A stretch of DNA of 64,000 nt from Microlunatus antarcticus (GTDB taxonomy: Bacteria > Actinomycetota > Actinomycetes > Propionibacteriales > Propionibacteriaceae), in the NCBI RefSeq assembly GCF_014193425.1, contig NZ_JACHZG010000001.1:1798001-1862000 (forward strand). Direction: 5' to 3'. The number at the start of each line of letters is the position of its first letter. Positions within the stretch are counted from its first letter, which is position 1. The translations under genes were made by a program, and so were the position numbers. This document shows positions 1 through 64,000 of the stretch, piece by piece. Below the pieces are notes generated by a model. It saw nothing but the letters and a program-made list of their open reading frames with translations. It was not told the DNA's origin and ran no database searches.

Positions 1-189
1 CTGGTCGCTCTCCGGGCTGATGCTGCCCGACGCCGCGTCCGCCCCGGTGATCGAGCCGTCGACGGTGGCGACGAAGTTCGTCCGCAGCCAGGCGTCCGAG
101 GGGGGCACGGGAAAGCGCAGCAGCTCGACCAGCTCGGCCGGGGTCAGCTCGCCGGCCGGGGTGCCGCGGCGGTCGAAGAGGAGGTGCAC
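1..189 (-). CDS. Pyrimidine reductase family protein (RibD C-terminal/DHFR-like), N-terminal part
   Basis: Only the first 63 codons are in the window; the gene continues past the left edge. The reading from a GTG at 189 gives VHLLFDRRGTPAGELTPAEL, then a segment around residues 36-50 with WLRTNFVATVDGSITG. The (R/S)xNFVxSxDG pattern is typical of the NADPH-binding N-terminus of RibD C-terminal-type reductases, which reduce pyrimidine intermediates of riboflavin synthesis or related compounds. The gene is divergent from the polyphosphate kinase gene with a 73-bp gap. The actual substrate cannot be told from this fragment; many actinobacterial members are unassigned paralogues of riboflavin-pathway RibD. 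Confidence 0.75.
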   Translation of the reverse strand, partial: MHLLFDRRGTPAGELTPAELVELLRFPVPPSDAWLRTNFVATVDGSITGADAASGSISPESDQ

Positions 190-262
190 GCCCGCATCCT
201 GGCACGGTCCCCGGCGCCACCCCGGCCCCTGCGGTCCCGCGTCCACGCGGCATGATCACGAC

Positions 263-1147
263 GTGGCGAAGCACAACGACAGGTCCGACCCCGTGGCCGA
301 GCAGCGACCGCTGGCGGAGCTCCTCCGCCTGCCGGCGGGCCCGGTCGACCTCTCGACGATCGCCACGGACTCCACCGTCGGCTTCCCGGGCCGGGGGAAG
401 GACGACGTCGGCACCGTCGGTGCCGCCCTCGTGCCCGAGCTCGAGGACCTCCAGGAGCGGCTCTTCGCCAACGGTCGGGCGACGCCGGAGACGGCGCCGC
501 GCGTGCTGCTCGTCCTGCAGGGGATGGACACCTCCGGCAAGGGCGGCGTGATCAAGCACGCGATCGGCATGGTCGACCCGCAGGGCGTCGACATCACCTC
601 GTTCAAGTCACCGACGAAGACCGAGCTGGCGCACCCCTTCCTCTGGCGCATCGAGCGCGCGCTGCCGGCGCCGGGGATGGTCGGCATCTTCGACCGCTCG
701 CACTACGAGGACGTGCTGATCGTCCGGGTGCACGACCTGGTGCCCGAGGCGGTGTGGAGCGCCCGCTACGCCGAGATCAACGCGTGGGAGGAGGCGCTCG
801 TCGCCGGCGGCACGACCGTCGTCAAGTGCTTCCTGCACGTCTCCCACGACAAGCAGAAGGAACGTCTCCTCGAGCGGCTCGACGACCCCACGAAGTACTG
901 GAAGTACAACCCCGGCGACGTCGAGGAGCGGCAGCACTGGCCCGCGTACACGGAGGCGTACGAGGCCGCGCTCGAGCAGTGCAGCACGCAGCACGCGCCC
1001 TGGTTCGTCGTGCCGGCCGACCGCAAGTGGTACCGGAACTGGGCCGTCGCCCAGCTGCTCGTCGAGCACCTGCGTGGGCTGGACCTCGCCTGGCCGGCGG
1101 CGGACTTCGACGTCTCGACCGAGCAGGCCCGGGTCGCCGCGTCCTGA
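263..1147 (+). CDS. ppk2: Polyphosphate kinase 2 family protein (PPK2)
   Basis: Cytosolic PPK2 enzyme of 294 residues that transfers phosphate between polyphosphate and nucleotides. A Walker A motif GMDTSGKGG lies near residues 87-95 and a Walker B/lid segment FDRSHYEDV near 145-153, both diagnostic of PPK2. The HPFLWRIERALP and KYWKYNPGD segments also match the family, and the length is normal for a single-domain PPK2. The frame is open back to position 20, but the sequence before MAKHNDRSDP is low-complexity and overlaps the divergent reductase gene, so the GTG at 263 is chosen. Whether it favours ADP, GDP or AMP as acceptor is not decided by what I can see. Confidence 0.9.
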   Translation: MAKHNDRSDPVAEQRPLAELLRLPAGPVDLSTIATDSTVGFPGRGKDDVGTVGAALVPELEDLQERLFANGRATPETAPRVLLVLQGMDTSGKGGVIKHAIGMVDPQGVDITSFKSPTKTELAHPFLWRIERALPAPGMVGIFDRSHYEDVLIVRVHDLVPEAVWSARYAEINAWEEALVAGGTTVVKCFLHVSHDKQKERLLERLDDPTKYWKYNPGDVEERQHWPAYTEAYEAALEQCSTQHAPWFVVPADRKWYRNWAVAQLLVEHLRGLDLAWPAADFDVSTEQARVAAS

Positions 1148-1230
1148 GCGGGCGTGTCGAGGGTTAGCCCCGGCTCGGCTGGGTAGGGAACTAGAGAGCA
1201 CCACACACGACACACAAGGAGCACTTCCGT

Positions 1231-1815
1231 ATGGCTGAGCGCGACACCTTCATCCGTTCCCTGCACGACCTCGGCATGGCCGCCTGGTTCGGCGGATCCC
1301 TCATGGGTGCCGTCGGCGTCAACGGTGCGGCCGGTGCGGCGAAGGACCCGTCCGAGCGGCTGCGGCTCTCGAGCATCGGCTGGGCCAAGTGGGCCCCCGT
1401 GCAGATCCTCGCCGTCGGCGTGCACGCCGTCGGTGGCATCGGCCTCATGGTCTCCAACCGCAAGCGCCTCGGCAAGCAGCCCGGCGCCGGGTCGGCCACC
1501 GCGGTCAAGCTCGTCCTGACCGGTGTCGCCGCGGGCGTCACCGGCTACTCGGGCTACCTCGGCACCAAGATCGCCAAGCACGCGGACGAGGGCGCCGCCG
1601 GCGCGACCGAGCCGAGCGCGTCGAGCAGCCGCGAGCTGGCCAGCGCGCAGCAGCAGCTCAAGGTCTGCCAGTGGGCCATCCCCGCGCTGACCAGCACCCT
1701 GATCGTGCTCGGCGCGGTCGAGGGCGAGCAGCAGCGTGGCGTGTCCGGGCTCCTCGACCTGGGGGCCGACGAGGCGCTCCACGGCGTGAAGCAGGCCATC
1801 CGCAAGGTCCTCTGA
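1231..1815 (+). CDS. Conserved hypothetical membrane protein
   Basis: A 194-residue protein I cannot assign to a named family. It has several hydrophobic stretches: about residues 12-35 (rich in Gly/Ala), 53-77 (WAPVQILAVGVHAVGGIGLM), 90-110 and 145-165, which suggests a small integral membrane protein with about four membrane segments. A soluble, Ser/Ala-rich stretch with SASSSRELASAQQQ lies near residues 127-142. An AAGGAG ribosome site 8 bases upstream supports the ATG start. The next gene begins three bases after its stop, so the two are probably co-transcribed and end at the hairpin at 2101. Confidence 0.65.
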   Translation: MAERDTFIRSLHDLGMAAWFGGSLMGAVGVNGAAGAAKDPSERLRLSSIGWAKWAPVQILAVGVHAVGGIGLMVSNRKRLGKQPGAGSATAVKLVLTGVAAGVTGYSGYLGTKIAKHADEGAAGATEPSASSSRELASAQQQLKVCQWAIPALTSTLIVLGAVEGEQQRGVSGLLDLGADEALHGVKQAIRKVL

Positions 1816-1817
1816 CC

Positions 1818-2042
1818 GTGGAGATCTTCGAGCGGATCACCTACGCCCGCGATCAGGCCCTCGAGGCCGAGCGCACGGAGCGTCGTCGGCTGGCCGACGC
1901 CGACACCGCCGAGCTGCAGCAGGCGGCCTCGGTCCGGCTGGCCACGCGCCAGGCGGTCCGCGAGGCTCTCGACGACGTCCTGGGCGAGGCCTCCGACCCG
2001 GAGGCCGAGCTCGACGGCCCCGCCGCCGGGGCGCAGTCCTAG
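1818..2042 (+). CDS. Small hypothetical protein, second gene of membrane-protein pair
   Basis: A 74-residue, highly charged protein (VEIFERITYARDQALEAERT at the N-terminus), starting at a GTG just after the stop of the membrane protein gene. It is mostly predicted helix with Glu/Arg/Ala-rich heptad-like spacing over residues 1-55 and an acidic C-terminal tail, so a small coiled-coil or helical accessory protein is plausible. No enzyme motif is present. Tight spacing and the shared downstream terminator support translation coupling with the membrane protein. Function unknown. Confidence 0.6.
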   Translation: MEIFERITYARDQALEAERTERRRLADADTAELQQAASVRLATRQAVREALDDVLGEASDPEAELDGPAAGAQS

Positions 2043-2100
2043 GACCTCGCACCACCAGCGCTGACGCAACACCAGCACCAGCACCACCGTTCGACCAAGA

Positions 2101-2157
2101 AACGCTGACTCCCGGCAGAACCTGATCAAGATCAGGTGGCGGGAGTCAGCGTTTTTT
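2101..2157 (+). terminator. Intrinsic terminator hairpin ending the 1231-2042 pair
   Basis: A perfect 14-bp stem pairs AACGCTGACTCCCG (2101-2114) with its complement at 2140-2153, followed by a run of T (2152-2157). The loop holds a second small stem, ACCTGAT/ATCAGGT. The T-run is on the plus strand, so it ends the 1231-2042 transcript. Confidence 0.85.
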
Positions 2158-2275
2158 GTCGCCTGGGCCCGGGTGGGCCACCTCGGTTCGCGTCTTCAGA
2201 CCAGTGCGGGCGGGCGACGTACGGAAGGCCCGTACGGTTCGCCGATGCCGCCCATGGTCTGAAGACGCAGGCGAC
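2158..2275. repeat. Large nested hairpin between two convergent terminators
   Basis: Three nested inverted repeats share one axis: GTCGCCT (2158-2164) with AGGCGAC (2269-2275), a perfect 14-bp arm GCGTCTTCAGACCA (2190-2203) with its complement (2255-2268), and CGTACGG/CCGTACG (2218-2224 and 2230-2236). The left outer arm carries an unpaired 25-base insert. No open reading frame with gene-like features is present here. It could be a structured transcript, a third terminator or a remnant palindromic element; I cannot decide. Confidence 0.6.
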
Positions 2276-2301
2276 CGGGAGTCACGAGCACCACCACAAA
2301 C

Positions 2302-2357
2302 AGAAAACGCTGACCGCCGTCATCCCCCTTCAAGCTCGGGTGACGGGAGTCAGCGTT
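2302..2357 (-). terminator. Terminator hairpin ending the sulfate assimilation operon
   Basis: AACGCTGAC (2306-2314) pairs with GTCAGCGTT (2349-2357), and an inner imperfect stem joins CGTCATCCC with GGGTGACG. On the minus strand the stem is followed by TTTTCTG, which fits termination of the leftward operon whose last stop is at 2394. The stem word is the same as in the plus-strand terminator at 2101. Confidence 0.7.
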
Positions 2358-2393
2358 CTCCGCTGCGGGAGCCCGGGTGGGGGTGAGCGAGGG

Positions 2394-3269
2394 TCAGGCG
2401 CTGACGATCGAGAGGTGCCGCTCGGGCAGCTCCTCGAGCTCCTCGGCCTCGAAGCCGTCGTCGTAGCCGGCGGGCTCGTACGCGTCGTCGCTGAAGTCGA
2501 GCCCGCCCTCGTAGGGGACGGGCGTGTCGACGTCGACGAGCTCCATGGCGGCGACGACGTAGCGGGTCAGCGCGGCCTCGACGATCTCGGGCTCGCCCCC
2601 CATCGGCGCGGAGACGGCCGACGCGCCCGCCTCGAGCGCGGCCTCGGCCTCGGCCGTCCACAGCACGCCGGGCGAGAGGTACCAGCTGCCGACCGCGACG
2701 TGGCGGCGGCCCTGGGCCCGGAGCGTCCGGACGGCCTCGGCCGTGCTCGGGCCGGAGCCGGTGGCGTACGCGGTGACGCACGGCAGCCGGTGGTGGGTCG
2801 ACCACTGGCGCGCGCGGCGGGCGATGATCGCGTTGCTGCGGACGTCGACGCTGCCGGCGGCCGCGAAGACGAGGCCGTCGAGCTCGGCCACGTGCCGGGC
2901 GCGCAGGGCGTCCCGCAGGCGCCGGTCGACGATCGAGAGCAGCTGGGCCTCAGGACCGATCGGCCGCGAGGCGCCGACCCGCAGGCCGTCGTGGGCCGCG
3001 TTCAGCTCCGTGACCAGGACGGGCACCTCCTCCTTGGCGCCGAACGCATCGGAGAGCAGCAGCGGGACGAGCACGATCTCCTCGACGCCGCGGGCCGCTA
3101 GGCGGGCGACGACGTCGTGGGCCGTCGGGCCCGACACGTCCAGGTAGGCGGCGTGCACGTCGAGCGAGGGCCGGAGGGCCCGCAGGCCCTTGCTGATCTG
3201 GCGGCTGATCTCGGGCGTGCGGGGGTCGTGGCTGCCCGGTCCGAGGAGCACGAGGGTGGGAGCGGTCAT
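2394..3269 (-). CDS. Sirohydrochlorin chelatase-like protein (CbiX family)
   Basis: A 291-residue protein that begins TAPTLVLLGPGSHDPRTPEI, with the GSxDPR motif of the CbiX/SirB chelatase family. Two related halves are visible, roughly residues 5-125 and 130-245, the second carrying a GSWYLSPG segment. The C-terminal 45 residues are acidic. It is the last gene of the sulfate assimilation operon, and its ATG overlaps the cysN stop. That position suggests it inserts iron to make the siroheme used by the sulfite reductase encoded seven genes upstream. Assignment rests on family and context; cobalt or nickel insertion cannot be excluded. Confidence 0.8.
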   Translation of the reverse strand: MTAPTLVLLGPGSHDPRTPEISRQISKGLRALRPSLDVHAAYLDVSGPTAHDVVARLAARGVEEIVLVPLLLSDAFGAKEEVPVLVTELNAAHDGLRVGASRPIGPEAQLLSIVDRRLRDALRARHVAELDGLVFAAAGSVDVRSNAIIARRARQWSTHHRLPCVTAYATGSGPSTAEAVRTLRAQGRRHVAVGSWYLSPGVLWTAEAEAALEAGASAVSAPMGGEPEIVEAALTRYVVAAMELVDVDTPVPYEGGLDFSDDAYEPAGYDDGFEAEELEELPERHLSIVSA

Positions 3270-4663
3270 GAGGTCACCGGTTCTGCTGTCGTGTCGTGCG
3301 GGTCGACGTCCAGGGTGCGCAGGCTCGTGGGTCCGGCCATGCCGGCCGCGAGCGTCCAGCCGTCCGCCTCGTCGACGAGGATGAACGAGCCGGTCCCGCG
3401 GTGCTCCTTGTAGGGATCCACCGGCAGGGGGGCGGCCAGCGTGAGCCGGACGCGCCCGATGTCGTTGAGCGTCAGGGCGTCGGTGCCCCGCCACGTGGGT
3501 GCCGACCTCGCGTCGAAGTCGAGGTCGAGCACCCCGTCGATCTGCTTCACGACGGCTTTGGTGAGCGACGTCCCGTGCTGCACCAGGACCCGCTGGCCCA
3601 CGGCCAGGGTCCGGTCGGTGAGCCAGCTGACCGTGCCCGTGAGGTCACGGGTCGGGGCGGGCGGGGCGTCGGTCGAGGTCAGGATGGCGCCGCGGGAGAT
3701 GTCGAGGTCCCGGTCGAGCCGCAGCACGACCGACTGGCCCGCGACCGCGACGTCGAGCGGCCCGTCCGGGGTGTCGATCCCGGCGATCGTCGCGTGCGAG
3801 CCGACGGGCAGCACGACGACCTCCTCGCCGACGCTGACCCGGCCGGCGGCGACGAGGCCCGCGTAGCCGCGGTAGTCCCCGTCCACGACCGGTGCGCTCG
3901 CGGCCCAGGGGGCCTGGACGGCGGACTGGGGCCGGACCACGCTCTGGACGGGGAAGCGGAAGTCCTCGCCGACCTCGAGCGACGTGTCGTCCACGCTCTC
4001 GAGGTAGCCGAGCACGGTCGGGCCCTCGTACCAGGGCATGCGCGACGAGCGGGTCACGACGTTGTCGCCCTCGAGCGCCGAGACGGGGATCGCGTGGCTG
4101 TCGCGGACCCCGAGGGTGCGGGCCAGCAGCGCGAAGTCCGTGGCGATCTCGTCGAAGACCGTCTCGGAGAAGTCGACGAGGTCGATCTTGTTCACCGCGA
4201 GGACGACGTGCGGCACGCGCAGCAGCGCGGCGACGGCGAGGTGGCGCCGCGTCTGCTCCATCACGCCCTTGCGCGCGTCGACGAGCAGGATGATCACGTG
4301 GGCCGTGGACGCGCCCGTCACCGTGTTCCGCGTGTACTGGACGTGCCCGGGGCAGTCGGCCAGCACGAACTTGCGGCCCGCGGTCGCGAAGTAGCGGTAG
4401 GCGACGTCGATCGTGATGCCCTGCTCCCGCTCGGCCCGCAGGCCGTCGGTGAGCAGCGCGAGGTCGGCCCGGTCGAGGCCCTTGCGCCGGCTGGCCGTCT
4501 CGATCGAGTCGAGGGTGTCGGACAGCACGGAGTTGGTGTCGAAGAGCAGCCGGCCGACGAGGGTCGACTTGCCGTCGTCCACGGAACCCGCCGTGGCGAG
4601 CCGGAGGAGCGTACGACGCCCCTGCAGCGAAGCCTCGCGCTCCGCCTGGAGTGTGGGGCTCAT
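3266..4663 (-). CDS. cysN: Sulfate adenylyltransferase subunit 1 (GTPase CysN)
   Basis: GTP-hydrolysing subunit of ATP sulfurylase, which drives APS formation by its partner CysD. The 465-residue protein has a translation-factor-like GTPase domain: P-loop GSVDDGKST near residue 27, DCPGHVQYTRN (switch/G3) near residue 106 and NKID (G4) near 163, followed by two beta-barrel domains. There is no C-terminal APS kinase domain; that activity is a separate gene (cysC) here, unlike the fused CysNC of mycobacteria. The ATG at 4663 shares one base with the cysD stop. The frame is open far upstream, but that part lies inside cysD. Confidence 0.95.
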   Translation of the reverse strand: MSPTLQAEREASLQGRRTLLRLATAGSVDDGKSTLVGRLLFDTNSVLSDTLDSIETASRRKGLDRADLALLTDGLRAEREQGITIDVAYRYFATAGRKFVLADCPGHVQYTRNTVTGASTAHVIILLVDARKGVMEQTRRHLAVAALLRVPHVVLAVNKIDLVDFSETVFDEIATDFALLARTLGVRDSHAIPVSALEGDNVVTRSSRMPWYEGPTVLGYLESVDDTSLEVGEDFRFPVQSVVRPQSAVQAPWAASAPVVDGDYRGYAGLVAAGRVSVGEEVVVLPVGSHATIAGIDTPDGPLDVAVAGQSVVLRLDRDLDISRGAILTSTDAPPAPTRDLTGTVSWLTDRTLAVGQRVLVQHGTSLTKAVVKQIDGVLDLDFDARSAPTWRGTDALTLNDIGRVRLTLAAPLPVDPYKEHRGTGSFILVDEADGWTLAAGMAGPTSLRTLDVDPHDTTAEPVTS

Positions 4664-5607
4664 CAGAAATAGCCTTCCCGCTTGCGGTCTTCCATGGCGG
4701 CCTCGCTCAGCCGGTCGTCGGCGCGGGTGGCGCCGCGCTCGGTCAGCGAGCTCAGCCCGACCTCGGTGATGACGTCGGCCACGGTGGTGGCCTCGGACAG
4801 CACCGCGGCGGTGCAGGACATGTCGCCGACGGTCCGGTAGCGGACGCTGCGTCGGGTCGTGGGCTCGCCGTCGCGGACCGGGGTGACGGGCGTGATCGCC
4901 ATCCACATGCCGTCGCGCAGGGCGACCTCGCGCTCGTGGGCGTAGTAGATCGAGGGCAGCGCGATCTTCTCGGCCTCGATGTAGTCCCAGATGTCGAGCT
5001 CGGTCCAGTTGGACAGCGGGAAGACCCGGACGTGCTCGCCGGGCAGGTGCCGCCCGTTGTAGAGCGACCAGAGCTCGGGGCGCTGGTTGCGCGGGTCCCA
5101 CTGGCCGAACTCGTCGCGCAGGCTGAAGATCCGCTCCTTGGCCCGGGCCCGTTCCTCGTCGCGCCGCCCGCCGCCGAAGACGGCGTCGTGCTTGCCGCTG
5201 GTGATGGCGTCGAGCAGCGGCACGGTCTGCAGCGGGTTGCGCTGGCCGTCGGGCCGCTCGCGCAGCCGTCCGTCGTCGATGTAGTCCTGGACCGAGGCGA
5301 CCTTGAGGCGCGCGCCGTAGAACTCGCTGGCCTCGTCGCGGTAGGTGAGGACCTCGGGGAAGTTGTGGCCGGTGTCGACGTGCAGCAGCTCGAACGGTAC
5401 GGGCGCCGGCCAGAACGCCTTCGCCGCGAGGTGCAGCATGACGACCGAGTCCTTGCCGCCGGAGAACAGCATCACCGGCTTGGCGAACGTGGCCGCCACC
5501 TCGCGGAAGATGTGGATCGACTCCGACTCGAGCGCCTGCAGCTCGCTGAGCGGGCGCAGCGCGCGGGCGGTCGTCGGCGCGGTGCCGGCGGTGGGGGTCG
5601 TGCTCAT
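4663..5607 (-). CDS. cysD: Sulfate adenylyltransferase subunit 2 (CysD)
   Basis: Catalytic subunit of ATP sulfurylase (ATP plus sulfate to APS and pyrophosphate), 314 residues, the usual family length. The PP-loop motif SGGKDS lies near residues 49-54, with [15 protein letters not shown] near residue 150 and [15 protein letters not shown] near 198-212, all characteristic of CysD. The C-terminus [10 protein letters not shown] is also typical. The start ATG overlaps the cysC stop and the stop overlaps the cysN start, so translation of the operon is probably coupled. Confidence 0.96.
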
Positions 5608-6158
5608 CGGGAGGTCCTCTCCACGGGACGGTCGAGGATCGTCGACAGCAGCGCGCGCGCCCTCGCGGCGGCGGTGTCGAGGTCGAGGGCGGCGGTGTCG
5701 AGCTCCAGCTCGGCCGTGGCCGGCTGCTCGTACGGGTCGTCGACGCCGGTCATGCCGGTGATCTCGCCGCGCCGCGCCTTGGCGTACAGGCCCTTGACGT
5801 CACGCTGCTCGGCCACCTCGAGGCTGGTCGAGACGAAGACCTCGGCGAAGGGGACGCCGTGGGCGTCGTGGTCGTCGCGCACGCTGCGGCGCGCCTCGGC
5901 GTACGGGGCGATGACGGGCACGAGCACGACGGTGCCGTGGGACGCGAGCAGGCGGGCGACCCAGCCGATGCGGCGGACGTTGACGTCGCGGTCGGCGCGG
6001 GTGAAGCCCAGCCCGGCGGACAGGTGCGGACGCACCTCGTCGCCGTCGAGGACCTCGACGTCCACCCCTTCGGCCCGCAGCCGGTCGGCGAGCGCGTGCG
6101 CCACGGTCGACTTGCCGGCGGACGGCAACCCCGTGAACCAGAGCGTCCCGCCCCTCAC
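5604..6158 (-). CDS. cysC: Adenylyl-sulfate kinase (APS kinase)
   Basis: Phosphorylates APS to PAPS. The 184-residue protein starts [20 protein letters not shown], placing the P-loop GLPSAGKST at residues 9-17. Later segments include [17 protein letters not shown] and a C-terminal region with [12 protein letters not shown] and [10 protein letters not shown], matching CysC. The GTG at 6158 is preferred because it forms the GTGA overlap with the cysH stop used elsewhere in this operon; another GTG lies five codons upstream. Since the CysH next to it looks like an APS (not PAPS) reductase, PAPS made here may mainly serve sulfotransferases. Confidence 0.93.
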
Positions 6159-6844
6159 AGGTGGATACCGCACTCGGTCTTGCCGAGCCCGGCCCAGCGA
6201 CCGGCGCGGGCGTCGGGGCCGGTGGCGCGGACGGTGCAGGGCTCGCAGCCGATGGACGGGTAGCCGTCCTCGAGCAGCGGGTTCACCATCAGCGAGTTCT
6301 CCTCGATGTAGGCGGCCACGTCCTCGTCGGTCCAGGCGGCGATGGGGGAGACCTTCACCAGGCGGCGCTTCGGGTCCCAGGCGACCACCGGGGTGCTCGC
6401 GCGGGCGGCGGAGTCGGCGCGACGCACGCCGGAGGCCCAGGCCGTGTACGGCGCGAGAGCCTTGCCGAGCGGCGCGACCTTGCGCATCGCGCAGCACTGG
6501 TCGGGGGCGGTGCGGAAGAGGTCCTTGCCGTACGCCGCGTCCTGCTCGGCGACCGTCAGCTCGGGCAGGACGTTGATCAGGTTGACGTCGTGCACGAGCT
6601 TGACGGCCTCGCGCGTGCCGATGGTCTCGACGAAGTGGTAGCCGGTGTCGAGGAAGATCACGTCGATGCCCGGCGCGACGCGCTCGGCCAGGCTGATCAT
6701 GACGGTGTCGGCCAGCGAGGACGTGACGACGAGACCGCCGCCGAACTCGGCGTGGGCCCAGCCCATGATCTCGAGCGCGGTCGCGCCCTCCAGCTCGTGG
6801 CTGGCCTGGACGGCCAGCTCGGACAGGTCGAGCAGCGTGCTCAT
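6155..6844 (-). CDS. cysH: Phosphoadenylyl/adenylyl-sulfate reductase CysH
   Basis: Reduces activated sulfate to sulfite. The 229-residue protein has the PP-loop-like [10 protein letters not shown] near residues 40-49 and the C-terminal catalytic motif ECGIHL. Two cysteine pairs, DQCCAMRK near residue 116 and GCEPCT near 199, would hold a [4Fe-4S] cluster. In the known family that cluster marks enzymes using APS rather than PAPS, so APS reductase is the better call. The ATG at 6844 overlaps the stop of the zinc-ribbon gene by four bases. Electrons would come from thioredoxin. Confidence 0.93.
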
Positions 6845-7047
6845 GACGACACCTCCCGCGTACGGCTCGGGGAGACGAGACCCCGGAACACGACCGAGAA
6901 CGCACGCAGGCAGGAACGGCATTCCCAGCCGCCGCCCTCGAGGGGGAAGAGGTTCTCCTCCGAGCAGTACGGGCAGTAGCCGATCGACTGCCGCTCGGTC
7001 CGCGGTGCGTGGCCGGTCGGGCTGCCTTCGTCGGCGGCCGCGCTCAT
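6841..7047 (-). CDS. Small zinc-ribbon protein in the sulfate assimilation operon
   Basis: A 68-residue protein with two CxxC pairs, YCPYCSEEN and ECRSCLRAF, spaced about 20 residues apart, a classic zinc-ribbon or rubredoxin-like layout. The first 25 residues are polar and disordered-looking. It sits between the sulfite reductase gene and cysH and overlaps both by four bases, so it is made together with them. A role as metal/thiol accessory or small redox partner is an inference from position; no function is established from the sequence. I recall small genes at this place in other actinobacterial cys operons. Confidence 0.8.
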
Positions 7048-8744
7048 ACGAGGACGCTCTCGTCGGCCCTCGCGACCCACTGCGCGAACCGCTCGCCCTC
7101 GGTGCGCTCGGCGGTGAAGGACTTGGCCAGGCGCTCGACGTAGTCGGGCAGCTCCTCGGCCGTGACCTTGTGACCGCGCAGCTTGCGCCCGAAGCCGGCG
7201 TCGAGGCCGAGCCCGCCGCCCAGGTGGACCTGGAAGCCCTCGACCTGGTCGCCGGCCGGCCCCTGGACCAGCTGGCCCTTGAGCCCGATGTCGGCGGTCT
7301 GGATGCGAGCGCAGGAGTTGGGGCAGCCGTTGATGTGCACGGTGATGGGGGAGTCCATCGCGCCGAGCCGGCTCTCCAGCTCGTCGACGACGCGGGCGGC
7401 CTGCGCCTTGGTCTCGACGATCGCGAGCTTGCAGAACTCGATGCCGGTGCAGGCCATCACCGAACGGCGCCAGGCGTCGGGACGCGCGGACAGGTCCAGC
7501 GCCTCGGCCCCGGCGACCAGCGAGTCGACCTGGTCGGGCGCCACGTCGAGGACGAGGATCTTCTGCATCGGCGTGGTCCGCAGCCGGTGCGAGCCGTGCG
7601 CCTCGGCGAGCTCGGCGAGCGCGAGGAGGGTCGCTCCGCTCACCCGTCCGGCCTTGGCGGCCAGGCCGACGAACTTGCGTCCGTCCTTCTGGTCGTTGAC
7701 CCCGATGTGGTCGCCGGGACGTTCCGGCGTCTCGGGCGCCGGGCCGTCGACGAGGCTGCGGTGGAGGTACTCGTTCTCCAGCACCTCACGGAACTTCTCG
7801 GGGCCCCAGTCGGCCACCAGGAACTTGATGCGGGCCCGCGTCCGCAGCCGGCGGTAGCCGTAGTCCCGGAACACGGCGCACACGCCGGCCCAGACGTCGG
7901 CGACCTCGTCGAGCGGCACCCAGGCGCCGAGACGCTGGGCGAACATCGGGTTGGTCGAGAGCCCGCCGCCGACCCAGAGGTCGAAGCCGGGTCCGTGCTC
8001 GGGGTGCTCGACCCCGACGAAGGCGATGTCGTTGATCTCGGGGACCACGTCCTGCAGCGGGTGGCCGGTGATTGCGGTCTTGAACTTGCGCGGGAGGTTG
8101 GAGTACTCCGGGTTACCGACGAAGCGGTCGCGGATCTCGCGGATGGCCGGCGTGGGGTCGATGATCTCGTCGACCGCGATCCCGGCGACGGGGGAGCCGA
8201 GGACCACGCGGGGGCAGTCGCCGCAGGCCTCGGTGGTGTCGAGCCCGACCGCCTCGAGGCGGCGCCAGATCTCCGGCACGTCCTCGACCCGGATCCAGTG
8301 CAGCTGCACGTTCTGTCGGTCCGTGATGTCGGCGGTACCGCGGGCGAAGTCGACCGAGATCTGGCCGATGACCCGCAGCTGCTCACTCGTGAGGGCACCG
8401 CCGTCGATGCGGATCCGGAGCATGAAGTACTCGTCGTCGAGCTCGTGGGGCTCCATCGTCGCGGTCCGGCCGCCGTCGATGCCCGGCTTGCGCTGGGTGT
8501 AGAGGCCGTACCAGCGGAACCGGCCGCGGAGGTCGCCCGGGTCGATCGAGGCGAAGCCGCCCTTGGCGTAGATGTTCTCGATGCGCGCCCGCACGTTGAG
8601 CGGGTTGTCGTCCTTCTTGGACTGCTCGTTCGGGTTGAGCGGCTCGCGGTAGCCGAGGGCCCACTGGCCCTCGCCGCGGGGCTTGCGGGTGCGGGCGGGA
8701 CGGGCTGCTCGTGCGTCGGGCGTGCTGGGGGGCAGGGCGTTCAT
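7044..8744 (-). CDS. sir: Sulfite reductase, ferredoxin-type (siroheme, 4Fe-4S)
   Basis: Reduces sulfite to sulfide, 566 residues. It has the two nitrite/sulfite reductase repeats: an N-terminal ferredoxin-like half from about residue 60, the siroheme segment with TEACGDCPR near residue 183, and the cluster-binding cysteines in ACTGIEFCKLAI (near 421) and HINGCPNSCAR (near 465). Operon context with cysH/C/D/N favours sulfite over nitrite as substrate. The ATG at 8744 follows an AAGGA ribosome site by six bases. It is the first large gene of the operon, 71 bp downstream of a cysteine-containing leader peptide. Confidence 0.94.
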   Translation of the reverse strand: MNALPPSTPDARAARPARTRKPRGEGQWALGYREPLNPNEQSKKDDNPLNVRARIENIYAKGGFASIDPGDLRGRFRWYGLYTQRKPGIDGGRTATMEPHELDDEYFMLRIRIDGGALTSEQLRVIGQISVDFARGTADITDRQNVQLHWIRVEDVPEIWRRLEAVGLDTTEACGDCPRVVLGSPVAGIAVDEIIDPTPAIREIRDRFVGNPEYSNLPRKFKTAITGHPLQDVVPEINDIAFVGVEHPEHGPGFDLWVGGGLSTNPMFAQRLGAWVPLDEVADVWAGVCAVFRDYGYRRLRTRARIKFLVADWGPEKFREVLENEYLHRSLVDGPAPETPERPGDHIGVNDQKDGRKFVGLAAKAGRVSGATLLALAELAEAHGSHRLRTTPMQKILVLDVAPDQVDSLVAGAEALDLSARPDAWRRSVMACTGIEFCKLAIVETKAQAARVVDELESRLGAMDSPITVHINGCPNSCARIQTADIGLKGQLVQGPAGDQVEGFQVHLGGGLGLDAGFGRKLRGHKVTAEELPDYVERLAKSFTAERTEGERFAQWVARADESVLV

Positions 8745-8815
8745 GGGTTCCTTCGCGGGGCAGCCCGGGGCGCGCGGAGCGGTCGTCGGGGGCGGGTCGG
8801 GGGTCGTTCCGGGCG

Positions 8816-8875
8816 TCAGTGCCCGGGCATCCAGACCCGACACATCATCGACGCGGTCCGGGCGAGGTCGACCAC
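8816..8875 (-). CDS. Putative cysteine-responsive leader peptide upstream of sir
   Basis: A tiny reading frame ending at 8816 spells LTTRRVVDLARTASMMCRVW followed by MPGH and a stop. This matches the actinobacterial sulfur-gene leader peptides with the pattern RRxVDLxRxAxxxCR, in which stalling at the late Cys codon is thought to sense cysteine. The GTG at 8875 gives 19 residues (MVDLARTASMMCRVWMPGH); a CTG at 8890 would include the LTTRR part. No strong ribosome site is evident, so the exact start is uncertain. It lies 71 bp before sir in the same direction, as expected for attenuation control of the operon. Confidence 0.65.
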   Translation of the reverse strand: MVDLARTASMMCRVWMPGH

Positions 8876-9015
8876 GCGGCGCGTGGTCAGCTGCCGGGGA
8901 CGAGCGGCGGGGTCGGCGCAACGCGCCGCCGAGAGCTCTCGGCAGCGATCGACCCCTCCTGCGGCGCGCACCCTCACACAATCCGTCGGCGCGCGCCGCT
9001 GATCAAATCCAAATC

Positions 9016-10008
9016 TCACTGGATGGGACGCGTGTCCGCATCGCGGACTTCCTCGGCCGGGTCGATCCCGGTGAGGCCCGGCCAGAGCTTGTCGGCGGCG
9101 GCGTTGAAGGCCGCCCCGACGAGGACGGCGAGCGACATCACGTACAGCCAGATGAGGACGGCGATCGGTGCCGCGAGAGGCCCGTAGATGGTCGACGACC
9201 CGGTCGAGGCGCTCAGCGTGAGGCGCAGCAGCACGCTGCCGATGACCCAGATCAGGAGGGCGAGCGCTGCACCGGGAAGCCCGCTGCGCAGGCGGCTCTT
9301 CAGCGGCAGCGACCGGTCGTACACGCCGGCCAGAAAGACGCCGGCGCCGAGGAGGACCACCGGCCAGTAGAGGCCGCCGAGGAACTCGAGCCGCTCGGGC
9401 AGCACCCGCTGCACGAAGCCGGGGCCCGCCAGGACGAGCGGCACGAGCACGACGCCGATGATCACCAGGACGAGATAGAAGACGAACGAGAGCAGCCGCT
9501 GCTGCACGAAGCCGCGACGACCGGCCAGCCCGTACATGATCGTGATCGTGTCGACGAAGACGTTGACCGCGCGCGAGCCCGACCACAGCGCGACCAGGAA
9601 CCCGACGGAGACTACGGCGGCGCTGCCCTGGGCCAGCACGTTCTCCAGCGTGGGGGCGAGGATCGAGTTGACGATGTCCTCGGTCAGGACCCGACGGGCG
9701 AGCGCGAGCACCTGCGCCTGGACGTTCGCCACGGCCACGACGTCGAACGCGCCGGCCACGAAGCCGATCGCCCCGGCGAGCCCGAAGATCAGCGGCGGCA
9801 ACGACAGCACGGTGAAGAACGCGGCCTCGGCGGCCAGACCGGTGACCCGGTAGCGCAGGCAGGCGAGGAGCGTCTCCTTGGCGGCCTGCGCGCCGCGGGT
9901 CGCCCCGAACCGGCGGCCGCCCGCACCCAGCGCGGCGACCGCTCTCGACCGTCGCCACCGCGTCTTGAGCGGCACGGAGCGGGTCGACGACCTCCGGCTC
10001 TCGCTCAC
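9016..10008 (-). CDS. YihY/virulence factor BrkB family membrane protein
   Basis: A 330-residue inner membrane protein with a basic, soluble N-terminal tail of about 45 residues and six hydrophobic segments. Family-typical pieces are GLAAEAAFFTVLSLPPL near residue 57, the long amphipathic region before LWSGSRAVNVFVDTI near 143, and STIYGPLAAPIAVLIWLY near 275. The YihY family is widespread but its function is still unsettled (early ribonuclease claims were not upheld). The start is a GTG at 10008. The next 271 bp downstream separate it from the sir gene and include the leader peptide. Confidence 0.9.
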   Translation of the reverse strand: MSESRRSSTRSVPLKTRWRRSRAVAALGAGGRRFGATRGAQAAKETLLACLRYRVTGLAAEAAFFTVLSLPPLIFGLAGAIGFVAGAFDVVAVANVQAQVLALARRVLTEDIVNSILAPTLENVLAQGSAAVVSVGFLVALWSGSRAVNVFVDTITIMYGLAGRRGFVQQRLLSFVFYLVLVIIGVVLVPLVLAGPGFVQRVLPERLEFLGGLYWPVVLLGAGVFLAGVYDRSLPLKSRLRSGLPGAALALLIWVIGSVLLRLTLSASTGSSTIYGPLAAPIAVLIWLYVMSLAVLVGAAFNAAADKLWPGLTGIDPAEEVRDADTRPIQ

Positions 10009-10094
10009 CGCTCCAGGCTAGTGGGGCGGGGCCTGCCGACCTGTGGCACGCGGCCCGCGTCGCGGGTGATTCCCGCGACCGCGGACGGCGACCC

Positions 10095-10295
10095 TCAGAA
10101 GCCGCTGCCGGCGTAGTCCTCCCCGGCCGGTGCCGGTCGGTGGGCTCCGTCGGGGTCGTTCGTCGAGCCCTCGGCGTAGTCGTCCTCGACGACCACGCCC
10201 TGACCGACGTCGGTGTCGGCCGGCTGCGGCGGGTCGGGCACCTGGGCCAGCTCCTCGTCGTCCATCGCGCGGGGGTCCTGCTCGGGTTCGCTCAC
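10095..10295 (-). CDS. Small acidic hypothetical protein
   Basis: A 66-residue, very acidic, Pro/Asp/Glu-rich protein ([20 protein letters not shown] at the start, EDYAGSGF at the end) with no hydrophobic segment and no motif I recognise. The GTG at 10295 is preceded by a strong AGGAGGA ribosome site seven bases away, which decides the start and argues that the gene is real. It is likely intrinsically disordered. It lies 86 bp upstream of the YihY gene in the same direction and could share its transcript. Confidence 0.7.
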
Positions 10296-10468
10296 GTGTC
10301 CTCCTGGTGGTGTCTGCTGTCCACGCCTTACCCGTTCCTGACCGTTACCCCCGCACCCCGAGATCCATAGCCGGGCGTAGCGTCCGACGTCGAAAGACGT
10401 CCTTCGGCAGACGTCGGGCACAGGTGCCGCGGTCCCGGACCACCGGGTCGGCGCCGGGAAGGAGCAGC

Positions 10469-11755
10469 GTGACCACGACCACGACCTCCGGCGGACGGGT
10501 GCCGCTCACCCGGGATCAAAGAAGCGCGTTCCTGGCCGCGTTCCTGGGCTGGACCATGGACGCCTTCGACTACTTCATCGTCGTGCTGGTCTACGCCGAC
10601 ATCGCGAAGGAGTTCGGCGTCTCGCTGCCGCGGATGGCCTTCATCACCACGGTGACGCTGCTGATGCGGCCCGTCGGGGCGCTGATCTTCGGGCTGTGGG
10701 CCGACCGCGTGGGCCGACGCATCCCGCTGATCGTCGACGTCTGCTTCTACAGCGCGGTCGGCTTCGCGTGCGCCTTCGCCCCGAACTTCACCGTGCTCAT
10801 CGTGCTGCGCCTGCTGTACGGGATCGGCATGGGCGGCGAGTGGGGCCTCGGCGCGGCGCTGGCGATGGAGAAGATCCCCACGGCGCGCCGCGGCTTCTTC
10901 TCCGGGGTGCTGCAGCAGGGCTACTCGACGGGCTACCTGCTCGCGGCGGCCGTCTACCTGGTCCTGCACCAGGCGTTCGGACTGGGCTGGCGCTACCTCT
11001 TCGCGTTCTCGATCCTGCCCGCGCTGATCAGCCTGATCATCCGGAGCCGGGTCAAGGAGTCCGAGGTCTGGGAGGCCACCCGCGACCGCAAGGTGTCGAG
11101 CAGCGTCTCGGCCGCGTCGGTGTTCAAGAACCCGACCGTCATCCGCCGGTTCGTCTTCCTCATCGTGCTGATGACCGCGTTCAACTGGATGAGCCACGGC
11201 ACCCAGGACGTCTACCCGACGTTCCTCAAGGCGACCGAGAACGGCGGGGCCGGCTTCTCCGCCGACACCGCCTTGATCATCGCGATCCTCTACAACGTCG
11301 GCGCGATCATCGGCGGGCTCGTGTTCGGCGGACGTTCGGAACGCTTCGGTCGCCGCCGCGTCATCGTCTTCTGCGCCGTCCTCGGGCTGCCGGTCGTGCC
11401 GATCTTCGCCTACTCCCACTCTGCCGGGATGCTCGTGCTCGGCTCGTTCCTGATGCAGCTCTTCGTCCAGGGCGCCTGGGGCGTGATCCCGGCCCACCTC
11501 ACCGAGCTGTCGCCCGACGAGGTCCGCGGCTTCTACCCGGGCGTGACCTACCAGCTCGGCAACTGCCTCGCGGCGTTCAACCTGCCGATTCAGGAGGCCC
11601 TCGCCTCGACCCACGGCTACCCGTTCGCGTTGGCGGTGACCATCGTGCCGGTCCTGGTCGCGGTGGCGGTCCTGACCGCTCTCGGCCCCGAGAACCGGGG
11701 CGTCACCTTCGGCTCGAAGGAGAGCTCCGCCCTCGCGGACGCGACTACGCGCTGA
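10469..11755 (+). CDS. MFS transporter, sialate/lactate (metabolite:H+ symporter) type
   Basis: A 428-residue, 12-segment major facilitator permease. The first segment carries [20 protein letters not shown], the loop 2-3 signature reads [12 protein letters not shown] near residue 72, and [20 protein letters not shown] lies near 121. The GGEWG motif and the D-A-F-D start are typical of the NanT/JEN-like carboxylate:proton symporters, so a small organic acid or sialic acid is the likely substrate; this is not resolved. The GTG at 10469 has GGAAGGAG upstream. No catabolic genes sit next to it, and it ends just before the inverted repeat at 11763. Confidence 0.88.
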
Positions 11756-11762
11756 GAGGCGG

Positions 11763-11864
11763 GAGAACGCTCCCTGAGCCTGTCGAAGGGCCTCGACGAG
11801 GTCAGCGTTCTCATCGCATGTCGAAGCCAACCCGTTCCGGGCCCTTCGACAAGCTCAGGGAGCG
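11763..11864. repeat. Inverted pair of the CCTTCGACAGGCTCAGGGA repeat between convergent genes
   Basis: A full 44-bp copy at 11766-11809 has arms AACGCT/AGCGTT (9 bp when the flanking GAG/CTC is included) and an inner stem CCTGTCGA/TCGACGAGG. A second, partial copy lies in opposite orientation at 11840-11864. The two 24-bp cores differ by one or two bases, so they can pair as one large stem. It lies where the MFS and GT9 genes converge, suggesting a two-way terminator. The GT9 stop codon is inside the second copy. Confidence 0.8.
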
Positions 11865-13012
11865 TAGGGACGCGTACGGCCGCTCCCGACGACCTGCTGC
11901 CACAGCTCCTGCGTCGCGGCGAGCAGGTCGGCCTCGGGGACGTCGTGGGTGGCGCTCGCGTGGTGGCCGCACCAGCCGTCGAGGACGCGCATGCCGCAGA
12001 CCTGGCAGCCGCCGTGCCACGACACGAGGACGCGGTGCCACGTCCGGGTCAGGGGCGCGACGTCGGCGAGGTTCGCGTACGTGAAGACGCCCACGGTCGG
12101 CGTGCCGACCGCGCCCGCGAGGTGCCGGGGACCGGAGTCGTTGCCGATCATCAGCGATGCCCGGGCCAGGGTGCCGACCAGGCCGCCGAGGGTCAGGCCC
12201 CCGACGACGGTCTCCATCTCGGCGCCGTAGCCCTCGGCGACCCGGGCGACGCGCTCGGCGTCCGCGGGCCCGCCCACCACGACGACGCGGGCGCCGTCGT
12301 CGGCCAGCGCCCGGGCGACCCGACCCAGCCGGTCCTCGGGGTAGCAGCGGCGCGCGTCCGTCGCGCCCGGGTGCACGACGACGAGTGGACGGTCGTCGTG
12401 CGGGACGGCGGCCTCCGAGGCGTCGAGGTCGGCCGCCGTCACGGCGAGCCCGGGCTCGAGCCGGGTGCTGCGGGCCCCGGCGGCGGCCACGACCTCGAGC
12501 CAGCGCACGGTGTCGTGCTGGTAGGCGGTGTACGGGACCCAGCGGTCGGTGCGTGGCGCTCCGGGGGCGGCCGCCCCGACGCTGACGCGGGCACCGAGCC
12601 GCAGGAGCAGCGGGTTGGAGTTGCCGCCCCCGCCGTGCAGCTGCACCGCGAGGTCGTAGCCGTACGCCCGCTGCTCCGCGCACCACGCCTCGAGCTCCTC
12701 GGGCGAGGCGTCCGGCACGTCGGACTTGACCCGCACGCCGCTGACCAGCGGCAGCCGGACGACCCGGTCGACCGGTCCCGGCCGCCCGTCGAGCAGGGCC
12801 GCGTGGTGGGCCGCGCCGAGCAGCGTGATCTCGGCGTCCGGGTACGCCTCGCGCAGCGCGCTGAGCGCGGGCTCGGACACGACGTAGTCGCCGATGCCGT
12901 TGGCCCGCAGCACCGCGATGCGGCGTACGCCGGGGATCGGCCCGGCCGGACGGGCGGGCAGGTCGAGGGCGGGTCCTGTGGGCGTGGGTTCGGTGGGCGT
13001 GGGTTCGGGCAC
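11855..13012 (-). CDS. Glycosyltransferase family 9 (heptosyltransferase-like)
   Basis: A 385-residue GT-B-fold enzyme. The N-terminal Rossmann half starts near residue 30 with IAVLRANGIGDYVVSEPALS, the hallmark of GT9, and the nucleotide-sugar half has VVVHPGATDARRCYP near residue 214 and LMIGNDSGPRHLAGAVGTP near 291. A cysteine-rich stretch (GGCQVCGMRVLDGWCG) lies near the C-terminus. GT9 enzymes add heptose or other sugars to surface glycans; actinobacterial acceptors are usually unknown. The GTG start at 13012 follows from the gene-like sequence, as the long upstream frame crosses the divergent protease gene. Its TGA stop lies within the 11840-11864 repeat. Confidence 0.9.
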   Translation of the reverse strand: MPEPTPTEPTPTGPALDLPARPAGPIPGVRRIAVLRANGIGDYVVSEPALSALREAYPDAEITLLGAAHHAALLDGRPGPVDRVVRLPLVSGVRVKSDVPDASPEELEAWCAEQRAYGYDLAVQLHGGGGNSNPLLLRLGARVSVGAAAPGAPRTDRWVPYTAYQHDTVRWLEVVAAAGARSTRLEPGLAVTAADLDASEAAVPHDDRPLVVVHPGATDARRCYPEDRLGRVARALADDGARVVVVGGPADAERVARVAEGYGAEMETVVGGLTLGGLVGTLARASLMIGNDSGPRHLAGAVGTPTVGVFTYANLADVAPLTRTWHRVLVSWHGGCQVCGMRVLDGWCGHHASATHDVPEADLLAATQELWQQVVGSGRTRPYAP

Positions 13013-13222
13013 GGAGCGAGGCTTACCCCGGCACGCCCGGTCCAGCCGCGGAGACGGGACGACTCGGCTCCGGGTGCCCGGAACCTGCCCCTCCCGAGCT
13101 CGCCGATGGTAATTTCGTTCCTGCCCGGATCGAGCCTCGTGCTGCCGGGCCGCGCCCGGGGACGCGCACCACACGTCTTCCGGCACGACGGCCGGGAGCC
13201 TCCGTCCGGAAGGACCTCTCCC

Positions 13223-13930
13223 GTGCCCCGCGCCCGCGCCGCAGCCGCCCTGCTCGCCCTCGCCGCCCTGGTGGGCGTCTCGACCGCCACCACCGCACCC
13301 GTCGCCGGCGCGAGTGTCGACCGGGGCTCGGCCAAGAGCTACAGCCTGCAGAAGGTCGGCGGGTCCGTCGTCCGCTGGAACCCGTGCGAGTCCGTCCACT
13401 ACACGGTCAACACCACCTACGCCCCGGCCGGCGCGCTCGCCGACACCCAGGCCGCGGTGGCCCGGATCGCGAAGGTGAGCGGGCTGACGTTCGTCTACGA
13501 CGGCCCCACGACCACCATCCCCACCAGCTCCGGTCCGCGGGCCGACGGGATCACGATCGCCTGGGCCCGGCGCGGCACCGGCACGGGCAGGAGCGACCTG
13601 CTGCCCGGAGGGTCGGTCCTGGGGACCGGCGGCTGGAACGTCACCTACGTGACCACGGCCAAGGGCGGCGCCGTCTCCGGCGTGCACATCGTGAACGGGT
13701 ACGTCATCGTCGACACCGCCGCCAACAAGCTGCCCGGCGGCTTCGCCGACGTCAAGGGCGGGACCCGGGGCGAGCTCCTGCAGCACGAGCTCGGGCACGC
13801 GGTCGGGCTGAACCACGTCAAGGACAAGAGCCAGCTGATGTACGCCACGCTGGGTGCCCACTCGAGCCTCGGCGCCGGCGACAAGGCCGGCCTGCGCAAG
13901 GTGGGCAAGCCCGCCGGCTGCACGACCTAG
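13223..13930 (+). CDS. Secreted zinc metalloprotease (matrixin-like metzincin)
   Basis: A 235-residue exported protein. Residues 1-34 form a signal peptide (VPRARAAAALLALAALVGVS, then an Ala-rich cleavage region). The mature part has RWNPCESVHYTVN near residue 52 and the zinc-binding motif HELGHAVGLNH near 193-203, with a downstream Met (SQLMYATLG) matching the metzincin Met-turn. The layout resembles matrixin-domain proteins of actinobacteria that begin with a WNPC segment. The GTG at 13223 is chosen because it gives a proper signal peptide and has GGAAGGAC upstream. It is divergent from the GT9 gene; substrates unknown. Confidence 0.88.
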   Translation: MPRARAAAALLALAALVGVSTATTAPVAGASVDRGSAKSYSLQKVGGSVVRWNPCESVHYTVNTTYAPAGALADTQAAVARIAKVSGLTFVYDGPTTTIPTSSGPRADGITIAWARRGTGTGRSDLLPGGSVLGTGGWNVTYVTTAKGGAVSGVHIVNGYVIVDTAANKLPGGFADVKGGTRGELLQHELGHAVGLNHVKDKSQLMYATLGAHSSLGAGDKAGLRKVGKPAGCTT

Positions 13931-13994
13931 GCGACCCGGCGTCGTCGTCGCCCCGCCGTACGGTGAGGTCGACCGGACGACGAGGGGCAGGACG

Positions 13995-14831
13995 ATGGCG
14001 GACGACGAGACCAGGGACGCGGCGGCCCACCGGGTGGCCGGACGTCGCGACGGCACCACCGACGTCCGGGGCGTGGAGCTCGGCTGGACGTCCGAGGGCG
14101 AGGGCCCGCTGACCGTCTTCGCCCACGGCATGGCCAACGACCGGTGGTCCGGTGAGCTCGCCGGCCTGCTCGACTGGTCGCCGCTCGTGGCGGGCGGGCA
14201 GCGCCTGCTCCGCTACGACGCCCGCGGCCACGGCCGCTCGACCGGGCGGGCCGTGGCGGAGGACTACCGCTGGCCGGACCTGGCCGACGACCTGCTCGCG
14301 CTGCTCGACGTGCTGTCGCCCGACCGGCCCGTCCGGGCGGTGGGCGCCTCGATGGGCTCGGCCACGCTGGTCCACGCCGCCCTGGCCGCTCCCGACCGGT
14401 TCGAGCGGCTCGTCCTGACCTGCCCACCGACCGCGTGGGCGACCCGTGCGGCCCAGGCCGGCGCGTACCTCCAGGGGGCCGACCTGGTCGAGCAGCACGG
14501 CGTGGAGGCGTTCGAGCGCGCCATGTCCGCCCAGCCCAAGCAGGGTCTGTTCCGCGACCTGCCCGACTACCCGCCCCGCCTGCGCGTCTCCGACGCCCTG
14601 CTGCCGTCGGTGCTGCGGGGAGCCGCCGCGTCCGACCTGCCCGACGACGCCCGGCTGCGGACGCTCCAGCTGCCCGTGCTGGTCCTCAGCTGGCACGACG
14701 ACCCGGGCCACCCGGTCGAGACCGGGGAGCGCCTCGTCGAGCTGATCGACGGTGCGGAGCTGGGGACGGCCGCCACGGTCACGGAGCTGCGGACCTGGGG
14801 GAGCCGGACGGCGACGTTCCTGGGCGGCTGA
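13995..14831 (+). CDS. Alpha/beta hydrolase
   Basis: A 278-residue alpha/beta hydrolase. The HGM oxyanion segment is FAHGMANDRWSGE near residue 40, LRYDARGHGRSTG near 73 matches strand 4 and its loop, and the nucleophile elbow is GASMGS near residues 117-122 with Ser at the G-x-S-x-G position. SWHDDPGHPVETG near 233 supplies an acidic residue and a histidine consistent with the rest of the triad. Substrate not predictable: haloperoxidase/esterase-like members look like this. The ATG at 13995 is preceded by GGGCAGGACG. Confidence 0.85.
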   Translation: MADDETRDAAAHRVAGRRDGTTDVRGVELGWTSEGEGPLTVFAHGMANDRWSGELAGLLDWSPLVAGGQRLLRYDARGHGRSTGRAVAEDYRWPDLADDLLALLDVLSPDRPVRAVGASMGSATLVHAALAAPDRFERLVLTCPPTAWATRAAQAGAYLQGADLVEQHGVEAFERAMSAQPKQGLFRDLPDYPPRLRVSDALLPSVLRGAAASDLPDDARLRTLQLPVLVLSWHDDPGHPVETGERLVELIDGAELGTAATVTELRTWGSRTATFLGG

Positions 14832-14967
14832 CCCGGGCTCGCGCTGACGGAGTCGCTCGTCGGCCGGGACGAACGTCTACGCTCACCTCAGCGAGGTGCG
14901 GCGTCGGAACGCCTCGTCGCCCCCCGGGGCCCGTGGCGCGTAGTCCTTCTACGCTCCAGGAGCTCCG

Positions 14968-15820
14968 ATGACCCTCCACCTCGACCAGCCCACCCTCGTC
15001 ATGGGGGCGCGTGGCAGCGTCGGCCGCCTCGTGCTCGACGACCTCGTACGACGCGGCCTGCCCGTCCGTGCGTCCAGCCGCCGCCCCGGGCCGGGATCGG
15101 GCTCCGGCGGCGTCGACGTCATGACCGCCGACCTGACCGACCCCGCCTCCCTGAGGCCCGCCTTCGACGGGATGCGGCAGGTGTTCCTCTACGCCACGCC
15201 GGTCGGGGTGAGTGGCGTCGTCGAGGCGGCCCGCTCGGCCGGCGTCCGACGGATCGTCCTCATGTCCTCCGGCAGCGTCGTGCACCCCTCGTCGGCCGGG
15301 AACGCCATCACCGAGGAGCACCGCGCGGTCGAGGACGCGTTCGGGTCGGCGCCGGACCTCGAGCTCGTACCGGTCCGACCGCTCGTCCTCGCGTCGAACG
15401 CGCTGGGCTGGGCGAGGTCGGTCCGGGGGGGAGCGTCGGGTCCAGCTCTACCGGCCCGACGCCCTCACGGCGCCGGTCCACGAGCGCGACGTCGCTGCGG
15501 TCGCGGTCGCGGCGCTCCTCGGCGCCGACGACGTCAGCGCCATGCTGACCGGTCCCGAGCGGCTGAGCCAGCGAGCGCAGGTGGCGGCGGTCGCCGACGC
15601 GATCGGCGCGGAGCTCGCGGTCGACGAGCTCGACCGTGAGGCTGCCCGTACGCGGCTCGCCCGGTTCGTGCCGGAGCACGAGGCCGAGGCGGTGCTCCGG
15701 TTCCTCGACGACGCGGCCGCCGGGAGCTCGCCGGCGACGGGCACCGTCGAGCAGGTCCTCGGCCGCCCGGCGACCCCGTTCAGGCTGTGGGCCCACGACC
15801 ACGTCGCCGACTTCGCCTGA
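14968..15820 (+). pseudogene. NmrA-like NAD(P)-binding protein, frameshifted
   Basis: The first frame (from ATG 14968) reads as an atypical SDR/NmrA-type protein, with TLVMGARGSVGRLVLDDLV near residue 8 and VFLYATPVGVSGVVEAARSA near residue 72. The match breaks at a run of seven G (15426-15432). After that point the sense continues one frame over, with RRVQLYRPDALTAPVHERDV through LWAHDHVADFA to 15820. Removing one G restores a 283-residue protein of normal size. Either the gene is inactivated or the G-run is a sequencing error. It may act on quinones or other redox substrates; unknown. Confidence 0.8.
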
Positions 15821-15876
15821 GCGTCCGACGTGGCAGGGTCGTCCCCGTTGGGGGGCGACCCTGCGCCCCCGACGAC

Positions 15877-17277
15877 GTGAAGGAACCTCTCATCGCGAGC
15901 TCGACCGCTGCCGACCGGACGACGACCCCGGCCCGTACCTCCGCGCACGCCCGTACGGTGCTGGCCGTCGCCTCGGCGGGCTTCTTCCTCATCACCCTGG
16001 ACATCTCGATCGTCAACGTCGCGCTCGCGAAGATTCAGAGCGAGCTCGGCGGGGGCACCGCCGGCCAGCAGTGGATCATCGACGGCTACACCCTGCTGTT
16101 CGCGGCCCTGCTGCTCTCAGCGGGCAACCTCGCGGACCGCATCGGGGCCCGGCGGGCGTTCGCGCTGGGGGTCGTCGTCTTCGGGCTCGCGTCCGTCGCC
16201 TGCGCGGTGGCGCCGAGCGCCGAGGCGCTCATCGCCGCGCGTTGCGTGCAGGGCGTGGGGGCGGCGGTCATGCTGCCGGCCTCCATGGCGCTGGTGCGGG
16301 CGGCGTTCCCGGACGGACCCGCCCGGGCCCGGGCGCTGGGCGTCTGGGCGGTCGGCGGTGCCGTCGCGGGGCTCGTGGGCCAGCCGCTCGGAGGACTGCT
16401 CACCACCGCGGACTGGCGCTGGGTGTTCCTGATCAACGTGCCGGTCTGCCTCGCGATGCTGGCGCTGCTCACCCGGGTCGAGCCCTCGGCCACCCGGACG
16501 GTGCGCTTCGACGGGCCCGGCCAGGTGCTCGCCGTCGTCGCGCTGGCGGCGCTGGTCTACGGGCTCATCGACGGCGGTCACCGCGGCTTCGGCGACCTGC
16601 AGGTGGTCGTCGCCCTGGGTGTGGCGGTGCTCGGCCTCGCCGGATTCGTCCTGGTCTAGGCCCGGAGCGACCACCCGATGATGCCGCTCAGCCTCTTCCA
16701 CGCCCGCGGCTTCCGCATCGCCCTGCCCGTCGGGTTCGCGTTCATGGTCGGGAACTACGGCAACGTCTTCGTCTCCAGCCTGTTCCTCCAGCAGCACCTC
16801 GGGCTGAGCCCGCTGCGCGCCGGGCTCGCCTTCCTGCCGTCCGCCGCGTTCGCGGTCGTGGGCAACCTCTCGAGCGGGCCGATCACCAACCGGTTCGGCC
16901 CGCGGCTGCCGATCGTCGGCGGGCTCCTGCTCATGGTCGGTGGTCTGCTCGGGCTGGTCCTGACGGCCCAGCTCGGCTCACCCCTGCTCGTCGCGCTGCT
17001 CACCATCCCGATCGGGGCGGGCGGCTCGCTCGCCATGCCGCCGGTCACCGGGGTCGTGCTCGACGGGGTCGAGGCGGACCTCGCCGGGACGGCGAGCGCC
17101 GTGTTCAACACGTTCCGCCAGGTCGGCGGGGCCGTCGCGATCGCCGTCTTCGGTGCCTTCGTCGCCCACCCGGAGACCTTCGTCACCGGGCTCCGCATCA
17201 GCTTCGTGGTCGCTGCGGCCCTCCTGCTCGCCACCGCGCTGCTCAGCCTGCGGATCCGGCGGGCGTCCACGGCCTGA
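15877..17277 (+). pseudogene. DHA2-type MFS drug transporter interrupted by an in-frame TAG
   Basis: The two parts, 15877-16659 and 16678-17277, are in one frame and together make a 14-segment efflux permease: FLITLDISIVNVALAKIQSE near residue 36 (motif typical of DHA2), GNLADRIGARRAF, and GVGAAVMLPASMALVRAAFP. A TAG codon at 16657-16659 stands where the downstream sequence (ARSDHPMMPLSLF) continues without loss, so it is a single-codon nonsense change, probably from GAG. The GTG at 15877 is used, but an AAGGA ribosome site lies inside it and points to an ATC at 15892, perhaps a mutated ATG. Resistance efflux is unlikely if the stop is real. Confidence 0.82.
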
Positions 17278-17342
17278 CGCACGAGCGACCTCGGTCGTCT
17301 GCTCTGCCAGCACCAGACCGCGCCGGGACCGACAACGGCCAC

Positions 17343-17408
17343 GTCTGCTCGATCTCGTGTCGTCTGCGCGCGTTCGAACCCGCGCAGACGACACGAACCC
17401 GAGCAGAC
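17343..17408. repeat. Long perfect palindrome in the 17278-17461 gap
   Basis: A 9-bp outer arm GTCTGCTCG (17343-17351) and a 15-bp inner arm CGTGTCGTCTGCGCG (17356-17370) pair perfectly with their complements at 17400-17408 and 17381-17395. The arms are separated by 4-base internal loops and an apical loop of ten bases. There is no T-run, so a simple intrinsic terminator is doubtful, although it does follow a gene end. Confidence 0.75.
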
Positions 17409-17461
17409 AGGGACAAGGCAGGGGACTCGCGGCGACGGTGGACCACGGGCAGGATGGCGGG

Positions 17462-18064
17462 ATGAGCGCAACGCACGACCGGGCCCCGCACGAGCTGTGG
17501 ATCACTGGTGATCATGATGCTGATCACCTGCTGACCACCAGCGGGAACGCGCTGCTGATCGGCATGACGCTGGACCAGCAGGTGCCGATGGAGAAGGCGT
17601 TCGCGGGGCCGCACGTGATCGCCACGCGCATGGGCGGGACGTTCGACGTCCCGGCGATCGCCGCGCTCGAGGTCGACGACTTCGTCGCGGTCTGCGCCGA
17701 GAAGCCCGCGGTGCACCGCTTCCCCGGCTCGATGGGCAAGCGGGTCCACGAGGTCGCGCGGCGCCTGGTCGAGGAGCACGACGGCGACGCCGTCCACCTG
17801 TGGGCGTCCGCGCCCGACGGCGTCGCGCTCAAGGAGGCGATCGCGGCGCTGCCCGGCTTCGGCGACCAGAAGGCGTCGATCATGGTCGCGCTGCTCGGCA
17901 AGCGGTGGGGCGTACGGCCCGACGGGTGGCGCGAGGCCGCCGGGGCGTACGGGAACCAGGGGGAGTTCCGCTCGGTCGCCGACGTGGTCGACGCGGAGTC
18001 GCTGCAGAAGGTGCGGGCCTTCAAGAAGCAGGCGAAGGCGGCGGCCAAGGCGAAGGCCGGCTAG
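17462..18064 (+). CDS. HhH-GPD-type base excision repair family protein
   Basis: A 200-residue protein resembling small actinobacterial HhH-GPD proteins. It opens with LWITGDHDADHLLTTSGNAL and GMTLDQQVPMEKAFAGPHVI (around residues 35-55), the L-x-L-x-Q-Q-x-x helix seen in glycosylases. A helix-hairpin-helix-like LPGFGDQKASIMVALLGKR segment lies near residue 135. The catalytic Asp position of true DNA glycosylases is less clear, so repair activity is a family inference. The C-terminus is a Lys/Ala tail (KKQAKAAAKAKAG) that could contact DNA. The ATG at 17462 follows a GGATGGCGG stretch. Confidence 0.8.
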   Translation: MSATHDRAPHELWITGDHDADHLLTTSGNALLIGMTLDQQVPMEKAFAGPHVIATRMGGTFDVPAIAALEVDDFVAVCAEKPAVHRFPGSMGKRVHEVARRLVEEHDGDAVHLWASAPDGVALKEAIAALPGFGDQKASIMVALLGKRWGVRPDGWREAAGAYGNQGEFRSVADVVDAESLQKVRAFKKQAKAAAKAKAG

Positions 18065-18076
18065 AACCTACCGGCG

Positions 18077-19354
18077 TCAGACGGCGCCGGCCCCCGGGAC
18101 CACGGTCTGCAGGGACTCGTCGGTCAGCTCGTCGGCCTTCGGGTCGACGACACTCCGTCGTCCGGCCAGGTGCCGCTGCAGCCGCCAGGCGGCCGCGATC
18201 GCGACCGCGCTGATCAGCACGTGCAGCGCGACGAACTCGCGCCCGTGGCCACCGCTCAGGACGACGCCGGCGACCAGCGGCCCGAGGGCGGAGACGCCGG
18301 TCTGCAGCCCCGTGAACAGCCCGAGCGTCGAACCGACGTGGCCCTCGGGTGCGAGGCTGGCCACGAGCGGGTTGAGCACGGGGCCGTACATCGTCTCGCC
18401 GAGCGCGAAGACGCCGAAGGTGCTGACGAGCACGACGGGTGCGAGCGCCGGGAACGAGGCGACGGCACCCAGGCCGACCCAGCAGGCGAGCCAGATCGCG
18501 CCGACGGCCATCAGCAGGGGTGCGGCGGGACGGTTCGCGGTCCAGCGCACGACGGCGAGCTGGAGCAGGATCAGCACGAAGCAGTTGACCGCGGCGGCGA
18601 GCCCGACGGTCCGCGCGGGCACGTCCAGGATCGTCAGCGCGTACGCCGGCAGCCCTGTGTCGAACTGGGCGTAGAAGGCGAGCGCGAGGGCGACGGTCAG
18701 CACGGCCGTCCAGCGCAGCGCGGGCTGGCGCAGGACCAGGCGCAGCGCCTCGGTCGCCTGGCCACGACCGTGGTCCACCGGAGAGCCGGACGGGTGGGTC
18801 AGCGGTCCGCGCGGCAGCGTGGCGAGCATGCCGGCCGAGATCAGGAACCCGGCCCCGGCCGCGAGGAAGGCGACGTCGAGCCCGTCGGCCCGCGCGAGGT
18901 CGACGAGGTAGCCGGCGGCGAAGGCGCCGACTCCCATCCCGAGCGCCTGACCGGCGGCGAGCCAGGCGAAGGTCGTCCGCCGGTCCGTGCTGGCGCTGCG
19001 CTCCAGCAGCAGGACCGACTGGGCCGGGCCGCCGGCCGCGAGCGCGAAGCCGAAGGCGGCCATGCCGGCGATGAACGTCGTGGGCGTGTCGGCCAGGACG
19101 AGCGCGCCGGCGGCCAGCGCGGCCGCGAGCTTGGTGACGACGGCGACGAGCACGGGGGAGAAGCGGTCGGCCAGCCGCCCGCCGACCGGGCCGGCGACCA
19201 GCGCGGCGACCGAGAACAGGCTGGCCGCGACGGCCGCCACCCCGCCGCCCCAGCCGCGGGTGCCCGACGCGTACGCGTACTGGTAGGGCAGCACCGTGCC
19301 CCATCCCAGCATCGCCACCGCTGATGCCCCGACGACCCACCGACTGCCCCGCAC
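18077..19354 (-). CDS. MFS transporter
   Basis: A 425-residue, 12-segment permease. The loop 2-3 motif reads VGGRLADRFSP near residue 58, and the protein is rich in Ala/Val/Leu throughout, with a short charged tail after the last segment. No motif singles out a substrate; the general look is that of DHA1-like or YfcJ-type exporters. The GTG start at 19354 follows an AGGAGGTGGG ribosome site. Its stop converges with the HhH-GPD gene 12 bp away. Confidence 0.85.
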   Translation of the reverse strand: MRGSRWVVGASAVAMLGWGTVLPYQYAYASGTRGWGGGVAAVAASLFSVAALVAGPVGGRLADRFSPVLVAVVTKLAAALAAGALVLADTPTTFIAGMAAFGFALAAGGPAQSVLLLERSASTDRRTTFAWLAAGQALGMGVGAFAAGYLVDLARADGLDVAFLAAGAGFLISAGMLATLPRGPLTHPSGSPVDHGRGQATEALRLVLRQPALRWTAVLTVALALAFYAQFDTGLPAYALTILDVPARTVGLAAAVNCFVLILLQLAVVRWTANRPAAPLLMAVGAIWLACWVGLGAVASFPALAPVVLVSTFGVFALGETMYGPVLNPLVASLAPEGHVGSTLGLFTGLQTGVSALGPLVAGVVLSGGHGREFVALHVLISAVAIAAAWRLQRHLAGRRSVVDPKADELTDESLQTVVPGAGAV

Positions 19355-19447
19355 GTCCCACCTCCTGCTTTCGAATACCGAAGTTCGTCAACGAAGACTT
19401 CTACTTCGAAATTCCGGCGTGGCGGGAGGAGATGCCGACCTCTTCGA

Positions 19448-19509
19448 GGCCCTTCGACAGGCTCAGGGAGCGTTCGTCGGGCGGCCCTTCGACAGGCTCA
19501 GGGAGCGTT
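19448..19509. repeat. Two direct copies of the CCTTCGACAGGCTCAGGGA repeat
   Basis: Two identical 27-bp copies (19448-19474 and 19483-19509) lie in the same direction 35 bp apart, and the left copy extends leftward with the CTCTTCGAG arm seen in the 45960 copy. The right copy supplies the TGA stop of the leftward gene that ends at 19498. They fill most of the gap between that gene and the MFS transporter start at 19354. Confidence 0.85.
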
Positions 19510-20127
19510 GGCGCGGAGACGGTCGCGGACGCGGTCCACGCGCTCGAGCACGGTCTTGCGGTGGGCGTGGGCCCGCTCGTACGCGGCGACGGTGTCGAGG
19601 AGAGCGAGGTCGTCGACCTGCCCGACGGCCTTGACCGCCTCCTTGGCGTCGAGGTCGGCGTAGCCGGGGAGGCCGGGGTCGTCGTGCTCGCGTGCGTGCT
19701 GCCCGGCCTGCTTCGCCGCCTCGGGGTTGTCCACGAACTGCTCGCCCGCCGCGCTGCCCGCCGCCTTGGCCGCGTCGGTCTCCCGCTTCTCGGCGTCCGA
19801 CAGCTCGTCCCAGGCGGCCTTGGGCAGGTAGCGCTTCGACGCGCCGCCCTTCTCCCGGCTCGACCCGGTCGAGGCGTCGGCGCTGCCGTCGGACGTCTGC
19901 CAGTCCTCGCCGCTCCACTGCGACAGGTGCTGCTGGGTCTCGTCCTTCTCGCCGAGGTAGCCGCCGCCCTCGCGCTCGTACGCGGCCTTCAGCAGCTGCG
20001 CCTTGCGCGCGCTCCACTGCCCGGGCTTGCCGCCCTTGTCGTCGGCCTGGACCTCGTCCTTCAGCCGGCCGCGCAGGTCGGGGTCGGTGTACTTCTGGTC
20101 CCAGCCCTTCGGATGCTTGCTCGCCAT
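19498..20127 (-). CDS. Conserved hypothetical protein (DUF5872-like)
   Basis: A 209-residue soluble, charged protein. The N-terminal part KYTDPDLRGRLKDEVQADDK followed by GGKPGQWSARKAQLL, and the middle KRYLPKAAWDELSDAEKRET with GEQFVDNPEAAKQAG, resemble the DUF5872 family as I remember it. The C-terminal 45 residues form a helical region (VDDLALLDTVAAYERAHAHR). It has no signal peptide or catalytic motif, and its role is unknown. The stop codon falls within a copy of the dispersed repeat, so its last codons (NAP-stop) are repeat-derived. Confidence 0.7.
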   Translation of the reverse strand: MASKHPKGWDQKYTDPDLRGRLKDEVQADDKGGKPGQWSARKAQLLKAAYEREGGGYLGEKDETQQHLSQWSGEDWQTSDGSADASTGSSREKGGASKRYLPKAAWDELSDAEKRETDAAKAAGSAAGEQFVDNPEAAKQAGQHAREHDDPGLPGYADLDAKEAVKAVGQVDDLALLDTVAAYERAHAHRKTVLERVDRVRDRLRANAP

Positions 20128-20168
20128 CGGGCGAAACTATCCGCCGACGGTCGGGCGGGCCGGGGCCG

Positions 20169-20462
20169 TCACGTCGTCACCTCGCCGGCGAAGAGGTCGA
20201 GCCGGTCGCAGCGGAGGCAGCGGCGGGCGATGACCGCGCGGCGCTCGAGGCCGAAGCGCTTCACCCCGAAGAAGCCGGACTCGCGCTGGCTGGCGTAGTA
20301 GCGGACGAGCGAGTCGGACGTGCCCTCGACGAAGCCGTCCTGGAACTCGTTCGAGCCGCAGTTCGGGCAGGGCGGTGCGGCGTGGCCGGCCAGCGGCTCG
20401 TGGCCGGCGCGCGGCTCGGCGGCCGCCTGGTCGCCGTAGAGCGGGAACTCGTCGGAGGTCAT
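20169..20462 (-). CDS. Zinc-ribbon hypothetical protein
   Basis: A 97-residue protein with CPNCGS near residue 32 and RRCLRCDRLDLF near residue 82, two CxxC pairs that would form a zinc ribbon around a middle segment with SLVRYYASQRESGFFGVKRF. No catalytic motif. Such small zinc-ribbon proteins are often nucleic-acid or protein-binding accessories, but nothing here tells which. It lies 41 bp downstream of the CapA/M15 gene's neighbour region and 26 bp beyond its stop, in the same direction, so it may be on the same transcript. Confidence 0.75.
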   Translation of the reverse strand: MTSDEFPLYGDQAAAEPRAGHEPLAGHAAPPCPNCGSNEFQDGFVEGTSDSLVRYYASQRESGFFGVKRFGLERRAVIARRCLRCDRLDLFAGEVTT

Positions 20463-20488
20463 GCACCCACGCTAGAGAACCGGTGGGG

Positions 20489-22249
20489 TCAGGCGACGAA
20501 GAAGTGCTGGAAGTCGGGGTCGTTCCACGTGCCGCCCCACGACCAGACGACACGCGCGAAGGCCCGGACGACGACGTCGTCGGCCACGATCGCGCCGCGA
20601 GGGGCGTCGGCCCCGGCGGAACGGTCGATCTCGACGAACTCCCGCCCGGCGTCCGGCGCGACGTCGCCGGGCGTCACGTACGGGTTCTCGACCGGGTTGA
20701 GGTCGACGGCGGCCCCGTACGCGTGGGCGGAGAACGAGCTCTGCCCGGCCACGTTGCGGCAGTTGAAGGCCGAGGTGTTGTTCGCGGCCATCGACCGGTC
20801 GTCGTCGCCGGCGTAGTCGTCCACGAGCTGCATGCGACGGATCGGGAACCGTTCGCGGTAGAGCTCACGGAACACGGCCACCACGTCGCTGGCGTGGTCG
20901 GAGTGGACGACGAGCTGGCCGCCGTGCGCCTTGCCGTCGTAGCCGACGTAGGTCAGCAGGAGCAGCCGCAGGTCCGCGAGGTCGACGGGGCAGCGCGACG
21001 AGGTGTGGCTGCTGTCGTCCATCCGGTCGCGCAGCGCGGCCGGCAGGCGGCGGACCGAGGACGCGTACGCGGGCAGCGCCGCCTTCGCGTCGTCCGCGTC
21101 CGCGTCGTCCGCCGCAGGCGCCTTCGGCTGCGCCAGCACGGGCGCGAGGTTCGTGCACCCGCGCAGGTCCTCCCAGTCCTTCACCGCGTCGGTCCGGTCG
21201 CTCCCGCTCAGCGCACGCGGCTGGCCGCCCTCCTCGGGGATCTCGCCCGGGACCCAGGCGTCGTCGACCACGGCCCCGTCGCGCAGCGTCACGCGGAGCA
21301 CCCCGGTGTCGGCCTGGTTGCCGTGGTACCAGAGGAAGTTGCCGAGCCCGTAGCTGACGTAGGTGTCGCCGAGGAGGCCGGCGCCCTGGGGCTGGTGGGC
21401 GTGCGCACCGACCACCACGTCGGCGCCGGCGGCGGCCAGGTCCGACGCGAGGTCGAGCTGACCGGCGGTCGGGCACCCGACGTTCTCGCGACCCCAGTGG
21501 AGGTAGACGGCGACGACGTCGTTCGCCTTCGCGGCCTGCTTGACCGCCGTCACCAGCCGGCTGCCGGCCCGTGCGATCCCCGGACCGCTCCGGCCGACGT
21601 CCCAGATCGACGCCTCGCTCTCGAGCGTCGACGCGTCCGCGGCCAGGACGGCGACGTCGGTGCCGCCGACCTTGGTCACCGAGGGACGGAACGCCTGGTC
21701 GCGCCCGTCGCCGATGCCGATCACGTCGACGTCGGCGTCCTCGGCGGCCTCGAGGCTGTCCCGCAGACCCGCGGCTCCGTAGTCGGCGCCGTGGTTGTTG
21801 GCCATCGACACCACGTCGACCCCGGAACGGTCCAGGAGCTCCAGCGCCGCCGGCGGGCTCCGGAACCAGTAGCGGTTGTCGGCGTCCTCGAGCTCCTTGT
21901 CAGCCGGCGTGCCGCCGGTCGTCAGCGAGCTCTCGAGGTTGACCACCCCGATGTCGGCGGACGCCAAGGCGTCACCCAGCGGTCCGAGGGTTGCGTCCGG
22001 GTCGTCGAGGAGCGAGGCGACGCCACCCTCGAAGTGGACGTCGCCGGCGAACGCCAGGGTCACAGACCGGCCGGAACCCGGGGCCGCGGCGGCGCTCTCC
22101 CGCGGCGTGGGCGGGGCCGAAGGGGAAGGGCTGGTCGAGGTGGACGTCTCGTCGCGTGGCGGCTCGACGTCGGGTGTGCAGCCGGCGAGCGCCAGCACCA
22201 CCGCGAGGCCGGGCACCAGCCCTGGTCGTCGCCTGGTCGCACGCAGCAT
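20489..22249 (-). CDS. Lipoprotein fusing a CapA-type metallophosphatase domain and an M15-type D-Ala-D-Ala carboxypeptidase domain
   Basis: A 586-residue exported protein. Residues 1-24 form a lipoprotein signal with lipobox ALAGC, followed by a Ser/Thr/Pro linker. Residues about 65-345 are a CapA (poly-gamma-glutamate synthesis-type) domain, with AFAGDVHFEGG, VVNLESSLT, SMANNHGADYG and GAHAHQPQG. Residues about 400-586 look like an M15 peptidase, with SSFSAHAYGAAVDLNPVENP (His and Asp zinc ligands) and a final HFF histidine. Such a pairing suggests a cell-wall enzyme anchored outside the membrane. The ATG at 22249 is preferred over one 11 codons upstream because it gives a proper signal. 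Confidence 0.85.
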   Translation of the reverse strand: MLRATRRRPGLVPGLAVVLALAGCTPDVEPPRDETSTSTSPSPSAPPTPRESAAAAPGSGRSVTLAFAGDVHFEGGVASLLDDPDATLGPLGDALASADIGVVNLESSLTTGGTPADKELEDADNRYWFRSPPAALELLDRSGVDVVSMANNHGADYGAAGLRDSLEAAEDADVDVIGIGDGRDQAFRPSVTKVGGTDVAVLAADASTLESEASIWDVGRSGPGIARAGSRLVTAVKQAAKANDVVAVYLHWGRENVGCPTAGQLDLASDLAAAGADVVVGAHAHQPQGAGLLGDTYVSYGLGNFLWYHGNQADTGVLRVTLRDGAVVDDAWVPGEIPEEGGQPRALSGSDRTDAVKDWEDLRGCTNLAPVLAQPKAPAADDADADDAKAALPAYASSVRRLPAALRDRMDDSSHTSSRCPVDLADLRLLLLTYVGYDGKAHGGQLVVHSDHASDVVAVFRELYRERFPIRRMQLVDDYAGDDDRSMAANNTSAFNCRNVAGQSSFSAHAYGAAVDLNPVENPYVTPGDVAPDAGREFVEIDRSAGADAPRGAIVADDVVVRAFARVVWSWGGTWNDPDFQHFFVA

Positions 22250-22335
22250 CTGGCCCCTCGTTCCCCGTGTCTGACACGACAACGCGCCGGACCTGCAAAA
22301 GGTTCAGCAGGGTCCGGGTGGAGGGATGCGCACGC

Positions 22336-23109
22336 TCAGTTGATCCGCGACACCGCGAACGTCTCGGCCTGCCGGCCCGGTGCGAGTCCGGCCCGAAGGG
22401 CGTTGCCCTCGTTCCAGCCGCGCAGCATCTGCTCCAGCCCGTCGCCGAGGTGCCCGGTCTGCGACGTGTGCGCCTTCAGCGCGGCGACCTTGCGGTCGAA
22501 GCGGTCGGTGACGTCGACGACGTGCGAGCTCTCCGGGTGGGCCATCAGCCACAGCTCGACGACCTTCCACGGCTCGAGGCCCTCGTCGAGGAGCTCGGGC
22601 CAGGCGAAGGGGTTCTCCGACGCGGGGTAGACCGCGCGCACCGTCGCCTCGCCGGCGGCCAGGTGGTCGGGGTGCGACGCCTGCAGCCGCTGCAGCATGC
22701 GCTGCGGCGACTGGCACAGCACCCGGCGGGGGCGGACCTGGCGGAGGACGCGGACGATCTGGTGCTGGAGCTCCCAGGTCGGCTCCAGCCAGCCGTCGTG
22801 GAAGCCGTCGAGGAAGCGGACGTCGGTCACGCCGACGGCGGCGGAGGCGGCGCGCTGCTCCCGCTCGCGCAGCAGCGGCATCTCCGAGCGCGGGGTGTCG
22901 TCGAAGCCGCCCTGGTCGCCGCGTGTGCAGACGAGGAGGGTCACCTCGATGCCGGCGTCGACCCAGCCGGCCACCGTCCCGGCCGCGCCGAAGTCGGCGT
23001 CGTCGGGGTGGGCCGCCACCACCAGGGCGCGCTCCACCTCGCCGTCGGGGAGGGGCTCGGCCCACGCGAGGGGGTCGGGAGGTGTCGCGGGGCCTGCCTG
23101 GTCGGTCAC
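22336..23109 (-). CDS. PIG-L family N-acetyl-hydrolase (LmbE-like deacetylase)
   Basis: A 257-residue zinc deacetylase. The metal motif AHPDDADFGAAGT lies near residues 33-45 and the second-site HPDHLAAG near 144, both diagnostic of PIG-L/LmbE enzymes, which remove acetyl groups from N-acetylglucosamine-type substrates. Family members include the mycothiol enzymes MshB and Mca; the sequence here is not clearly either one. Its GTG start overlaps the FUSC gene stop by four bases, so the two are translated together. Confidence 0.9.
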   Translation of the reverse strand: MTDQAGPATPPDPLAWAEPLPDGEVERALVVAAHPDDADFGAAGTVAGWVDAGIEVTLLVCTRGDQGGFDDTPRSEMPLLREREQRAASAAVGVTDVRFLDGFHDGWLEPTWELQHQIVRVLRQVRPRRVLCQSPQRMLQRLQASHPDHLAAGEATVRAVYPASENPFAWPELLDEGLEPWKVVELWLMAHPESSHVVDVTDRFDRKVAALKAHTSQTGHLGDGLEQMLRGWNEGNALRAGLAPGRQAETFAVSRIN

Positions 23110-25436
23110 GCGCTCACCCTAGGTCGTCCCTCGGGGGCCGGGAGCCACCCGTGCAGCCGTGGTTCGGACTGCCGGGCGAGGTCCGTGGCCGGACCCAGGA
23201 GGGCGGGCTGCAGGCGGCGCAGGGCGTCGAGGTGGTCGCCGGTCCAGATCATCCGGACGGCGGTCGGGCTGGGCATGGCGGTGTCGACCGCGAGGTCGCG
23301 CCGCACGGCCTCGACGAGGCGCGCGTCGGAGGCCGCGTCCCGACGGGCCGGGGGCGGCGGCGGGGCCGCACCGGAGAGTGCCTGGCCGAGGCGGGCGTAC
23401 CAGCGCGCGACCACGTCGGCGTCGTGACCGAGCTCGCGGCCCGCCGCGGAACGGTCGCCGCCCAGCGTTCCGTCCTCCCGCTCCCAGAGCGCGAGCACGG
23501 CGTCGGCGGCCAGCCGCGGGGCGACGACACCGGTGACCAGGGCGGTGACGGTGGCGAGGTCGGACTGCTTGCGGCCGCGCTCGGCGAGGTACTCCCGGAA
23601 CGCGTCGTCCAACCGGCGCGAGGCGGCCGCGGCCCGCGTGGACTCGGGCACGGGTCGGGGCAGCGACGGCACCCCGCGCTCGCAGCGGTGGACGCCGTAG
23701 CGGACGGCCCGGGCGAGGTAGTCGCCCGTCGTCTCGTACGCCTCCCCGAGCGCCCGGCCCAGCGCCGAGGCCGCGCCGCGCGGCCAGAAGAGGACCCCGA
23801 AGACCAGGCTCACCGCGCAGCCGATCGCGATGTCCTCGATGCGTACGAGGCCGATGCGGTAGCCGACCGGTTGGATGATGTTGAAGAAGATCGTCAGCGT
23901 CAGCGTGAAGGCCGCCTGCCCCGCGGCGAACGAGATCGCGGCCGGCGCGAGCCCGGCGACGAGGATCGAGATCGGCAGCAGGATCCAGAGCACCGCCTGG
24001 TTCGTCCCGACGAGCGTGACGACCAGCCCGCCCACGACGATGCCGACGACCGTCCCGAGCACCCCGCGCAGGGCCGTCTGCCCGGTGCTCAGGGCGTTCG
24101 AGCGCAGCACCGAGAGCGTGCCGAGCACCACCCAGAAGGAGTGCTGCACGCCGCTGAGGTCGGCGACGAGGACGGCGGCGCCCAGCGCAAGTCCGCCGCG
24201 CAGGCTGTTGTGCAGCCAGACCGAGTGGCGGTCGAGGTGGGTCCGGGCGCGGTCGACCGCCGTGGCGAAGGCACCGCCGGTCCCGCCCGGATCGCGCCCG
24301 AGCAGTCGGCGCAGCCACGGACGCCGTTCGGCCTGGAGCGCGCGCTCCACGTTCCGGACGACCTCCAGCACCGCGAAGCCGATCTCCTGCGCGCGGAACG
24401 TCGGCTCGAGCGCGTCGACCAGGCCCGCGTCGAGGTCGTGGGACGCGCCCGGACCGCCGAGGGGGAGCCGCTCGGCGCCGGTCTCGAGGGCGTCGACGGC
24501 CGCGACCAGCGCGGCGATCGCGGTCTGCAGCCGGTCCTCCCCGGCGTCGAGCTCGGCCCGGGCCGCCCCCCGGCTCATCACGTCGAGCTCGTCCGCCGCC
24601 ACCGCGAGGGCGCCGGCCGCCGCGGTCTTCACGGCCAGGACGCGGTCGTCGACCCGGTGACCGGGCGCCACCGCCGGCGGCTGCTGCAGCACCGTCAGCA
24701 GCCAGCCGAGCTCGTCGACCAGCCGGACCAGGATCCGCGACGAGGTGCCGAGGTCGGTCGGGCGGTTGGTGGTGGCGTAGAACGCGTCCCGCAGCTCGCC
24801 GTACGCGGTCGTCAGCCGGTGCGTCACCGCGTCGCGCTCCGCCGGGCCCAGCTCGCCGTGGGCGACGCGACGGTCGGCGACGAGACGTTCGGCGAGGAGC
24901 CGGCAGGTCCGGGCGGAGGGCGCGCGCAGGGGGCTCCGCGGCGGCGCCGGCCACCAGAAGGCGACGGCGAAGGCCGCCACGGCCGAGGCCAGGAGCCAGC
25001 CGGCCATCCGGTCCGGGATCGCGCCCAGCGGCGCCGGCGTGGCCACCGGCAGGACGAAGGCGAGCAGCAGGGCGGTCGAGGCTCCCGCCAGCTCGGAGCT
25101 GACCACGCCGACGAAGAGGACCGCGAAGCCGACGACGGCCATCGTCACCGCCGCCAGCACCGGCTGGCGCGACACGACCGTGGCGAGAGCCACGAGCAGG
25201 GCGCCGAGCACGGCCAGCCAGGCGACGCCCTGGACGCGTTCCGCGCGGGAGCCGTTCAGGTCGACCAGCAGGAGCAGGGCGAACGACCCGAACGCGGCGA
25301 AGGTCGCGACGTCGGCGTTCTGCAGGACGCGGGCGCCGAAGGCGAAGAGCAGCGGCATGACGATCGCCACCCGCCCGGCCCGCCGCAGCGCGCGCAGACC
25401 CGGGTCGTGCCGGCGCAGCCAGGACAGCGGGCTCAT
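23106..25436 (-). CDS. FUSC family protein (aromatic acid exporter-like)
   Basis: A 776-residue membrane protein with two blocks of about six hydrophobic segments each (roughly residues 10-170 and 395-540), separated by a cytosolic domain and followed by a long cytosolic tail, the normal FUSC layout. The second block contains HSFWVVLGTLSVLRSNALST, the typical FUSC signature. Family members are linked to efflux of aromatic acids or other inhibitors. The ATG at 25436 gives a first segment right after a short basic region. It heads a pair with the PIG-L deacetylase. An array of repeated sites lies 82-238 bp upstream of its start. Confidence 0.88.
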   Translation of the reverse strand: MSPLSWLRRHDPGLRALRRAGRVAIVMPLLFAFGARVLQNADVATFAAFGSFALLLLVDLNGSRAERVQGVAWLAVLGALLVALATVVSRQPVLAAVTMAVVGFAVLFVGVVSSELAGASTALLLAFVLPVATPAPLGAIPDRMAGWLLASAVAAFAVAFWWPAPPRSPLRAPSARTCRLLAERLVADRRVAHGELGPAERDAVTHRLTTAYGELRDAFYATTNRPTDLGTSSRILVRLVDELGWLLTVLQQPPAVAPGHRVDDRVLAVKTAAAGALAVAADELDVMSRGAARAELDAGEDRLQTAIAALVAAVDALETGAERLPLGGPGASHDLDAGLVDALEPTFRAQEIGFAVLEVVRNVERALQAERRPWLRRLLGRDPGGTGGAFATAVDRARTHLDRHSVWLHNSLRGGLALGAAVLVADLSGVQHSFWVVLGTLSVLRSNALSTGQTALRGVLGTVVGIVVGGLVVTLVGTNQAVLWILLPISILVAGLAPAAISFAAGQAAFTLTLTIFFNIIQPVGYRIGLVRIEDIAIGCAVSLVFGVLFWPRGAASALGRALGEAYETTGDYLARAVRYGVHRCERGVPSLPRPVPESTRAAAASRRLDDAFREYLAERGRKQSDLATVTALVTGVVAPRLAADAVLALWEREDGTLGGDRSAAGRELGHDADVVARWYARLGQALSGAAPPPPPARRDAASDARLVEAVRRDLAVDTAMPSPTAVRMIWTGDHLDALRRLQPALLGPATDLARQSEPRLHGWLPAPEGRPRVSA

Positions 25437-25517
25437 GATCAGCAACCTAGCGGCGCGCCAGGTGCGAGGACAGAGGTTCGGTCGCCCCGCTCTGGCACCG
25501 AGCTGTGCGGCTCCGGC

Positions 25518-25674
25518 CGGCACATCCTGCCCAAGCCGGCACGCCCTGCTTGTTTCGGTACCCCTGGCTCATGACGGCACACCCTGCTTGCTCCGGCATC
25601 CCAAGCTAACAACGGCACACCCTGCAGGGTGTGCCGCCGCGAGGAGGGTGTGCCGCGGAGAGCAGGGTGTGCCG
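25518..25674. repeat. Array of nine 13-bp sites on an exact 19-bp register, six direct then three inverted
   Basis: The consensus CGGCACACCCTGC starts at 25518, 25537, 25556, 25575, 25594 and 25613, each 19 bp apart; the copies at 25556 and 25594 carry four mismatches. The complement starts at 25624, 25643 and 25662, again 19 bp apart. The copies at 25613 and 25624 merge into a perfect 24-bp palindrome around CTGCAG. Six-base spacers vary. The array fills the 266-bp gap between the SDR stop at 25703 and the FUSC start at 25436, upstream of FUSC and downstream of the SDR. A multi-site operator is possible. Confidence 0.85.
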
Positions 25675-25702
25675 GCCGGAGGCGGCGATCCCCGCAGATG
25701 GG

Positions 25703-26422
25703 TCAGGTCTGCGAGACCGGGCTGATCACCAGCTCGTCGATGCGGACGTGGGCGGGGGAGTCGAGGACGAACAGGACCGCGCGCGCGACGTCGTCGGCGG
25801 TGAGCATCACCGCGCGGGCTTCGGCCCCCGGGACCTGCGGCCGCATCCGCAGGAAGTCGGTGTCCACGTCGCCCGGGCAGAGGTGGCAGGCGCGGACGCC
25901 GTACGAGGCCTCCTGCGCGTTGAGCGTCTGGCACACGGCGGTGAGCGCGGTCTTGCTGGCCGAGTAGGCGACGCCGGCGCCGGGGGAGAAGCGCCAGCCC
26001 GCGTACGACGACACCACGACCACCTGCCCACCGGCCTCGCGCAGGTCGGGCAGCGCGGCGTCGACGACGTTGACCACGCCGGAGAGGTTCGTGGTGACGA
26101 CGTCGGCGAAGCCGGTCACCGACTGGTCGGCCCAGGTCCGCTGCGGACTGTTGAGGCCGGCGGCGAGGACGAGGTCGTCGACCCGGCCCCAGCGGTCGGT
26201 GATCCCGGCGTGCGCCCCGGCGACCGCGGACGGGTCGCCGACCTCGAGCGGCACCACGAACGACTCCCCGCCGGCCTGCTCGACCAGCGCCGCCGTCTCC
26301 GCGAGGGCGTCCTCGCGACGTCCGCTCAGCGCGACGCGGCGGCCACCCTGTGCGGCCGCGACGGCGGCGGCTCGGCCCATGCCGCTCCCGGCGCCGGTGA
26401 CCCAGAGCACGCGGCCGCTCAC
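25703..26422 (-). CDS. Short-chain dehydrogenase/reductase (classical SDR)
   Basis: A 239-residue SDR. Cofactor-binding TGAGSGMGRAAAV lies near residues 9-21, AAGLNS near 86 replaces the usual NNAG, the catalytic Ser lies in VVVSSYAG near 138, and the YSASK motif near 152-156 supplies Tyr and Lys. It ends SPVSQT. Arg-rich residues after the second strand (LSGRRED) suggest NADP(H). Substrate not predictable. Its GTG start overlaps the stop of the neighbouring SDR by four bases; the two and the upstream cyclase-like gene form an operon. Confidence 0.88.
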   Translation of the reverse strand: MSGRVLWVTGAGSGMGRAAAVAAAQGGRRVALSGRREDALAETAALVEQAGGESFVVPLEVGDPSAVAGAHAGITDRWGRVDDLVLAAGLNSPQRTWADQSVTGFADVVTTNLSGVVNVVDAALPDLREAGGQVVVVSSYAGWRFSPGAGVAYSASKTALTAVCQTLNAQEASYGVRACHLCPGDVDTDFLRMRPQVPGAEARAVMLTADDVARAVLFVLDSPAHVRIDELVISPVSQT

Positions 26423-27246
26423 GCCGGGCCTCCCTGCTCGGTGTCGGACGCCGCGTCGGCGGCGGCCAGCTCGTACGCCTTCTGCGGCAGCTGCGTGGCG
26501 AGCTTGCCCCCGCTGACGTCGAGCAGCGTGCCGGTCACGTAGCGCGCGGCGTCACTGGCCAGGAACACGACCGCGTCGGCCACCTCCTGCGGGTCGCCCC
26601 ACCTCCGCAGCGTCAGCGTGTCGAGCAGCCGGTCCTGCGCGGGCTGCGGCATCGTCGCGAAGCCGTTCATGGCCGTCGGGATCATGCCCGGCGCGTACGC
26701 GTTGGCGGTGACGCCCCACGGGCCGAGCTCGCCGGCGAGCGTCCGGGTGAGCTGGACGACGGCGGCCTTGGACGCCGCGTACGCGCCCGAGCCGACGCTG
26801 GGCACGATGGCCGCGAACGAGGCGGCGTTGACGATCCGTCCCGAGCGCTGCGCCTTCATCGCGGGCACCACCGCGCGGCACATCTTGAACACCCCGCCCA
26901 CGTTCACGGCGAAGCAGCGGTCCCAGGCGTCGTCGGTCAGGTCCTCGATCCGGCCCTCGACGTTGATGCCCGCGTTGTTGACCAGCACGTCGACCCGTCC
27001 GAACCGGGCCACGACCTCCGCCACGAGCGCCCGCGTCGCGTCGCCGTCCGTGACGTCGGCGGGGAGGGACGCGCCCTCGAGCCCGGCCGCGGAACGCGCC
27101 GCGTCCAGCCAGCCCAGGTCGTCGGCGCGCAGGTCCACGCCGACGACGACGGAACGTTCGCGGAGGAACGTCTCGGCGATCACCCGCCCGATGCCGCGTC
27201 CCGCGCCGGTGACCAGCACCACGCGTCCCGTCAGGTCCAGCTCCAT
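26419..27246 (-). CDS. Short-chain dehydrogenase/reductase (classical SDR)
   Basis: A 275-residue SDR with TGAGRGIGRVIAE near residue 13, VNNAGIN near 88, the catalytic Ser in NAASFAAI near 142 and YAASK near residues 155-159. An Asp at the end of the second strand (GVDLRAD) favours NAD(H). The last 25 residues extend beyond the family core as an Ala/Asp-rich tail. It starts one base after the stop of the lycopene cyclase-like gene and overlaps the next SDR by four bases. Substrate unknown. Confidence 0.88.
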   Translation of the reverse strand: MELDLTGRVVLVTGAGRGIGRVIAETFLRERSVVVGVDLRADDLGWLDAARSAAGLEGASLPADVTDGDATRALVAEVVARFGRVDVLVNNAGINVEGRIEDLTDDAWDRCFAVNVGGVFKMCRAVVPAMKAQRSGRIVNAASFAAIVPSVGSGAYAASKAAVVQLTRTLAGELGPWGVTANAYAPGMIPTAMNGFATMPQPAQDRLLDTLTLRRWGDPQEVADAVVFLASDAARYVTGTLLDVSGGKLATQLPQKAYELAAADAASDTEQGGPA

Positions 27247-27247
27247 C

Positions 27248-28432
27248 TCAGGCTCCTTCGCCGTGCAGGCGCCCGGAGCGTCCCGACGCGCGAGGCCATC
27301 GTGGCAGGGCCGACCCGACCGCGACCACGGTGAGGGCCGGCGGCAGCGTCCGCGCCATCCGCAGCATCGCCGCCATCGTGCCCCGCGGGTCGGTCCGGTC
27401 GGACAGGTAGGCGCGCTGGCGGGCGGGCGGGAGCGCGAAGAAGGCGGCGAAGAACCGCTCGACCCCGGCGGCCGGCAGCCTCAGCAGGGTGGTCAGGCCC
27501 ATCTCGCGCAGCTGCTGGACCCGCCGCGCGGGCGCCGGCCAGACGACCTGCCGCACGTCACGCCCACCGGCGGCGGCGCGGGCGACGTCCTCGGCCAGCC
27601 GAAGCGACACGGCCACGCTGTAGCCGGTCGCCGGGTGCATGACCCCCGCCCGGGCCCCGAGGGCGACCGGCCGGTCGGCCGCGGTGCGGCGGGTGCCGCG
27701 GGACGTGCCCGGGTCGGCCTCGACGCTGAACCGGACGCGTTCCACGGGCTCGTCGCCCCTCAGCTCGACCCCGCGGGCGGCGAGGCGGCGCTCGAGCCGA
27801 CGGCGGAGCTCGTCCAGCCCGAGCGCGGGGCGTCCGACCAGGCAGGTCTCCTCGAGCAGCGTGTGCTCCGCGTCGAGCGGGACGGCGTAGAGGAAGGACG
27901 GCACCGCGTCCGGCCCGGCCCCGTGGTCGCGCCGCCAGTCCATGAACCAGGGACCTCCGGCCGCCGCCGCTCGGTCGTTCTCCACGACCAGCCCGTACGC
28001 GGTCTGCGCCGCCCGGTCGGGTGAAGGTCGCGTGCCGCGGGCGTCGAGGACGAGGTCGGCGTCCAGCCGCGTGCCGTCGGCGAGGTCGACCCGGTGGGCG
28101 TCCGCGTCGACGACGGTGCCGGCGACGACCCGGACGCCCTGCAGGTCGAGGGACCGCTGGAGCGCGGGGGTGTCGAGCACGACGTAGGTGCGGTCCAGCC
28201 GGTGCTCCCCGACCGCCCAGGCGCGGGCGTGCTCCGTCCGGGTCGCGACGGCCTCGGGCGCCAGCCACCCCGGCAGCTCGTCCTCCCAGGCGGCGTACGT
28301 CGGGGTCCAGCGCCGGTCGGGGGAGGGGTCGACAGCCACGACGTGGACCCCGGCCGCGGCGAGACGGCTCGCCGCCGCCCGGCCTGCGGGCCCGAGCCCG
28401 AGCACGGCGACCTGCGTGTGCTCACGCCCCAC
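27248..28432 (-). CDS. Lycopene cyclase family (FAD-dependent) protein
   Basis: A protein of 394 residues from the GTG at 28432, or 399 from an ATG at 28447. The GTG is preferred because GAGGG lies six bases upstream. The dinucleotide fold reads VAVLGLGPAGRAAASRLAAA near residue 8. The motifs PSFLYAVPL near residue 179 and HTLLEETCL near 191 are the ones shared by CrtY/CrtL lycopene cyclases, and ATGYSVAVSLRLAED near 274 fits their second cofactor segment. No other carotenoid gene is in the window; its partners are two SDRs. A related flavoenzyme with another substrate is therefore possible. Confidence 0.75.
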   Translation of the reverse strand: MGREHTQVAVLGLGPAGRAAASRLAAAGVHVVAVDPSPDRRWTPTYAAWEDELPGWLAPEAVATRTEHARAWAVGEHRLDRTYVVLDTPALQRSLDLQGVRVVAGTVVDADAHRVDLADGTRLDADLVLDARGTRPSPDRAAQTAYGLVVENDRAAAAGGPWFMDWRRDHGAGPDAVPSFLYAVPLDAEHTLLEETCLVGRPALGLDELRRRLERRLAARGVELRGDEPVERVRFSVEADPGTSRGTRRTAADRPVALGARAGVMHPATGYSVAVSLRLAEDVARAAAGGRDVRQVVWPAPARRVQQLREMGLTTLLRLPAAGVERFFAAFFALPPARQRAYLSDRTDPRGTMAAMLRMARTLPPALTVVAVGSALPRWPRASGRSGRLHGEGA

Positions 28433-28568
28433 GGCTGACCCTCGCATCCCCCGGGGTAGGCCTCCGGGCGCGGTCAGCGTAGGTGGAGGGTGGGCGTCTC
28501 GGCCCGATCAGGTCCGCGCCGGCCGGTTCAGCGAGCGCCGGGCGGCAGGCCGAGCTCGACCGAGCAGC

Positions 28569-28889
28569 TCACGCGTACTCGGCGGCCCGTTCACGGACGG
28601 CGGCATGGGGCGAGGCCAGAAGCTCGGCGCGGACCGCGGCACGTGCCGCGTCGTACGCCGGACGTCCCATCCGAGCGATCAGTCGGCGCTCCGACTCCTC
28701 CAGCGAGTAGGCGTGGGTGCCGTCCCACGCCTCGGCCAGCGTGTAGAAGAGGCCCTGCCTGGCCGTCACCTCGCTCTCGGTGAGGTCGACCAACACCTCT
28801 TGATCCGACAGCAGGGCGAGGGTCTCGGCCGACGCCGCCGGCTCACCCGGCCGGATGTACGCGTCCGCCACGCCCCTGATGCTAGCCAC
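28569..28889 (-). CDS. Hypothetical protein
   Basis: A 106-residue soluble protein with a balanced, protein-like composition (SDQEVLVDLTESEVTARQGL, then TLAEAWDGTHAYSLEESE), mostly predicted helix in the C-terminal half. No family I recognise and no signal peptide. The start codon is a GTG at 28889; internal GTG or ATG choices would shorten it slightly. It lies 28 bp downstream of the BCCT transporter stop, in the same direction, so it could be a last gene of that transcript. Confidence 0.55.
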   Translation of the reverse strand: MASIRGVADAYIRPGEPAASAETLALLSDQEVLVDLTESEVTARQGLFYTLAEAWDGTHAYSLEESERRLIARMGRPAYDAARAAVRAELLASPHAAVRERAAEYA

Positions 28890-28917
28890 GCCGCCCGGTG
28901 TCGACGGCCCCCCGCGC

Positions 28918-30807
28918 CTACTGCGGGTGGCCCGAGCGCACTCGCGCGTACTCCCCGGGAGACGCCGAGGCCGCCTCCGGCGTGCTCTCGGTCGGCAGCG
29001 TGACCATGTCGAACGTCTCGCCCTGGTGCTGGTCGACCGCGACCCGGACGGAACGTTCCACGACCGACTCGGTCAGACGCTTGCGCAGCGTGATCGGGTC
29101 GCGGTAGAGGTCCTTGGTCAGGGCGACGCACATCAGCACCATCACGAGGATGAACGGCACGGCCGAGATGATCGTGATCCGCTGCAGCCCGGACAACGCC
29201 TCCGTCGGGTCGTCCCCGCCGGCGACGAGCATGACCGCGGCGACGCAGCCCATCAGGACGCCCCAGAACACGATCAGCGGCTTGCGCGGCTCCTCGACGC
29301 CGTAGGACGAGATCGAGCCCATGATGATCGACGCCGAGTCGGCGCCGGTGACGAAGAAGATCCCGACGAGGACCATGACCAGGACGATCGCGACCGTCGT
29401 GAGCACGGGAGACATGCCGAGGGTGTCGATGAGGTTGTAGAGCGCGCCGTCGAAGGAGACGCTCGGCGCCCCGTCGACCGTCGTGACCATGGACGTGGAC
29501 CCGCCGGCCGCGGTCGCCTGCTCCTGCAGGCCGATGGCCGCGCCGCCGAAGATCGCGAACCACAGCAGCGACACGACGCTGGGGACCAGCAGCACGCCGG
29601 TGACGAACTGGCGGATCGTGCGGCCGCGGCTGATGCGGGCGATGAACATGCCGACGAAGGGCGTCCAGCTGACCCACCAGGCCCAGTAGAAGATCGTCCA
29701 GCTGGCCAGCCACGCCGTCGTCTCGGCGTCCCCGGTGGCCGCCGTGCGCGCGGACATGTCCGGGAGGTCGCGGATGTAGTCGCCGAGGGCGGACGGGATC
29801 ATGTTGAGGATGAAGATCGTCGGGCCGACGACGAAGACGAGCAGCGCCAGCAGGATCGCGAGCACCATGTTCGTGTTGGACAGCCACTGGATGCCGCGCT
29901 CGATGCCGGACACGGCCGACGCGACGAAGCACACCGTCAGGATCGCGATGATCACGACGTAGACGGCCCGACTCGGGGCCGAGATCACGCCGTTGGCCTC
30001 GAGGCCGCCGCCGATCTGGATCGCGCCGAGCCCGAGCGAGGCGGCCGACCCGAAGAGCGTCGCGAAGATCGCCAGGATGTTGATCACCTTGCCGCCGGCC
30101 CCGTCGACCGCCTTGCGCCCGAAGAGCGGGGTGAAGATGTCGCTCAGCAGCTGGCGCCGCCCCATCCGGTAGGTGCCGTACGCCATCGCGAGGCCGACCA
30201 CCGCGTACATGGCCCACGGGTGCAGGGTCCAGTGGAAGAGCGACGTCGCCATCGCGGTCTGGATCGCCGCGGGCGTCTGGCCGTCGACGGTGCCCGGGGG
30301 CGGCGACACGTAGTGGTAGAGCGGCTCGGCCACGCCGTAGAACATGAGGCCGATGCCCATGCCGGCGGCGAACATCATGGAGATCCACGACCAGGTCTTG
30401 AAGGCCGGCTTCTCGCCGTCCTGACCCAGCGGGATGCTGCCGAACTTGCCGAGCGCGAGCCAGAGCACGAACACGACGAAGAGCGAGGCGGTCAGGACGA
30501 AGGCCCAGCCGGTGGCGCCGATGAGCGTCCCGAGCGCGTTCGTCGAGGCGGTCGCCAGGCTGTCGGTGCCGAGGAAGCCCCACAGCACGAAGCCGACCGC
30601 GAGCAGGGCGACGACGCCGAAGACGACCCAGTCGATGCCTCGGCCCTCGGCCTCGGCCTTGAAGTTGTCGGGCAGGTGGGACCGGATCCGCGCCAGGAGG
30701 GAGCGGTCGTCCGCGGTCTGGTCGGTCGCCTCCTCGGCCGGACCGGTGACGGGTGGGTCGACGTCGTGGAGGTCGACGGGGGTGGGGCTGGGCTTCAGGT
30801 CGGTCAT
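28918..30807 (-). CDS. BCCT family betaine/choline/carnitine transporter
   Basis: A 629-residue carrier with 12 hydrophobic segments, a polar N-terminal tail of about 60 residues and a charged C-terminal tail of about 70. The glycine-rich FAAGMGIGLMFYGVAEP motif lies near residue 146, and WAWWVSWTPFVGMFIARISR near 374 is the most conserved BCCT segment. BCCT proteins import betaine or choline by sodium or proton coupling. The ATG at 30807 is chosen over an upstream ATG at 30870, which would place coding sequence over the 30842-30883 inverted repeat. It stands beside choline and betaine catabolic genes, which supports a quaternary-amine substrate. Confidence 0.92.
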   Translation of the reverse strand: MTDLKPSPTPVDLHDVDPPVTGPAEEATDQTADDRSLLARIRSHLPDNFKAEAEGRGIDWVVFGVVALLAVGFVLWGFLGTDSLATASTNALGTLIGATGWAFVLTASLFVVFVLWLALGKFGSIPLGQDGEKPAFKTWSWISMMFAAGMGIGLMFYGVAEPLYHYVSPPPGTVDGQTPAAIQTAMATSLFHWTLHPWAMYAVVGLAMAYGTYRMGRRQLLSDIFTPLFGRKAVDGAGGKVINILAIFATLFGSAASLGLGAIQIGGGLEANGVISAPSRAVYVVIIAILTVCFVASAVSGIERGIQWLSNTNMVLAILLALLVFVVGPTIFILNMIPSALGDYIRDLPDMSARTAATGDAETTAWLASWTIFYWAWWVSWTPFVGMFIARISRGRTIRQFVTGVLLVPSVVSLLWFAIFGGAAIGLQEQATAAGGSTSMVTTVDGAPSVSFDGALYNLIDTLGMSPVLTTVAIVLVMVLVGIFFVTGADSASIIMGSISSYGVEEPRKPLIVFWGVLMGCVAAVMLVAGGDDPTEALSGLQRITIISAVPFILVMVLMCVALTKDLYRDPITLRKRLTESVVERSVRVAVDQHQGETFDMVTLPTESTPEAASASPGEYARVRSGHPQ

Positions 30808-30841
30808 CTCTGCTCCCGGGACAGGTGCCGTGCACAACTGG

Positions 30842-30883
30842 TGTCTCGCATGCTGCATGTCGAGTGACACGATGCGAGACAGG
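30842..30883. promoter_or_regulatory. Inverted repeat TGTCTCGCAT upstream of the BCCT gene
   Basis: TGTCTCGCAT (30842-30851) and its exact complement (30872-30881) lie 20 bp apart, 35-76 bp upstream of the BCCT start. The right arm, with two extra bases (CCTGTCTCGCAT on the minus strand), recurs exactly at 39963-39974 before the Rieske reductase gene. Probably a regulator site; the IclR protein at 42502 is the candidate. Confidence 0.6.
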
Positions 30884-30970
30884 CTGGCGAGCGCGGCTCG
30901 GAGCTGTCAAGGGTCGCGGTGAATTCGGTTCCCAAATGTCACAAACGGATGTCCAGCGGGCGGGGCGGGT

Positions 30971-32110
30971 TCAGGGCCGGGTGATCTCGTCCGAGATCAG
31001 CACCTTGGTCGCGTTCGCGGCGTCCAGCGACGTCAGGAGCGCCGTCGCCGCCTCGTGGACGGGGAACGCGTGCGAGATCATCTCGCCGAACGGCACCTCG
31101 TGCGCGTGCCGGGCCATCAGCGCGAGCGTGCCCGGGTAGGCGGCCAGGTCCTCGCCGCCGGTGCCCATGATCGTCAGGCTCCGCCCGCAGACGACCGCCG
31201 GGTTGAAGGCCTCGGGACCCATGTCGACGAAGGCGCCGACCTCGACGATGGTCCCGGCGTCACGGACCAGGCCCAGCGCCGTGCCGAACGAGCCCGGGAA
31301 ACCGGTCGCGTTCACCACGAGATCGACACCCTCTCCCGCCGTGAGCTCGCGGACCTCGGCGACCTCGTCCCCGGCGGCCAGGACGGTCTCGGCGCCGACG
31401 AGCCGGCGGGCCAGCGCGAGCCGCTTCTCGGAGCGGTCGACGGCGATCACCCGGCCGGCGCCCATCAGAGCGGCCTTCACCAGGTGGGCCATGCCCAGCG
31501 AGCCCACGCCGACCACGGCCACGGTGTCGCCGGGACGGAAGCCGCCGGGGCTCCGGACCGCCGCCGCGCGCTCGAGGCTGTGGGTGACGGCGAAGATCTC
31601 GGTCAGCACGGCGACGTCGGAGGCCAGCTCGTCCGGCACGCGGAACACGGCCGTCCGCGGCTTGAGGTAGAGGTGCTCGGCCCAGCCCCCGAACAGGTGC
31701 GGGGCGTCGGCGGAGGTGATCGAGTTGCCGTAGTTCTCGAGGTTGCGGCACAGGTAGTAGGGGAAGCCCCGTCGACAGCTGCGGCAGTGGCCGCAGGCCA
31801 CGTTGGGGGCCGGCACCACCCGGTCGCCGACCTGCAGCAGCTCACCGTCGTACGCGCGCACGTCGCCGTCGCCGACCGCGTCGACGACGCCGAGGTTCTC
31901 GTGGCCCTGGATGATCGGGAACGGGGTGGTGCGCTCCATCGCCGTGCCGGCGTACTGGACGTTCTCGCCGCGGAACGTGTGCTTGTCGGTGCCACAGATG
32001 CCGGACGCGATCATGCGCAGCAGCACGGCCCCCGGCTCGAGGCGGGCGGGCTTCGGGTAGTCGCGGACCTCGATGGTGCCGGGGCCGACGAGGGTGGCAG
32101 CAAGGACCAT
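30971..32110 (-). CDS. Zinc-binding alcohol dehydrogenase (MDR family)
   Basis: A 379-residue medium-chain dehydrogenase. The catalytic zinc site is GICGTDKHTFRGE near residue 37 with GHENLG near 69, and the structural zinc cysteines are in ACGHCRSCRRGFPYYLC near 104-122. The nucleotide-binding stretch is VAVVGVGSLGMAHLVKAALM near 190. These make an NAD(P)-dependent oxidation of an alcohol or hydroxymethyl compound likely. It is divergent from the betaine aldehyde dehydrogenase gene; oxidation of formaldehyde or another one-carbon product of demethylation is an attractive but untested idea. Confidence 0.88.
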   Translation of the reverse strand: MVLAATLVGPGTIEVRDYPKPARLEPGAVLLRMIASGICGTDKHTFRGENVQYAGTAMERTTPFPIIQGHENLGVVDAVGDGDVRAYDGELLQVGDRVVPAPNVACGHCRSCRRGFPYYLCRNLENYGNSITSADAPHLFGGWAEHLYLKPRTAVFRVPDELASDVAVLTEIFAVTHSLERAAAVRSPGGFRPGDTVAVVGVGSLGMAHLVKAALMGAGRVIAVDRSEKRLALARRLVGAETVLAAGDEVAEVRELTAGEGVDLVVNATGFPGSFGTALGLVRDAGTIVEVGAFVDMGPEAFNPAVVCGRSLTIMGTGGEDLAAYPGTLALMARHAHEVPFGEMISHAFPVHEAATALLTSLDAANATKVLISDEITRP

Positions 32111-32312
32111 GGCTCAAGGTAGAGGCCCGCCGGACCGGCCTCGCGGCGGGTGGTCAGGACGTCGGGCGTTGCGCATCGAGCACCCTCGGTGCACCTGTTA
32201 CAAACTGTGCACAACGGCCACGGGGTCTTCTCCTCGTCGGAGGCCTGTGCCAAGGTGACCGGACGGCGACCCGCGGGGGGCTGCCCGCGAGCGACACCGG
32301 GGGAACCTGCGC

Positions 32313-33848
32313 GTGGGGACGAGCGACCTGTACGTGGGCGGGGCCTGGCGGCCGGCGGCCGACGAGGCGACCCGCGACATCCGTTGCCCGGCGGACGATC
32401 GGCTGGTCGCGACCGTCAGCGAGGCGGGGCCGGAGGACACGCGGGCCGCGGTGGCCGCCGCACGCGCCGCTTTCGACGCCGGTCCCTGGCCGCGGACCGG
32501 CTCCGGCGAGCGGGGCGCCCTCCTGCACCGCGTGGCCGACCTGCTCGAGCGGGACACCGACGCGTACGCGCGGGCCGAGTCCGCCGACACGGGCAAGCGG
32601 CTGGTCGAGAGCCGCTACGACCTCGCCGACGTCGTCTCGGTCTTCCGCTACTTCGCCGGCCTCGCCGGCAGCGAGGCCGGCCGGGTCGTGGACGTCGGCC
32701 GGTCGGACGTGGTCAGCCGCGTGGTGCACGAGCCGATCGGCGTGTGCGCGCTGATCACCCCCTGGAACTACCCGCTGCTGCAGACGTCGTGGAAGGTCGC
32801 GCCCGCGCTGGCCGCGGGCTGCACGTTCGTGCTCAAGCCCAGCGAGCTGACCCCGTCGACGGCGGTCCTGCTGATGGCGACGCTGGCCGAGGCGGGCGTG
32901 CCCGCCGGCGTGGCCAACCTCGTCCTTGGGGCGGGCCCCGGCACCGGCGGCGTGCTCAGCGCCCACCCCGACGTCGACCTCGTCAGCTTCACCGGCGGCC
33001 TCGCCACCGGTCGGACGGTCATGGCCGCCGCGGCGCCGACGGTCAAGCGGGTCGCCCTCGAGCTGGGCGGCAAGAACCCGAACGTCGTCTTCGCCGACGC
33101 CGACCTCGAGACCGCGCTGGACTTCGCGCTGACCGCTGTGTTCCTGCACTCGGGGCAGGTCTGCTCCGCCGGCGCCCGGCTGCTGGTCGAGGACGCGATC
33201 GCCGACGCCTTCGTGACGGAGCTGGTCGGGCGCGCGGAGCAGATCCGCCTCGGCGGGCCGGAGGACGCGGACGCGGAGACCGGGCCCCTCATCTCGGCCG
33301 CGCACCGCGACAAGGTCGAGGCGTACGTCGCCGCCGGGCTCGCTGAGGGCGCAGTGCTCCGCTGCGGCGGCGTACGACCCGACGACCCCGCGCTCGCCGA
33401 CGGCTTCTACTACCGGCCCACCGTCCTCGACGGGTGCCGCAGCGACATGACGGTCGTGCGCGAGGAGTCGTTCGGGCCGGTGCTGACCGTCGAGCGCTTC
33501 TCCGGGGCCGACCGGGCCGCCGCCGAGGACGCGGCGGTCGCGCTGGCCAACGACTCCGACTACGGCCTCGCCGGCGCGGTGTGGACCGCCGACGCCGGCC
33601 GGGCCGAGCGCGTCGCGGGACGCCTGCGGATGGGCACGGTCTGGATCAACGACTACCACCCGTACGTCCCCCAGGCCGAGTGGGGCGGCTACAAGCAGTC
33701 GGGGGTCGGGCGCGAGCTCGGGCCGTCCGGGCTGGCCGAGTACCGCGAGACCAAGCACGTCTGGCACAACATCGCCCCGACGCCGCAGCGATGGTTCGCG
33801 CCCCGGACGCCACCGGGCGAGCAGCAGGACGGGGGAGCGGTCGCGTGA
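32313..33848 (+). CDS. betB: Betaine-aldehyde dehydrogenase-like aldehyde dehydrogenase
   Basis: A 511-residue NAD-dependent aldehyde dehydrogenase. [20 protein letters not shown] near residue 149 is the family signature for Rossmann binding, [12 protein letters not shown] near 250 holds the catalytic Glu, and [12 protein letters not shown] near 284 holds the catalytic Cys. With the choline dehydrogenase gene overlapping its stop and a betaine ABC transporter following, oxidation of betaine aldehyde to glycine betaine is the best call. The GTG at 32313 follows a GGGGAACC stretch; the upstream 202 bp separate it from the divergent dehydrogenase. Confidence 0.9.
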
Positions 33849-35554
33849 CGGAGCGCTACGACGTCGTCATCGTCGGCGGCGGGTCGGCCGGCTGCGTGCT
33901 GGCCAACCGGCTGAGCGCCGACCCGGACGTGACGGTGCTGCTGCTGGAGGCTGGGCGCAGCGACTTCCGCCTCGACCCCCTGATCCACATGCCGGCCGCG
34001 CTGCCGTACCCGATCGGCAACCGGCTCTACGACTGGCGCTACTCCTCCGAGCCGGAGCCGTTCATGAACGGCCGCACGATCCACCACGCACGCGGCAAGG
34101 TGCTCGGCGGCTCCAGCAGCATCAACGGGATGATCTTCCAGCGCGGCAACCCGGCCGACTACCAGCGCTGGGCGGCCGAGCCGGGGATGGCCGACTGGGA
34201 CTACGCGCACTGCCTGCCGTACTTCAAGCGGATGGAGACGTGCCTCGCCGGCGCGGACGCGTGGCGCGGGGGCAGCGGGCCGCTGGTGCTCGAGCGCGGA
34301 CCCGCCACCAACCCGCTCTTCGGCGCGTTCTTCGAGGCCGTGCAGCAGGCCGGCCACCACCTGACCGACGACGTGAACGGCTACCGGCAGGAGGGGTTCG
34401 CCCCCTTCGACCGGAACCTCCACCGCGGCCGCCGGCTGAGCGCGGCCCGGGCGTACGTGCACCCGGTGCGCTCGCGGCCCAACCTGACCGTCCGGACGCT
34501 GGCCCACGTCACCGGCCTGCGGACCCGGACCGTCGACGGCCGGCCCCGCGTGGTGGGCGTCGACTACCTGCGCGGCGGGCGGCGGCACAGCGTCGGGTCC
34601 GGTGAGGTCGTGCTGTCCGGCGGTGCGCTGGCGACGCCCCAGATCCTCCAGCTGTCCGGGATCGGGCCGGCCGATGTCCTGCGCCCGCTTGGCGTCGACG
34701 TCGTCGCGGACCTGCCCGGGGTCGGCGCCAACCTCCAGGACCACCTGGAGGTCTACATCCAGCACGCCAGCGTGCAGCCGGTCTCCATCGCCCCGTGGCT
34801 CAAGCACCGCCACAAGCCGCGCGTGGCCGCGGAGTGGCTGTTCCTGCGCTCGGGCGTCGGGGCCAGCAACCACTTCGAGGCGGGCGGCTTCATCCGCAGC
34901 AACGACACGGTCGACTACCCGAACCTCATGTTCCACTTCCTGCCGATCGCCATCCGCTACGACGGGACGCGGCCGGCCTCGGAGCACGGCTACCAGGTGC
35001 ACATCGGACCGATGTACTCCGACTGCCGCGGCAGCGTGACGATCCGCAGCCGCGACCCGAAGGTCCACCCGGCGCTGCGCTTCAACTACCTCTCCACCCC
35101 CGACGACCGGCGCGAGTGGCTCGAGATGGTGGCCAAGGCGCGCGAGATCCTGGCGCAGCCCGCGTTCGCGGCGTTCAGCGGCGGCGAGATCTCGCCCGGA
35201 CCCGGCGTGCAGACCGACGCCGAGGTCCTCGACTGGGTGGCCCGCGACGCCGAGACCGCGCTGCACCCGTCCTGCACGGCGGCGATGGGGACCGGCGACC
35301 AGGCCGTCCTCGACCCGGCCGACCTGCGGGTGCACGGCGTCGACGGGCTACGGGTCGTGGACGCGTCGACCTTCCCCTACGTCCCGAACGGCAACATCTA
35401 CGCCCCGGTCATGATGCTCGCCGAGCGCGCGGCCGACCTGATCGCCGGGCGGACGCCGCTGGCGCCCGAGCACGTCCCCTACTACCGCTACCGCGCGGGC
35501 GACCCGCTCTACCCGCCGGGCGACGCCCGCAACGCGACCGAGGTGGCCGCATGA
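33845..35554 (+). CDS. betA: Choline dehydrogenase (GMC oxidoreductase)
   Basis: A 569-residue FAD-dependent GMC enzyme. It begins with the dinucleotide motif [18 protein letters not shown] at residue 7, then [20 protein letters not shown] near residue 82 and [20 protein letters not shown] near 260 (the second GMC signature). The C-terminal HPSCTAAMG and [11 protein letters not shown] segments carry the active-site His and the conserved Asn. Oxidation of choline to betaine aldehyde fits both sequence and the aldehyde dehydrogenase gene whose stop overlaps its GTG start by four bases. Other GMC alcohol oxidases look similar, so context carries weight. Confidence 0.9.
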
Positions 35555-36576
35555 GCGGCGCGGCGCTGGAGGTGGAGCACCTCTGGAAGGTGTTCGGCCC
35601 CCGGGCGTCCCGCATCCCGGGCTCGCCGGAGGCCGACCTGCCGCGCGCCGAGCTGCGCGCCCGTACGGGCTGCACGGCGGCGGTGCGCGACGTGTCGTTC
35701 ACCGTGGCGCCGGGGGAGGTGTTCGTGGTCATGGGCCTGTCCGGCTCGGGCAAGTCCACGCTGGTGCGCTGCCTGACCCGGCTGGTCGAGCCGACCGCCG
35801 GCGCCGTCCGCATCGAGGGCGACGACGTCAGCACCATGACCCCCGCCCGGCTGCGGGACCTGCGCCGGCGCCACGTCGCCATGGTGTTCCAGCACTTCGG
35901 GCTGCTGCCGCACCGCCGGGTCATCGACAACATCGCCTTCGGGCTCGAGGTCCGCGGGGAGTCGCGGCGCGACCGGCTCGCGCGGGCCCAGGAGGTCGTC
36001 GACCTCGTCGGGCTGACGGGCAACGAGCAGTCGTTCCCCGACCAGCTGTCCGGCGGCATGCAGCAGCGGGTCGGTCTCGGTCGCGCGCTGGCCGCGGACC
36101 CGTCGCTGATCCTCTTCGACGAGCCGTTCTCCGCGCTGGACCCGCTGATCCGCCGCGACATGCAGAACGAGGTCGTCCGGCTGCACCGCGACATGGGCAA
36201 GACGATGGTCTTCATCACCCACGACCTCAGCGAGGCGCTCAAGCTGGGCGACCGGATCCTCGTGATGCGCGACGGGGAGGTGGTGCAGGTCGGGACGCCC
36301 GACGAGGTGGTGGGGGCGCCGGCCGACGACTACGTCCGCGACTTCGTCAGCGACGTGCCCAAGGCCCGCGTGCTGACGCTGCGCTGGCTGGTCCGCGACC
36401 CGGGCGACGACCCCGTGTGCGACGGCAGCCCGCTGCCGGTGCAGACCCTCGTCGCCGACGCGGCCCACCGCGTGCTGTCCACCGACCTCCCGGTCCGCGT
36501 CGTCGACGGCGACCGCACCCTCGGCGTCGTGCACCGCGACGACGTCCTCGCCCTGCTGGGCGCCGGCCCGCGATGA
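35551..36576 (+). CDS. proV: Glycine betaine/proline ABC transporter, ATP-binding subunit (ProV/OpuAA type)
   Basis: A 341-residue ATPase. Walker [10 protein letters not shown] lies near residue 62, [16 protein letters not shown] near 168 is the signature loop and [20 protein letters not shown] near 188 is Walker B. The insertion before Walker A and the MGLSGSGKS wording are typical of betaine importers. A C-terminal regulatory domain (after residue 255) is short, about one CBS-like unit. It is followed seven bases later by the permease gene and overlaps betA by four bases, so the operon runs from betB to the binding protein. Confidence 0.93.
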
Positions 36577-36583
36577 CCACCCC

Positions 36584-38593
36584 GTGACGACCACAGCGCC
36601 GGCGCGTCCGACGGAGCAGGCCACGCCCGCTCCCGCCGAACCCGCGCCCGCCCGCCGGATCGTCACCAGGACGACGGCCCTGCTCGCGGTGCTCGTCGTC
36701 GGCGTCATGGTCGGGATCGCGCTGCAGGGCCGCGCGACCCTGGAGGTCGCCCGCTCCGACCTGTCCCCGTTCCAGGTCGGCGTCAACGGGCTGCGCGACT
36801 CCCTCGACGCCTCCCGCGGCAGCAGCGGGCTGCTGCGGGTCCTCGACGGGGTCGCCGGCGCGCTGAACGCGGTCATCGAGGCACTGCAGCACCTGGTCAG
36901 CGACGCACCGCCCGGGCGCCCGACCCCCGAGATCGGCTGGCTCGGGGTGGTCGCCCTCGCCGTCGTCGTCACCCTGGCCGTGGCCGGCTGGCGGCTCGCG
37001 GTGCTGACCGCACTGGTCTTCGCCGCGTTCGGGACGTTCGGCTACTGGCAGGAGAGCCTCGACACCCTGGTCGTCACGTTCGTCTCCGTCGTCCTCGTGC
37101 TGGTCGTCGGCCTCCCGCTCGGCGTGTGGATGGGGACGAGCCGCCGGGTGTCCCGGGTGGTCACCCCGGTGCTCGACGTGATGCAGACGCTGCCCTCGTT
37201 CGTCTACCTGCTGCCGGTCACCCTGTTCTTCGGCATCGGCGGTGCGCCGGCGGTCATCGCGACCTTCGTCTACGCCTTCCCGCCGGTCGTCCGGGTCACC
37301 GCCGAGGGCATCCGCGGTGTCGACCGCAGCGTGCTCGAGGCGACCGACTCGCTCGGCACGACGGGGGCGCAGCGGCTGCTGCGGGTGCTGCTGCCGATGT
37401 CGCGCCGCACCGTCCTCGTCGGGGTCAACCAGTCGGTGATGGCCGCGCTGTCCATGGTCACCATCGCCGCCTTCATCAACTCGCCCGGCCTCGGCGTGCC
37501 GGTGATCAGCGCGCTCGCCTCGCTCGACGTCGGCACGTCCTTCACCGCCGGCGTGCTCGTCGCCCTGGCCGCGGTCATGCTCGACCGCGTCACCACCGCC
37601 GCCGGCGAGCGGACCGGGCTGATGCGGACGCCGGCCGGCGTACGGCGTCGGCGGATCGGGCTCGGTGCGGCCGCGGTCATCGCCGTGGTCTGCGTCTACT
37701 ACTCCCACCTCTACCTCGCGCTGGCCCGGTTCCCGACCTCGCCGGACCTCGGTGGCCCGGTCGGGGCGGCGGCCCAGGGCGTGGCCGACGCCGTCGCGCT
37801 CCACGGCAGCGCCGTCACCGGACCGCTCTCGCAGGCGTTCACGGTCGTGCTGCTCAACCCGTTCCAGGCCCTGCTCGCGTCCTCGCCCTGGTGGCTCGTC
37901 GCCGCCGTCCTCGTCGCATGCTCCGCGCTGCTCGCCGGCTGGCGGGTCGGGGTCGTCGCGCTGGTCTGCGTCGGCGTCATCCTCGCCGTCGGCATCTGGC
38001 ACGAGGCGATGGTCACGCTGGCGACCGCGGTCGTCGGGTCCCTGCTCGTGGTCGTGCTGGCCCTCGTCGTGGGCGTGCTGATGGCGAACGACCGCCGGGT
38101 CGACCTCGTCGTCCGCCCGGTGCTCGACACCGCCCAGACCATCCCGGCCTTCGTCTACCTCGTCCCCGCGCTGGCCCTGTTCGGCTCGACCCGCTTCACC
38201 GCGATGGTCGCCGCCGTCATCTACGGGGCGCCCGTGGCGATCAAGCTCGTCTGCGACGGCATCCGCGGGGTCTCCCCGACGACCGTCGAGGCGGCACGTT
38301 CCACCGGGGCCACCCGCTGGCAGCTCGTGACCCGCGTCCAGCTGCCCATGGCCCGCAGCAGCGTCGCCCTGGCGGCCAACCAGGGGCTGCTCTACGTCTT
38401 CGCGGTCGTCGTCATCGGCGGCCTCGTCGGGGCGGGCGGGCTCGGCTACCTCGTGGTCGCCGGCTTCTCCCAGTCCGAGCTCTTCGGCAAGGGCGTCGCC
38501 GCCGGCGTCGCCATCGTCGCCCTCGCCATCCTGTTCGACCGCACGACCCAGGGCTGGGTCGCGCGGACCGGCTCTCGAGAGGAACACCAGTGA
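36584..38593 (+). CDS. proW: Double-length glycine betaine ABC transporter permease (two ProW domains fused)
   Basis: A 669-residue membrane protein made of two binding-protein-dependent permease domains in one chain. The EAA loop of the first is EATDSLGTTGAQRLLRVLLP near residue 258, and the second is EAARSTGATRWQLVTRVQLP near 569. Both halves have a DxxQTxPxFVYLxP segment (DVMQTLPSFVYLLPVT and DTAQTIPAFVYLVPAL). The usual ProW is about 330-350 residues, so this looks like a tandem fusion forming a pseudo-dimer with one ATPase homodimer. Its stop overlaps the start of the binding protein. Confidence 0.9.
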   Translation: MTTTAPARPTEQATPAPAEPAPARRIVTRTTALLAVLVVGVMVGIALQGRATLEVARSDLSPFQVGVNGLRDSLDASRGSSGLLRVLDGVAGALNAVIEALQHLVSDAPPGRPTPEIGWLGVVALAVVVTLAVAGWRLAVLTALVFAAFGTFGYWQESLDTLVVTFVSVVLVLVVGLPLGVWMGTSRRVSRVVTPVLDVMQTLPSFVYLLPVTLFFGIGGAPAVIATFVYAFPPVVRVTAEGIRGVDRSVLEATDSLGTTGAQRLLRVLLPMSRRTVLVGVNQSVMAALSMVTIAAFINSPGLGVPVISALASLDVGTSFTAGVLVALAAVMLDRVTTAAGERTGLMRTPAGVRRRRIGLGAAAVIAVVCVYYSHLYLALARFPTSPDLGGPVGAAAQGVADAVALHGSAVTGPLSQAFTVVLLNPFQALLASSPWWLVAAVLVACSALLAGWRVGVVALVCVGVILAVGIWHEAMVTLATAVVGSLLVVVLALVVGVLMANDRRVDLVVRPVLDTAQTIPAFVYLVPALALFGSTRFTAMVAAVIYGAPVAIKLVCDGIRGVSPTTVEAARSTGATRWQLVTRVQLPMARSSVALAANQGLLYVFAVVVIGGLVGAGGLGYLVVAGFSQSELFGKGVAAGVAIVALAILFDRTTQGWVARTGSREEHQ

Positions 38594-39582
38594 CTGCTCC
38601 GACCCGTAGGGCCCGTGCCCCGATCGCCCTGGCCGCGCTCGTCGCGACCGGCAGCCTCGTGCTGACCGCGTGCGGGGGCGGTGACATCAGCAGCGGTGCC
38701 GGCTCGGCGGCGGGCAACGGCTCGGCGCCCGCCTGCACGAGCACGATGAAGATGGCCGTCAACCCGTGGGTCGGCTACGAGGCGTCCGCGTACGTCGTCG
38801 GCGAGGTGGTCAAGCAGAAGCTCGGCTGCGAGGTGGAGTACCAGAACCTCAAGGAGGAGGTCTCCTGGCAGGGCTTCGGCAGCTCGGTCGACGTCGTGAT
38901 CGAGGACTGGGGCCACCCGGACCTGGAGAAGAAGTACGTCGAGTCGGCCAGCCCGACCGCCGTGATGGACGGGCCGAACGGCAACGTCGGGCAGATCGGC
39001 TGGTTCGTGCCGCCGTGGATGGCCGAGAAGTACCCCGACATCACCGACTACAAGAACCTCAACAAGTACGCGGAGATGTTCAAGACCACCGAGTCCGGCG
39101 GCCAGGGGCAGCTCCTCGACGGCGACCCGTCGTACGTGACCAACGACGAGGCGCTGGTGAAGAACCTGGACCTCGACTACAAGGTCGTCTACGCGGGCAG
39201 CGAGGCGGCGCTGATCACCGCGTTCCGTCAGGCCGAGCAGGAGAAGAAGCCGCTGATCGGCTACTTCTACTCCCCGCAGTGGTTCCTCTCCGAGGTCAAG
39301 CTCGCCAAGGTGAACCTGCCGCCGTACGTCGACGGCTGCGACGCCGACCCGGAGAAGATCGCCTGCGACTACGCCTCGACGCCGCTGCAGAAGGTCGTCG
39401 CGAAGGAGTTCGTGGACTCGGGCAGCCCCGCGTACCAGGTGGTCCACAAGTTCACCTGGACCAACGACGACCAGAACGTGGTCGGCAAGTACATCGCCGA
39501 GGACAAGATGGCGCCGGAGGCCGCGGCCGACAAGTGGATCGCCGACAACCCGGACAAGGTCGCCGCCTGGCTCCCGGCCTGA
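38590..39582 (+). CDS. proX: Glycine betaine ABC transporter, substrate-binding lipoprotein (OpuAC/ProX type)
   Basis: A 330-residue exported lipoprotein. Residues 1-25 form a lipoprotein signal ending LVLTACGGG, and the mature part has KMAVNPWVGYEASAYVVGEV near residue 50, VIEDWGHPDLEKKY near 98 and IGYFYSPQWFLSEVKLAKVN near 222, matching betaine binding proteins whose aromatic box holds the trimethylammonium group. The GTG start overlaps the permease stop by four bases. It is the last gene of the betB-betA-transporter operon and faces the convergent Rieske ferredoxin gene 18 bp away. Confidence 0.92.
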   Translation: MTAPTRRARAPIALAALVATGSLVLTACGGGDISSGAGSAAGNGSAPACTSTMKMAVNPWVGYEASAYVVGEVVKQKLGCEVEYQNLKEEVSWQGFGSSVDVVIEDWGHPDLEKKYVESASPTAVMDGPNGNVGQIGWFVPPWMAEKYPDITDYKNLNKYAEMFKTTESGGQGQLLDGDPSYVTNDEALVKNLDLDYKVVYAGSEAALITAFRQAEQEKKPLIGYFYSPQWFLSEVKLAKVNLPPYVDGCDADPEKIACDYASTPLQKVVAKEFVDSGSPAYQVVHKFTWTNDDQNVVGKYIAEDKMAPEAAADKWIADNPDKVAAWLPA

Positions 39583-39600
39583 CGGGTCAGGCCGGAGGCA

Positions 39601-39942
39601 TCAGGACAGCGTGACGCCCGGGGGGAGGTTCGGGGTGTCGGAGGACTCCTCGACGAAGATCTCGTCGCCCTCGACCACCACCCGGTGCGTCCGCACGCCC
39701 CGCTTGGCCGGCGGCTGGTCGACCTCGCCCGTCCGGAGGTCGAAGGTCGAGGCATGCAAGGGGCACTCGACCCGGCAGTCCTCGAGCCAGCCGTCGGCGA
39801 GCGACGCGTCCTGGTGGGTGCACGTGTCGTCGATGGCGTACAGCGCGCCGTCGTCGGTGCGGAACACCGCGATCGGCGGCGAGGTCTCGAGGCGGACGGC
39901 CTCGCCGGGGGACAGGGACGACACGGGTCCGACCTTCAGCAC
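39601..39942 (-). CDS. Rieske [2Fe-2S] ferredoxin (non-heme oxygenase electron carrier)
   Basis: A 113-residue Rieske ferredoxin. The two cluster motifs are TCTHQD near residue 40 and CPLHAS near 60, giving the C-x-H and C-x-x-H ligands, a short form typical of ferredoxins that feed ring- or amine-hydroxylating oxygenases. A reductase and an oxygenase gene follow divergently 74 bp to the right, completing a three-component system. The start is ATG at 39942. It converges with the binding protein gene. Confidence 0.9.
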   Translation of the reverse strand: MLKVGPVSSLSPGEAVRLETSPPIAVFRTDDGALYAIDDTCTHQDASLADGWLEDCRVECPLHASTFDLRTGEVDQPPAKRGVRTHRVVVEGDEIFVEESSDTPNLPPGVTLS

Positions 39943-39962
39943 ACGCCGAGCCTATCGCTTGA

Positions 39963-39974
39963 CCTGTCTCGCAT
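39963..39974 (+). promoter_or_regulatory. Copy of the CCTGTCTCGCAT word upstream of the Rieske reductase gene
   Basis: An exact 12-bp copy of the right arm of the inverted repeat at 30842-30883. It lies in the 74-bp gap between the divergent Rieske ferredoxin (39942) and reductase (40017) genes, 42 bp before the latter. A second weak half-site GCATCAGGATTG follows. Likely bound by the same regulator as the BCCT site. Confidence 0.55.
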
Positions 39975-40016
39975 GACGCATCAGGATTGCGCTATTACTA
40001 ATTCGGGAGACGTGCG

Positions 40017-41249
40017 ATGAGATCGCTGCTCGTGATCGGGAACGGCCTCGCCGGCCTGTCCGCCGTCCGCGCGGCGCGCGAGCTCGGGTTCACGGGCCCG
40101 GTGCAGGTGCTCGGGGCCGAGCCGGGCCGCCCGTACGACCGGCCTCCGCTGTCGAAGGACTACCTCGCCGGCCGCGCGTCGGCCGCCGACCTCGAGCTGG
40201 ACGCGCCGCAGGAGGACCTCGGCGCGGAGTGGCTGACGGGGTCGGCCGTGTCGCTCGAGCCGGGGCGCGTCGTGACGGCGGACGGGCAGGTCCTGACCGC
40301 GGACGGGATCGTCCTGGCGACCGGGGCCCGGGCCCGGACGCTCCCGCAGCTGCCGCACACCAGCGAGAACGTCGTGGTCCTGCGGACACGGCAGGACGCC
40401 GAACGGCTGCGGGCCGAGCTCGTGCCCGGGCACCACCTCGTCGTCGTCGGCGCCGGGCTGGTCGGGTGCGAGGTCGCCGCCACCGCGGCCGAGCTGGGCT
40501 GCCGGGTCACGCTGCTCACCCCCGAGGAGGCGCCGCTCGCCCGGGTCGTCGGCGCGGAGCTCGCGCCCCGCCTCGTCGAGCTGCACCGCGACCGCGGCGT
40601 CGACGTCCGGACGGAGGTGTCGGTCCTCGGTGCCGACGTCGCGGACGGCCGGGTCACCAGCCTCGAGCTCGACGGCGGCGAACGGCTGCCCGCCGACGTC
40701 GTCCTCGTGGCCGTCGGGGCCGCGCCGGAGACGGAGTGGCTGCTGGGCGCCGGGATCGACCTCGCCGACGGCGTGCGGTGCGACGCGTCGGGCCGGGTGC
40801 TCGCTGACGGCAGTCCCGTGCCGGGCCTCGTGGCGGTGGGCGACTGCGCGGCGTGGTGGGACCCGCACCTGGAGCGGCACCACCGCGCCCAGCACTGGAC
40901 CGACGCCCTGGAACGTCCCGGTCGTGCGGTGGCCGCGCTCCTCGGTGTGCCATCACCGGTCCGCAAGCCCTACCTGCCGTACTTCTGGTCGGATCAGCAC
41001 GGCCACCGGATCCAGGCGGCCGGCTACCCGTCGCTCGCCGACGCGGTGGAGGTCGAGACCGACCTGGGCGAGCAGGGCTTCCTCGCGGTCTACCGCCGCG
41101 CGGGCGTACCGGTCGCGGTCCTCTCGCTCGACCAGCCGCGACCGTTCGTGCGCTGGCGCAAGACGTTGGTCGCCAGCCTCGGCCAACGGGCCGAGACCCC
41201 CGCCGCTGAAACCCCCGCCACGACCCCAGCACGAGGAGCAGCCGCATGA
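40017..41249 (+). CDS. FAD-dependent ferredoxin reductase
   Basis: A 410-residue reductase of the kind that passes electrons from NAD(P)H to a Rieske ferredoxin. It starts SLLVIGNGLAGLSAVRAARE (residues 3-22, FAD binding), has RPYDRPPLSKDYLAG near residue 39, a NAD-binding VVVGAGLVGCEVAATAAE near 141, and VAVGDCAAWWDP near 271 (flavin C-terminal motif). The order matches ferredoxin reductases of phenylpropionate-type dioxygenases. It overlaps the start of the oxygenase gene by four bases, so the two act together. Confidence 0.92.
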   Translation: MRSLLVIGNGLAGLSAVRAARELGFTGPVQVLGAEPGRPYDRPPLSKDYLAGRASAADLELDAPQEDLGAEWLTGSAVSLEPGRVVTADGQVLTADGIVLATGARARTLPQLPHTSENVVVLRTRQDAERLRAELVPGHHLVVVGAGLVGCEVAATAAELGCRVTLLTPEEAPLARVVGAELAPRLVELHRDRGVDVRTEVSVLGADVADGRVTSLELDGGERLPADVVLVAVGAAPETEWLLGAGIDLADGVRCDASGRVLADGSPVPGLVAVGDCAAWWDPHLERHHRAQHWTDALERPGRAVAALLGVPSPVRKPYLPYFWSDQHGHRIQAAGYPSLADAVEVETDLGEQGFLAVYRRAGVPVAVLSLDQPRPFVRWRKTLVASLGQRAETPAAETPATTPARGAAA

Positions 41250-42501
41250 CCGCCGTCGACACCCAGGACCCGCAGGCCGTCGAGCAGAGCCTGGCCGCGG
41301 GCGGGCACATGGTCTCCACCCGGATCTCGGACAGCCTCATCTCGACCCTGCCCGGCTGCAGCTACGTCGACGAGGGCGTCTTCACCGCCGAGCAGGCGCG
41401 GTTCCTCGAGTCGATGTGGTTCTGCGCCGTCCGCGCCGAGGACCTGACCGGTCCGGGCGCGTTCAAGACGGTGCAGGTCGGGCGCGAGAGCGTGATCATC
41501 ACCCGCAACCGCAAGGGCGAGATCCGCGCCTTCCTGAACGTCTGCCGCCACCGCGGGGTGCAGCTGTGCACCGAGCCCGAGGGCCAGCTCAAGCGGTCGA
41601 TCCAGTGCATGTACCACGCGTGGACCTACGACCTCGACGGTCGCCTGATCGCCGCGCCCAACCTGACGAAGATGCCCGACGTCGACCGCGACACGTACGC
41701 GCTGGCGAAGCCGCACGTGCGGGAGTACCTGGGCTACGTGTGGGTCTGCCTCGCCCCGGAGGCGCCCTCCTTCGAGGACGAGGTGATGGGCGCGGTCGGC
41801 GAGCGGCTCGGCGACGCGCACCTGATCGACGGCTACGACGTCGCCCACCTCAAGGTGGGCCGCCGCGTCGTCTACGACGTGAAGGCCAACTGGAAGCTCA
41901 TCGTCGAGAACTTCATGGAGTGCTACCACTGCGCGACGATCCACCCCGAGCTGACGGAGGTCCTGCCCGAGTTCGCCGACGGTCTGGCTGCGCAGGTGTT
42001 CGTGGGCCACGGGGCGGAGTTCGGCGAGCAGATCCAGGGCTTCACCGTCGACGGCTCGGAGGGCCTGGACCGCATCCCCGGCATCACCGCCGACCAGGAC
42101 CGGCGCTACTACGCCATCACGATCAAGCCGAACGTGTTCATCAACCTCGTGCCCGACCACGTGATCCTGCACCGGATGTTCCCGGTGGCGGCCGACCGCA
42201 CGATCGTCGAGTGCGACTGGCTCTACCTGCCGTCGGTCGTCGACGAGGGCCGTGACCTGGACGCCTCGGTCGAGCTCTTCCACCGGGTCAACCAGCAGGA
42301 CTTCGACGCCTGCGAGCGCTGCCAGCCCGCGATGGGCTCCCGCGTCTACGCCGACGGTGGCGTCCTCACCCCGAGCGAGCACCACATCGGCGCGTTCCAC
42401 GACTGGGTGCTGGACCACGTCGGCCCGGAGATCGAGCACGCCCGGGCCGCGCAGCGCGTGCCCGAGCGGATCGTCCCGGCCCGGCCGGGGTCGGTCTCGG
42501 G

Positions 42502-42520
<19 letters not shown>
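41246..42520 (+). CDS. gbcA: Rieske-type oxygenase, probably glycine betaine monooxygenase (GbcA-like)
   Basis: A 424-residue Rieske non-heme iron oxygenase. The cluster motifs are NVCRHRGVQLC near residue 93 and CMYHAWTYDLDG near 119, and the mononuclear iron ligands are expected in WKLIVENFMECYHCATIHPE near 217. It resembles the GbcA/choline monooxygenase group, which removes a methyl group from glycine betaine giving dimethylglycine and formaldehyde. The dimethylglycine oxidase gene nearby supports that. Related enzymes act on stachydrine or carnitine, so substrate is not proven. Its end overlaps the convergent IclR gene by 19 bp. Confidence 0.82.
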
Positions 42521-45875
<3,355 letters not shown>

Positions 45876-45889
45876 CCCGCGAGCCGCCG

Positions 45890-45986
45890 AACGCTCCCTG
45901 AGCTCGTCGAAGGGCCCCGCAGGGGTTGGCGTTTCTCGACGGGACGCTGACCTCTTCGAGGCCCTTCGACAGGCTCAGGGAGCGTT
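45890..45986. repeat. Inverted pair of the CCTTCGACAGGCTCAGGGA repeat between convergent genes
   Basis: A divergent copy (45890-45933, right half differs) and a near-full copy (45943-45986) face each other between the dimethylglycine oxidase and Bcr/CflA genes. The right copy, read on the minus strand, differs from the 44-bp copy at 11766 by two bases. Each copy is closed by AACGC/GCGTT arms. As at 11763, the place is a convergent gene junction, fitting a two-way terminator. Confidence 0.8.
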
Positions 45987-45993
45987 CTCTGGC

Positions 45994-47298
45994 TTAGTGA
46001 GCGTTCTCGGCGCTGGGCCGGGCGAGGACGAGGAGGCCGATCATGGACGCGGCGGCGCCGAGGACCATGATCACCGCCATCGGGACCGCGGTGTCCTCGC
46101 CGCCCAGGCCGGCCAGCGGGGCGATCGTCCCGGCGGCGACCCACTGCACGAAACCGAGCAGCGCCGAACCCGTCCCCGGGTGCTCCGGGACCTCGGCGGC
46201 GGCGAGCGCGCCGCCGTTCGGGCCGATCAGGCCCTGGGCGGTCATCAGCACGAAGAAGCAGACCATCGCGAGCAGCAGCGGGGTGTCGAACCAGATCGCC
46301 CCCACCAGCATCGCCACGCCCGCGAGCAGCGCCGCGACCTGGCCGACGAGGATCACCGGGCGCGTGGGGACCCGGCCGGCCAGGCGGGCGGCGACGAGCG
46401 CGGCGACCGTCATGCCGCCCGCGTTGGCGGCGAAGTCGACCGAGTACGCGATCGGCGACAGCCCGTTCATCGACTGCAGCACGAAGGCGGACGTGGCGAC
46501 GTACGCGAAGAGCGCGCCCATCGCGGAACCGGCGACGACCAGGTAGCCGACGTAGCGGCGGTTGCGCAGCACCTCGCGCCCGGCGCGGGCGAAGGTCCGT
46601 AGCCCGCCGCCGTGGCGCTGGTCGGGCGGGAGCGTCTCGGGAACGGCGACCAGGACCGCGACAGCCATCACGACGCCGAGCCCGGCGACGACCCAGAACG
46701 ACACCCGCCAGTGCGACAGCTGCAGGATGACCGCGCCGAGCAGCGGCCCGACGATCGGGGCGAGGCCGCCGACGGCCGCGATGACGTTGAGCACCCGGAC
46801 GAGCTGGGCGCCGGTCGCGAGGTCGATGATCACGGCCCGGCCGATCACCATGGCCCAGCCGCCGGCGAAGCCCTGGACCAGCCGCGCCGCCATCATCACG
46901 CCGATGCTCGGGGCGAGGGCGCACGCCACGGAGGCGAGGCTCATGACCACGACCGCCGCGACCAGGGGTACGCGCCGCCCCCGCTGGTCCGAGACCGGAC
47001 CGCCGACCAGCTGGCCCAGCGCCATCCCGACGAAGAACGTCGTCAGCGTCAGCTGCACCTGCGTGGCCCCGGCGCCAAGGTCGCGGGCGACCCGGGGGAA
47101 GGCCGGCACGTACATGTCGGTGGCCAACGGCGCGATCGCGGTCAGGAAGACGACGGTCGCCACCAGGGCCGCGCTGACGCGGGCGTGGCCCGGGCCGGCA
47201 CCGTCCTCCGGTGCGGGCTGGTCGCTGAGGTACTCGCAGTCGGGGCAGTAGCCCAGGTGCGGGACGCCCGTCCCCGCATGGTCGGTCACGTCGGTCAC
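45994..47298 (-). CDS. Bcr/CflA-type multidrug MFS transporter
   Basis: A 434-residue 12-segment exporter. It has ATDMYVPAFPRVARDLGA near residue 58 (first-segment motif of Bcr/CflA), GQLVGGPVSDQRGRRVP near 93 and APIVGPLLGAVILQLSHWRV near 172. An unusual N-terminal tail of about 40 residues precedes the first segment and holds GYCPDCEYLSDQ, a CxxC pair that could bind metal. The GTG at 47298 has a GAGAGGAGCAC stretch upstream and places that tail inside the protein. The TAA stop is eight bases after the right copy of the repeat at 45943-45986. Confidence 0.86.
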   Translation of the reverse strand: MTDVTDHAGTGVPHLGYCPDCEYLSDQPAPEDGAGPGHARVSAALVATVVFLTAIAPLATDMYVPAFPRVARDLGAGATQVQLTLTTFFVGMALGQLVGGPVSDQRGRRVPLVAAVVVMSLASVACALAPSIGVMMAARLVQGFAGGWAMVIGRAVIIDLATGAQLVRVLNVIAAVGGLAPIVGPLLGAVILQLSHWRVSFWVVAGLGVVMAVAVLVAVPETLPPDQRHGGGLRTFARAGREVLRNRRYVGYLVVAGSAMGALFAYVATSAFVLQSMNGLSPIAYSVDFAANAGGMTVAALVAARLAGRVPTRPVILVGQVAALLAGVAMLVGAIWFDTPLLLAMVCFFVLMTAQGLIGPNGGALAAAEVPEHPGTGSALLGFVQWVAAGTIAPLAGLGGEDTAVPMAVIMVLGAAASMIGLLVLARPSAENAH

Positions 47299-47635
47299 GT
47301 GTGCTCCTCTCGCCGGTACGCCCAGCCAACCCCAGCAAGCGGTCAGCAGGAAGTCCCTGGCGGAGGGTGTACCTGCAGAGCACCTCAGGCGACCTGGCCC
47401 TCGCCGCGCTCGTCGAACCTGCACACCCGGCGATTCCCTGGTTTTCCTTCACTCGATCGCCGTCAACCGAAGGTGCTGAGCGTGGAGTCGGCGGGCCAGG
47501 CTCATCGAGTGGGGCGAAGTCAGGGGACGCATCATGAGCGGGGTCCCCTCGCGGTACACCTCCTGTCAGTGACTTCAGCGCCGGTCGTACGCCGGGTCTC
47601 CTGGGGTTCTCCCTCGAGAACCAGGAGCTCGCCCC
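47299..47635. other. 337-bp gap with no gene
   Basis: Divergent promoter region between the Bcr/CflA gene and the lipoprotein gene. I see no reading frame with gene-like composition. A GGGGTCCCCTCGCGG stretch near 47540 with an upstream CAGGGGAC is a weak inverted repeat that could be regulatory; otherwise I see nothing definite in it. Confidence 0.6.
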
Positions 47636-48226
47636 GTGCACCTCGCCTCCCGCGCTAGAGCCACGACCGCCGCCCTCGTCGCCCACGTTCCCCTTGTGCG
47701 CCCGACCTTGCGGCTGCTCCTGGCCGCGCTCGTGCTCGGCAGCGCCTGCTCCGTCGGCCCCGGAGACTCACCGGCGGCGAGCGAGCCCACGCCCGCCCGC
47801 ACCCCGACCGGTCCCGGGACGTCCTCGCCGAGGGCCCCGTCCCCGACCCGGTCGACCTCGCCCGGCGTCACGCCGGTCCGGGTGGTCGTCGGCGGCCGGA
47901 CCTTCGCCGCCGAGCTGTTCGACAACCCGACCGCGCGTGACCTGGCCGACCGGCTGCCGCTGACCGTCGCCATGGACGACCTGCACGGGACCGAGAAGAC
48001 GGGCGGACTGCCGCAGGCCCTGACCACCGACGGCGCCCCGCGGGGCTCCGATCCCGACGTGGGCGAGATCGGCTACTACGCCCCCGGGCGCGACCTCGTC
48101 TTCTACTACGGCGACATGGGCTACTACCCGGGCATCGTCCGCATCGGCCGCTTCGACGAGAGCATCGCGCGGCTGGTGGACGAGGGCGACGGCGTCAGCG
48201 TCCGCGTGGAGGTCCAGACCCCGTGA
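47636..48226 (+). CDS. Secreted lipoprotein with cyclophilin-like fold domain
   Basis: A 196-residue exported protein. The N-terminal 43 residues form a long lipoprotein signal with LVLGSACSV, followed by a Pro/Thr/Ser-rich linker. The rest, from about residue 80, resembles the bacterial cyclophilin-like domain (PF18050): LFDNPTARDLADRLPLTV, then DVGEIGYYAPGRDLVFYYGD. These domains lack the usual catalytic residues of cyclophilins and their role is unknown. The GTG at 47636 is the best of several starts because the signal needs it; a later GTG at 47697 would shorten the n-region. Confidence 0.75.
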   Translation: MHLASRARATTAALVAHVPLVRPTLRLLLAALVLGSACSVGPGDSPAASEPTPARTPTGPGTSSPRAPSPTRSTSPGVTPVRVVVGGRTFAAELFDNPTARDLADRLPLTVAMDDLHGTEKTGGLPQALTTDGAPRGSDPDVGEIGYYAPGRDLVFYYGDMGYYPGIVRIGRFDESIARLVDEGDGVSVRVEVQTP

Positions 48227-48233
48227 CGACCAC

Positions 48234-49121
48234 TCAGCGCGGAGAACCGTCGGCCGCGCTGCTCGGGGTCTGGTCGTGGGTTGCGGCCCAGCTCGCGAGC
48301 AGGGCCAGGTTGTCGGCCGCGACGGTGCCGGGCTCGGCGCTGTAGGCGGTCAGGGTCAGGTCGGGCTCACCGGGGAGCTCGAGGGCGTCGAAGGTCAGGT
48401 CCAGGTCCCCGACCTCCGCGTGGCGGAAGTGCTTGGCGCCGAAGCGGTGCAGCCGGACGTCGTGCGCCGCCCACAGCCGACGGAAGTCGTCGCTGCGCGT
48501 CGACAGCTCGCCCACCAGGTCGGTCAGGCCCTTGTCGAAGGGATCCCGCCCGGCCTCGGTGCGCAGGATCGCCACGGTGGTCGCCGCCGACGCCTCCCAG
48601 TCGGGGTGCAGCAGGTGGGCGCGCGGGTCGAGAAAGACGAACCGGGCCAGGTTCACCGGCCGCTCCGGGCGCTCGTAGGCCACGCTGTAGAGGGCACGGC
48701 CCATCGTGTTGATGGCCAGGACGTCGAGGCGTCCGTTCCGGACGAAGGCCGGGACGCCGACCATGGCGTCGAGCAGCCGGCCGATGCTCGGCCGCAGCTC
48801 ACGGACGGTGGGTCGGGCCGGCCTGCGCTGAGCGGTCGAAGCAGACGCTGACCGGGCCAGGTCGAACAGGTACGCCCGTTCGGACTCGTCCAGACGCAGA
48901 CCTCGCGCCAGGCTGTCCAGCACGGCCTCCGACGCACCGCTGAGGTTGCCGCGCTCCAGCCGCGTGTAGTACTCGATGCTGACCCCGGCCAGCTGCGCCG
49001 CCTCGGCCCGGCGCAGACCCGGCACCCGCCGGGCGCCGCGGCTGGTCAGACCCACCTGCTCCGGCCTGAGGCGGGCTCGACGCGAGGTCAGGAAGTCGCG
49101 CACCTCGCTGCGGTTGTCCAT
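48234..49121 (-). CDS. XRE-type regulator with MmyB-like ligand-binding domain
   Basis: A 295-residue transcription factor. Residues about 5-75 form a helix-turn-helix, with RRVPGLRRAEAAQLAGVSIE followed by YYTRLERGN, the pattern of this family, and residues about 100-270 are the MmyB-type domain (ALYSVAYERPERPVNLARFV, LRTEAGRDPFDKGLTDLVG). The ATG at 49121 is nine bases from a TAGGGT -10, which implies a leaderless mRNA. A close paralogue lies at 50335; the aldo/keto reductase gene lies between them. Family members repress a neighbouring oxidoreductase, so the divergent reductase gene is a likely target. Confidence 0.9.
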   Translation of the reverse strand: MDNRSEVRDFLTSRRARLRPEQVGLTSRGARRVPGLRRAEAAQLAGVSIEYYTRLERGNLSGASEAVLDSLARGLRLDESERAYLFDLARSASASTAQRRPARPTVRELRPSIGRLLDAMVGVPAFVRNGRLDVLAINTMGRALYSVAYERPERPVNLARFVFLDPRAHLLHPDWEASAATTVAILRTEAGRDPFDKGLTDLVGELSTRSDDFRRLWAAHDVRLHRFGAKHFRHAEVGDLDLTFDALELPGEPDLTLTAYSAEPGTVAADNLALLASWAATHDQTPSSAADGSPR

Positions 49122-49129
49122 GACCGCCG

Positions 49130-49178
49130 ACCCTAGGAGGGGCGCCCGCCACGGTGGGAGTCCCTCTCCGTACCCCTC
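49130..49178 (-). promoter_or_regulatory. Promoter/operator of the XRE gene at 48234
   Basis: Reading leftward, a GGGGTACGG stretch, a near-palindrome GGGACTCCC (49156-49164) and a TAGGGT -10 (49130-49135) lead to the ATG only eight bases further, so the transcript is probably leaderless. The pattern and spacing match the promoter at 50281 of the paralogous gene; 19 of 24 positions are equal over the upstream block. Confidence 0.55.
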
Positions 49179-49287
49179 ACCACGTAACCCCTCACGACAG
49201 GGGCTTCCTGCTCCTGCCGATCTGCGGTCGACTGACGTCGACGGCCGACGGCCCCTGCTGCCGGTGGAACGAGGAGAGGAACCGACG

Positions 49288-50250
49288 ATGGAGTACGGAC
49301 GACTGGGCCGGACCGGGCTGAAGATCCCCCGGATCGCGATGGGGTGCATGAGCTTCGGCAACCCCGGCTTCCACCAGTGGACCCTCGACGAGGACGCCGC
49401 TCAACCCTTCTTCCGCCAGGCCGTCGAGCTCGGCGTGACGTTCTGGGACACCGCCAACGGCTACGGCGGCGGCAGCTCGGAGGAGTTCGTCGGCCGCGCG
49501 GTGAAGGAGTACGCCCGCCGCGAGGACATCGTGCTCGCCACCAAGGTCCACAACCGCATGCACGACGGCCCCGGCGGCTCCGGCCTGTCGCGCAAGGCCA
49601 TCCTCGAGCAGCTCGACGCCTCCCTCACCCGCCTCGGCACCGACTACGTCGACCTCTACCAGATCCACCGCTACGACGACGAGGTGCCGGTCGAGGAGAC
49701 CATGGAGGCCCTCCACGACGTCGTCAAGGCTGGCAAGGTCCGCTACCTCGGGGCGTCCTCGATGTGGGCCTGGCAGTTCGCCAAGCTGCAGCACGCGGCC
49801 GACGCGGGAGGTTGGACCCGGTTCGTCTCCATGCAGGACCAGTACAACCTCCTCAAGCGGGAGGAGGAGCGCGAGATGCTCCCGATGTGCGCCGACACGG
49901 GCGTCGGCTGCATCCCCTACTCCCCGCTCGGGAAGGGCCGCCTCGCCCGGCCCTGGGGCCAGCAGACCCAGCGCGGCAGCACCGACCAGGTCGCCAAGTC
50001 CTTCGACCTCGACATCGACCAGCCCGTCGTCGAGGTCGTCGAGGAGATCGCCCGCGAGCGCGACGTGCCGATGGCCCAGATCGGGATCGCCTGGCTGCTC
50101 ACCAAGCCGGTCGTGTCCGCGCCCGTCGTCGGCGCCACCAAGCCGCACCACCTCGCCGACGCCGTCGCCGCGCTCGACATCACCCTCACCGACGACGAGA
50201 TCCAGCGCCTCGAGGCGCCGTACACGACCCAGCCCGCGTACTGGTGGTGA
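49288..50250 (+). CDS. Aldo/keto reductase
   Basis: A 320-residue NADPH-dependent reductase, usual family length. It begins MEYGRLGRTGLKIPRIAMGC, has the catalytic Asp and Tyr in FWDTANGYGGGSSEEFVGRA near residues 52-72, the Lys in VLATKVHN near 84 and the catalytic His in YQIHRYD near 129. SQ/MQDQYNLLKREEEREM matches the cofactor segment. It resembles the general aldo/keto reductases of soil actinobacteria. Strong AGGAGAGGAA precedes the ATG. It is flanked by two regulators of one family, one divergent and one downstream in line. Confidence 0.9.
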   Translation: MEYGRLGRTGLKIPRIAMGCMSFGNPGFHQWTLDEDAAQPFFRQAVELGVTFWDTANGYGGGSSEEFVGRAVKEYARREDIVLATKVHNRMHDGPGGSGLSRKAILEQLDASLTRLGTDYVDLYQIHRYDDEVPVEETMEALHDVVKAGKVRYLGASSMWAWQFAKLQHAADAGGWTRFVSMQDQYNLLKREEEREMLPMCADTGVGCIPYSPLGKGRLARPWGQQTQRGSTDQVAKSFDLDIDQPVVEVVEEIARERDVPMAQIGIAWLLTKPVVSAPVVGATKPHHLADAVAALDITLTDDEIQRLEAPYTTQPAYWW

Positions 50251-50280
50251 GCCGCGACGGTGGAGGAGGGCACCGGCGTG

Positions 50281-50327
50281 AGGTGTACCGGCAGGGAGTC
50301 CCAGTCCCGGACGACCCGTCCTAGTGT
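50281..50327 (+). promoter_or_regulatory. Promoter/operator of the XRE gene at 50335
   Basis: A block AGGTGTACCGG (50281-50291), the near-palindrome GGGAGTCCC (50294-50302), and a TAGTGT -10 (50322-50327) lie just before the ATG at 50335, leaving seven bases between. Arrangement matches the paralogous promoter at 49130-49178. Transcription would start at or next to the ATG. Confidence 0.55.
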
Positions 50328-50334
50328 CGATCGC

Positions 50335-51237
50335 ATGGACAGCAGCGACGAGGTGCGGGAGTTCCTCACGTCCCGGCGGGCGAAGGTGACCCCGCGCCAG
50401 GTCGGCCTGCCCGAGACCGGTGCGCGCCGGGTGCCCGGGCTGCGCCGGGGCGAGGTCGCCGCGCTGGCGGGCGTCAGCATCGAGTACTACTCCAAGCTCG
50501 AGCGGGGCGCGATCGCCGGCGCCTCGGCGTCGGTGCTCGACGCGCTGGCCCGGGCCCTGCAGCTCGACGACGCCGAGCGCGGCCACCTCTTCCACCTGGC
50601 GCAGGCCGCCGACGGGACCCTGGCCGGGATGCGGCCGCGCCGGCGGACGAGTCGGACGTGGACGCCGCAACCGAGCCTGCTCTGGGTCCTCGACCGGTTC
50701 ACCGCGCCGGCGCTGGTCCGCAACGGACGGATGGACCTGCTCGCGACGAACCACCTCGGCCGGGCGATGCACGAGTCCGTCTACACCGCGCCGAGCTCGC
50801 TGTCGACCGAGGCCCCGAACTTCGCCCGGTTCACGTTCCTCGACCTCGACGCGGCGCACGACTTCTACCCCGACTGGGACGGCGCCGCCGACATCTGCGT
50901 GTCGATCCTGCACACCGAGGCCGGCCGGGACCCGCACGACAAGGCGCTGCACGACCTGGTGGGGGAGCTGTCGACGCGCAGCCCGGACTTCCGGCGCCGC
51001 TGGAGCGCGCACGACGTGCGCCAGCACGGCGCAGGGGCCAAGCGGTTCCACCACGGCGAGGTCGGTGACCTCCTCCTGGCGTACGAGAGCGTCGACATGA
51101 TCTCGGCGCCGGGCCTCACCCTCACGCTCTACGCCGCCGAGCCCGGGTCGGCCTCGGCCCACGCGCTCGACCTCCTCGCGTCCTGGGCGGCGACCCGGAC
51201 GGCCGAGGACGCCGACGCGCTCGGCGCGGACGCGTGA
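50335..51237 (+). CDS. XRE-type regulator with MmyB-like ligand-binding domain (paralogue)
   Basis: A 300-residue regulator closely related to the gene at 48234. It starts SSDEVREFLTSRRAKVTPRQ, with the helix-turn-helix at residues about 5-75 (RRVPGLRRGEVAALAGVSIE) and the ligand domain containing FARFTFLDLDAAHDFYPDWD near 165. The parallel segments (ILHTEAGRDPHDKALHDLVG here) show the paralogy clearly. Next in line are cupin, CMD and dehydrogenase genes, which it may control. The ATG at 50335 sits next to its -10 box. The two copies may have split control of one earlier locus. Confidence 0.9.
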   Translation: MDSSDEVREFLTSRRAKVTPRQVGLPETGARRVPGLRRGEVAALAGVSIEYYSKLERGAIAGASASVLDALARALQLDDAERGHLFHLAQAADGTLAGMRPRRRTSRTWTPQPSLLWVLDRFTAPALVRNGRMDLLATNHLGRAMHESVYTAPSSLSTEAPNFARFTFLDLDAAHDFYPDWDGAADICVSILHTEAGRDPHDKALHDLVGELSTRSPDFRRRWSAHDVRQHGAGAKRFHHGEVGDLLLAYESVDMISAPGLTLTLYAAEPGSASAHALDLLASWAATRTAEDADALGADA

Positions 51238-51289
51238 GCCCGACCCTCCTGACCCACGACCGAACCACGATCTCGAAGGAGACGCTCCG

Positions 51290-51697
51290 ATGGAGCTCAA
51301 GCACCCCCAGGCGACGGTCCTCAACCCGGCCGCCTGGTTCACCGGCGACGTCTACCTGACGCCGATCCACGCCGGCACCGGCCCGTCCCACCTGAGCGTG
51401 GGCCTGGTGCGCTTCCCCCCGGGCGCCCGCACGAACTGGCACCGCCACGCCGTCGGGCAGACCCTGCACGTCACCGAGGGGGTCGGCCTGGTCGGGATCC
51501 GGGACGGGTCGGTGGTGCGGGTCCGTGCGGGCGACACCGTCGTGTGCCCGCCGGACGAGGAGCACTGGCACGGCGCCGCGGCCGACACCTTCATGAGCCA
51601 CTTCGCGCTGCTCGAGACGAAGCCGGACGGCTCGGACCCGACCACCTGGCTCGAGCCGCTCGACGACGAGACGTACGCCGCCGCGCAGCAGGCCTGA
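51290..51697 (+). CDS. Cupin domain protein
   Basis: A 135-residue single-domain cupin. The metal-binding motif TNWHRHAVGQTLHVTEG near residues 46-62 (H-x-H and a downstream His) and the second motif VVCPPDEEHWHGA near 84 mark the fold. Small cupins of this type are found with CMD-family proteins and dehydrogenases in stress or detoxification clusters; what it binds is unknown. The ATG at 51290 follows AAGGAGACG. It is 52 bp downstream of the paralogous regulator and 31 bp upstream of the CMD gene. Confidence 0.87.
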   Translation: MELKHPQATVLNPAAWFTGDVYLTPIHAGTGPSHLSVGLVRFPPGARTNWHRHAVGQTLHVTEGVGLVGIRDGSVVRVRAGDTVVCPPDEEHWHGAAADTFMSHFALLETKPDGSDPTTWLEPLDDETYAAAQQA

Positions 51698-51728
51698 CCC
51701 ACCCCGCTCTCCCGAGGAGGAACCCCAG

Positions 51729-52100
51729 ATGACCGACCAGACCGAGCAGACCGACCAGACCGAGCAGATCCACCAGGGCGAGCAGCGGCGCCAGGTCGGC
51801 GGCGGACGCCGCGCGATCGGCGACGTCGCCCCCAAGCTCGCCGAGCTCACCGACGACGTCCTCTTCGACGACGTGTGGAACCGTCCCGGACTCGCCGCGC
51901 GCGACCGCAGCCTCGTGACCGTCGCCGCGCTGGTCGCGGGCGGGGACGCCGACCAGCTGCGCTTCCACCTCGACCACGCCCGTAAGAACGGCGTGACCGA
52001 GACCGAGCTGATCGAGGCGATCACCCACCTCGCCTTCTACGCCGGTTGGCCCAAGGCCATGACGGCCGTCACCGTCGCCCAGCAGGTCTTCGCCGGCTGA
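51729..52100 (+). CDS. Carboxymuconolactone decarboxylase (CMD) family protein
   Basis: A 123-residue CMD-family protein. The first 25 residues are a Thr/Gln/Glu-rich repeat (TDQTEQ twice), which looks disordered. The rest has the family pattern NRPGLAARDRSLVTVAALVA near residue 51 and ITHLAFYAGWPKAMTAVTVA near 97. The two cysteines of the thiol-peroxidase branch (AhpD) are absent, so it is closer to the decarboxylase-like, unassigned members. A ribosome site GAGGAGGA precedes the ATG. It sits between the cupin and dehydrogenase genes. Confidence 0.87.
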   Translation: MTDQTEQTDQTEQIHQGEQRRQVGGGRRAIGDVAPKLAELTDDVLFDDVWNRPGLAARDRSLVTVAALVAGGDADQLRFHLDHARKNGVTETELIEAITHLAFYAGWPKAMTAVTVAQQVFAG

Positions 52101-52133
52101 CGCCGGCCCCCACCCAGAGGAAGAGAACGTCCG

Positions 52134-53167
52134 ATGAAGGCAACCCTGATGTACGGGGCCGGCGACGTCCGCGTCGAAGACGTCCCCGACCCCACGATCT
52201 CCGCCCCGACCGAGCCCTGGTGCGCGTCACGTACGCGTGCGTGTGCGGCTCCGACCTGCACCCGTACCACGACCTCGAGCCCACGCCCGAGGGTCGGCGG
52301 ATGGGCCACGAGGCCATCGGGGTCGTCCAGGAGGTCGGTGCCGAGGTCACGACGCTCAAGGCCGGTGACACCGTCATCGTCCCCTTCGCCTGGTCGGACG
52401 GCACGTGTGCCTTCTGCCGTGACGGGATCACCACCTCGTGCGTGCACGGCGGCTTCTTCGACGGGGCGCCGTCGGCGACCCAGGCCGAGCTGCTGATCGT
52501 GCCGGAGGCGGACGGCACCGCGGTCGTGGTGCCCGAGGGGACCGACGAGTCGCTGATGCCGTCGCTGCTGACGCTGTCCGACGTCTACCTCACCGGATAC
52601 CACGCCGCCCGACAGGGCCAGGTCGGCCCGGGCAAGACCGTCACCGTGATCGGCGACGGGGCCGTCGGCCTCTCGGCCGTCCTCGCGAGCAAGGAGCTTG
52701 GAGCCGAGACGATCATCCTGATGGGCCGCCACGAGTCGCGGACGGACCTCGGCCGGAAGTTCGGCGCCACGCACGTCGTCGCCGAGCGCGGCGACGAGGG
52801 TGTCGCGAAGGTCCTGGAGATCACCGGCGGCGAGGGCTCGCACGTCGTCCTCGAGGCCGTCGGCCACCTGCCGGCGTACGAGCAGGCGTACGGCATCGTC
52901 CGCCCCGGCGGGGTGATCTCGCGAGTCGGGGTGCCGCAGTACGAGGAGGCCCCGGTCGGCTTCGCCTCGCTGTTCGGCAAGAACGTCACCCTCACCGGCG
53001 GACCGGCGACGATCCGCGCCTACCTGGAGGCCGCGATCCCGCAGGTCCTCGACGGGACCACCGACCCCGGCCAGGTGTTCGACCGCGAGCTCCCGCTTGC
53101 CGACATCGCCGAGGCCTACCGACTGATGGACGCCCGCGAGGCGCTGAAGGTGCTCATCCGCGTCTGA
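52134..53167 (+). pseudogene. Zinc-dependent alcohol dehydrogenase with an early frameshift
   Basis: The gene starts at ATG 52134 as MKATLMYGAGDVRVEDVPDP and reads well for about 27 codons, then loses one base near 52214. The sense resumes one frame over with ALVRVTYACVCGSDLHPYHD, GHEAIGVVQEV and DGTCAFCRDGITTSC, to RV at 53167. Adding one G after GAG (52212-52214) restores a 344-residue MDR-family dehydrogenase with zinc ligands. Either a real lesion or a sequencing error, since nothing else is damaged. A GGAAGAGAACG ribosome stretch precedes the start. It is the last of the cupin-CMD-dehydrogenase group. Confidence 0.82.
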
Positions 53168-53204
53168 CCGACCCCGGGGTTGCGCGGCGGATCGATGACC
53201 GTCA

Positions 53205-53224
53205 ATATCGACGGGTGTCGATGT
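53205..53224. promoter_or_regulatory. ArsR operator over the arsR start
   Basis: The inverted repeat ATCGAC-GGGT-GTCGAT (53207-53222) has the wording of known ArsR binding sites and reaches into the arsR start codon; another ATCGAT lies at 53191. Binding would block expression of arsR and the genes after it until arsenite is bound. Confidence 0.6.
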
Positions 53225-53601
53225 CCGCCGTGCTTCCCGTCCCGGTCCCGGCAGCGGCGTGCTGCGTCCCGCTCTCGCGCGAGCCGCTCAGCCGGTCCCG
53301 GGCTGAGCAGGTCGCGCCGCTGCTGAAGGCGCTCGCCGACCCGGTGCGGCTCCGGCTGCTGTCGATCGTGGCGTCCCACGAGGGCGGGGAGGCCTGCGTC
53401 TGCGACCTGAACGACTGCTTCGATCTGTCGCAGCCGACGATCAGCCACCACCTCAAGGTGCTCCACGGGGCCGGGCTGCTCGAGCGGGAGAAGCGGGGGA
53501 CCTGGGTCTACTACCGGGCGCGGCCCGACGCGCTGACCGACCTGGCGACCCTCCTCGCGCCCGTGTCCGGGACCCCCTCCACGTCGGGGCGCTGCGCGTG
53601 A
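53221..53601 (+). CDS. arsR: ArsR-type arsenite-responsive repressor
   Basis: A 126-residue winged-helix metalloregulator. The arsenite-sensing motif is CVCDL (in EACVCDLNDCF, near residue 60), directly before the recognition helix SQPTISHHLKVLHGAGLLER. Extra cysteines (AACCV near residue 13 and a C-terminal GRCA) could join metal binding. The ATG at 53221 gives a normal length; a GTG six bases upstream is also possible and would fit a leaderless transcript. Binding would be relieved by arsenite, which releases acr3 and arsC. It overlaps acr3 by four bases. Confidence 0.9.
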   Translation: MSAVLPVPVPAAACCVPLSREPLSRSRAEQVAPLLKALADPVRLRLLSIVASHEGGEACVCDLNDCFDLSQPTISHHLKVLHGAGLLEREKRGTWVYYRARPDALTDLATLLAPVSGTPSTSGRCA

Positions 53602-54707
53602 GCGCCCACACGTCCGAGCTGGTCACGGGGGAGCAGGAGACGCGGGCCCGGCTCTCGACGACGGACCGCTTCCTGCCGGTGTGGATCGTCGCGGCGATGG
53701 GGCTCGGACTGCTCCTCGGTCGGGTGGTCCCGGGCCTGGCCGGCGTCCTGGACGCGGTGAAGGTCGGCTCGGTGTCGTTGCCGATCGCGATCGGGCTGCT
53801 CGTGATGATGTACCCGGTGCTGGCCAAGGTCCGCTACGACGAGACCCACCGGGTGCTGGCCGACCGCCGTCTGATGATCACCTCGTTGGTGATCAACTGG
53901 GTGCTCGCGCCGGCGTTCATGTTCGCGCTCGCGTGGCTGTTCCTGCCCGACCTGCCCGAGTACCGCACGGGGTTGATCATCGTCGGGCTGGCCCGCTGCA
54001 TCGCGATGGTGCTGATCTGGAACGACCTCGCCTGCGGCGACCGGGAGGCGGCCGCGGTGCTCGTCGCGATCAACTCGGTGTTCCAGGTCGTCGCCTTCGG
54101 CGCGCTGGGCTGGTTCTACCTGCAGGTGCTGCCCTCGTGGCTGGGGCTCCCGACGACGTCGGCCGGCTTCTCGGTCTGGTCGATCACCGCGAGCGTCCTG
54201 GTGTTCCTCGGCGTCCCGCTGGTGCTCGGGTTCCTGACCCGCACTCTCGGCGAGCGCCGGCTCGGTCGCGCGGGGTACGAGGCCCGCGTGCTGCCCAGGA
54301 TCGGGCCCTGGGCGCTCTACGGGCTGCTCTTCACCATCGTCGTCCTCTTCGCTCTCCAGGGCGGCACCATCACCTCCGAGCCGCTGCACGTGGTCCGGAT
54401 CGCCCTGCCGCTGCTGGTCTACTTCGCCGTGGTGTTCACCGGGAGCCTGCTGATCGGCCGGGCCCTGCGCCTCGGCTACCCCCGGGCGACGACGCTCGCG
54501 TTCACCGCCGCCGGCAACAACTTCGAGCTCGCCATCGCGGTCGCGATCGCCACCTTCGGCGTCACGTCGGGGCAGGCGCTGGCCGGCGTGGTCGGGCCGC
54601 TCATCGAGGTGCCCGCCCTCGTCGGCCTGGTGTACGTGTCCCTGTGGGCGCGTCGGCACCTGTTCGGCTCGCCGGTGACCGCACCTGTCGAAGGAGCCCG
54701 CGGATGA
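53598..54707 (+). CDS. acr3: Arsenite efflux permease Acr3
   Basis: A 369-residue, ten-segment arsenite exporter of the Acr3 branch (not ArsB). The conserved Cys lies in GLARCIAMVLIWNDLACGDR near residues 131-150, and the second conserved region FTAAGNNFELAIAVAIATFG near 300 is typical. The start is a GTG overlapping the arsR stop by four bases. It pumps arsenite out of the cell, using the membrane potential. It precedes the reductase that makes its substrate, with which it overlaps by four bases. Confidence 0.94.
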   Translation: MSAHTSELVTGEQETRARLSTTDRFLPVWIVAAMGLGLLLGRVVPGLAGVLDAVKVGSVSLPIAIGLLVMMYPVLAKVRYDETHRVLADRRLMITSLVINWVLAPAFMFALAWLFLPDLPEYRTGLIIVGLARCIAMVLIWNDLACGDREAAAVLVAINSVFQVVAFGALGWFYLQVLPSWLGLPTTSAGFSVWSITASVLVFLGVPLVLGFLTRTLGERRLGRAGYEARVLPRIGPWALYGLLFTIVVLFALQGGTITSEPLHVVRIALPLLVYFAVVFTGSLLIGRALRLGYPRATTLAFTAAGNNFELAIAVAIATFGVTSGQALAGVVGPLIEVPALVGLVYVSLWARRHLFGSPVTAPVEGARG

Positions 54708-55132
54708 GCGGACGACCCAGCGTCCTGTTCGTCTGCGTCAGGAACGGGGGCAAGTCGCCGATGGCGGCAGGCCTGATGGCGAAGCGCGCCGGCGACGCCG
54801 TGCAGGTCGACTCGGCCGGCACCAGGCCGGGGACGGCGGTCAACGGGCTGTCGGCGCAGTCCCTGGCCGAGGTCGGGGTCGACATCGCCGACCACACCCC
54901 CAAGGCGGTCACCGAGGCGCTGGTGAGAGCAGCGGACGTGGTCATCACCCTCGGCCGGGAGGCGCACGTCGACGAGGTCCCCGGCACCCGGTTCGAGACC
55001 TGGGAGACCGACGAGCCGTCCGAGCGCGGGATCGACGGCCTGGAGCGGATGCGGCTGGTCCGCGACGACATCGCGCGGCGCGTCGACGACCTCTACGACC
55101 GTCTCGTCGCCGCGTCCCCGGACCGGCCGTGA
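54704..55132 (+). CDS. arsC: Arsenate reductase/arsenate-thiol transferase, low-molecular-weight phosphatase fold
   Basis: A 142-residue ArsC of the LMW phosphatase fold. The phosphate-binding loop is FVCVRNGGKSPMAAG near residues 8-22, with Cys as nucleophile, and DSAGTRPG near 36 follows. Reduction of arsenate to arsenite would use thioredoxin or mycothiol as thiol source; actinobacteria have a mycothiol form, but the sequence alone does not say which. The ATG at 54704 overlaps the acr3 stop by four bases, and its own stop overlaps the DUF2254 gene. Confidence 0.88.
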   Translation: MSGRPSVLFVCVRNGGKSPMAAGLMAKRAGDAVQVDSAGTRPGTAVNGLSAQSLAEVGVDIADHTPKAVTEALVRAADVVITLGREAHVDEVPGTRFETWETDEPSERGIDGLERMRLVRDDIARRVDDLYDRLVAASPDRP

Positions 55133-56490
55133 CCGTCATGCCCTCGCGGCTCCTCCTGCTGCTGCGCAACACCGTCCGCGACCGGCTCTGGCCGATCCCC
55201 GTCCTCGGGGTCGTGCTGGCGATCGTCGGCGGTCAGCTGGTGCCCCGCCTCGACGCAGCCGTCGACGGCCGCCTGCCCGGGTGGTTGGACGCCGTGGCCT
55301 TCGGCGGCGACGCCGGCGCGGCCCAGACGGTGCTGGACGCGGTGGGCAGCTCGTTGATCACCGTCACGTCGTTGACCTTCTCGCTGACGGTGGTCACGCT
55401 CCAGCTCGCGAGCAGCCAGTTCTCGCCGCGCCTGCTGCGCACGTTCACGCAGGACCTCTTCGTGCAGGTCACCCTGGCGGTCTTCCTGGCCACGTTCGCG
55501 TTCTCGCTCACCGTGCTGCGCTCCGTGCGGTCGGAGGCCGAGAGCACCCAGCCCTTCGTGCCCCGGCTCGCGGTGACCTGCAGCTACCTGATGGCGATGG
55601 TGAGCGTCGTCGCGCTGGTCCTGTTCCTCGCTCACCTCACCCGGCAGATCCGCGTCGAGACCATGCTCGGGACCGTCTGCCGCGACGCCCGGTCGACGCT
55701 CGCCGCGGTGCTGCCGCCGCTGGCCGAGGGCGAACGCTGGCCGGTCGCGCCGACCGTCCCGCCCGACGCCCGGACGGTGCTCGCCCACGGATCGGGCTTC
55801 CTCCTCCGTCTCGACCGTCGACGGCTGGTCGCCGCGGCGGCGGAGGCCGACCTCGTGCTCCTGGTGGATCGGCCGATCGGCAGCTTCCTCGTGGAGGGCA
55901 CACCCCTCGGCCGCCTGTGGCGGAGCGACGGCAGCGCGCCCTCCTCGGCCGACGAGGACCGGCTGCGCCGGGCGCTCGACCGGGCCGTGCGTCTGGGCCC
56001 GGAGCGCACCTCCACGGAGGACCTCGCCTACGGGCTCCGTCAGCTGACCGACGTGGCCAACAAGGCCCTCTCGCCGGGGATCAACGACCCGACGACGGCG
56101 GTCCACGCCGTCGTGCGGACCGGCGAGCTGCTCGCGGACCTCGGCCGGCACGAGCTGGGGTCGCGGGTGCTGGACGACGACGAGGGCACCGTCCGCCTGG
56201 TGGTCGCGAGCCCGGGGTTCGACGAGCTGCTGGACGCCGCGGTCACACCGTCGCGGCGCTTCGGGGCGGCGGACAGCCGGGTGCTCGGAGCGCTGTACCA
56301 GCTGCTCGCCGACGTGGCGTGGAACGCGCGGCCGGAGCACCGCGACGCGATTCGCCAGCAGGCGCGGCGGCTCGACCAGACCGCTGCCGCCCAGGACTTC
56401 GACGAGGAGCAGCGGACCGGGCTGACCGCGGCTCGGCAGGGCGTCGACCGAGCGCTCGACGAGCCCGTGCCCGGTGGCCCGCCCGCCTGA
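55129..56490 (+). CDS. DUF2254 membrane protein in the arsenic operon
   Basis: A 453-residue membrane protein with four hydrophobic segments in the first 180 residues and a soluble C-terminal part, the DUF2254 layout. Recognisable pieces are TLQLASSQFSPRLLRTFTQD near residue 88 and a soluble segment with LRQLTDVANKALSPGINDPT near 303. The role of DUF2254 is unknown. The GTG at 55129 overlaps the arsC stop by four bases; an ATG at 55138 would also serve. Joining arsR-acr3-arsC by overlap suggests coexpression with arsenic detoxification, though perhaps only a passenger. Confidence 0.88.
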   Translation: MTVMPSRLLLLLRNTVRDRLWPIPVLGVVLAIVGGQLVPRLDAAVDGRLPGWLDAVAFGGDAGAAQTVLDAVGSSLITVTSLTFSLTVVTLQLASSQFSPRLLRTFTQDLFVQVTLAVFLATFAFSLTVLRSVRSEAESTQPFVPRLAVTCSYLMAMVSVVALVLFLAHLTRQIRVETMLGTVCRDARSTLAAVLPPLAEGERWPVAPTVPPDARTVLAHGSGFLLRLDRRRLVAAAAEADLVLLVDRPIGSFLVEGTPLGRLWRSDGSAPSSADEDRLRRALDRAVRLGPERTSTEDLAYGLRQLTDVANKALSPGINDPTTAVHAVVRTGELLADLGRHELGSRVLDDDEGTVRLVVASPGFDELLDAAVTPSRRFGAADSRVLGALYQLLADVAWNARPEHRDAIRQQARRLDQTAAAQDFDEEQRTGLTAARQGVDRALDEPVPGGPPA

Positions 56491-56494
56491 CGGC

Positions 56495-57817
56495 TCAGCC
56501 CCGGGCGGAGGACCCGTCCTGGTAGACGTCGGGGGTGCCGTCGGCGTCGGAGTCGAGCTCCTCCGCCGCGCAGAGCCGGCGGTAGGTGCGGTTCCGGAGC
56601 CGGAGGACGACCGACGCCAGCAGGGCGGCGACGAGGGAGCCGACCAGGACGCCGACCTTCACGTGCTCGTCGCGCTCGCTGCCGCTGCCGTACGCGAGCT
56701 CGCCGATGAGCAGCGACACGGTGAAGCCGATGCCGGCGAGGACGGCGACCCCGGCGACGTCGACCCAGCGCAGGTCCTCGTCGAGCGTCGCGCGCGTGAA
56801 GCGCGCCATCAGGTAGGTCGCCGTGAAGATGCCGATCGTCTTGCCGAGCACCAGGCCGACGACGATCCCCAGGGCGACCGTGTCGGCGAGCGCGCTGCGG
56901 AGGCCGGTGAGGCCTCCGACCGTCACCCCGGCGGCGAAGAAGGCGAAGACCGGGACCGCGAAGCCCGCCGACAGCGGACGGATCCGGTGCTCGAGGTGCT
57001 CGGCCAGGCCGGGCCCGGCGCCGGGCCCGCCGGCGGCCTCGCTGCGCATGACGGGGACGGTGAAGGCGAGCAGGACCCCGGCCACCGTGGCGTGCACCCC
57101 GGACGCGTGCACGAGACCCCAGGTGAGGGCGGCGAGCGGGACCAGCAGCCACCAGGAGCGGACCCGACGCTGCACCAGGAAGCCGAAGACGGCGAGCGGG
57201 AGCAGGGCCAGGGCGAGGAGGGGCAGGTCCAGGTCGCGGGTGTAGAAGATGGCGATGATCGTGATGGCCAGCAGGTCGTCGACGACGGCCAGGGTGAGCA
57301 GGAACGTCCGCAGGGCGCCCGGGAGGTGCGTGCTCACGACGGCCAGGACGGCGAGGGCGAAGGCGATGTCGGTGGCCGTCGGGATCGCCCAGCCCTGGAG
57401 CGCCCCGTCGCCCGCGCGCAGGTTCACGAGGGCGAAGAGCGCCGCGGGGACGGCCATGCCCCCGACCGCCGCGACGACGGGCAGGGCCGCGCGCCGCGGG
57501 TCGCGGAGGTCCCCGGCGACGAACTCGCGCTTGAGCTCCAGCCCGGCGACGAAGAAGAAGATCGCGAGCAGCCCGTCGCCGGCCCAGGCCCCCAGCGTCA
57601 GGTCGAGGTGCAGCGCCTCGGGCCCGACGACCAGGTCGCGGAGCCGGGCGTACGCGGCGCCCCAGGGTGAGTTGGCCCAGACGAGGGCGAGCACGGTCGC
57701 GACGAGGAGCAGGGCGCCGCCGACGGTCTCGCGGCGCAGCAGGGCGGCGATCCGGGCCGTCTCGGTCCAGGAGCCGCGCGGGAAGACCGAGCGCGGGGCG
57801 GTGGGGGTGGTGGTCAT
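56495..57817 (-). CDS. nhaA: Na+/H+ antiporter NhaA
   Basis: A 440-residue NhaA-type antiporter with 12 hydrophobic segments. The ion-binding residues lie in [15 protein letters not shown] near residue 166 (two Asp), [17 protein letters not shown] near 144 and the conserved GLELKREFV near 86. It lets the cell expel sodium in exchange for protons. The C-terminal 30 residues form an acidic tail that ends [15 protein letters not shown]. The start is ATG at 57817. It converges with the DUF2254 gene by four bases and is divergent from the SulP gene. Confidence 0.94.
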
Positions 57818-57920
57818 CGTCGTTCCTCAGGGGTCGCCAGCATCATCGCCGACCAGACTTCCCGGCACACCAGAGCCCACCTTAGACGGCGAAGACCGGG
57901 ACGCCGCACTCCTCCGGTGC

Positions 57921-57946
57921 ACTCTTCCCTGACGTGAGGGTAGAGT
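57921..57946. promoter_or_regulatory. MerR-like operator upstream of the SulP gene
   Basis: A 26-bp dyad, ACTCTTCCCT-gacgtg-AGGGTAGAGT, has 9 of 10 arm positions paired, and its right arm contains a TAGAGT -10-like box. This is the shape of MerR-family operators, which cover the spacer of the promoter they regulate. It precedes the sulP start at 58021 by 75 bp, and the MerR-family gene at 59525 overlaps the end of sulP. Confidence 0.6.
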
Positions 57947-58020
57947 TCGGACCGACTGCTGCGGGTCGTCCGCAGCCCTTCCGACGACCGACCCCCGGTC
58001 TCCTCCTCCGAACGGACCCC

Positions 58021-59538
58021 GTGACCTCCTCCGCCCTCGCCCCTGCGCAGGTGCCCGCAGCATCCCCACCCGACTCCGTCCTGGCCGCGCTGCGCTCGCC
58101 GCGTCGTCTGCGCACGGAGGTGCTCGCCGGGCTGGTCGTCGCGCTGGCGCTGATCCCCGAGGCGATCTCGTTCTCGATCATCGCGGGCGTCGACCCGCGG
58201 GTCGGGCTGTTCGCCTCCTTCACGATGGCGGTGACGATCGCGTTCGTCGGCGGTCGGCCGGCCATGATCTCGGCCGCGACGGGTGCGGTCGCGCTGGTCA
58301 TCGCGCCGCTCGTACGGGCGTACGGGCTCGACTACCTGGTCGTCACGGTGCTCCTGGCCGGGGTGCTGCAGATCGTGCTCAGCCTGCTCGGCGTCGCCCG
58401 GCTCATGCGCTTCGTGCCGCGCAGCGTCATGATCGGCTTCGTCAACGCGCTGGCGATCCTGATCTTCACCAGTCAGATGCCGTACCTCATCGGGGTGCCG
58501 TGGCTCGTCTACCCGATGGTGGCGGCCGGGATCGCCGTCATGGTCTTCCTCCCGCGGCTGACCCGCGTCGTCCCGGCGCCGCTGGTGGCGATCGTGCTGA
58601 TCACGGTCACCGTCGTCGTCCTGGGCCTGCAGGTGCCGACGGTCGGCGACCAGGGCGCGCTGCCCGACAGCCTGCCGAGCCTGTTCTTCCCCGACGTGCC
58701 CCTGACCTGGGCGACCCTGCGGATCATCGCGCCGTTCGCGTTCGCGGTGGCGCTGGTCGGGATCCTGGAGTCGTTGATGACGGCCAAGCTCGTCGACGAG
58801 GTCACCGACAGCCACTCGGACAAGCGGCGGGAGACCTGGGGCCAGGGCGTGGCGAACATCGTCACCGGGCTCTTCGGGGGCATGGGCGGCTGCGCGATGA
58901 TCGGCCAGACGATGATCAACACGAAGGTCTCGGGGGCGCGGACGCGGATCTCGACGTTCCTGGCCGGGGTGTTCCTGCTGATCCTCGTCGTCGTGCTCGG
59001 CGACGTCGTGGCCGGGATCCCGATGGCCGCGCTGGTCGCCGTGATGATCATGGTGTCGGTCGGGACCTTCGACTGGCACAGCATCCGGCCGTCCACGCTG
59101 CGGCGGATGCCGCTGAGCGCCACGGTGATCATGCTGGCCACCGTCGTCGTGACGGTCGCAACCCACAACCTGGCGTACGGCGTGCTCGTCGGCGTCGTCG
59201 TGGCCTGCCTGTTCTTCGCCCGCCGGGTCGCGCACTTCACCGAGGTCGTCGACGTCGCGCACCCCGACGAGGACACCCGCGTCTACGCGGTGCGCGGGGC
59301 GCTGTTCTTCGCCTCGAGCAACGACCTCGTCGGTCAGTTCGACTACGCCGGCGACCCGGCCCACGTGGTCATCGACCTCAGCGGCGCGCAGATCTACGAC
59401 TCCTCGACCGTCGCGGCGCTGGACTCGATCGAGCTCAAGTACCGCCAGCGCGGCAAACGGGTGGAGATCGTCGGTCTCAACGAGCCCAGCCAGGCCTGGC
59501 ACTCCCGCCTCACCGGTCAGCTCGGTGCCGGTGACTGA
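58021..59538 (+). CDS. SulP family anion transporter with STAS domain
   Basis: A 505-residue SulP transporter. The membrane part, about residues 30-400, has LAGLVVALALIPEAISFSII near residue 37 and GGCAMIGQTMINTKVSGART near 288; the C-terminal STAS domain has VVIDLSGAQIYDSSTVAALD near 450. SulP proteins carry sulfate, bicarbonate or other anions; nothing here picks one. The sulfate genes at 2.4-8.7 kb are far away, so a sulfate role is only a possibility. The GTG at 58021 is chosen because the preceding frame lies in the promoter region. Confidence 0.9.
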   Translation: MTSSALAPAQVPAASPPDSVLAALRSPRRLRTEVLAGLVVALALIPEAISFSIIAGVDPRVGLFASFTMAVTIAFVGGRPAMISAATGAVALVIAPLVRAYGLDYLVVTVLLAGVLQIVLSLLGVARLMRFVPRSVMIGFVNALAILIFTSQMPYLIGVPWLVYPMVAAGIAVMVFLPRLTRVVPAPLVAIVLITVTVVVLGLQVPTVGDQGALPDSLPSLFFPDVPLTWATLRIIAPFAFAVALVGILESLMTAKLVDEVTDSHSDKRRETWGQGVANIVTGLFGGMGGCAMIGQTMINTKVSGARTRISTFLAGVFLLILVVVLGDVVAGIPMAALVAVMIMVSVGTFDWHSIRPSTLRRMPLSATVIMLATVVVTVATHNLAYGVLVGVVVACLFFARRVAHFTEVVDVAHPDEDTRVYAVRGALFFASSNDLVGQFDYAGDPAHVVIDLSGAQIYDSSTVAALDSIELKYRQRGKRVEIVGLNEPSQAWHSRLTGQLGAGD

Positions 59539-59971
59539 CGGGGCTCCGGGCGCCCACGTGAGCTCGCGCCCGGCCGACCAGCACCCCGTGCAGATGCAGA
59601 TCGGGCAGGTGGCCGAGCTGACCGAGGTGTCTGTCCGCACGCTGCGCCACTGGGAGGAGGCGGGCCTGGTCACCCCGTCCGCCCGCAGCACCGGTGGCTT
59701 CCGTCTCTACACCGCCGACGACGTGGCCCGGCTCCGCACCATCCGGCGCATGAAGCCGCTCGGCTTCACCCTCGACGAGATGAAGCAGATGCTCGTGTCG
59801 CTGGACGTGCTCGACGACCCGACGGCGACGCCCGAGGCCCGGGCGGCGGCCGTCGCCTTCGTCGTCGACTGCCACGCGCGCGCGGTCGAGAGCTGCTCGA
59901 CGCTGCGGCGCCAGCTCGCGTACGCCGAGGAGTTCCGGGACCTGCTCGCCACCCGGGGCCGGCGCGACTAG
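59525..59971 (+). CDS. MerR-family transcriptional regulator
   Basis: A 148-residue regulator. The DNA-binding part is VQMQIGQVAELTEVSVRTLR (from about residue 22) followed by HWEEAGLVTPSARSTGGFRL and YTADDVARLRTIRRMKPLGF, the winged helix-turn-helix of MerR, and a helical effector part follows with two Cys at residues 116 and 123. The effector is unknown. Start options are the GTG at 59525, which overlaps the SulP stop, a GTG at 59531, or later; the first 22 residues look like a tail. It shares an operon with SulP, and its likely operator lies at 57921. Its TAG stop overlaps the convergent gene. Confidence 0.88.
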   Translation: MPVTDGAPGAHVSSRPADQHPVQMQIGQVAELTEVSVRTLRHWEEAGLVTPSARSTGGFRLYTADDVARLRTIRRMKPLGFTLDEMKQMLVSLDVLDDPTATPEARAAAVAFVVDCHARAVESCSTLRRQLAYAEEFRDLLATRGRRD

Positions 59972-60564
59972 AAGCTGCCGTAGGTGTCGATGCGCGACCT
60001 GGCCTGCCAGGACGACAGCCAGACGAGCACGCCCGCCAGCAGGCCGGGGACCCAGGCCGGCCCGACGCCGAGCGGGACGCCGAGGGCGTGCAGCTGGTGC
60101 GCGCCGATCAGGAGCGGGACGGCGGCGAGCAGCAGCGGGTAGGCCGACAGGTGCAGGAACCACCAGACGATCCGGTTGATCTCCTCCGTCAGCAGCGCCC
60201 AGCACGACAGCACCGCGACGACGGTCCCGATCTGCTGGAGGCCCGGACCGGCGGCGGCGAAGTTCAGCGCGAGGTTGTACGCCGACCGGATCTCCTGGCG
60301 GTAGCCCGGGAGGTACGTGGGGTCGACACCACCGAGGAGACCGGCCGCGCCGAACAGCCGGGGCCGCCCGGTCACCGGGACGGACCGGGCGTCGATGTAG
60401 CCGAGCGTGACGTACGGCAGCACGACGCCGAGCAGGAGGAGGAGCAGGAGCGCCCCCACGCGGATCGCGCGGCTCCGGGTGACGACGAGGTTGCCGCGCT
60501 GCAGCAGCACCGGGTCGGCGCCGGCGGCGCCGGTCACGCCGTCACGGCGGTCTGGTCTGGCCAT
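59968..60564 (-). CDS. Hypothetical membrane protein
   Basis: A 198-residue protein with about four hydrophobic segments: VGALLLLLLLGVVLPYVTLG near residue 37, then near 108, 138 and 170 (AWVPGLLAGVLVWLSSW). The N-terminal 30 residues are polar and basic. No family I can name. Its stop codon (TAG, plus-strand CTA at 59968) shares bases with the stop of the MerR gene, so the two genes meet on a single CTAG. The ATG at 60564 is used as start. Confidence 0.65.
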   Translation of the reverse strand: MARPDRRDGVTGAAGADPVLLQRGNLVVTRSRAIRVGALLLLLLLGVVLPYVTLGYIDARSVPVTGRPRLFGAAGLLGGVDPTYLPGYRQEIRSAYNLALNFAAAGPGLQQIGTVVAVLSCWALLTEEINRIVWWFLHLSAYPLLLAAVPLLIGAHQLHALGVPLGVGPAWVPGLLAGVLVWLSSWQARSRIDTYGSF

Positions 60565-60743
60565 CCGAGAACCCTCCCACCTCCCACCCGGGCCCGACCA
60601 GCCGACGCGAGATTCTTCAGCCCCGGCAACGATGTCGGTCCGCGCGACCGTTGCCAGGCACCGACCGGGGGCCCTACGGTGCTCAGACGCCTGCGGCGCA
60701 CGCCGCCGGTCGGACCCGCCACCTCAGAGCCGAGGAGCACCCC

Positions 60744-62084
60744 ATGAGCAGCAGCAGCGACAGCCCGTACGAGGACCCGGCCCGGGGTGACGGGGGCTCG
60801 GGAGGGGTCGGGGTGGCGGAACGGGGGGCCGAGCACCACTGGTTCCAGGTGCCGACCAAGGAGGTCGGACCGAAGTTCGTCGGCGGGCTCGTCTTCGCGC
60901 AGCTGATCTTCTTCATCGCCCTGCTCGGTCCCGCGATCGTCGGCATCAGCCTCAAGGTGCAGAAGACCATCCCGCTCGAGCAGCAGACGACGGCCGTAGG
61001 CATCATCGGCGGCTTCGGCGCGCTGGCCGCCACGCTGGGCAACGTCGTCTTCGGGCGGCTCTCGGACCGGACCACCTCGCGCTTCGGCCGGCGCCGGCCC
61101 TGGCTCGTCGCCGGCACGACCGTGATGACGCTCGCCTTCGTCGTGATGGCTCTCGGGCAGAACGTCACCGTGATCACGCTCGGCTGGTGCCTCGCCCAGC
61201 TGGGCGCGAACGCCACGTTGGCCCCGTTCGTCGCCACGATCTCCGACCAGGTGCCGAAGTTCCAGCGGGGGAGCGTCGCCGCGCTGCTCGGCATCGCCCA
61301 GAACGTCGGCATCCTGGGCGGCACCTACCTCGCCCAGCTGCTCCAGAACCACCTCGTGGTCCTGTTCGTCGTGCCGTCGATCTTCGCCATCGGCGCGATG
61401 ATCCTGTTCGCGGTGATCCTGCCCGACCAGCGGCTGCGCGTGAAGCCGGGGGCGATGACGCCCTCGGAATGGATCACCACGCTGTGGCTGAACCCCCTGA
61501 AGCACCCCGACTTCGCCCTCGCCTGGTGGTCGCGCTTCCTCATCACGCTCGCCACGTTCATGTTCACGACGTTCCGGCTCTTCTACCTGCGCGACAAGCT
61601 CGGCCTGGCGGAGAGCGCCGCGCCGGCGGCGGTCACGGTCGGGGTCCTGATCTACACCATCGCGCTCGTCGTGTCGGGCTACGTCGCGGGCAAGATCTCC
61701 GACCGGACCGGCAGGCGGAAGTTCCTGGTCGCGGGCTCCACGCTGCTCTTCGGCGTCGGCATCGTGCTGCTGGCGCACGTCAGCACGCTGGCCGGCTTCT
61801 ACGTCGTCGAGGGGATCCTGGGCGTCGCGTACGGCATCTACGTCGGGGTCGACCTCGCGCTGGTCGTCGACGTCCTGCCCAACCCGGACGACGCGGGCAA
61901 GGACCTCGGCGTGTTCAACATGGCCAACGCCCTGCCGCAGAGCGCGGCCCCGGCCATCGGGGCGCTGCTGCTCTCGATCGGAGCCGTGGGGGCCGACAAG
62001 AACTACACGCTGCTGCTCTACTCGGCCGGGGTGGCGGCCCTGATCGGCGCCCTGGTCGTGCTGCCGATCAAGAAGGTGAAGTGA
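60744..62084 (+). CDS. GPH/SLC45-type sugar MFS transporter
   Basis: A 446-residue 12-segment transporter of the glycoside-pentoside-hexuronide/SLC45-like type. The loop 2-3 motif RLSDRTTSRFGRRRPWLVAG near residue 93 and the corresponding KISDRTGRRKFLVAG near 316 are typical. The stop overlaps the GTG start of the GH3 gene by four bases, so it probably imports the glucoside or oligosaccharide that the enzyme then splits. The first 35 residues form a polar tail. The ATG at 60744 has GAGGAG upstream. Confidence 0.88.
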   Translation: MSSSSDSPYEDPARGDGGSGGVGVAERGAEHHWFQVPTKEVGPKFVGGLVFAQLIFFIALLGPAIVGISLKVQKTIPLEQQTTAVGIIGGFGALAATLGNVVFGRLSDRTTSRFGRRRPWLVAGTTVMTLAFVVMALGQNVTVITLGWCLAQLGANATLAPFVATISDQVPKFQRGSVAALLGIAQNVGILGGTYLAQLLQNHLVVLFVVPSIFAIGAMILFAVILPDQRLRVKPGAMTPSEWITTLWLNPLKHPDFALAWWSRFLITLATFMFTTFRLFYLRDKLGLAESAAPAAVTVGVLIYTIALVVSGYVAGKISDRTGRRKFLVAGSTLLFGVGIVLLAHVSTLAGFYVVEGILGVAYGIYVGVDLALVVDVLPNPDDAGKDLGVFNMANALPQSAAPAIGALLLSIGAVGADKNYTLLLYSAGVAALIGALVVLPIKKVK

Positions 62085-64000
62085 GCGACCTCGACGTCGA
62101 CCGCCTGCTGACCGAGCTGACCCTGCAGGAGAAGGCCTCGCTGACCAGCGGCTCCGACTTCTGGCACACCACCGGGGTCGAACGGCTCGGCATCCCGCGG
62201 ATCATGGTCTCGGACGGCCCGCACGGCCTCCGGGCCCAGCCGGAGGAGGGCGACCACCTCGGGCTCGGCGGGTCGCTGCCCGCGACCTGCTTCCCGACGG
62301 CCTCGGCGATCGCCTCGGCCTGGGACCCGGAGCTGCTCGGCCGGATCGGCGCGGCGCTGGCCCAGGAGGCCCGCGCCTGCAACCTGTCGGTGATCCTCGG
62401 CCCGGGCATCAACATCAAGCGCTCACCGCTGTGCGGTCGCAACTTCGAGTACTTCTCGGAGGACCCGTACCTCACCGGGGAGCTCGCGGTCGGCCTCGTC
62501 GACGGCATCCAGGCGCACGGCGTCGGCACCTCGCTGAAGCACTACGCGGCCAACAACCAGGAGACCGACCGGCTGCGGGTGGACGCCCGGGTCGACGAGC
62601 GCACGCTGCGCGAGATCTACCTGCCCGCCTTCGAACGGGTCGTCACGGCGTCGCAGCCGTGGACGGTGATGTGCGCCTACAACAAGGTGAACGGGCTGTC
62701 CGCGTCGGAGAACCCGTGGCTGCTGACCACGGTCCTGCGCGACGACTTCGGCTTCGAGGGCCTGGTCGTGTCGGACTGGGGCGCGGTCTACCACCGCGTG
62801 CCCGCGCTGGTCGCCGGGACCGACCTCGAGATGCCGCCGGCGCTGCCGCACAGCCCGGACGCGGTGGTCGCGGCCGTGCAGTCGGGCGAGCTCGACGTCG
62901 CGGTGCTCGACGCGCGCGTGCGTACGGTGCTCGAGCTCGCCGCCAAGGGGCGGCACGTGCTCGACCTCGACGAGTCCTTCGACGTCGACGCGCACCACAC
63001 CCTGGCGCGGGAGGCGGCGGCGCGGTCGGTCGTGCTGCTCACCAACGACGGCATCCTGCCGCTCGCGCCGGACACCTCGATCGCCGTCGTCGGCGAGCTC
63101 GCCCGCACCCCGCGCTACCAGGGGGCGGGCTCGTCGCAGGTGAACCCCACCCGCGTCGACGTCATCCTCGACGAGCTCACGGCCCGCTTCGGGGACGTGC
63201 CGTTCGCGGCCGGCTACGGGGTGGGCGACACGGGCGAGGACGAGGCGCTGCGCGCCGAGGCCGAACGGGTCGCGACGCAGGCCAGCACGGTGGTCGTGGT
63301 CCTCGGGCTGCCGGCCGCCGACGAGTCGGAGGGCTTCGACCGGACCCACCTGGACCTGCCGGCCAACCAGCTGGCCACGCTCGCGGCGGTCGCCGCGGTC
63401 AACGCCGACGTCGTCGTGGTGCTGGCCAACGGCTCGACCGTCGTGCTGGGCGACGTCGTGCCGCACGCACGGGCCCTGGTCGAGGCGTGGCTGGGCGGCC
63501 AGGCCGCCGGGGGCGGGATCGTGGACGTCCTCACCGGGGCGGTGAACCCGTCGGGCAAGCTCGCCGAGACGGTCCCGCACCGGCTCGAGGACAGCTCGTC
63601 CTACCTGGGCTTCCCCGGCGACTCGCAGGTCGTGCGCTACGGAGAGGGGCTCTTCGTCGGCTACCGGGGCTACGACGCCTCCCACCTCGAGGTCGCGTTC
63701 CCGTTCGGCTTCGGGCTGTCGTACACGACCTTCGCGCTCTCCGACCTGACGGTGGCGACCCACGGGTCGGTCGCCGACGGGTCGCTGGGGGCGACGGTGA
63801 CCGTCACCGTGCGCAACACCGGGTCCGTGACCGGGGCCGAGGTCGTGCAGGTGTACGTCGAGGACCCCGGGTCGAGCGTCACGCGCCCGGTGCGGGAGCT
63901 CGGCGGGTTCGCCCGCGTCGAGCTGGCCCCCGGCGCCTCGCAGCAGGTGTCGGTCGAGCTCGGCCAGCGGGCGTTCTCCTTCTGGTCGGAGCTGAACGGG
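62081..64000 (+). CDS. Glycoside hydrolase family 3 beta-glucosidase, 3' end outside the window
   Basis: The first 640 residues of a GH3 enzyme; the gene runs past the right edge. The N-terminal barrel has DGPHGLRAQP near residue 46, LKHYAANNQETDR near 154 and the nucleophile motif VVSDWGAVYHR near residue 229 with the catalytic Asp. The second domain shows GAGSSQVNPTRVD near 348. It ends in the fibronectin-like domain (SYTTFALSDL, VVQVYVEDPG). It has no signal peptide, so it acts in the cytoplasm on glucosides brought in by the linked transporter. The GTG at 62081 overlaps the transporter stop. Confidence 0.93.
   Translation, partial: MSDLDVDRLLTELTLQEKASLTSGSDFWHTTGVERLGIPRIMVSDGPHGLRAQPEEGDHLGLGGSLPATCFPTASAIASAWDPELLGRIGAALAQEARACNLSVILGPGINIKRSPLCGRNFEYFSEDPYLTGELAVGLVDGIQAHGVGTSLKHYAANNQETDRLRVDARVDERTLREIYLPAFERVVTASQPWTVMCAYNKVNGLSASENPWLLTTVLRDDFGFEGLVVSDWGAVYHRVPALVAGTDLEMPPALPHSPDAVVAAVQSGELDVAVLDARVRTVLELAAKGRHVLDLDESFDVDAHHTLAREAAARSVVLLTNDGILPLAPDTSIAVVGELARTPRYQGAGSSQVNPTRVDVILDELTARFGDVPFAAGYGVGDTGEDEALRAEAERVATQASTVVVVLGLPAADESEGFDRTHLDLPANQLATLAAVAAVNADVVVVLANGSTVVLGDVVPHARALVEAWLGGQAAGGGIVDVLTGAVNPSGKLAETVPHRLEDSSSYLGFPGDSQVVRYGEGLFVGYRGYDASHLEVAFPFGFGLSYTTFALSDLTVATHGSVADGSLGATVTVTVRNTGSVTGAEVVQVYVEDPGSSVTRPVRELGGFARVELAPGASQQVSVELGQRAFSFWSELNG

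Follow-up and report, generated by a model that had tools for sequence, protein, structure and literature searches.

Introduction

Among the described systems, the one closest in layout to the DNA studied here is that of the RAYT genes, which are always flanked by two REP sequences while further repeats are scattered between genes, and in which the gene tree and the repeat tree correspond; RAYT proteins carry Pfam01797 (PMC2817692, available part of the text). The same part of that text describes BIMEs, whose REPs alternate in orientation, are extragenic and clustered, and have a GT(A/G)G head (PMC2817692). In the AbiE type IV toxin-antitoxin system, AbiEi binds palindromes, the inverted repeats IR1 and IR2, in its own promoter (PMC11062541, available part). 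The MTES_1575 restriction endonuclease (REase) family has been assigned the Vsr fold; the available part of that source gives no repeat association, and the string "palindrom" is absent from it (PMC3710099).

The DNA analysed here, which we call the window, is a stretch of 64,000 nucleotides from Microlunatus antarcticus, and it holds a palindromic array that resembles each of these systems in part. As in REP/RAYT, a resident gene (L011) is bracketed by palindromic repeats that are also dispersed between genes, in our case as 12 solo arrays. The difference is that here the protein combines an AbiEi winged helix with a PD-(D/E)XK-like part, that actinobacteria are the hosts and that the repeats often form arrays of short units (in this genome 13 bp long, at a 19-bp pitch). 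Alternating, extragenic and clustered repeats are shared with BIMEs, but the strict short pitch and the cognate protein are not. The likeness to AbiE lies in the N-terminal match and in the palindromes, whereas the C-terminal nuclease-like part and the repeats on both sides of the gene and elsewhere are additional. The likeness to the Vsr/MTES_1575/DUF559 proteins lies in C-terminal family matches, a conserved acidic motif and a weak match to 3hrl. In the open-licence literature we found no description of a link between AbiEi-REase genes and repeats, which may nevertheless be in print elsewhere.

Results

The array at 25518-25674

The array and its neighbours comprise the following features.

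25518..25674, no strand: family-1 palindromic array, a solo copy, with six plus units and three minus units at a 19-bp pitch
25613..25636, no strand: central perfect 24-bp palindrome, with 15 centres genome-wide at up to two mismatches
25518..25625, plus strand: direct arm of six 13-bp slots, the third and fifth degenerate
25624..25674, minus strand: inverted arm of three 13-bp units
25703..26422, minus strand: SDR gene (adh_short match), its stop 28 bp before the array
23106..25436, minus strand: FUSC gene (FUSC_2 match) from a candidate ATG at 25436, a neighbour and no shown target

The nine 13-bp slots begin at 25518, 25537, 25556, 25575, 25594 and 25613 on the plus strand and at 25624, 25643 and 25662 on the minus strand, with a pitch of exactly 19 bp within each arm. 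An earlier note on this DNA had described nine sites on a strict 19-bp pitch with a switch in orientation and a 24-bp palindrome, which these coordinates bear out. Its count of six direct and three inverted copies holds for the slots. CGGCACACCCTGC is matched with at most one mismatch in seven of the nine, and two of the six direct slots (25556 and 25594) are degenerate, matching it at 9 of 13 positions only. The note had also placed the array upstream of FUSC and past the SDR stop. This holds for the candidate FUSC ATG, read from the sequence, from which the array lies 82-238 bp upstream, but the longest FUSC frame begins at 25523, within the array. What that first view lacked is that the array belongs to a family of 15 copies, members of which lie on both sides of a nuclease-like gene at another place in the genome.

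Family 1 across the genome

In the organism's own genome (G000; 4.37 Mb in 18 contigs), the 24-mer with up to two mismatches gave 15 palindrome centres and the reversed-pattern control 0, and a two-unit pattern with three mismatches allowed occurred at 26+26 places, again with a reversed-pattern control of 0, which rules out chance as the source of the layout. Searched singly at one mismatch, the 13-mer stands out less clearly, at 101 places vs 35 in the control. The palindrome was absent at the same tolerance from 95 other genomes, 19 of them of the same genus, and the two-unit pattern was found in none of 19 other genomes of the genus; among the genomes searched, family 1 is known from one species only. 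Twelve of the 15 centres are solo, usually just past a stop codon, and the other three lie at the L011 gene.

The array statistics take in 14 of the 15 centres, C1:489876 being left out. The 14 aligned arrays share one plan of direct arm, palindrome and inverted arm at a 19-bp pitch with few slips. At core positions 2-9, between 86 and 93 of the 94 units carry the conserved base, a conservation somewhat inflated by the acceptance of units at 8 or more of 13 matches, and spacer positions 1, 2 and 4 favour T, C and C (52, 48 and 44 of 66) while positions 3, 5 and 6 vary widely. Between left and right arms there was no compensatory excess: in the first unit pair, 152 of 182 cells were paired vs 152.1 by permutation, and the spacers were slightly below; two-sided variants number 11, of which 8 are identical changes, and one-sided variants 80. 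Because left/right pairing stays at the permutation level, it seems to be the unit sequence rather than the pairing that is conserved. Units at the same position are more alike between arrays than units at different positions (0.821 vs 0.794, 0 of 1000 permutations), and so are the spacers (0.463 vs 0.423, P 0.002), a position-by-position likeness that is as expected if whole elements were copied. A 38-bp duplication occurs among the arrays at C1:490 kb.

Local slippage as the main origin was rejected, since the similarity among units is no higher within an array (0.796) than across arrays (0.799). With the conserved core and the partly variable spacer, this agrees with the proposal of the earlier note that the units resemble recognition sites rather than products of slippage. 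As to two further ideas raised there, no replication-type context was seen that would suit iterons, and, with regard to a decayed repeat, centre units match the consensus at 0.989. A phage or plasmid origin was also rejected, there being no match in phage or plasmid collections and no 20-bp core in viral contigs. The idea of a widespread repeat was dropped as well: in the species-genome collection, from which records close to the own genome may have been left out, the 20-bp core matched two stretches only, each a single palindrome without pitch as judged by eye. A structured RNA was rejected on the lack of both a compensatory excess and an Rfam match at gathering score (best MIR898, 27.8 bits vs 75).

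The bracketed gene and its protein family

Three family-1 centres bracket, on both sides, the gene at L011:4545-5576 (about 490.0-491.1 kb on contig C1 of G000), whose neighbours we read as Nudix and XPB-like genes. In the related genome G017 the same neighbours lie 73 bp apart with no gene between them, and G003 has other DNA there. The N-terminus of the L011 protein matches AbiEi_4 (E 2.3e-5, 24.9 bits against a Pfam cut-off of 25), and the protein also matches PADLOC AbiEi models; its C-terminus has no Pfam match, and none of the six DUF559 places in its own genome is this gene. An alignment was made of 50 chosen proteins, unclear frames omitted. In it, E236, D268 and E279 are invariant in 50/50 while the basic residue varies, the proteins of L110 and L120 carrying H near the expected lysine position by our reading. 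Pfam assigned AbiEi_4 to 25 of the 50, MTES_1575 REase to 9 and DUF559 to 7, and PADLOC found AbiEi in up to 42 at E 0.01. The closest solved relative is the endonuclease-like 3hrl, a weak match (E 0.0088), and other PDB sequence matches are weak only. Because of the family matches of the homologues (9 + 7 of 50) and the invariant acidic residues, we take the C-terminus to be nuclease-like: to judge from its sequence, the L011 protein has two domains, an N-terminal winged helix of AbiEi type and a C-terminal part that can be aligned with PD-(D/E)XK nuclease-like homologues. In the records seen, AbiEi/DUF559-like genes are annotated as antitoxins or hypothetical proteins. At four annotated loci no neighbour bears an AbiEii annotation, although hypothetical proteins are among the neighbours and the gene table of the plasmid has gaps.

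A second repeat family, TGACCACTGGTCAC, also brackets a homologous gene, in G000 (L110) and in G003 (L120). Its 14-mer with one mismatch occurred at 14+17 places in G000 (control 0+1), at 15+16 in G003, where the reversed control of 7+7 is not clean, at 5+5 in G017 (control 0+1), at 0 in G018 and at 0+1 in G011 (control 0+1).

Repeats on the flanks of homologous genes

A profile of the L011, L110 and L120 proteins matched 141 places in 20 genomes of the genus, some of which are pieces of one gene. For 62 of these genes, from 14 species, the two 500-bp flanks were compared without gaps, a score above 23 counting as a match, and the controls were 300 random 1-kb segments and 300 swapped flanks. 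The tested set comprised all genes in G000 (13) and in G003, G017 and G018 (7 each), 6/7 in G011, 3/7 in G010 and 19 others taken by E-value; the genomes G001 (with L201 left out), G005, G008, G014, G015 and G016 were passed over. Matching repeats were found on both flanks of 50/62 genes vs 6/600 controls, and 31/62 genes score above every control. The 17 flank pairs that were read are mostly palindromic elements, which differ from gene to gene and in many cases have a 17-23-bp pitch.

The arrangement is also seen outside the genus. In 13 genomes of another genus and family, 99 places were found, 30 made loci and 28 were tested, two being too short; 22/28 pass vs 5/300 swapped flanks, and no gene scores above 395, the top control value, which presumably comes from two homologous flanks brought together by the swap. 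In annotated records, by score alone and with no controls of their own, 2/3 genes of Tsukamurella and 1/1 of Collinsella are flanked. The threshold was missed by 12/62 and 6/28 genes and by L302 of Tsukamurella. At L303 of Collinsella aerofaciens, at least four palindromes before the gene and two after it were seen by eye.

Specificity, dispersal and turnover

Specificity was compared among the 45 flanked genes of the protein alignment, 45/50 of which pass a slightly different flank test. Repeat similarity exceeded 18 in 5/5 pairs at 65% protein identity or more, 5/33 at 55-65%, 3/182 at 45-55%, 1/113 at 35-45% and 1/657 below 35%, and over all 990 pairs protein and repeat similarity are weakly correlated (Spearman 0.13). 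The repeats of two near homologues of L011, L174 (58%) and L181 (62%), are similar at their centre, which is of the CCCTGCAGGG type.

Other families are dispersed as well. The repeat shared by L162, L173 and L180 (up to two mismatches) has 43 half-sites in G017, 8 in G000, 7 in G003, 0 in G018 and 1 in G011, counts that include the gene-flanking copies, with a reversed control of 0. For the L163 repeat, G000 contains four copies, two of which lie apart from the gene. Within 400 kb sampled from G107, three gene repeats recur: that of L235 at three places and one single match, that of L251 at three and that of L227 at one, with controls of 0; the L235 places have at least two units each and, at two of them, direct and inverted arms at a 30-31-bp pitch. 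The Collinsella element occurs at 27 places in one 0.9-Mb record, the query's own included. For several families, scans of the DNA fetched gave no further copy.

The positions also turn over between species. Of 13 loci, 11 allowed a comparison, and at these the family-1 array is absent in G003 and G017, with only one flank aligned at L019. The matching slots of the relatives hold plain hairpins in some cases, as judged by eye, and elements of other families at two slots of G017 (L105, L109). At the ilvC locus, by our reading, a gene with its own repeats is present in G003 and G017 and not in G000, where the slot (L306:8316-8425) is 109 bp long and contains a palindrome similar to that of the L170 gene, with TTTT after it. 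No target-site duplication was seen at the compared loci, where the intergenic DNA is too diverged to show one. A repeat with the core GCCCTTCGAC was seen in two other species (L079, L100, L106), in L106 in the longer form GCCCTTCGACAGGCTCAGGG, with no gene link here.

Placement at gene ends and hairpins

Solo copies of family 1 lie no more than about 90 bp from a stop codon by our reading. Twelve solo arrays fall into 7 convergent, 5 tandem and 0 divergent gene pairs by script and 8 + 4 by hand, L012 being tandem by script and convergent by hand reading. One of the arrays, L020:4420-4538, sits between ftsQ-like and ftsZ-like genes, directly after ftsQ. Over several families, 46 solo elements gave 25 convergent, 18 tandem and 3 divergent pairs vs 68, 190 and 55 among 313 background pairs, whose orientation comes from a crude GC3 gene caller run on the 64-kb window and G003 (binomial 1.4e-6 for the convergent excess and 0.03 for the few divergent). 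For the L162 family, this count takes in 12 loci and the window and omits gene-flanking sites, one pair's partner arm and two single half-sites. The seven solo elements of G107 have no convergent bias (2 convergent, 3 tandem, 2 divergent).

Folded as single strands, six arrays were far stronger than their shuffles (z -7 to -9). At the focal array, the terminator scan found no stem-loop with a T-run despite the strong hairpin, and the promoter scan found nothing nearby, which has little weight because none was expected by that scan either. Further solo elements lie elsewhere in the window.

2100..2157, no strand: L162-family solo element with a strong hairpin ending in a T-run, absent from the terminator-scan list
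2191..2267, no strand: L166-family solo element (a third family) with a strong hairpin
2304..2361, no strand: second L162-family solo element by sequence; the folded stretch 2325-2390 lost the left arm and was no better than shuffles
17343..17408, no strand: probable L164-family solo element, a nested palindrome with a weaker match

The region 2100-2361, across which the terminator scan listed nothing, thus holds three solo elements of two other nuclease-linked families in one intergenic region, convergent by script.

A DnaA-box-like motif before the genes

A motif of the GTTGTCCACAG type, resembling a DnaA box, lies near the start of most AbiEi-REase genes tested (L011, L162-L251). Upstream windows were available for 85 genes: 57 from the set of 62, 24 from the set of 30 and 4 on plasmids. 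The remaining genes lacked an ORF, had one that was over-long or lay in a short locus. The sequence YYRTCCACA, which we take to be a form of the DnaA-box consensus, occurred in 68/85 upstream windows, 1/85 downstream windows and 34/2000 random windows, and the strict form TGTCCACA in 31/85 upstream windows vs 8/824 windows upstream of other ORFs. The coding strand carries 64 of 80 sites; a G comes next in 75 of the 80, and the distance to the start of the longest frame is 58-62 bases in 20. In a reading of oriC boxes from contig ends, the DnaA motif was found in 1/17 stretches, with two boxes after it.

Discussion

The repeats described here are associated with AbiEi-REase genes, specific to them and, in several families, dispersed beyond them. 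We consider it probable that the focal array is a copy, without the gene, of L011's palindromic element, which has spread in a REP/RAYT-like way with, or by the action of, its cognate nuclease and has been kept as a terminator-like element at 3' ends. Binding, cutting, copying and termination by the gene/element pairs are what we infer. The L011 protein would bind the 13-15-bp units, head-to-tail along the arms and head-to-head at the centre, and would nick or cut at the palindrome; replication or repair would then place copies of the element at further 3' intergenic sites, where its hairpin may be tolerated or may be useful as a bidirectional terminator. Since AbiEi binds palindromes, such binding by L011-type proteins is plausible, and, to judge from the DnaA-box-like motif close to the start of the gene, expression may be tied to replication.

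The alternative that fares best is that the AbiEi-like protein binds palindromes at its own gene for autoregulation and that the dispersed arrays are extra regulatory sites of a regulon, with no spreading by the protein. The binding of IR1 and IR2 by AbiEi in its own promoter (PMC11062541, available part) is a precedent, and the AbiEi-type N-terminus was found in 25/50 proteins by Pfam and in up to 42/50 by PADLOC. However, the repeats also lie downstream of the gene, the solo copies favour convergent ends rather than promoters, and E236, D268 and E279 of the C-terminus, kept in 50/50, would be left unexplained, so that we regard autoregulation as unlikely.

Solo copies within about 90 bp of a stop and the strong folding of six arrays (z -7 to -9) would also be expected of bidirectional terminators multiplied by ordinary recombination, in which case the nuclease gene would be a passenger that prefers a site between two of them. 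The slots of the relatives, seen by eye to hold ordinary hairpins or elements of other families, and the T-run that ends 2100-2157 are in line with this. But each gene has its own repeat, common to close homologues, and a passenger would not match its flanks; moreover, the scan listed nothing at the focal array or across 2100-2361. We hold this explanation to be quite improbable.

In a homing-like process, the nuclease would cut element-free targets and repair would copy the element in, with or without the gene. The gene at ilvC in G003 and G017 but not in G000, and the site between the Nudix and XPB-like genes that is occupied in G000 but not in G017, are in line with this. No common target sequence was seen at the empty sites that were read, however, and many different 3' sites are used, which makes homing very improbable. 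An operator specific to FUSC/PIG-L, as the earlier note had considered, can practically be dismissed although the array lies 82-238 bp upstream of FUSC, as only one of the 15 centres is beside FUSC, the others adjoin other genes (ftsQ/ftsZ, gpm/phoU and an RsmE-like gene among them, by our reading of translations) and never FUSC, so that the role fails by the test that the note itself had set; the pitch, too, slips in a few arrays.

The reading that we prefer, the spreading of a palindromic element with its cognate nuclease, invites comparison with REP/RAYT. The Y1 transposase PF01797 was found nowhere in the own genome and was present in 5/14 control genomes. Since PF01797 is missing there and the enzyme is unrelated, the system would work like REP/RAYT without belonging to it; thus, we hold the gene-plus-repeat system to be an analogue of REP/RAYT in its logic, not a member, and new in its parts. 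That the arrangement of an AbiEi-nuclease gene with its own repeat recurs, with other repeats, in other sampled actinobacteria suggests a self-spreading repeat system of an undescribed kind. For a wider claim we see about an even chance: that there is a class of self-spreading palindromic elements, perhaps throughout Actinomycetota, in which each family is driven by an AbiEi-PD-(D/E)XK protein of its own, specific to the repeat of that family alone, in which the DnaA-box-like site may tie activity to replication, and in which the solo copies take the place of terminators at 3' ends and act as such, with families competing for the same slots across species.

AbiEi/DUF559-like genes are common in the sampled actinobacteria, and a private dispersed palindrome gives each of them a testable role. 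The link between gene and repeat provides many natural pairs of protein and DNA as candidates for specific recognition, and would explain the origin of many species-specific repeats. It would also mean that the way of life of REP/RAYT evolved twice, the second time with an enzyme of unrelated kind.
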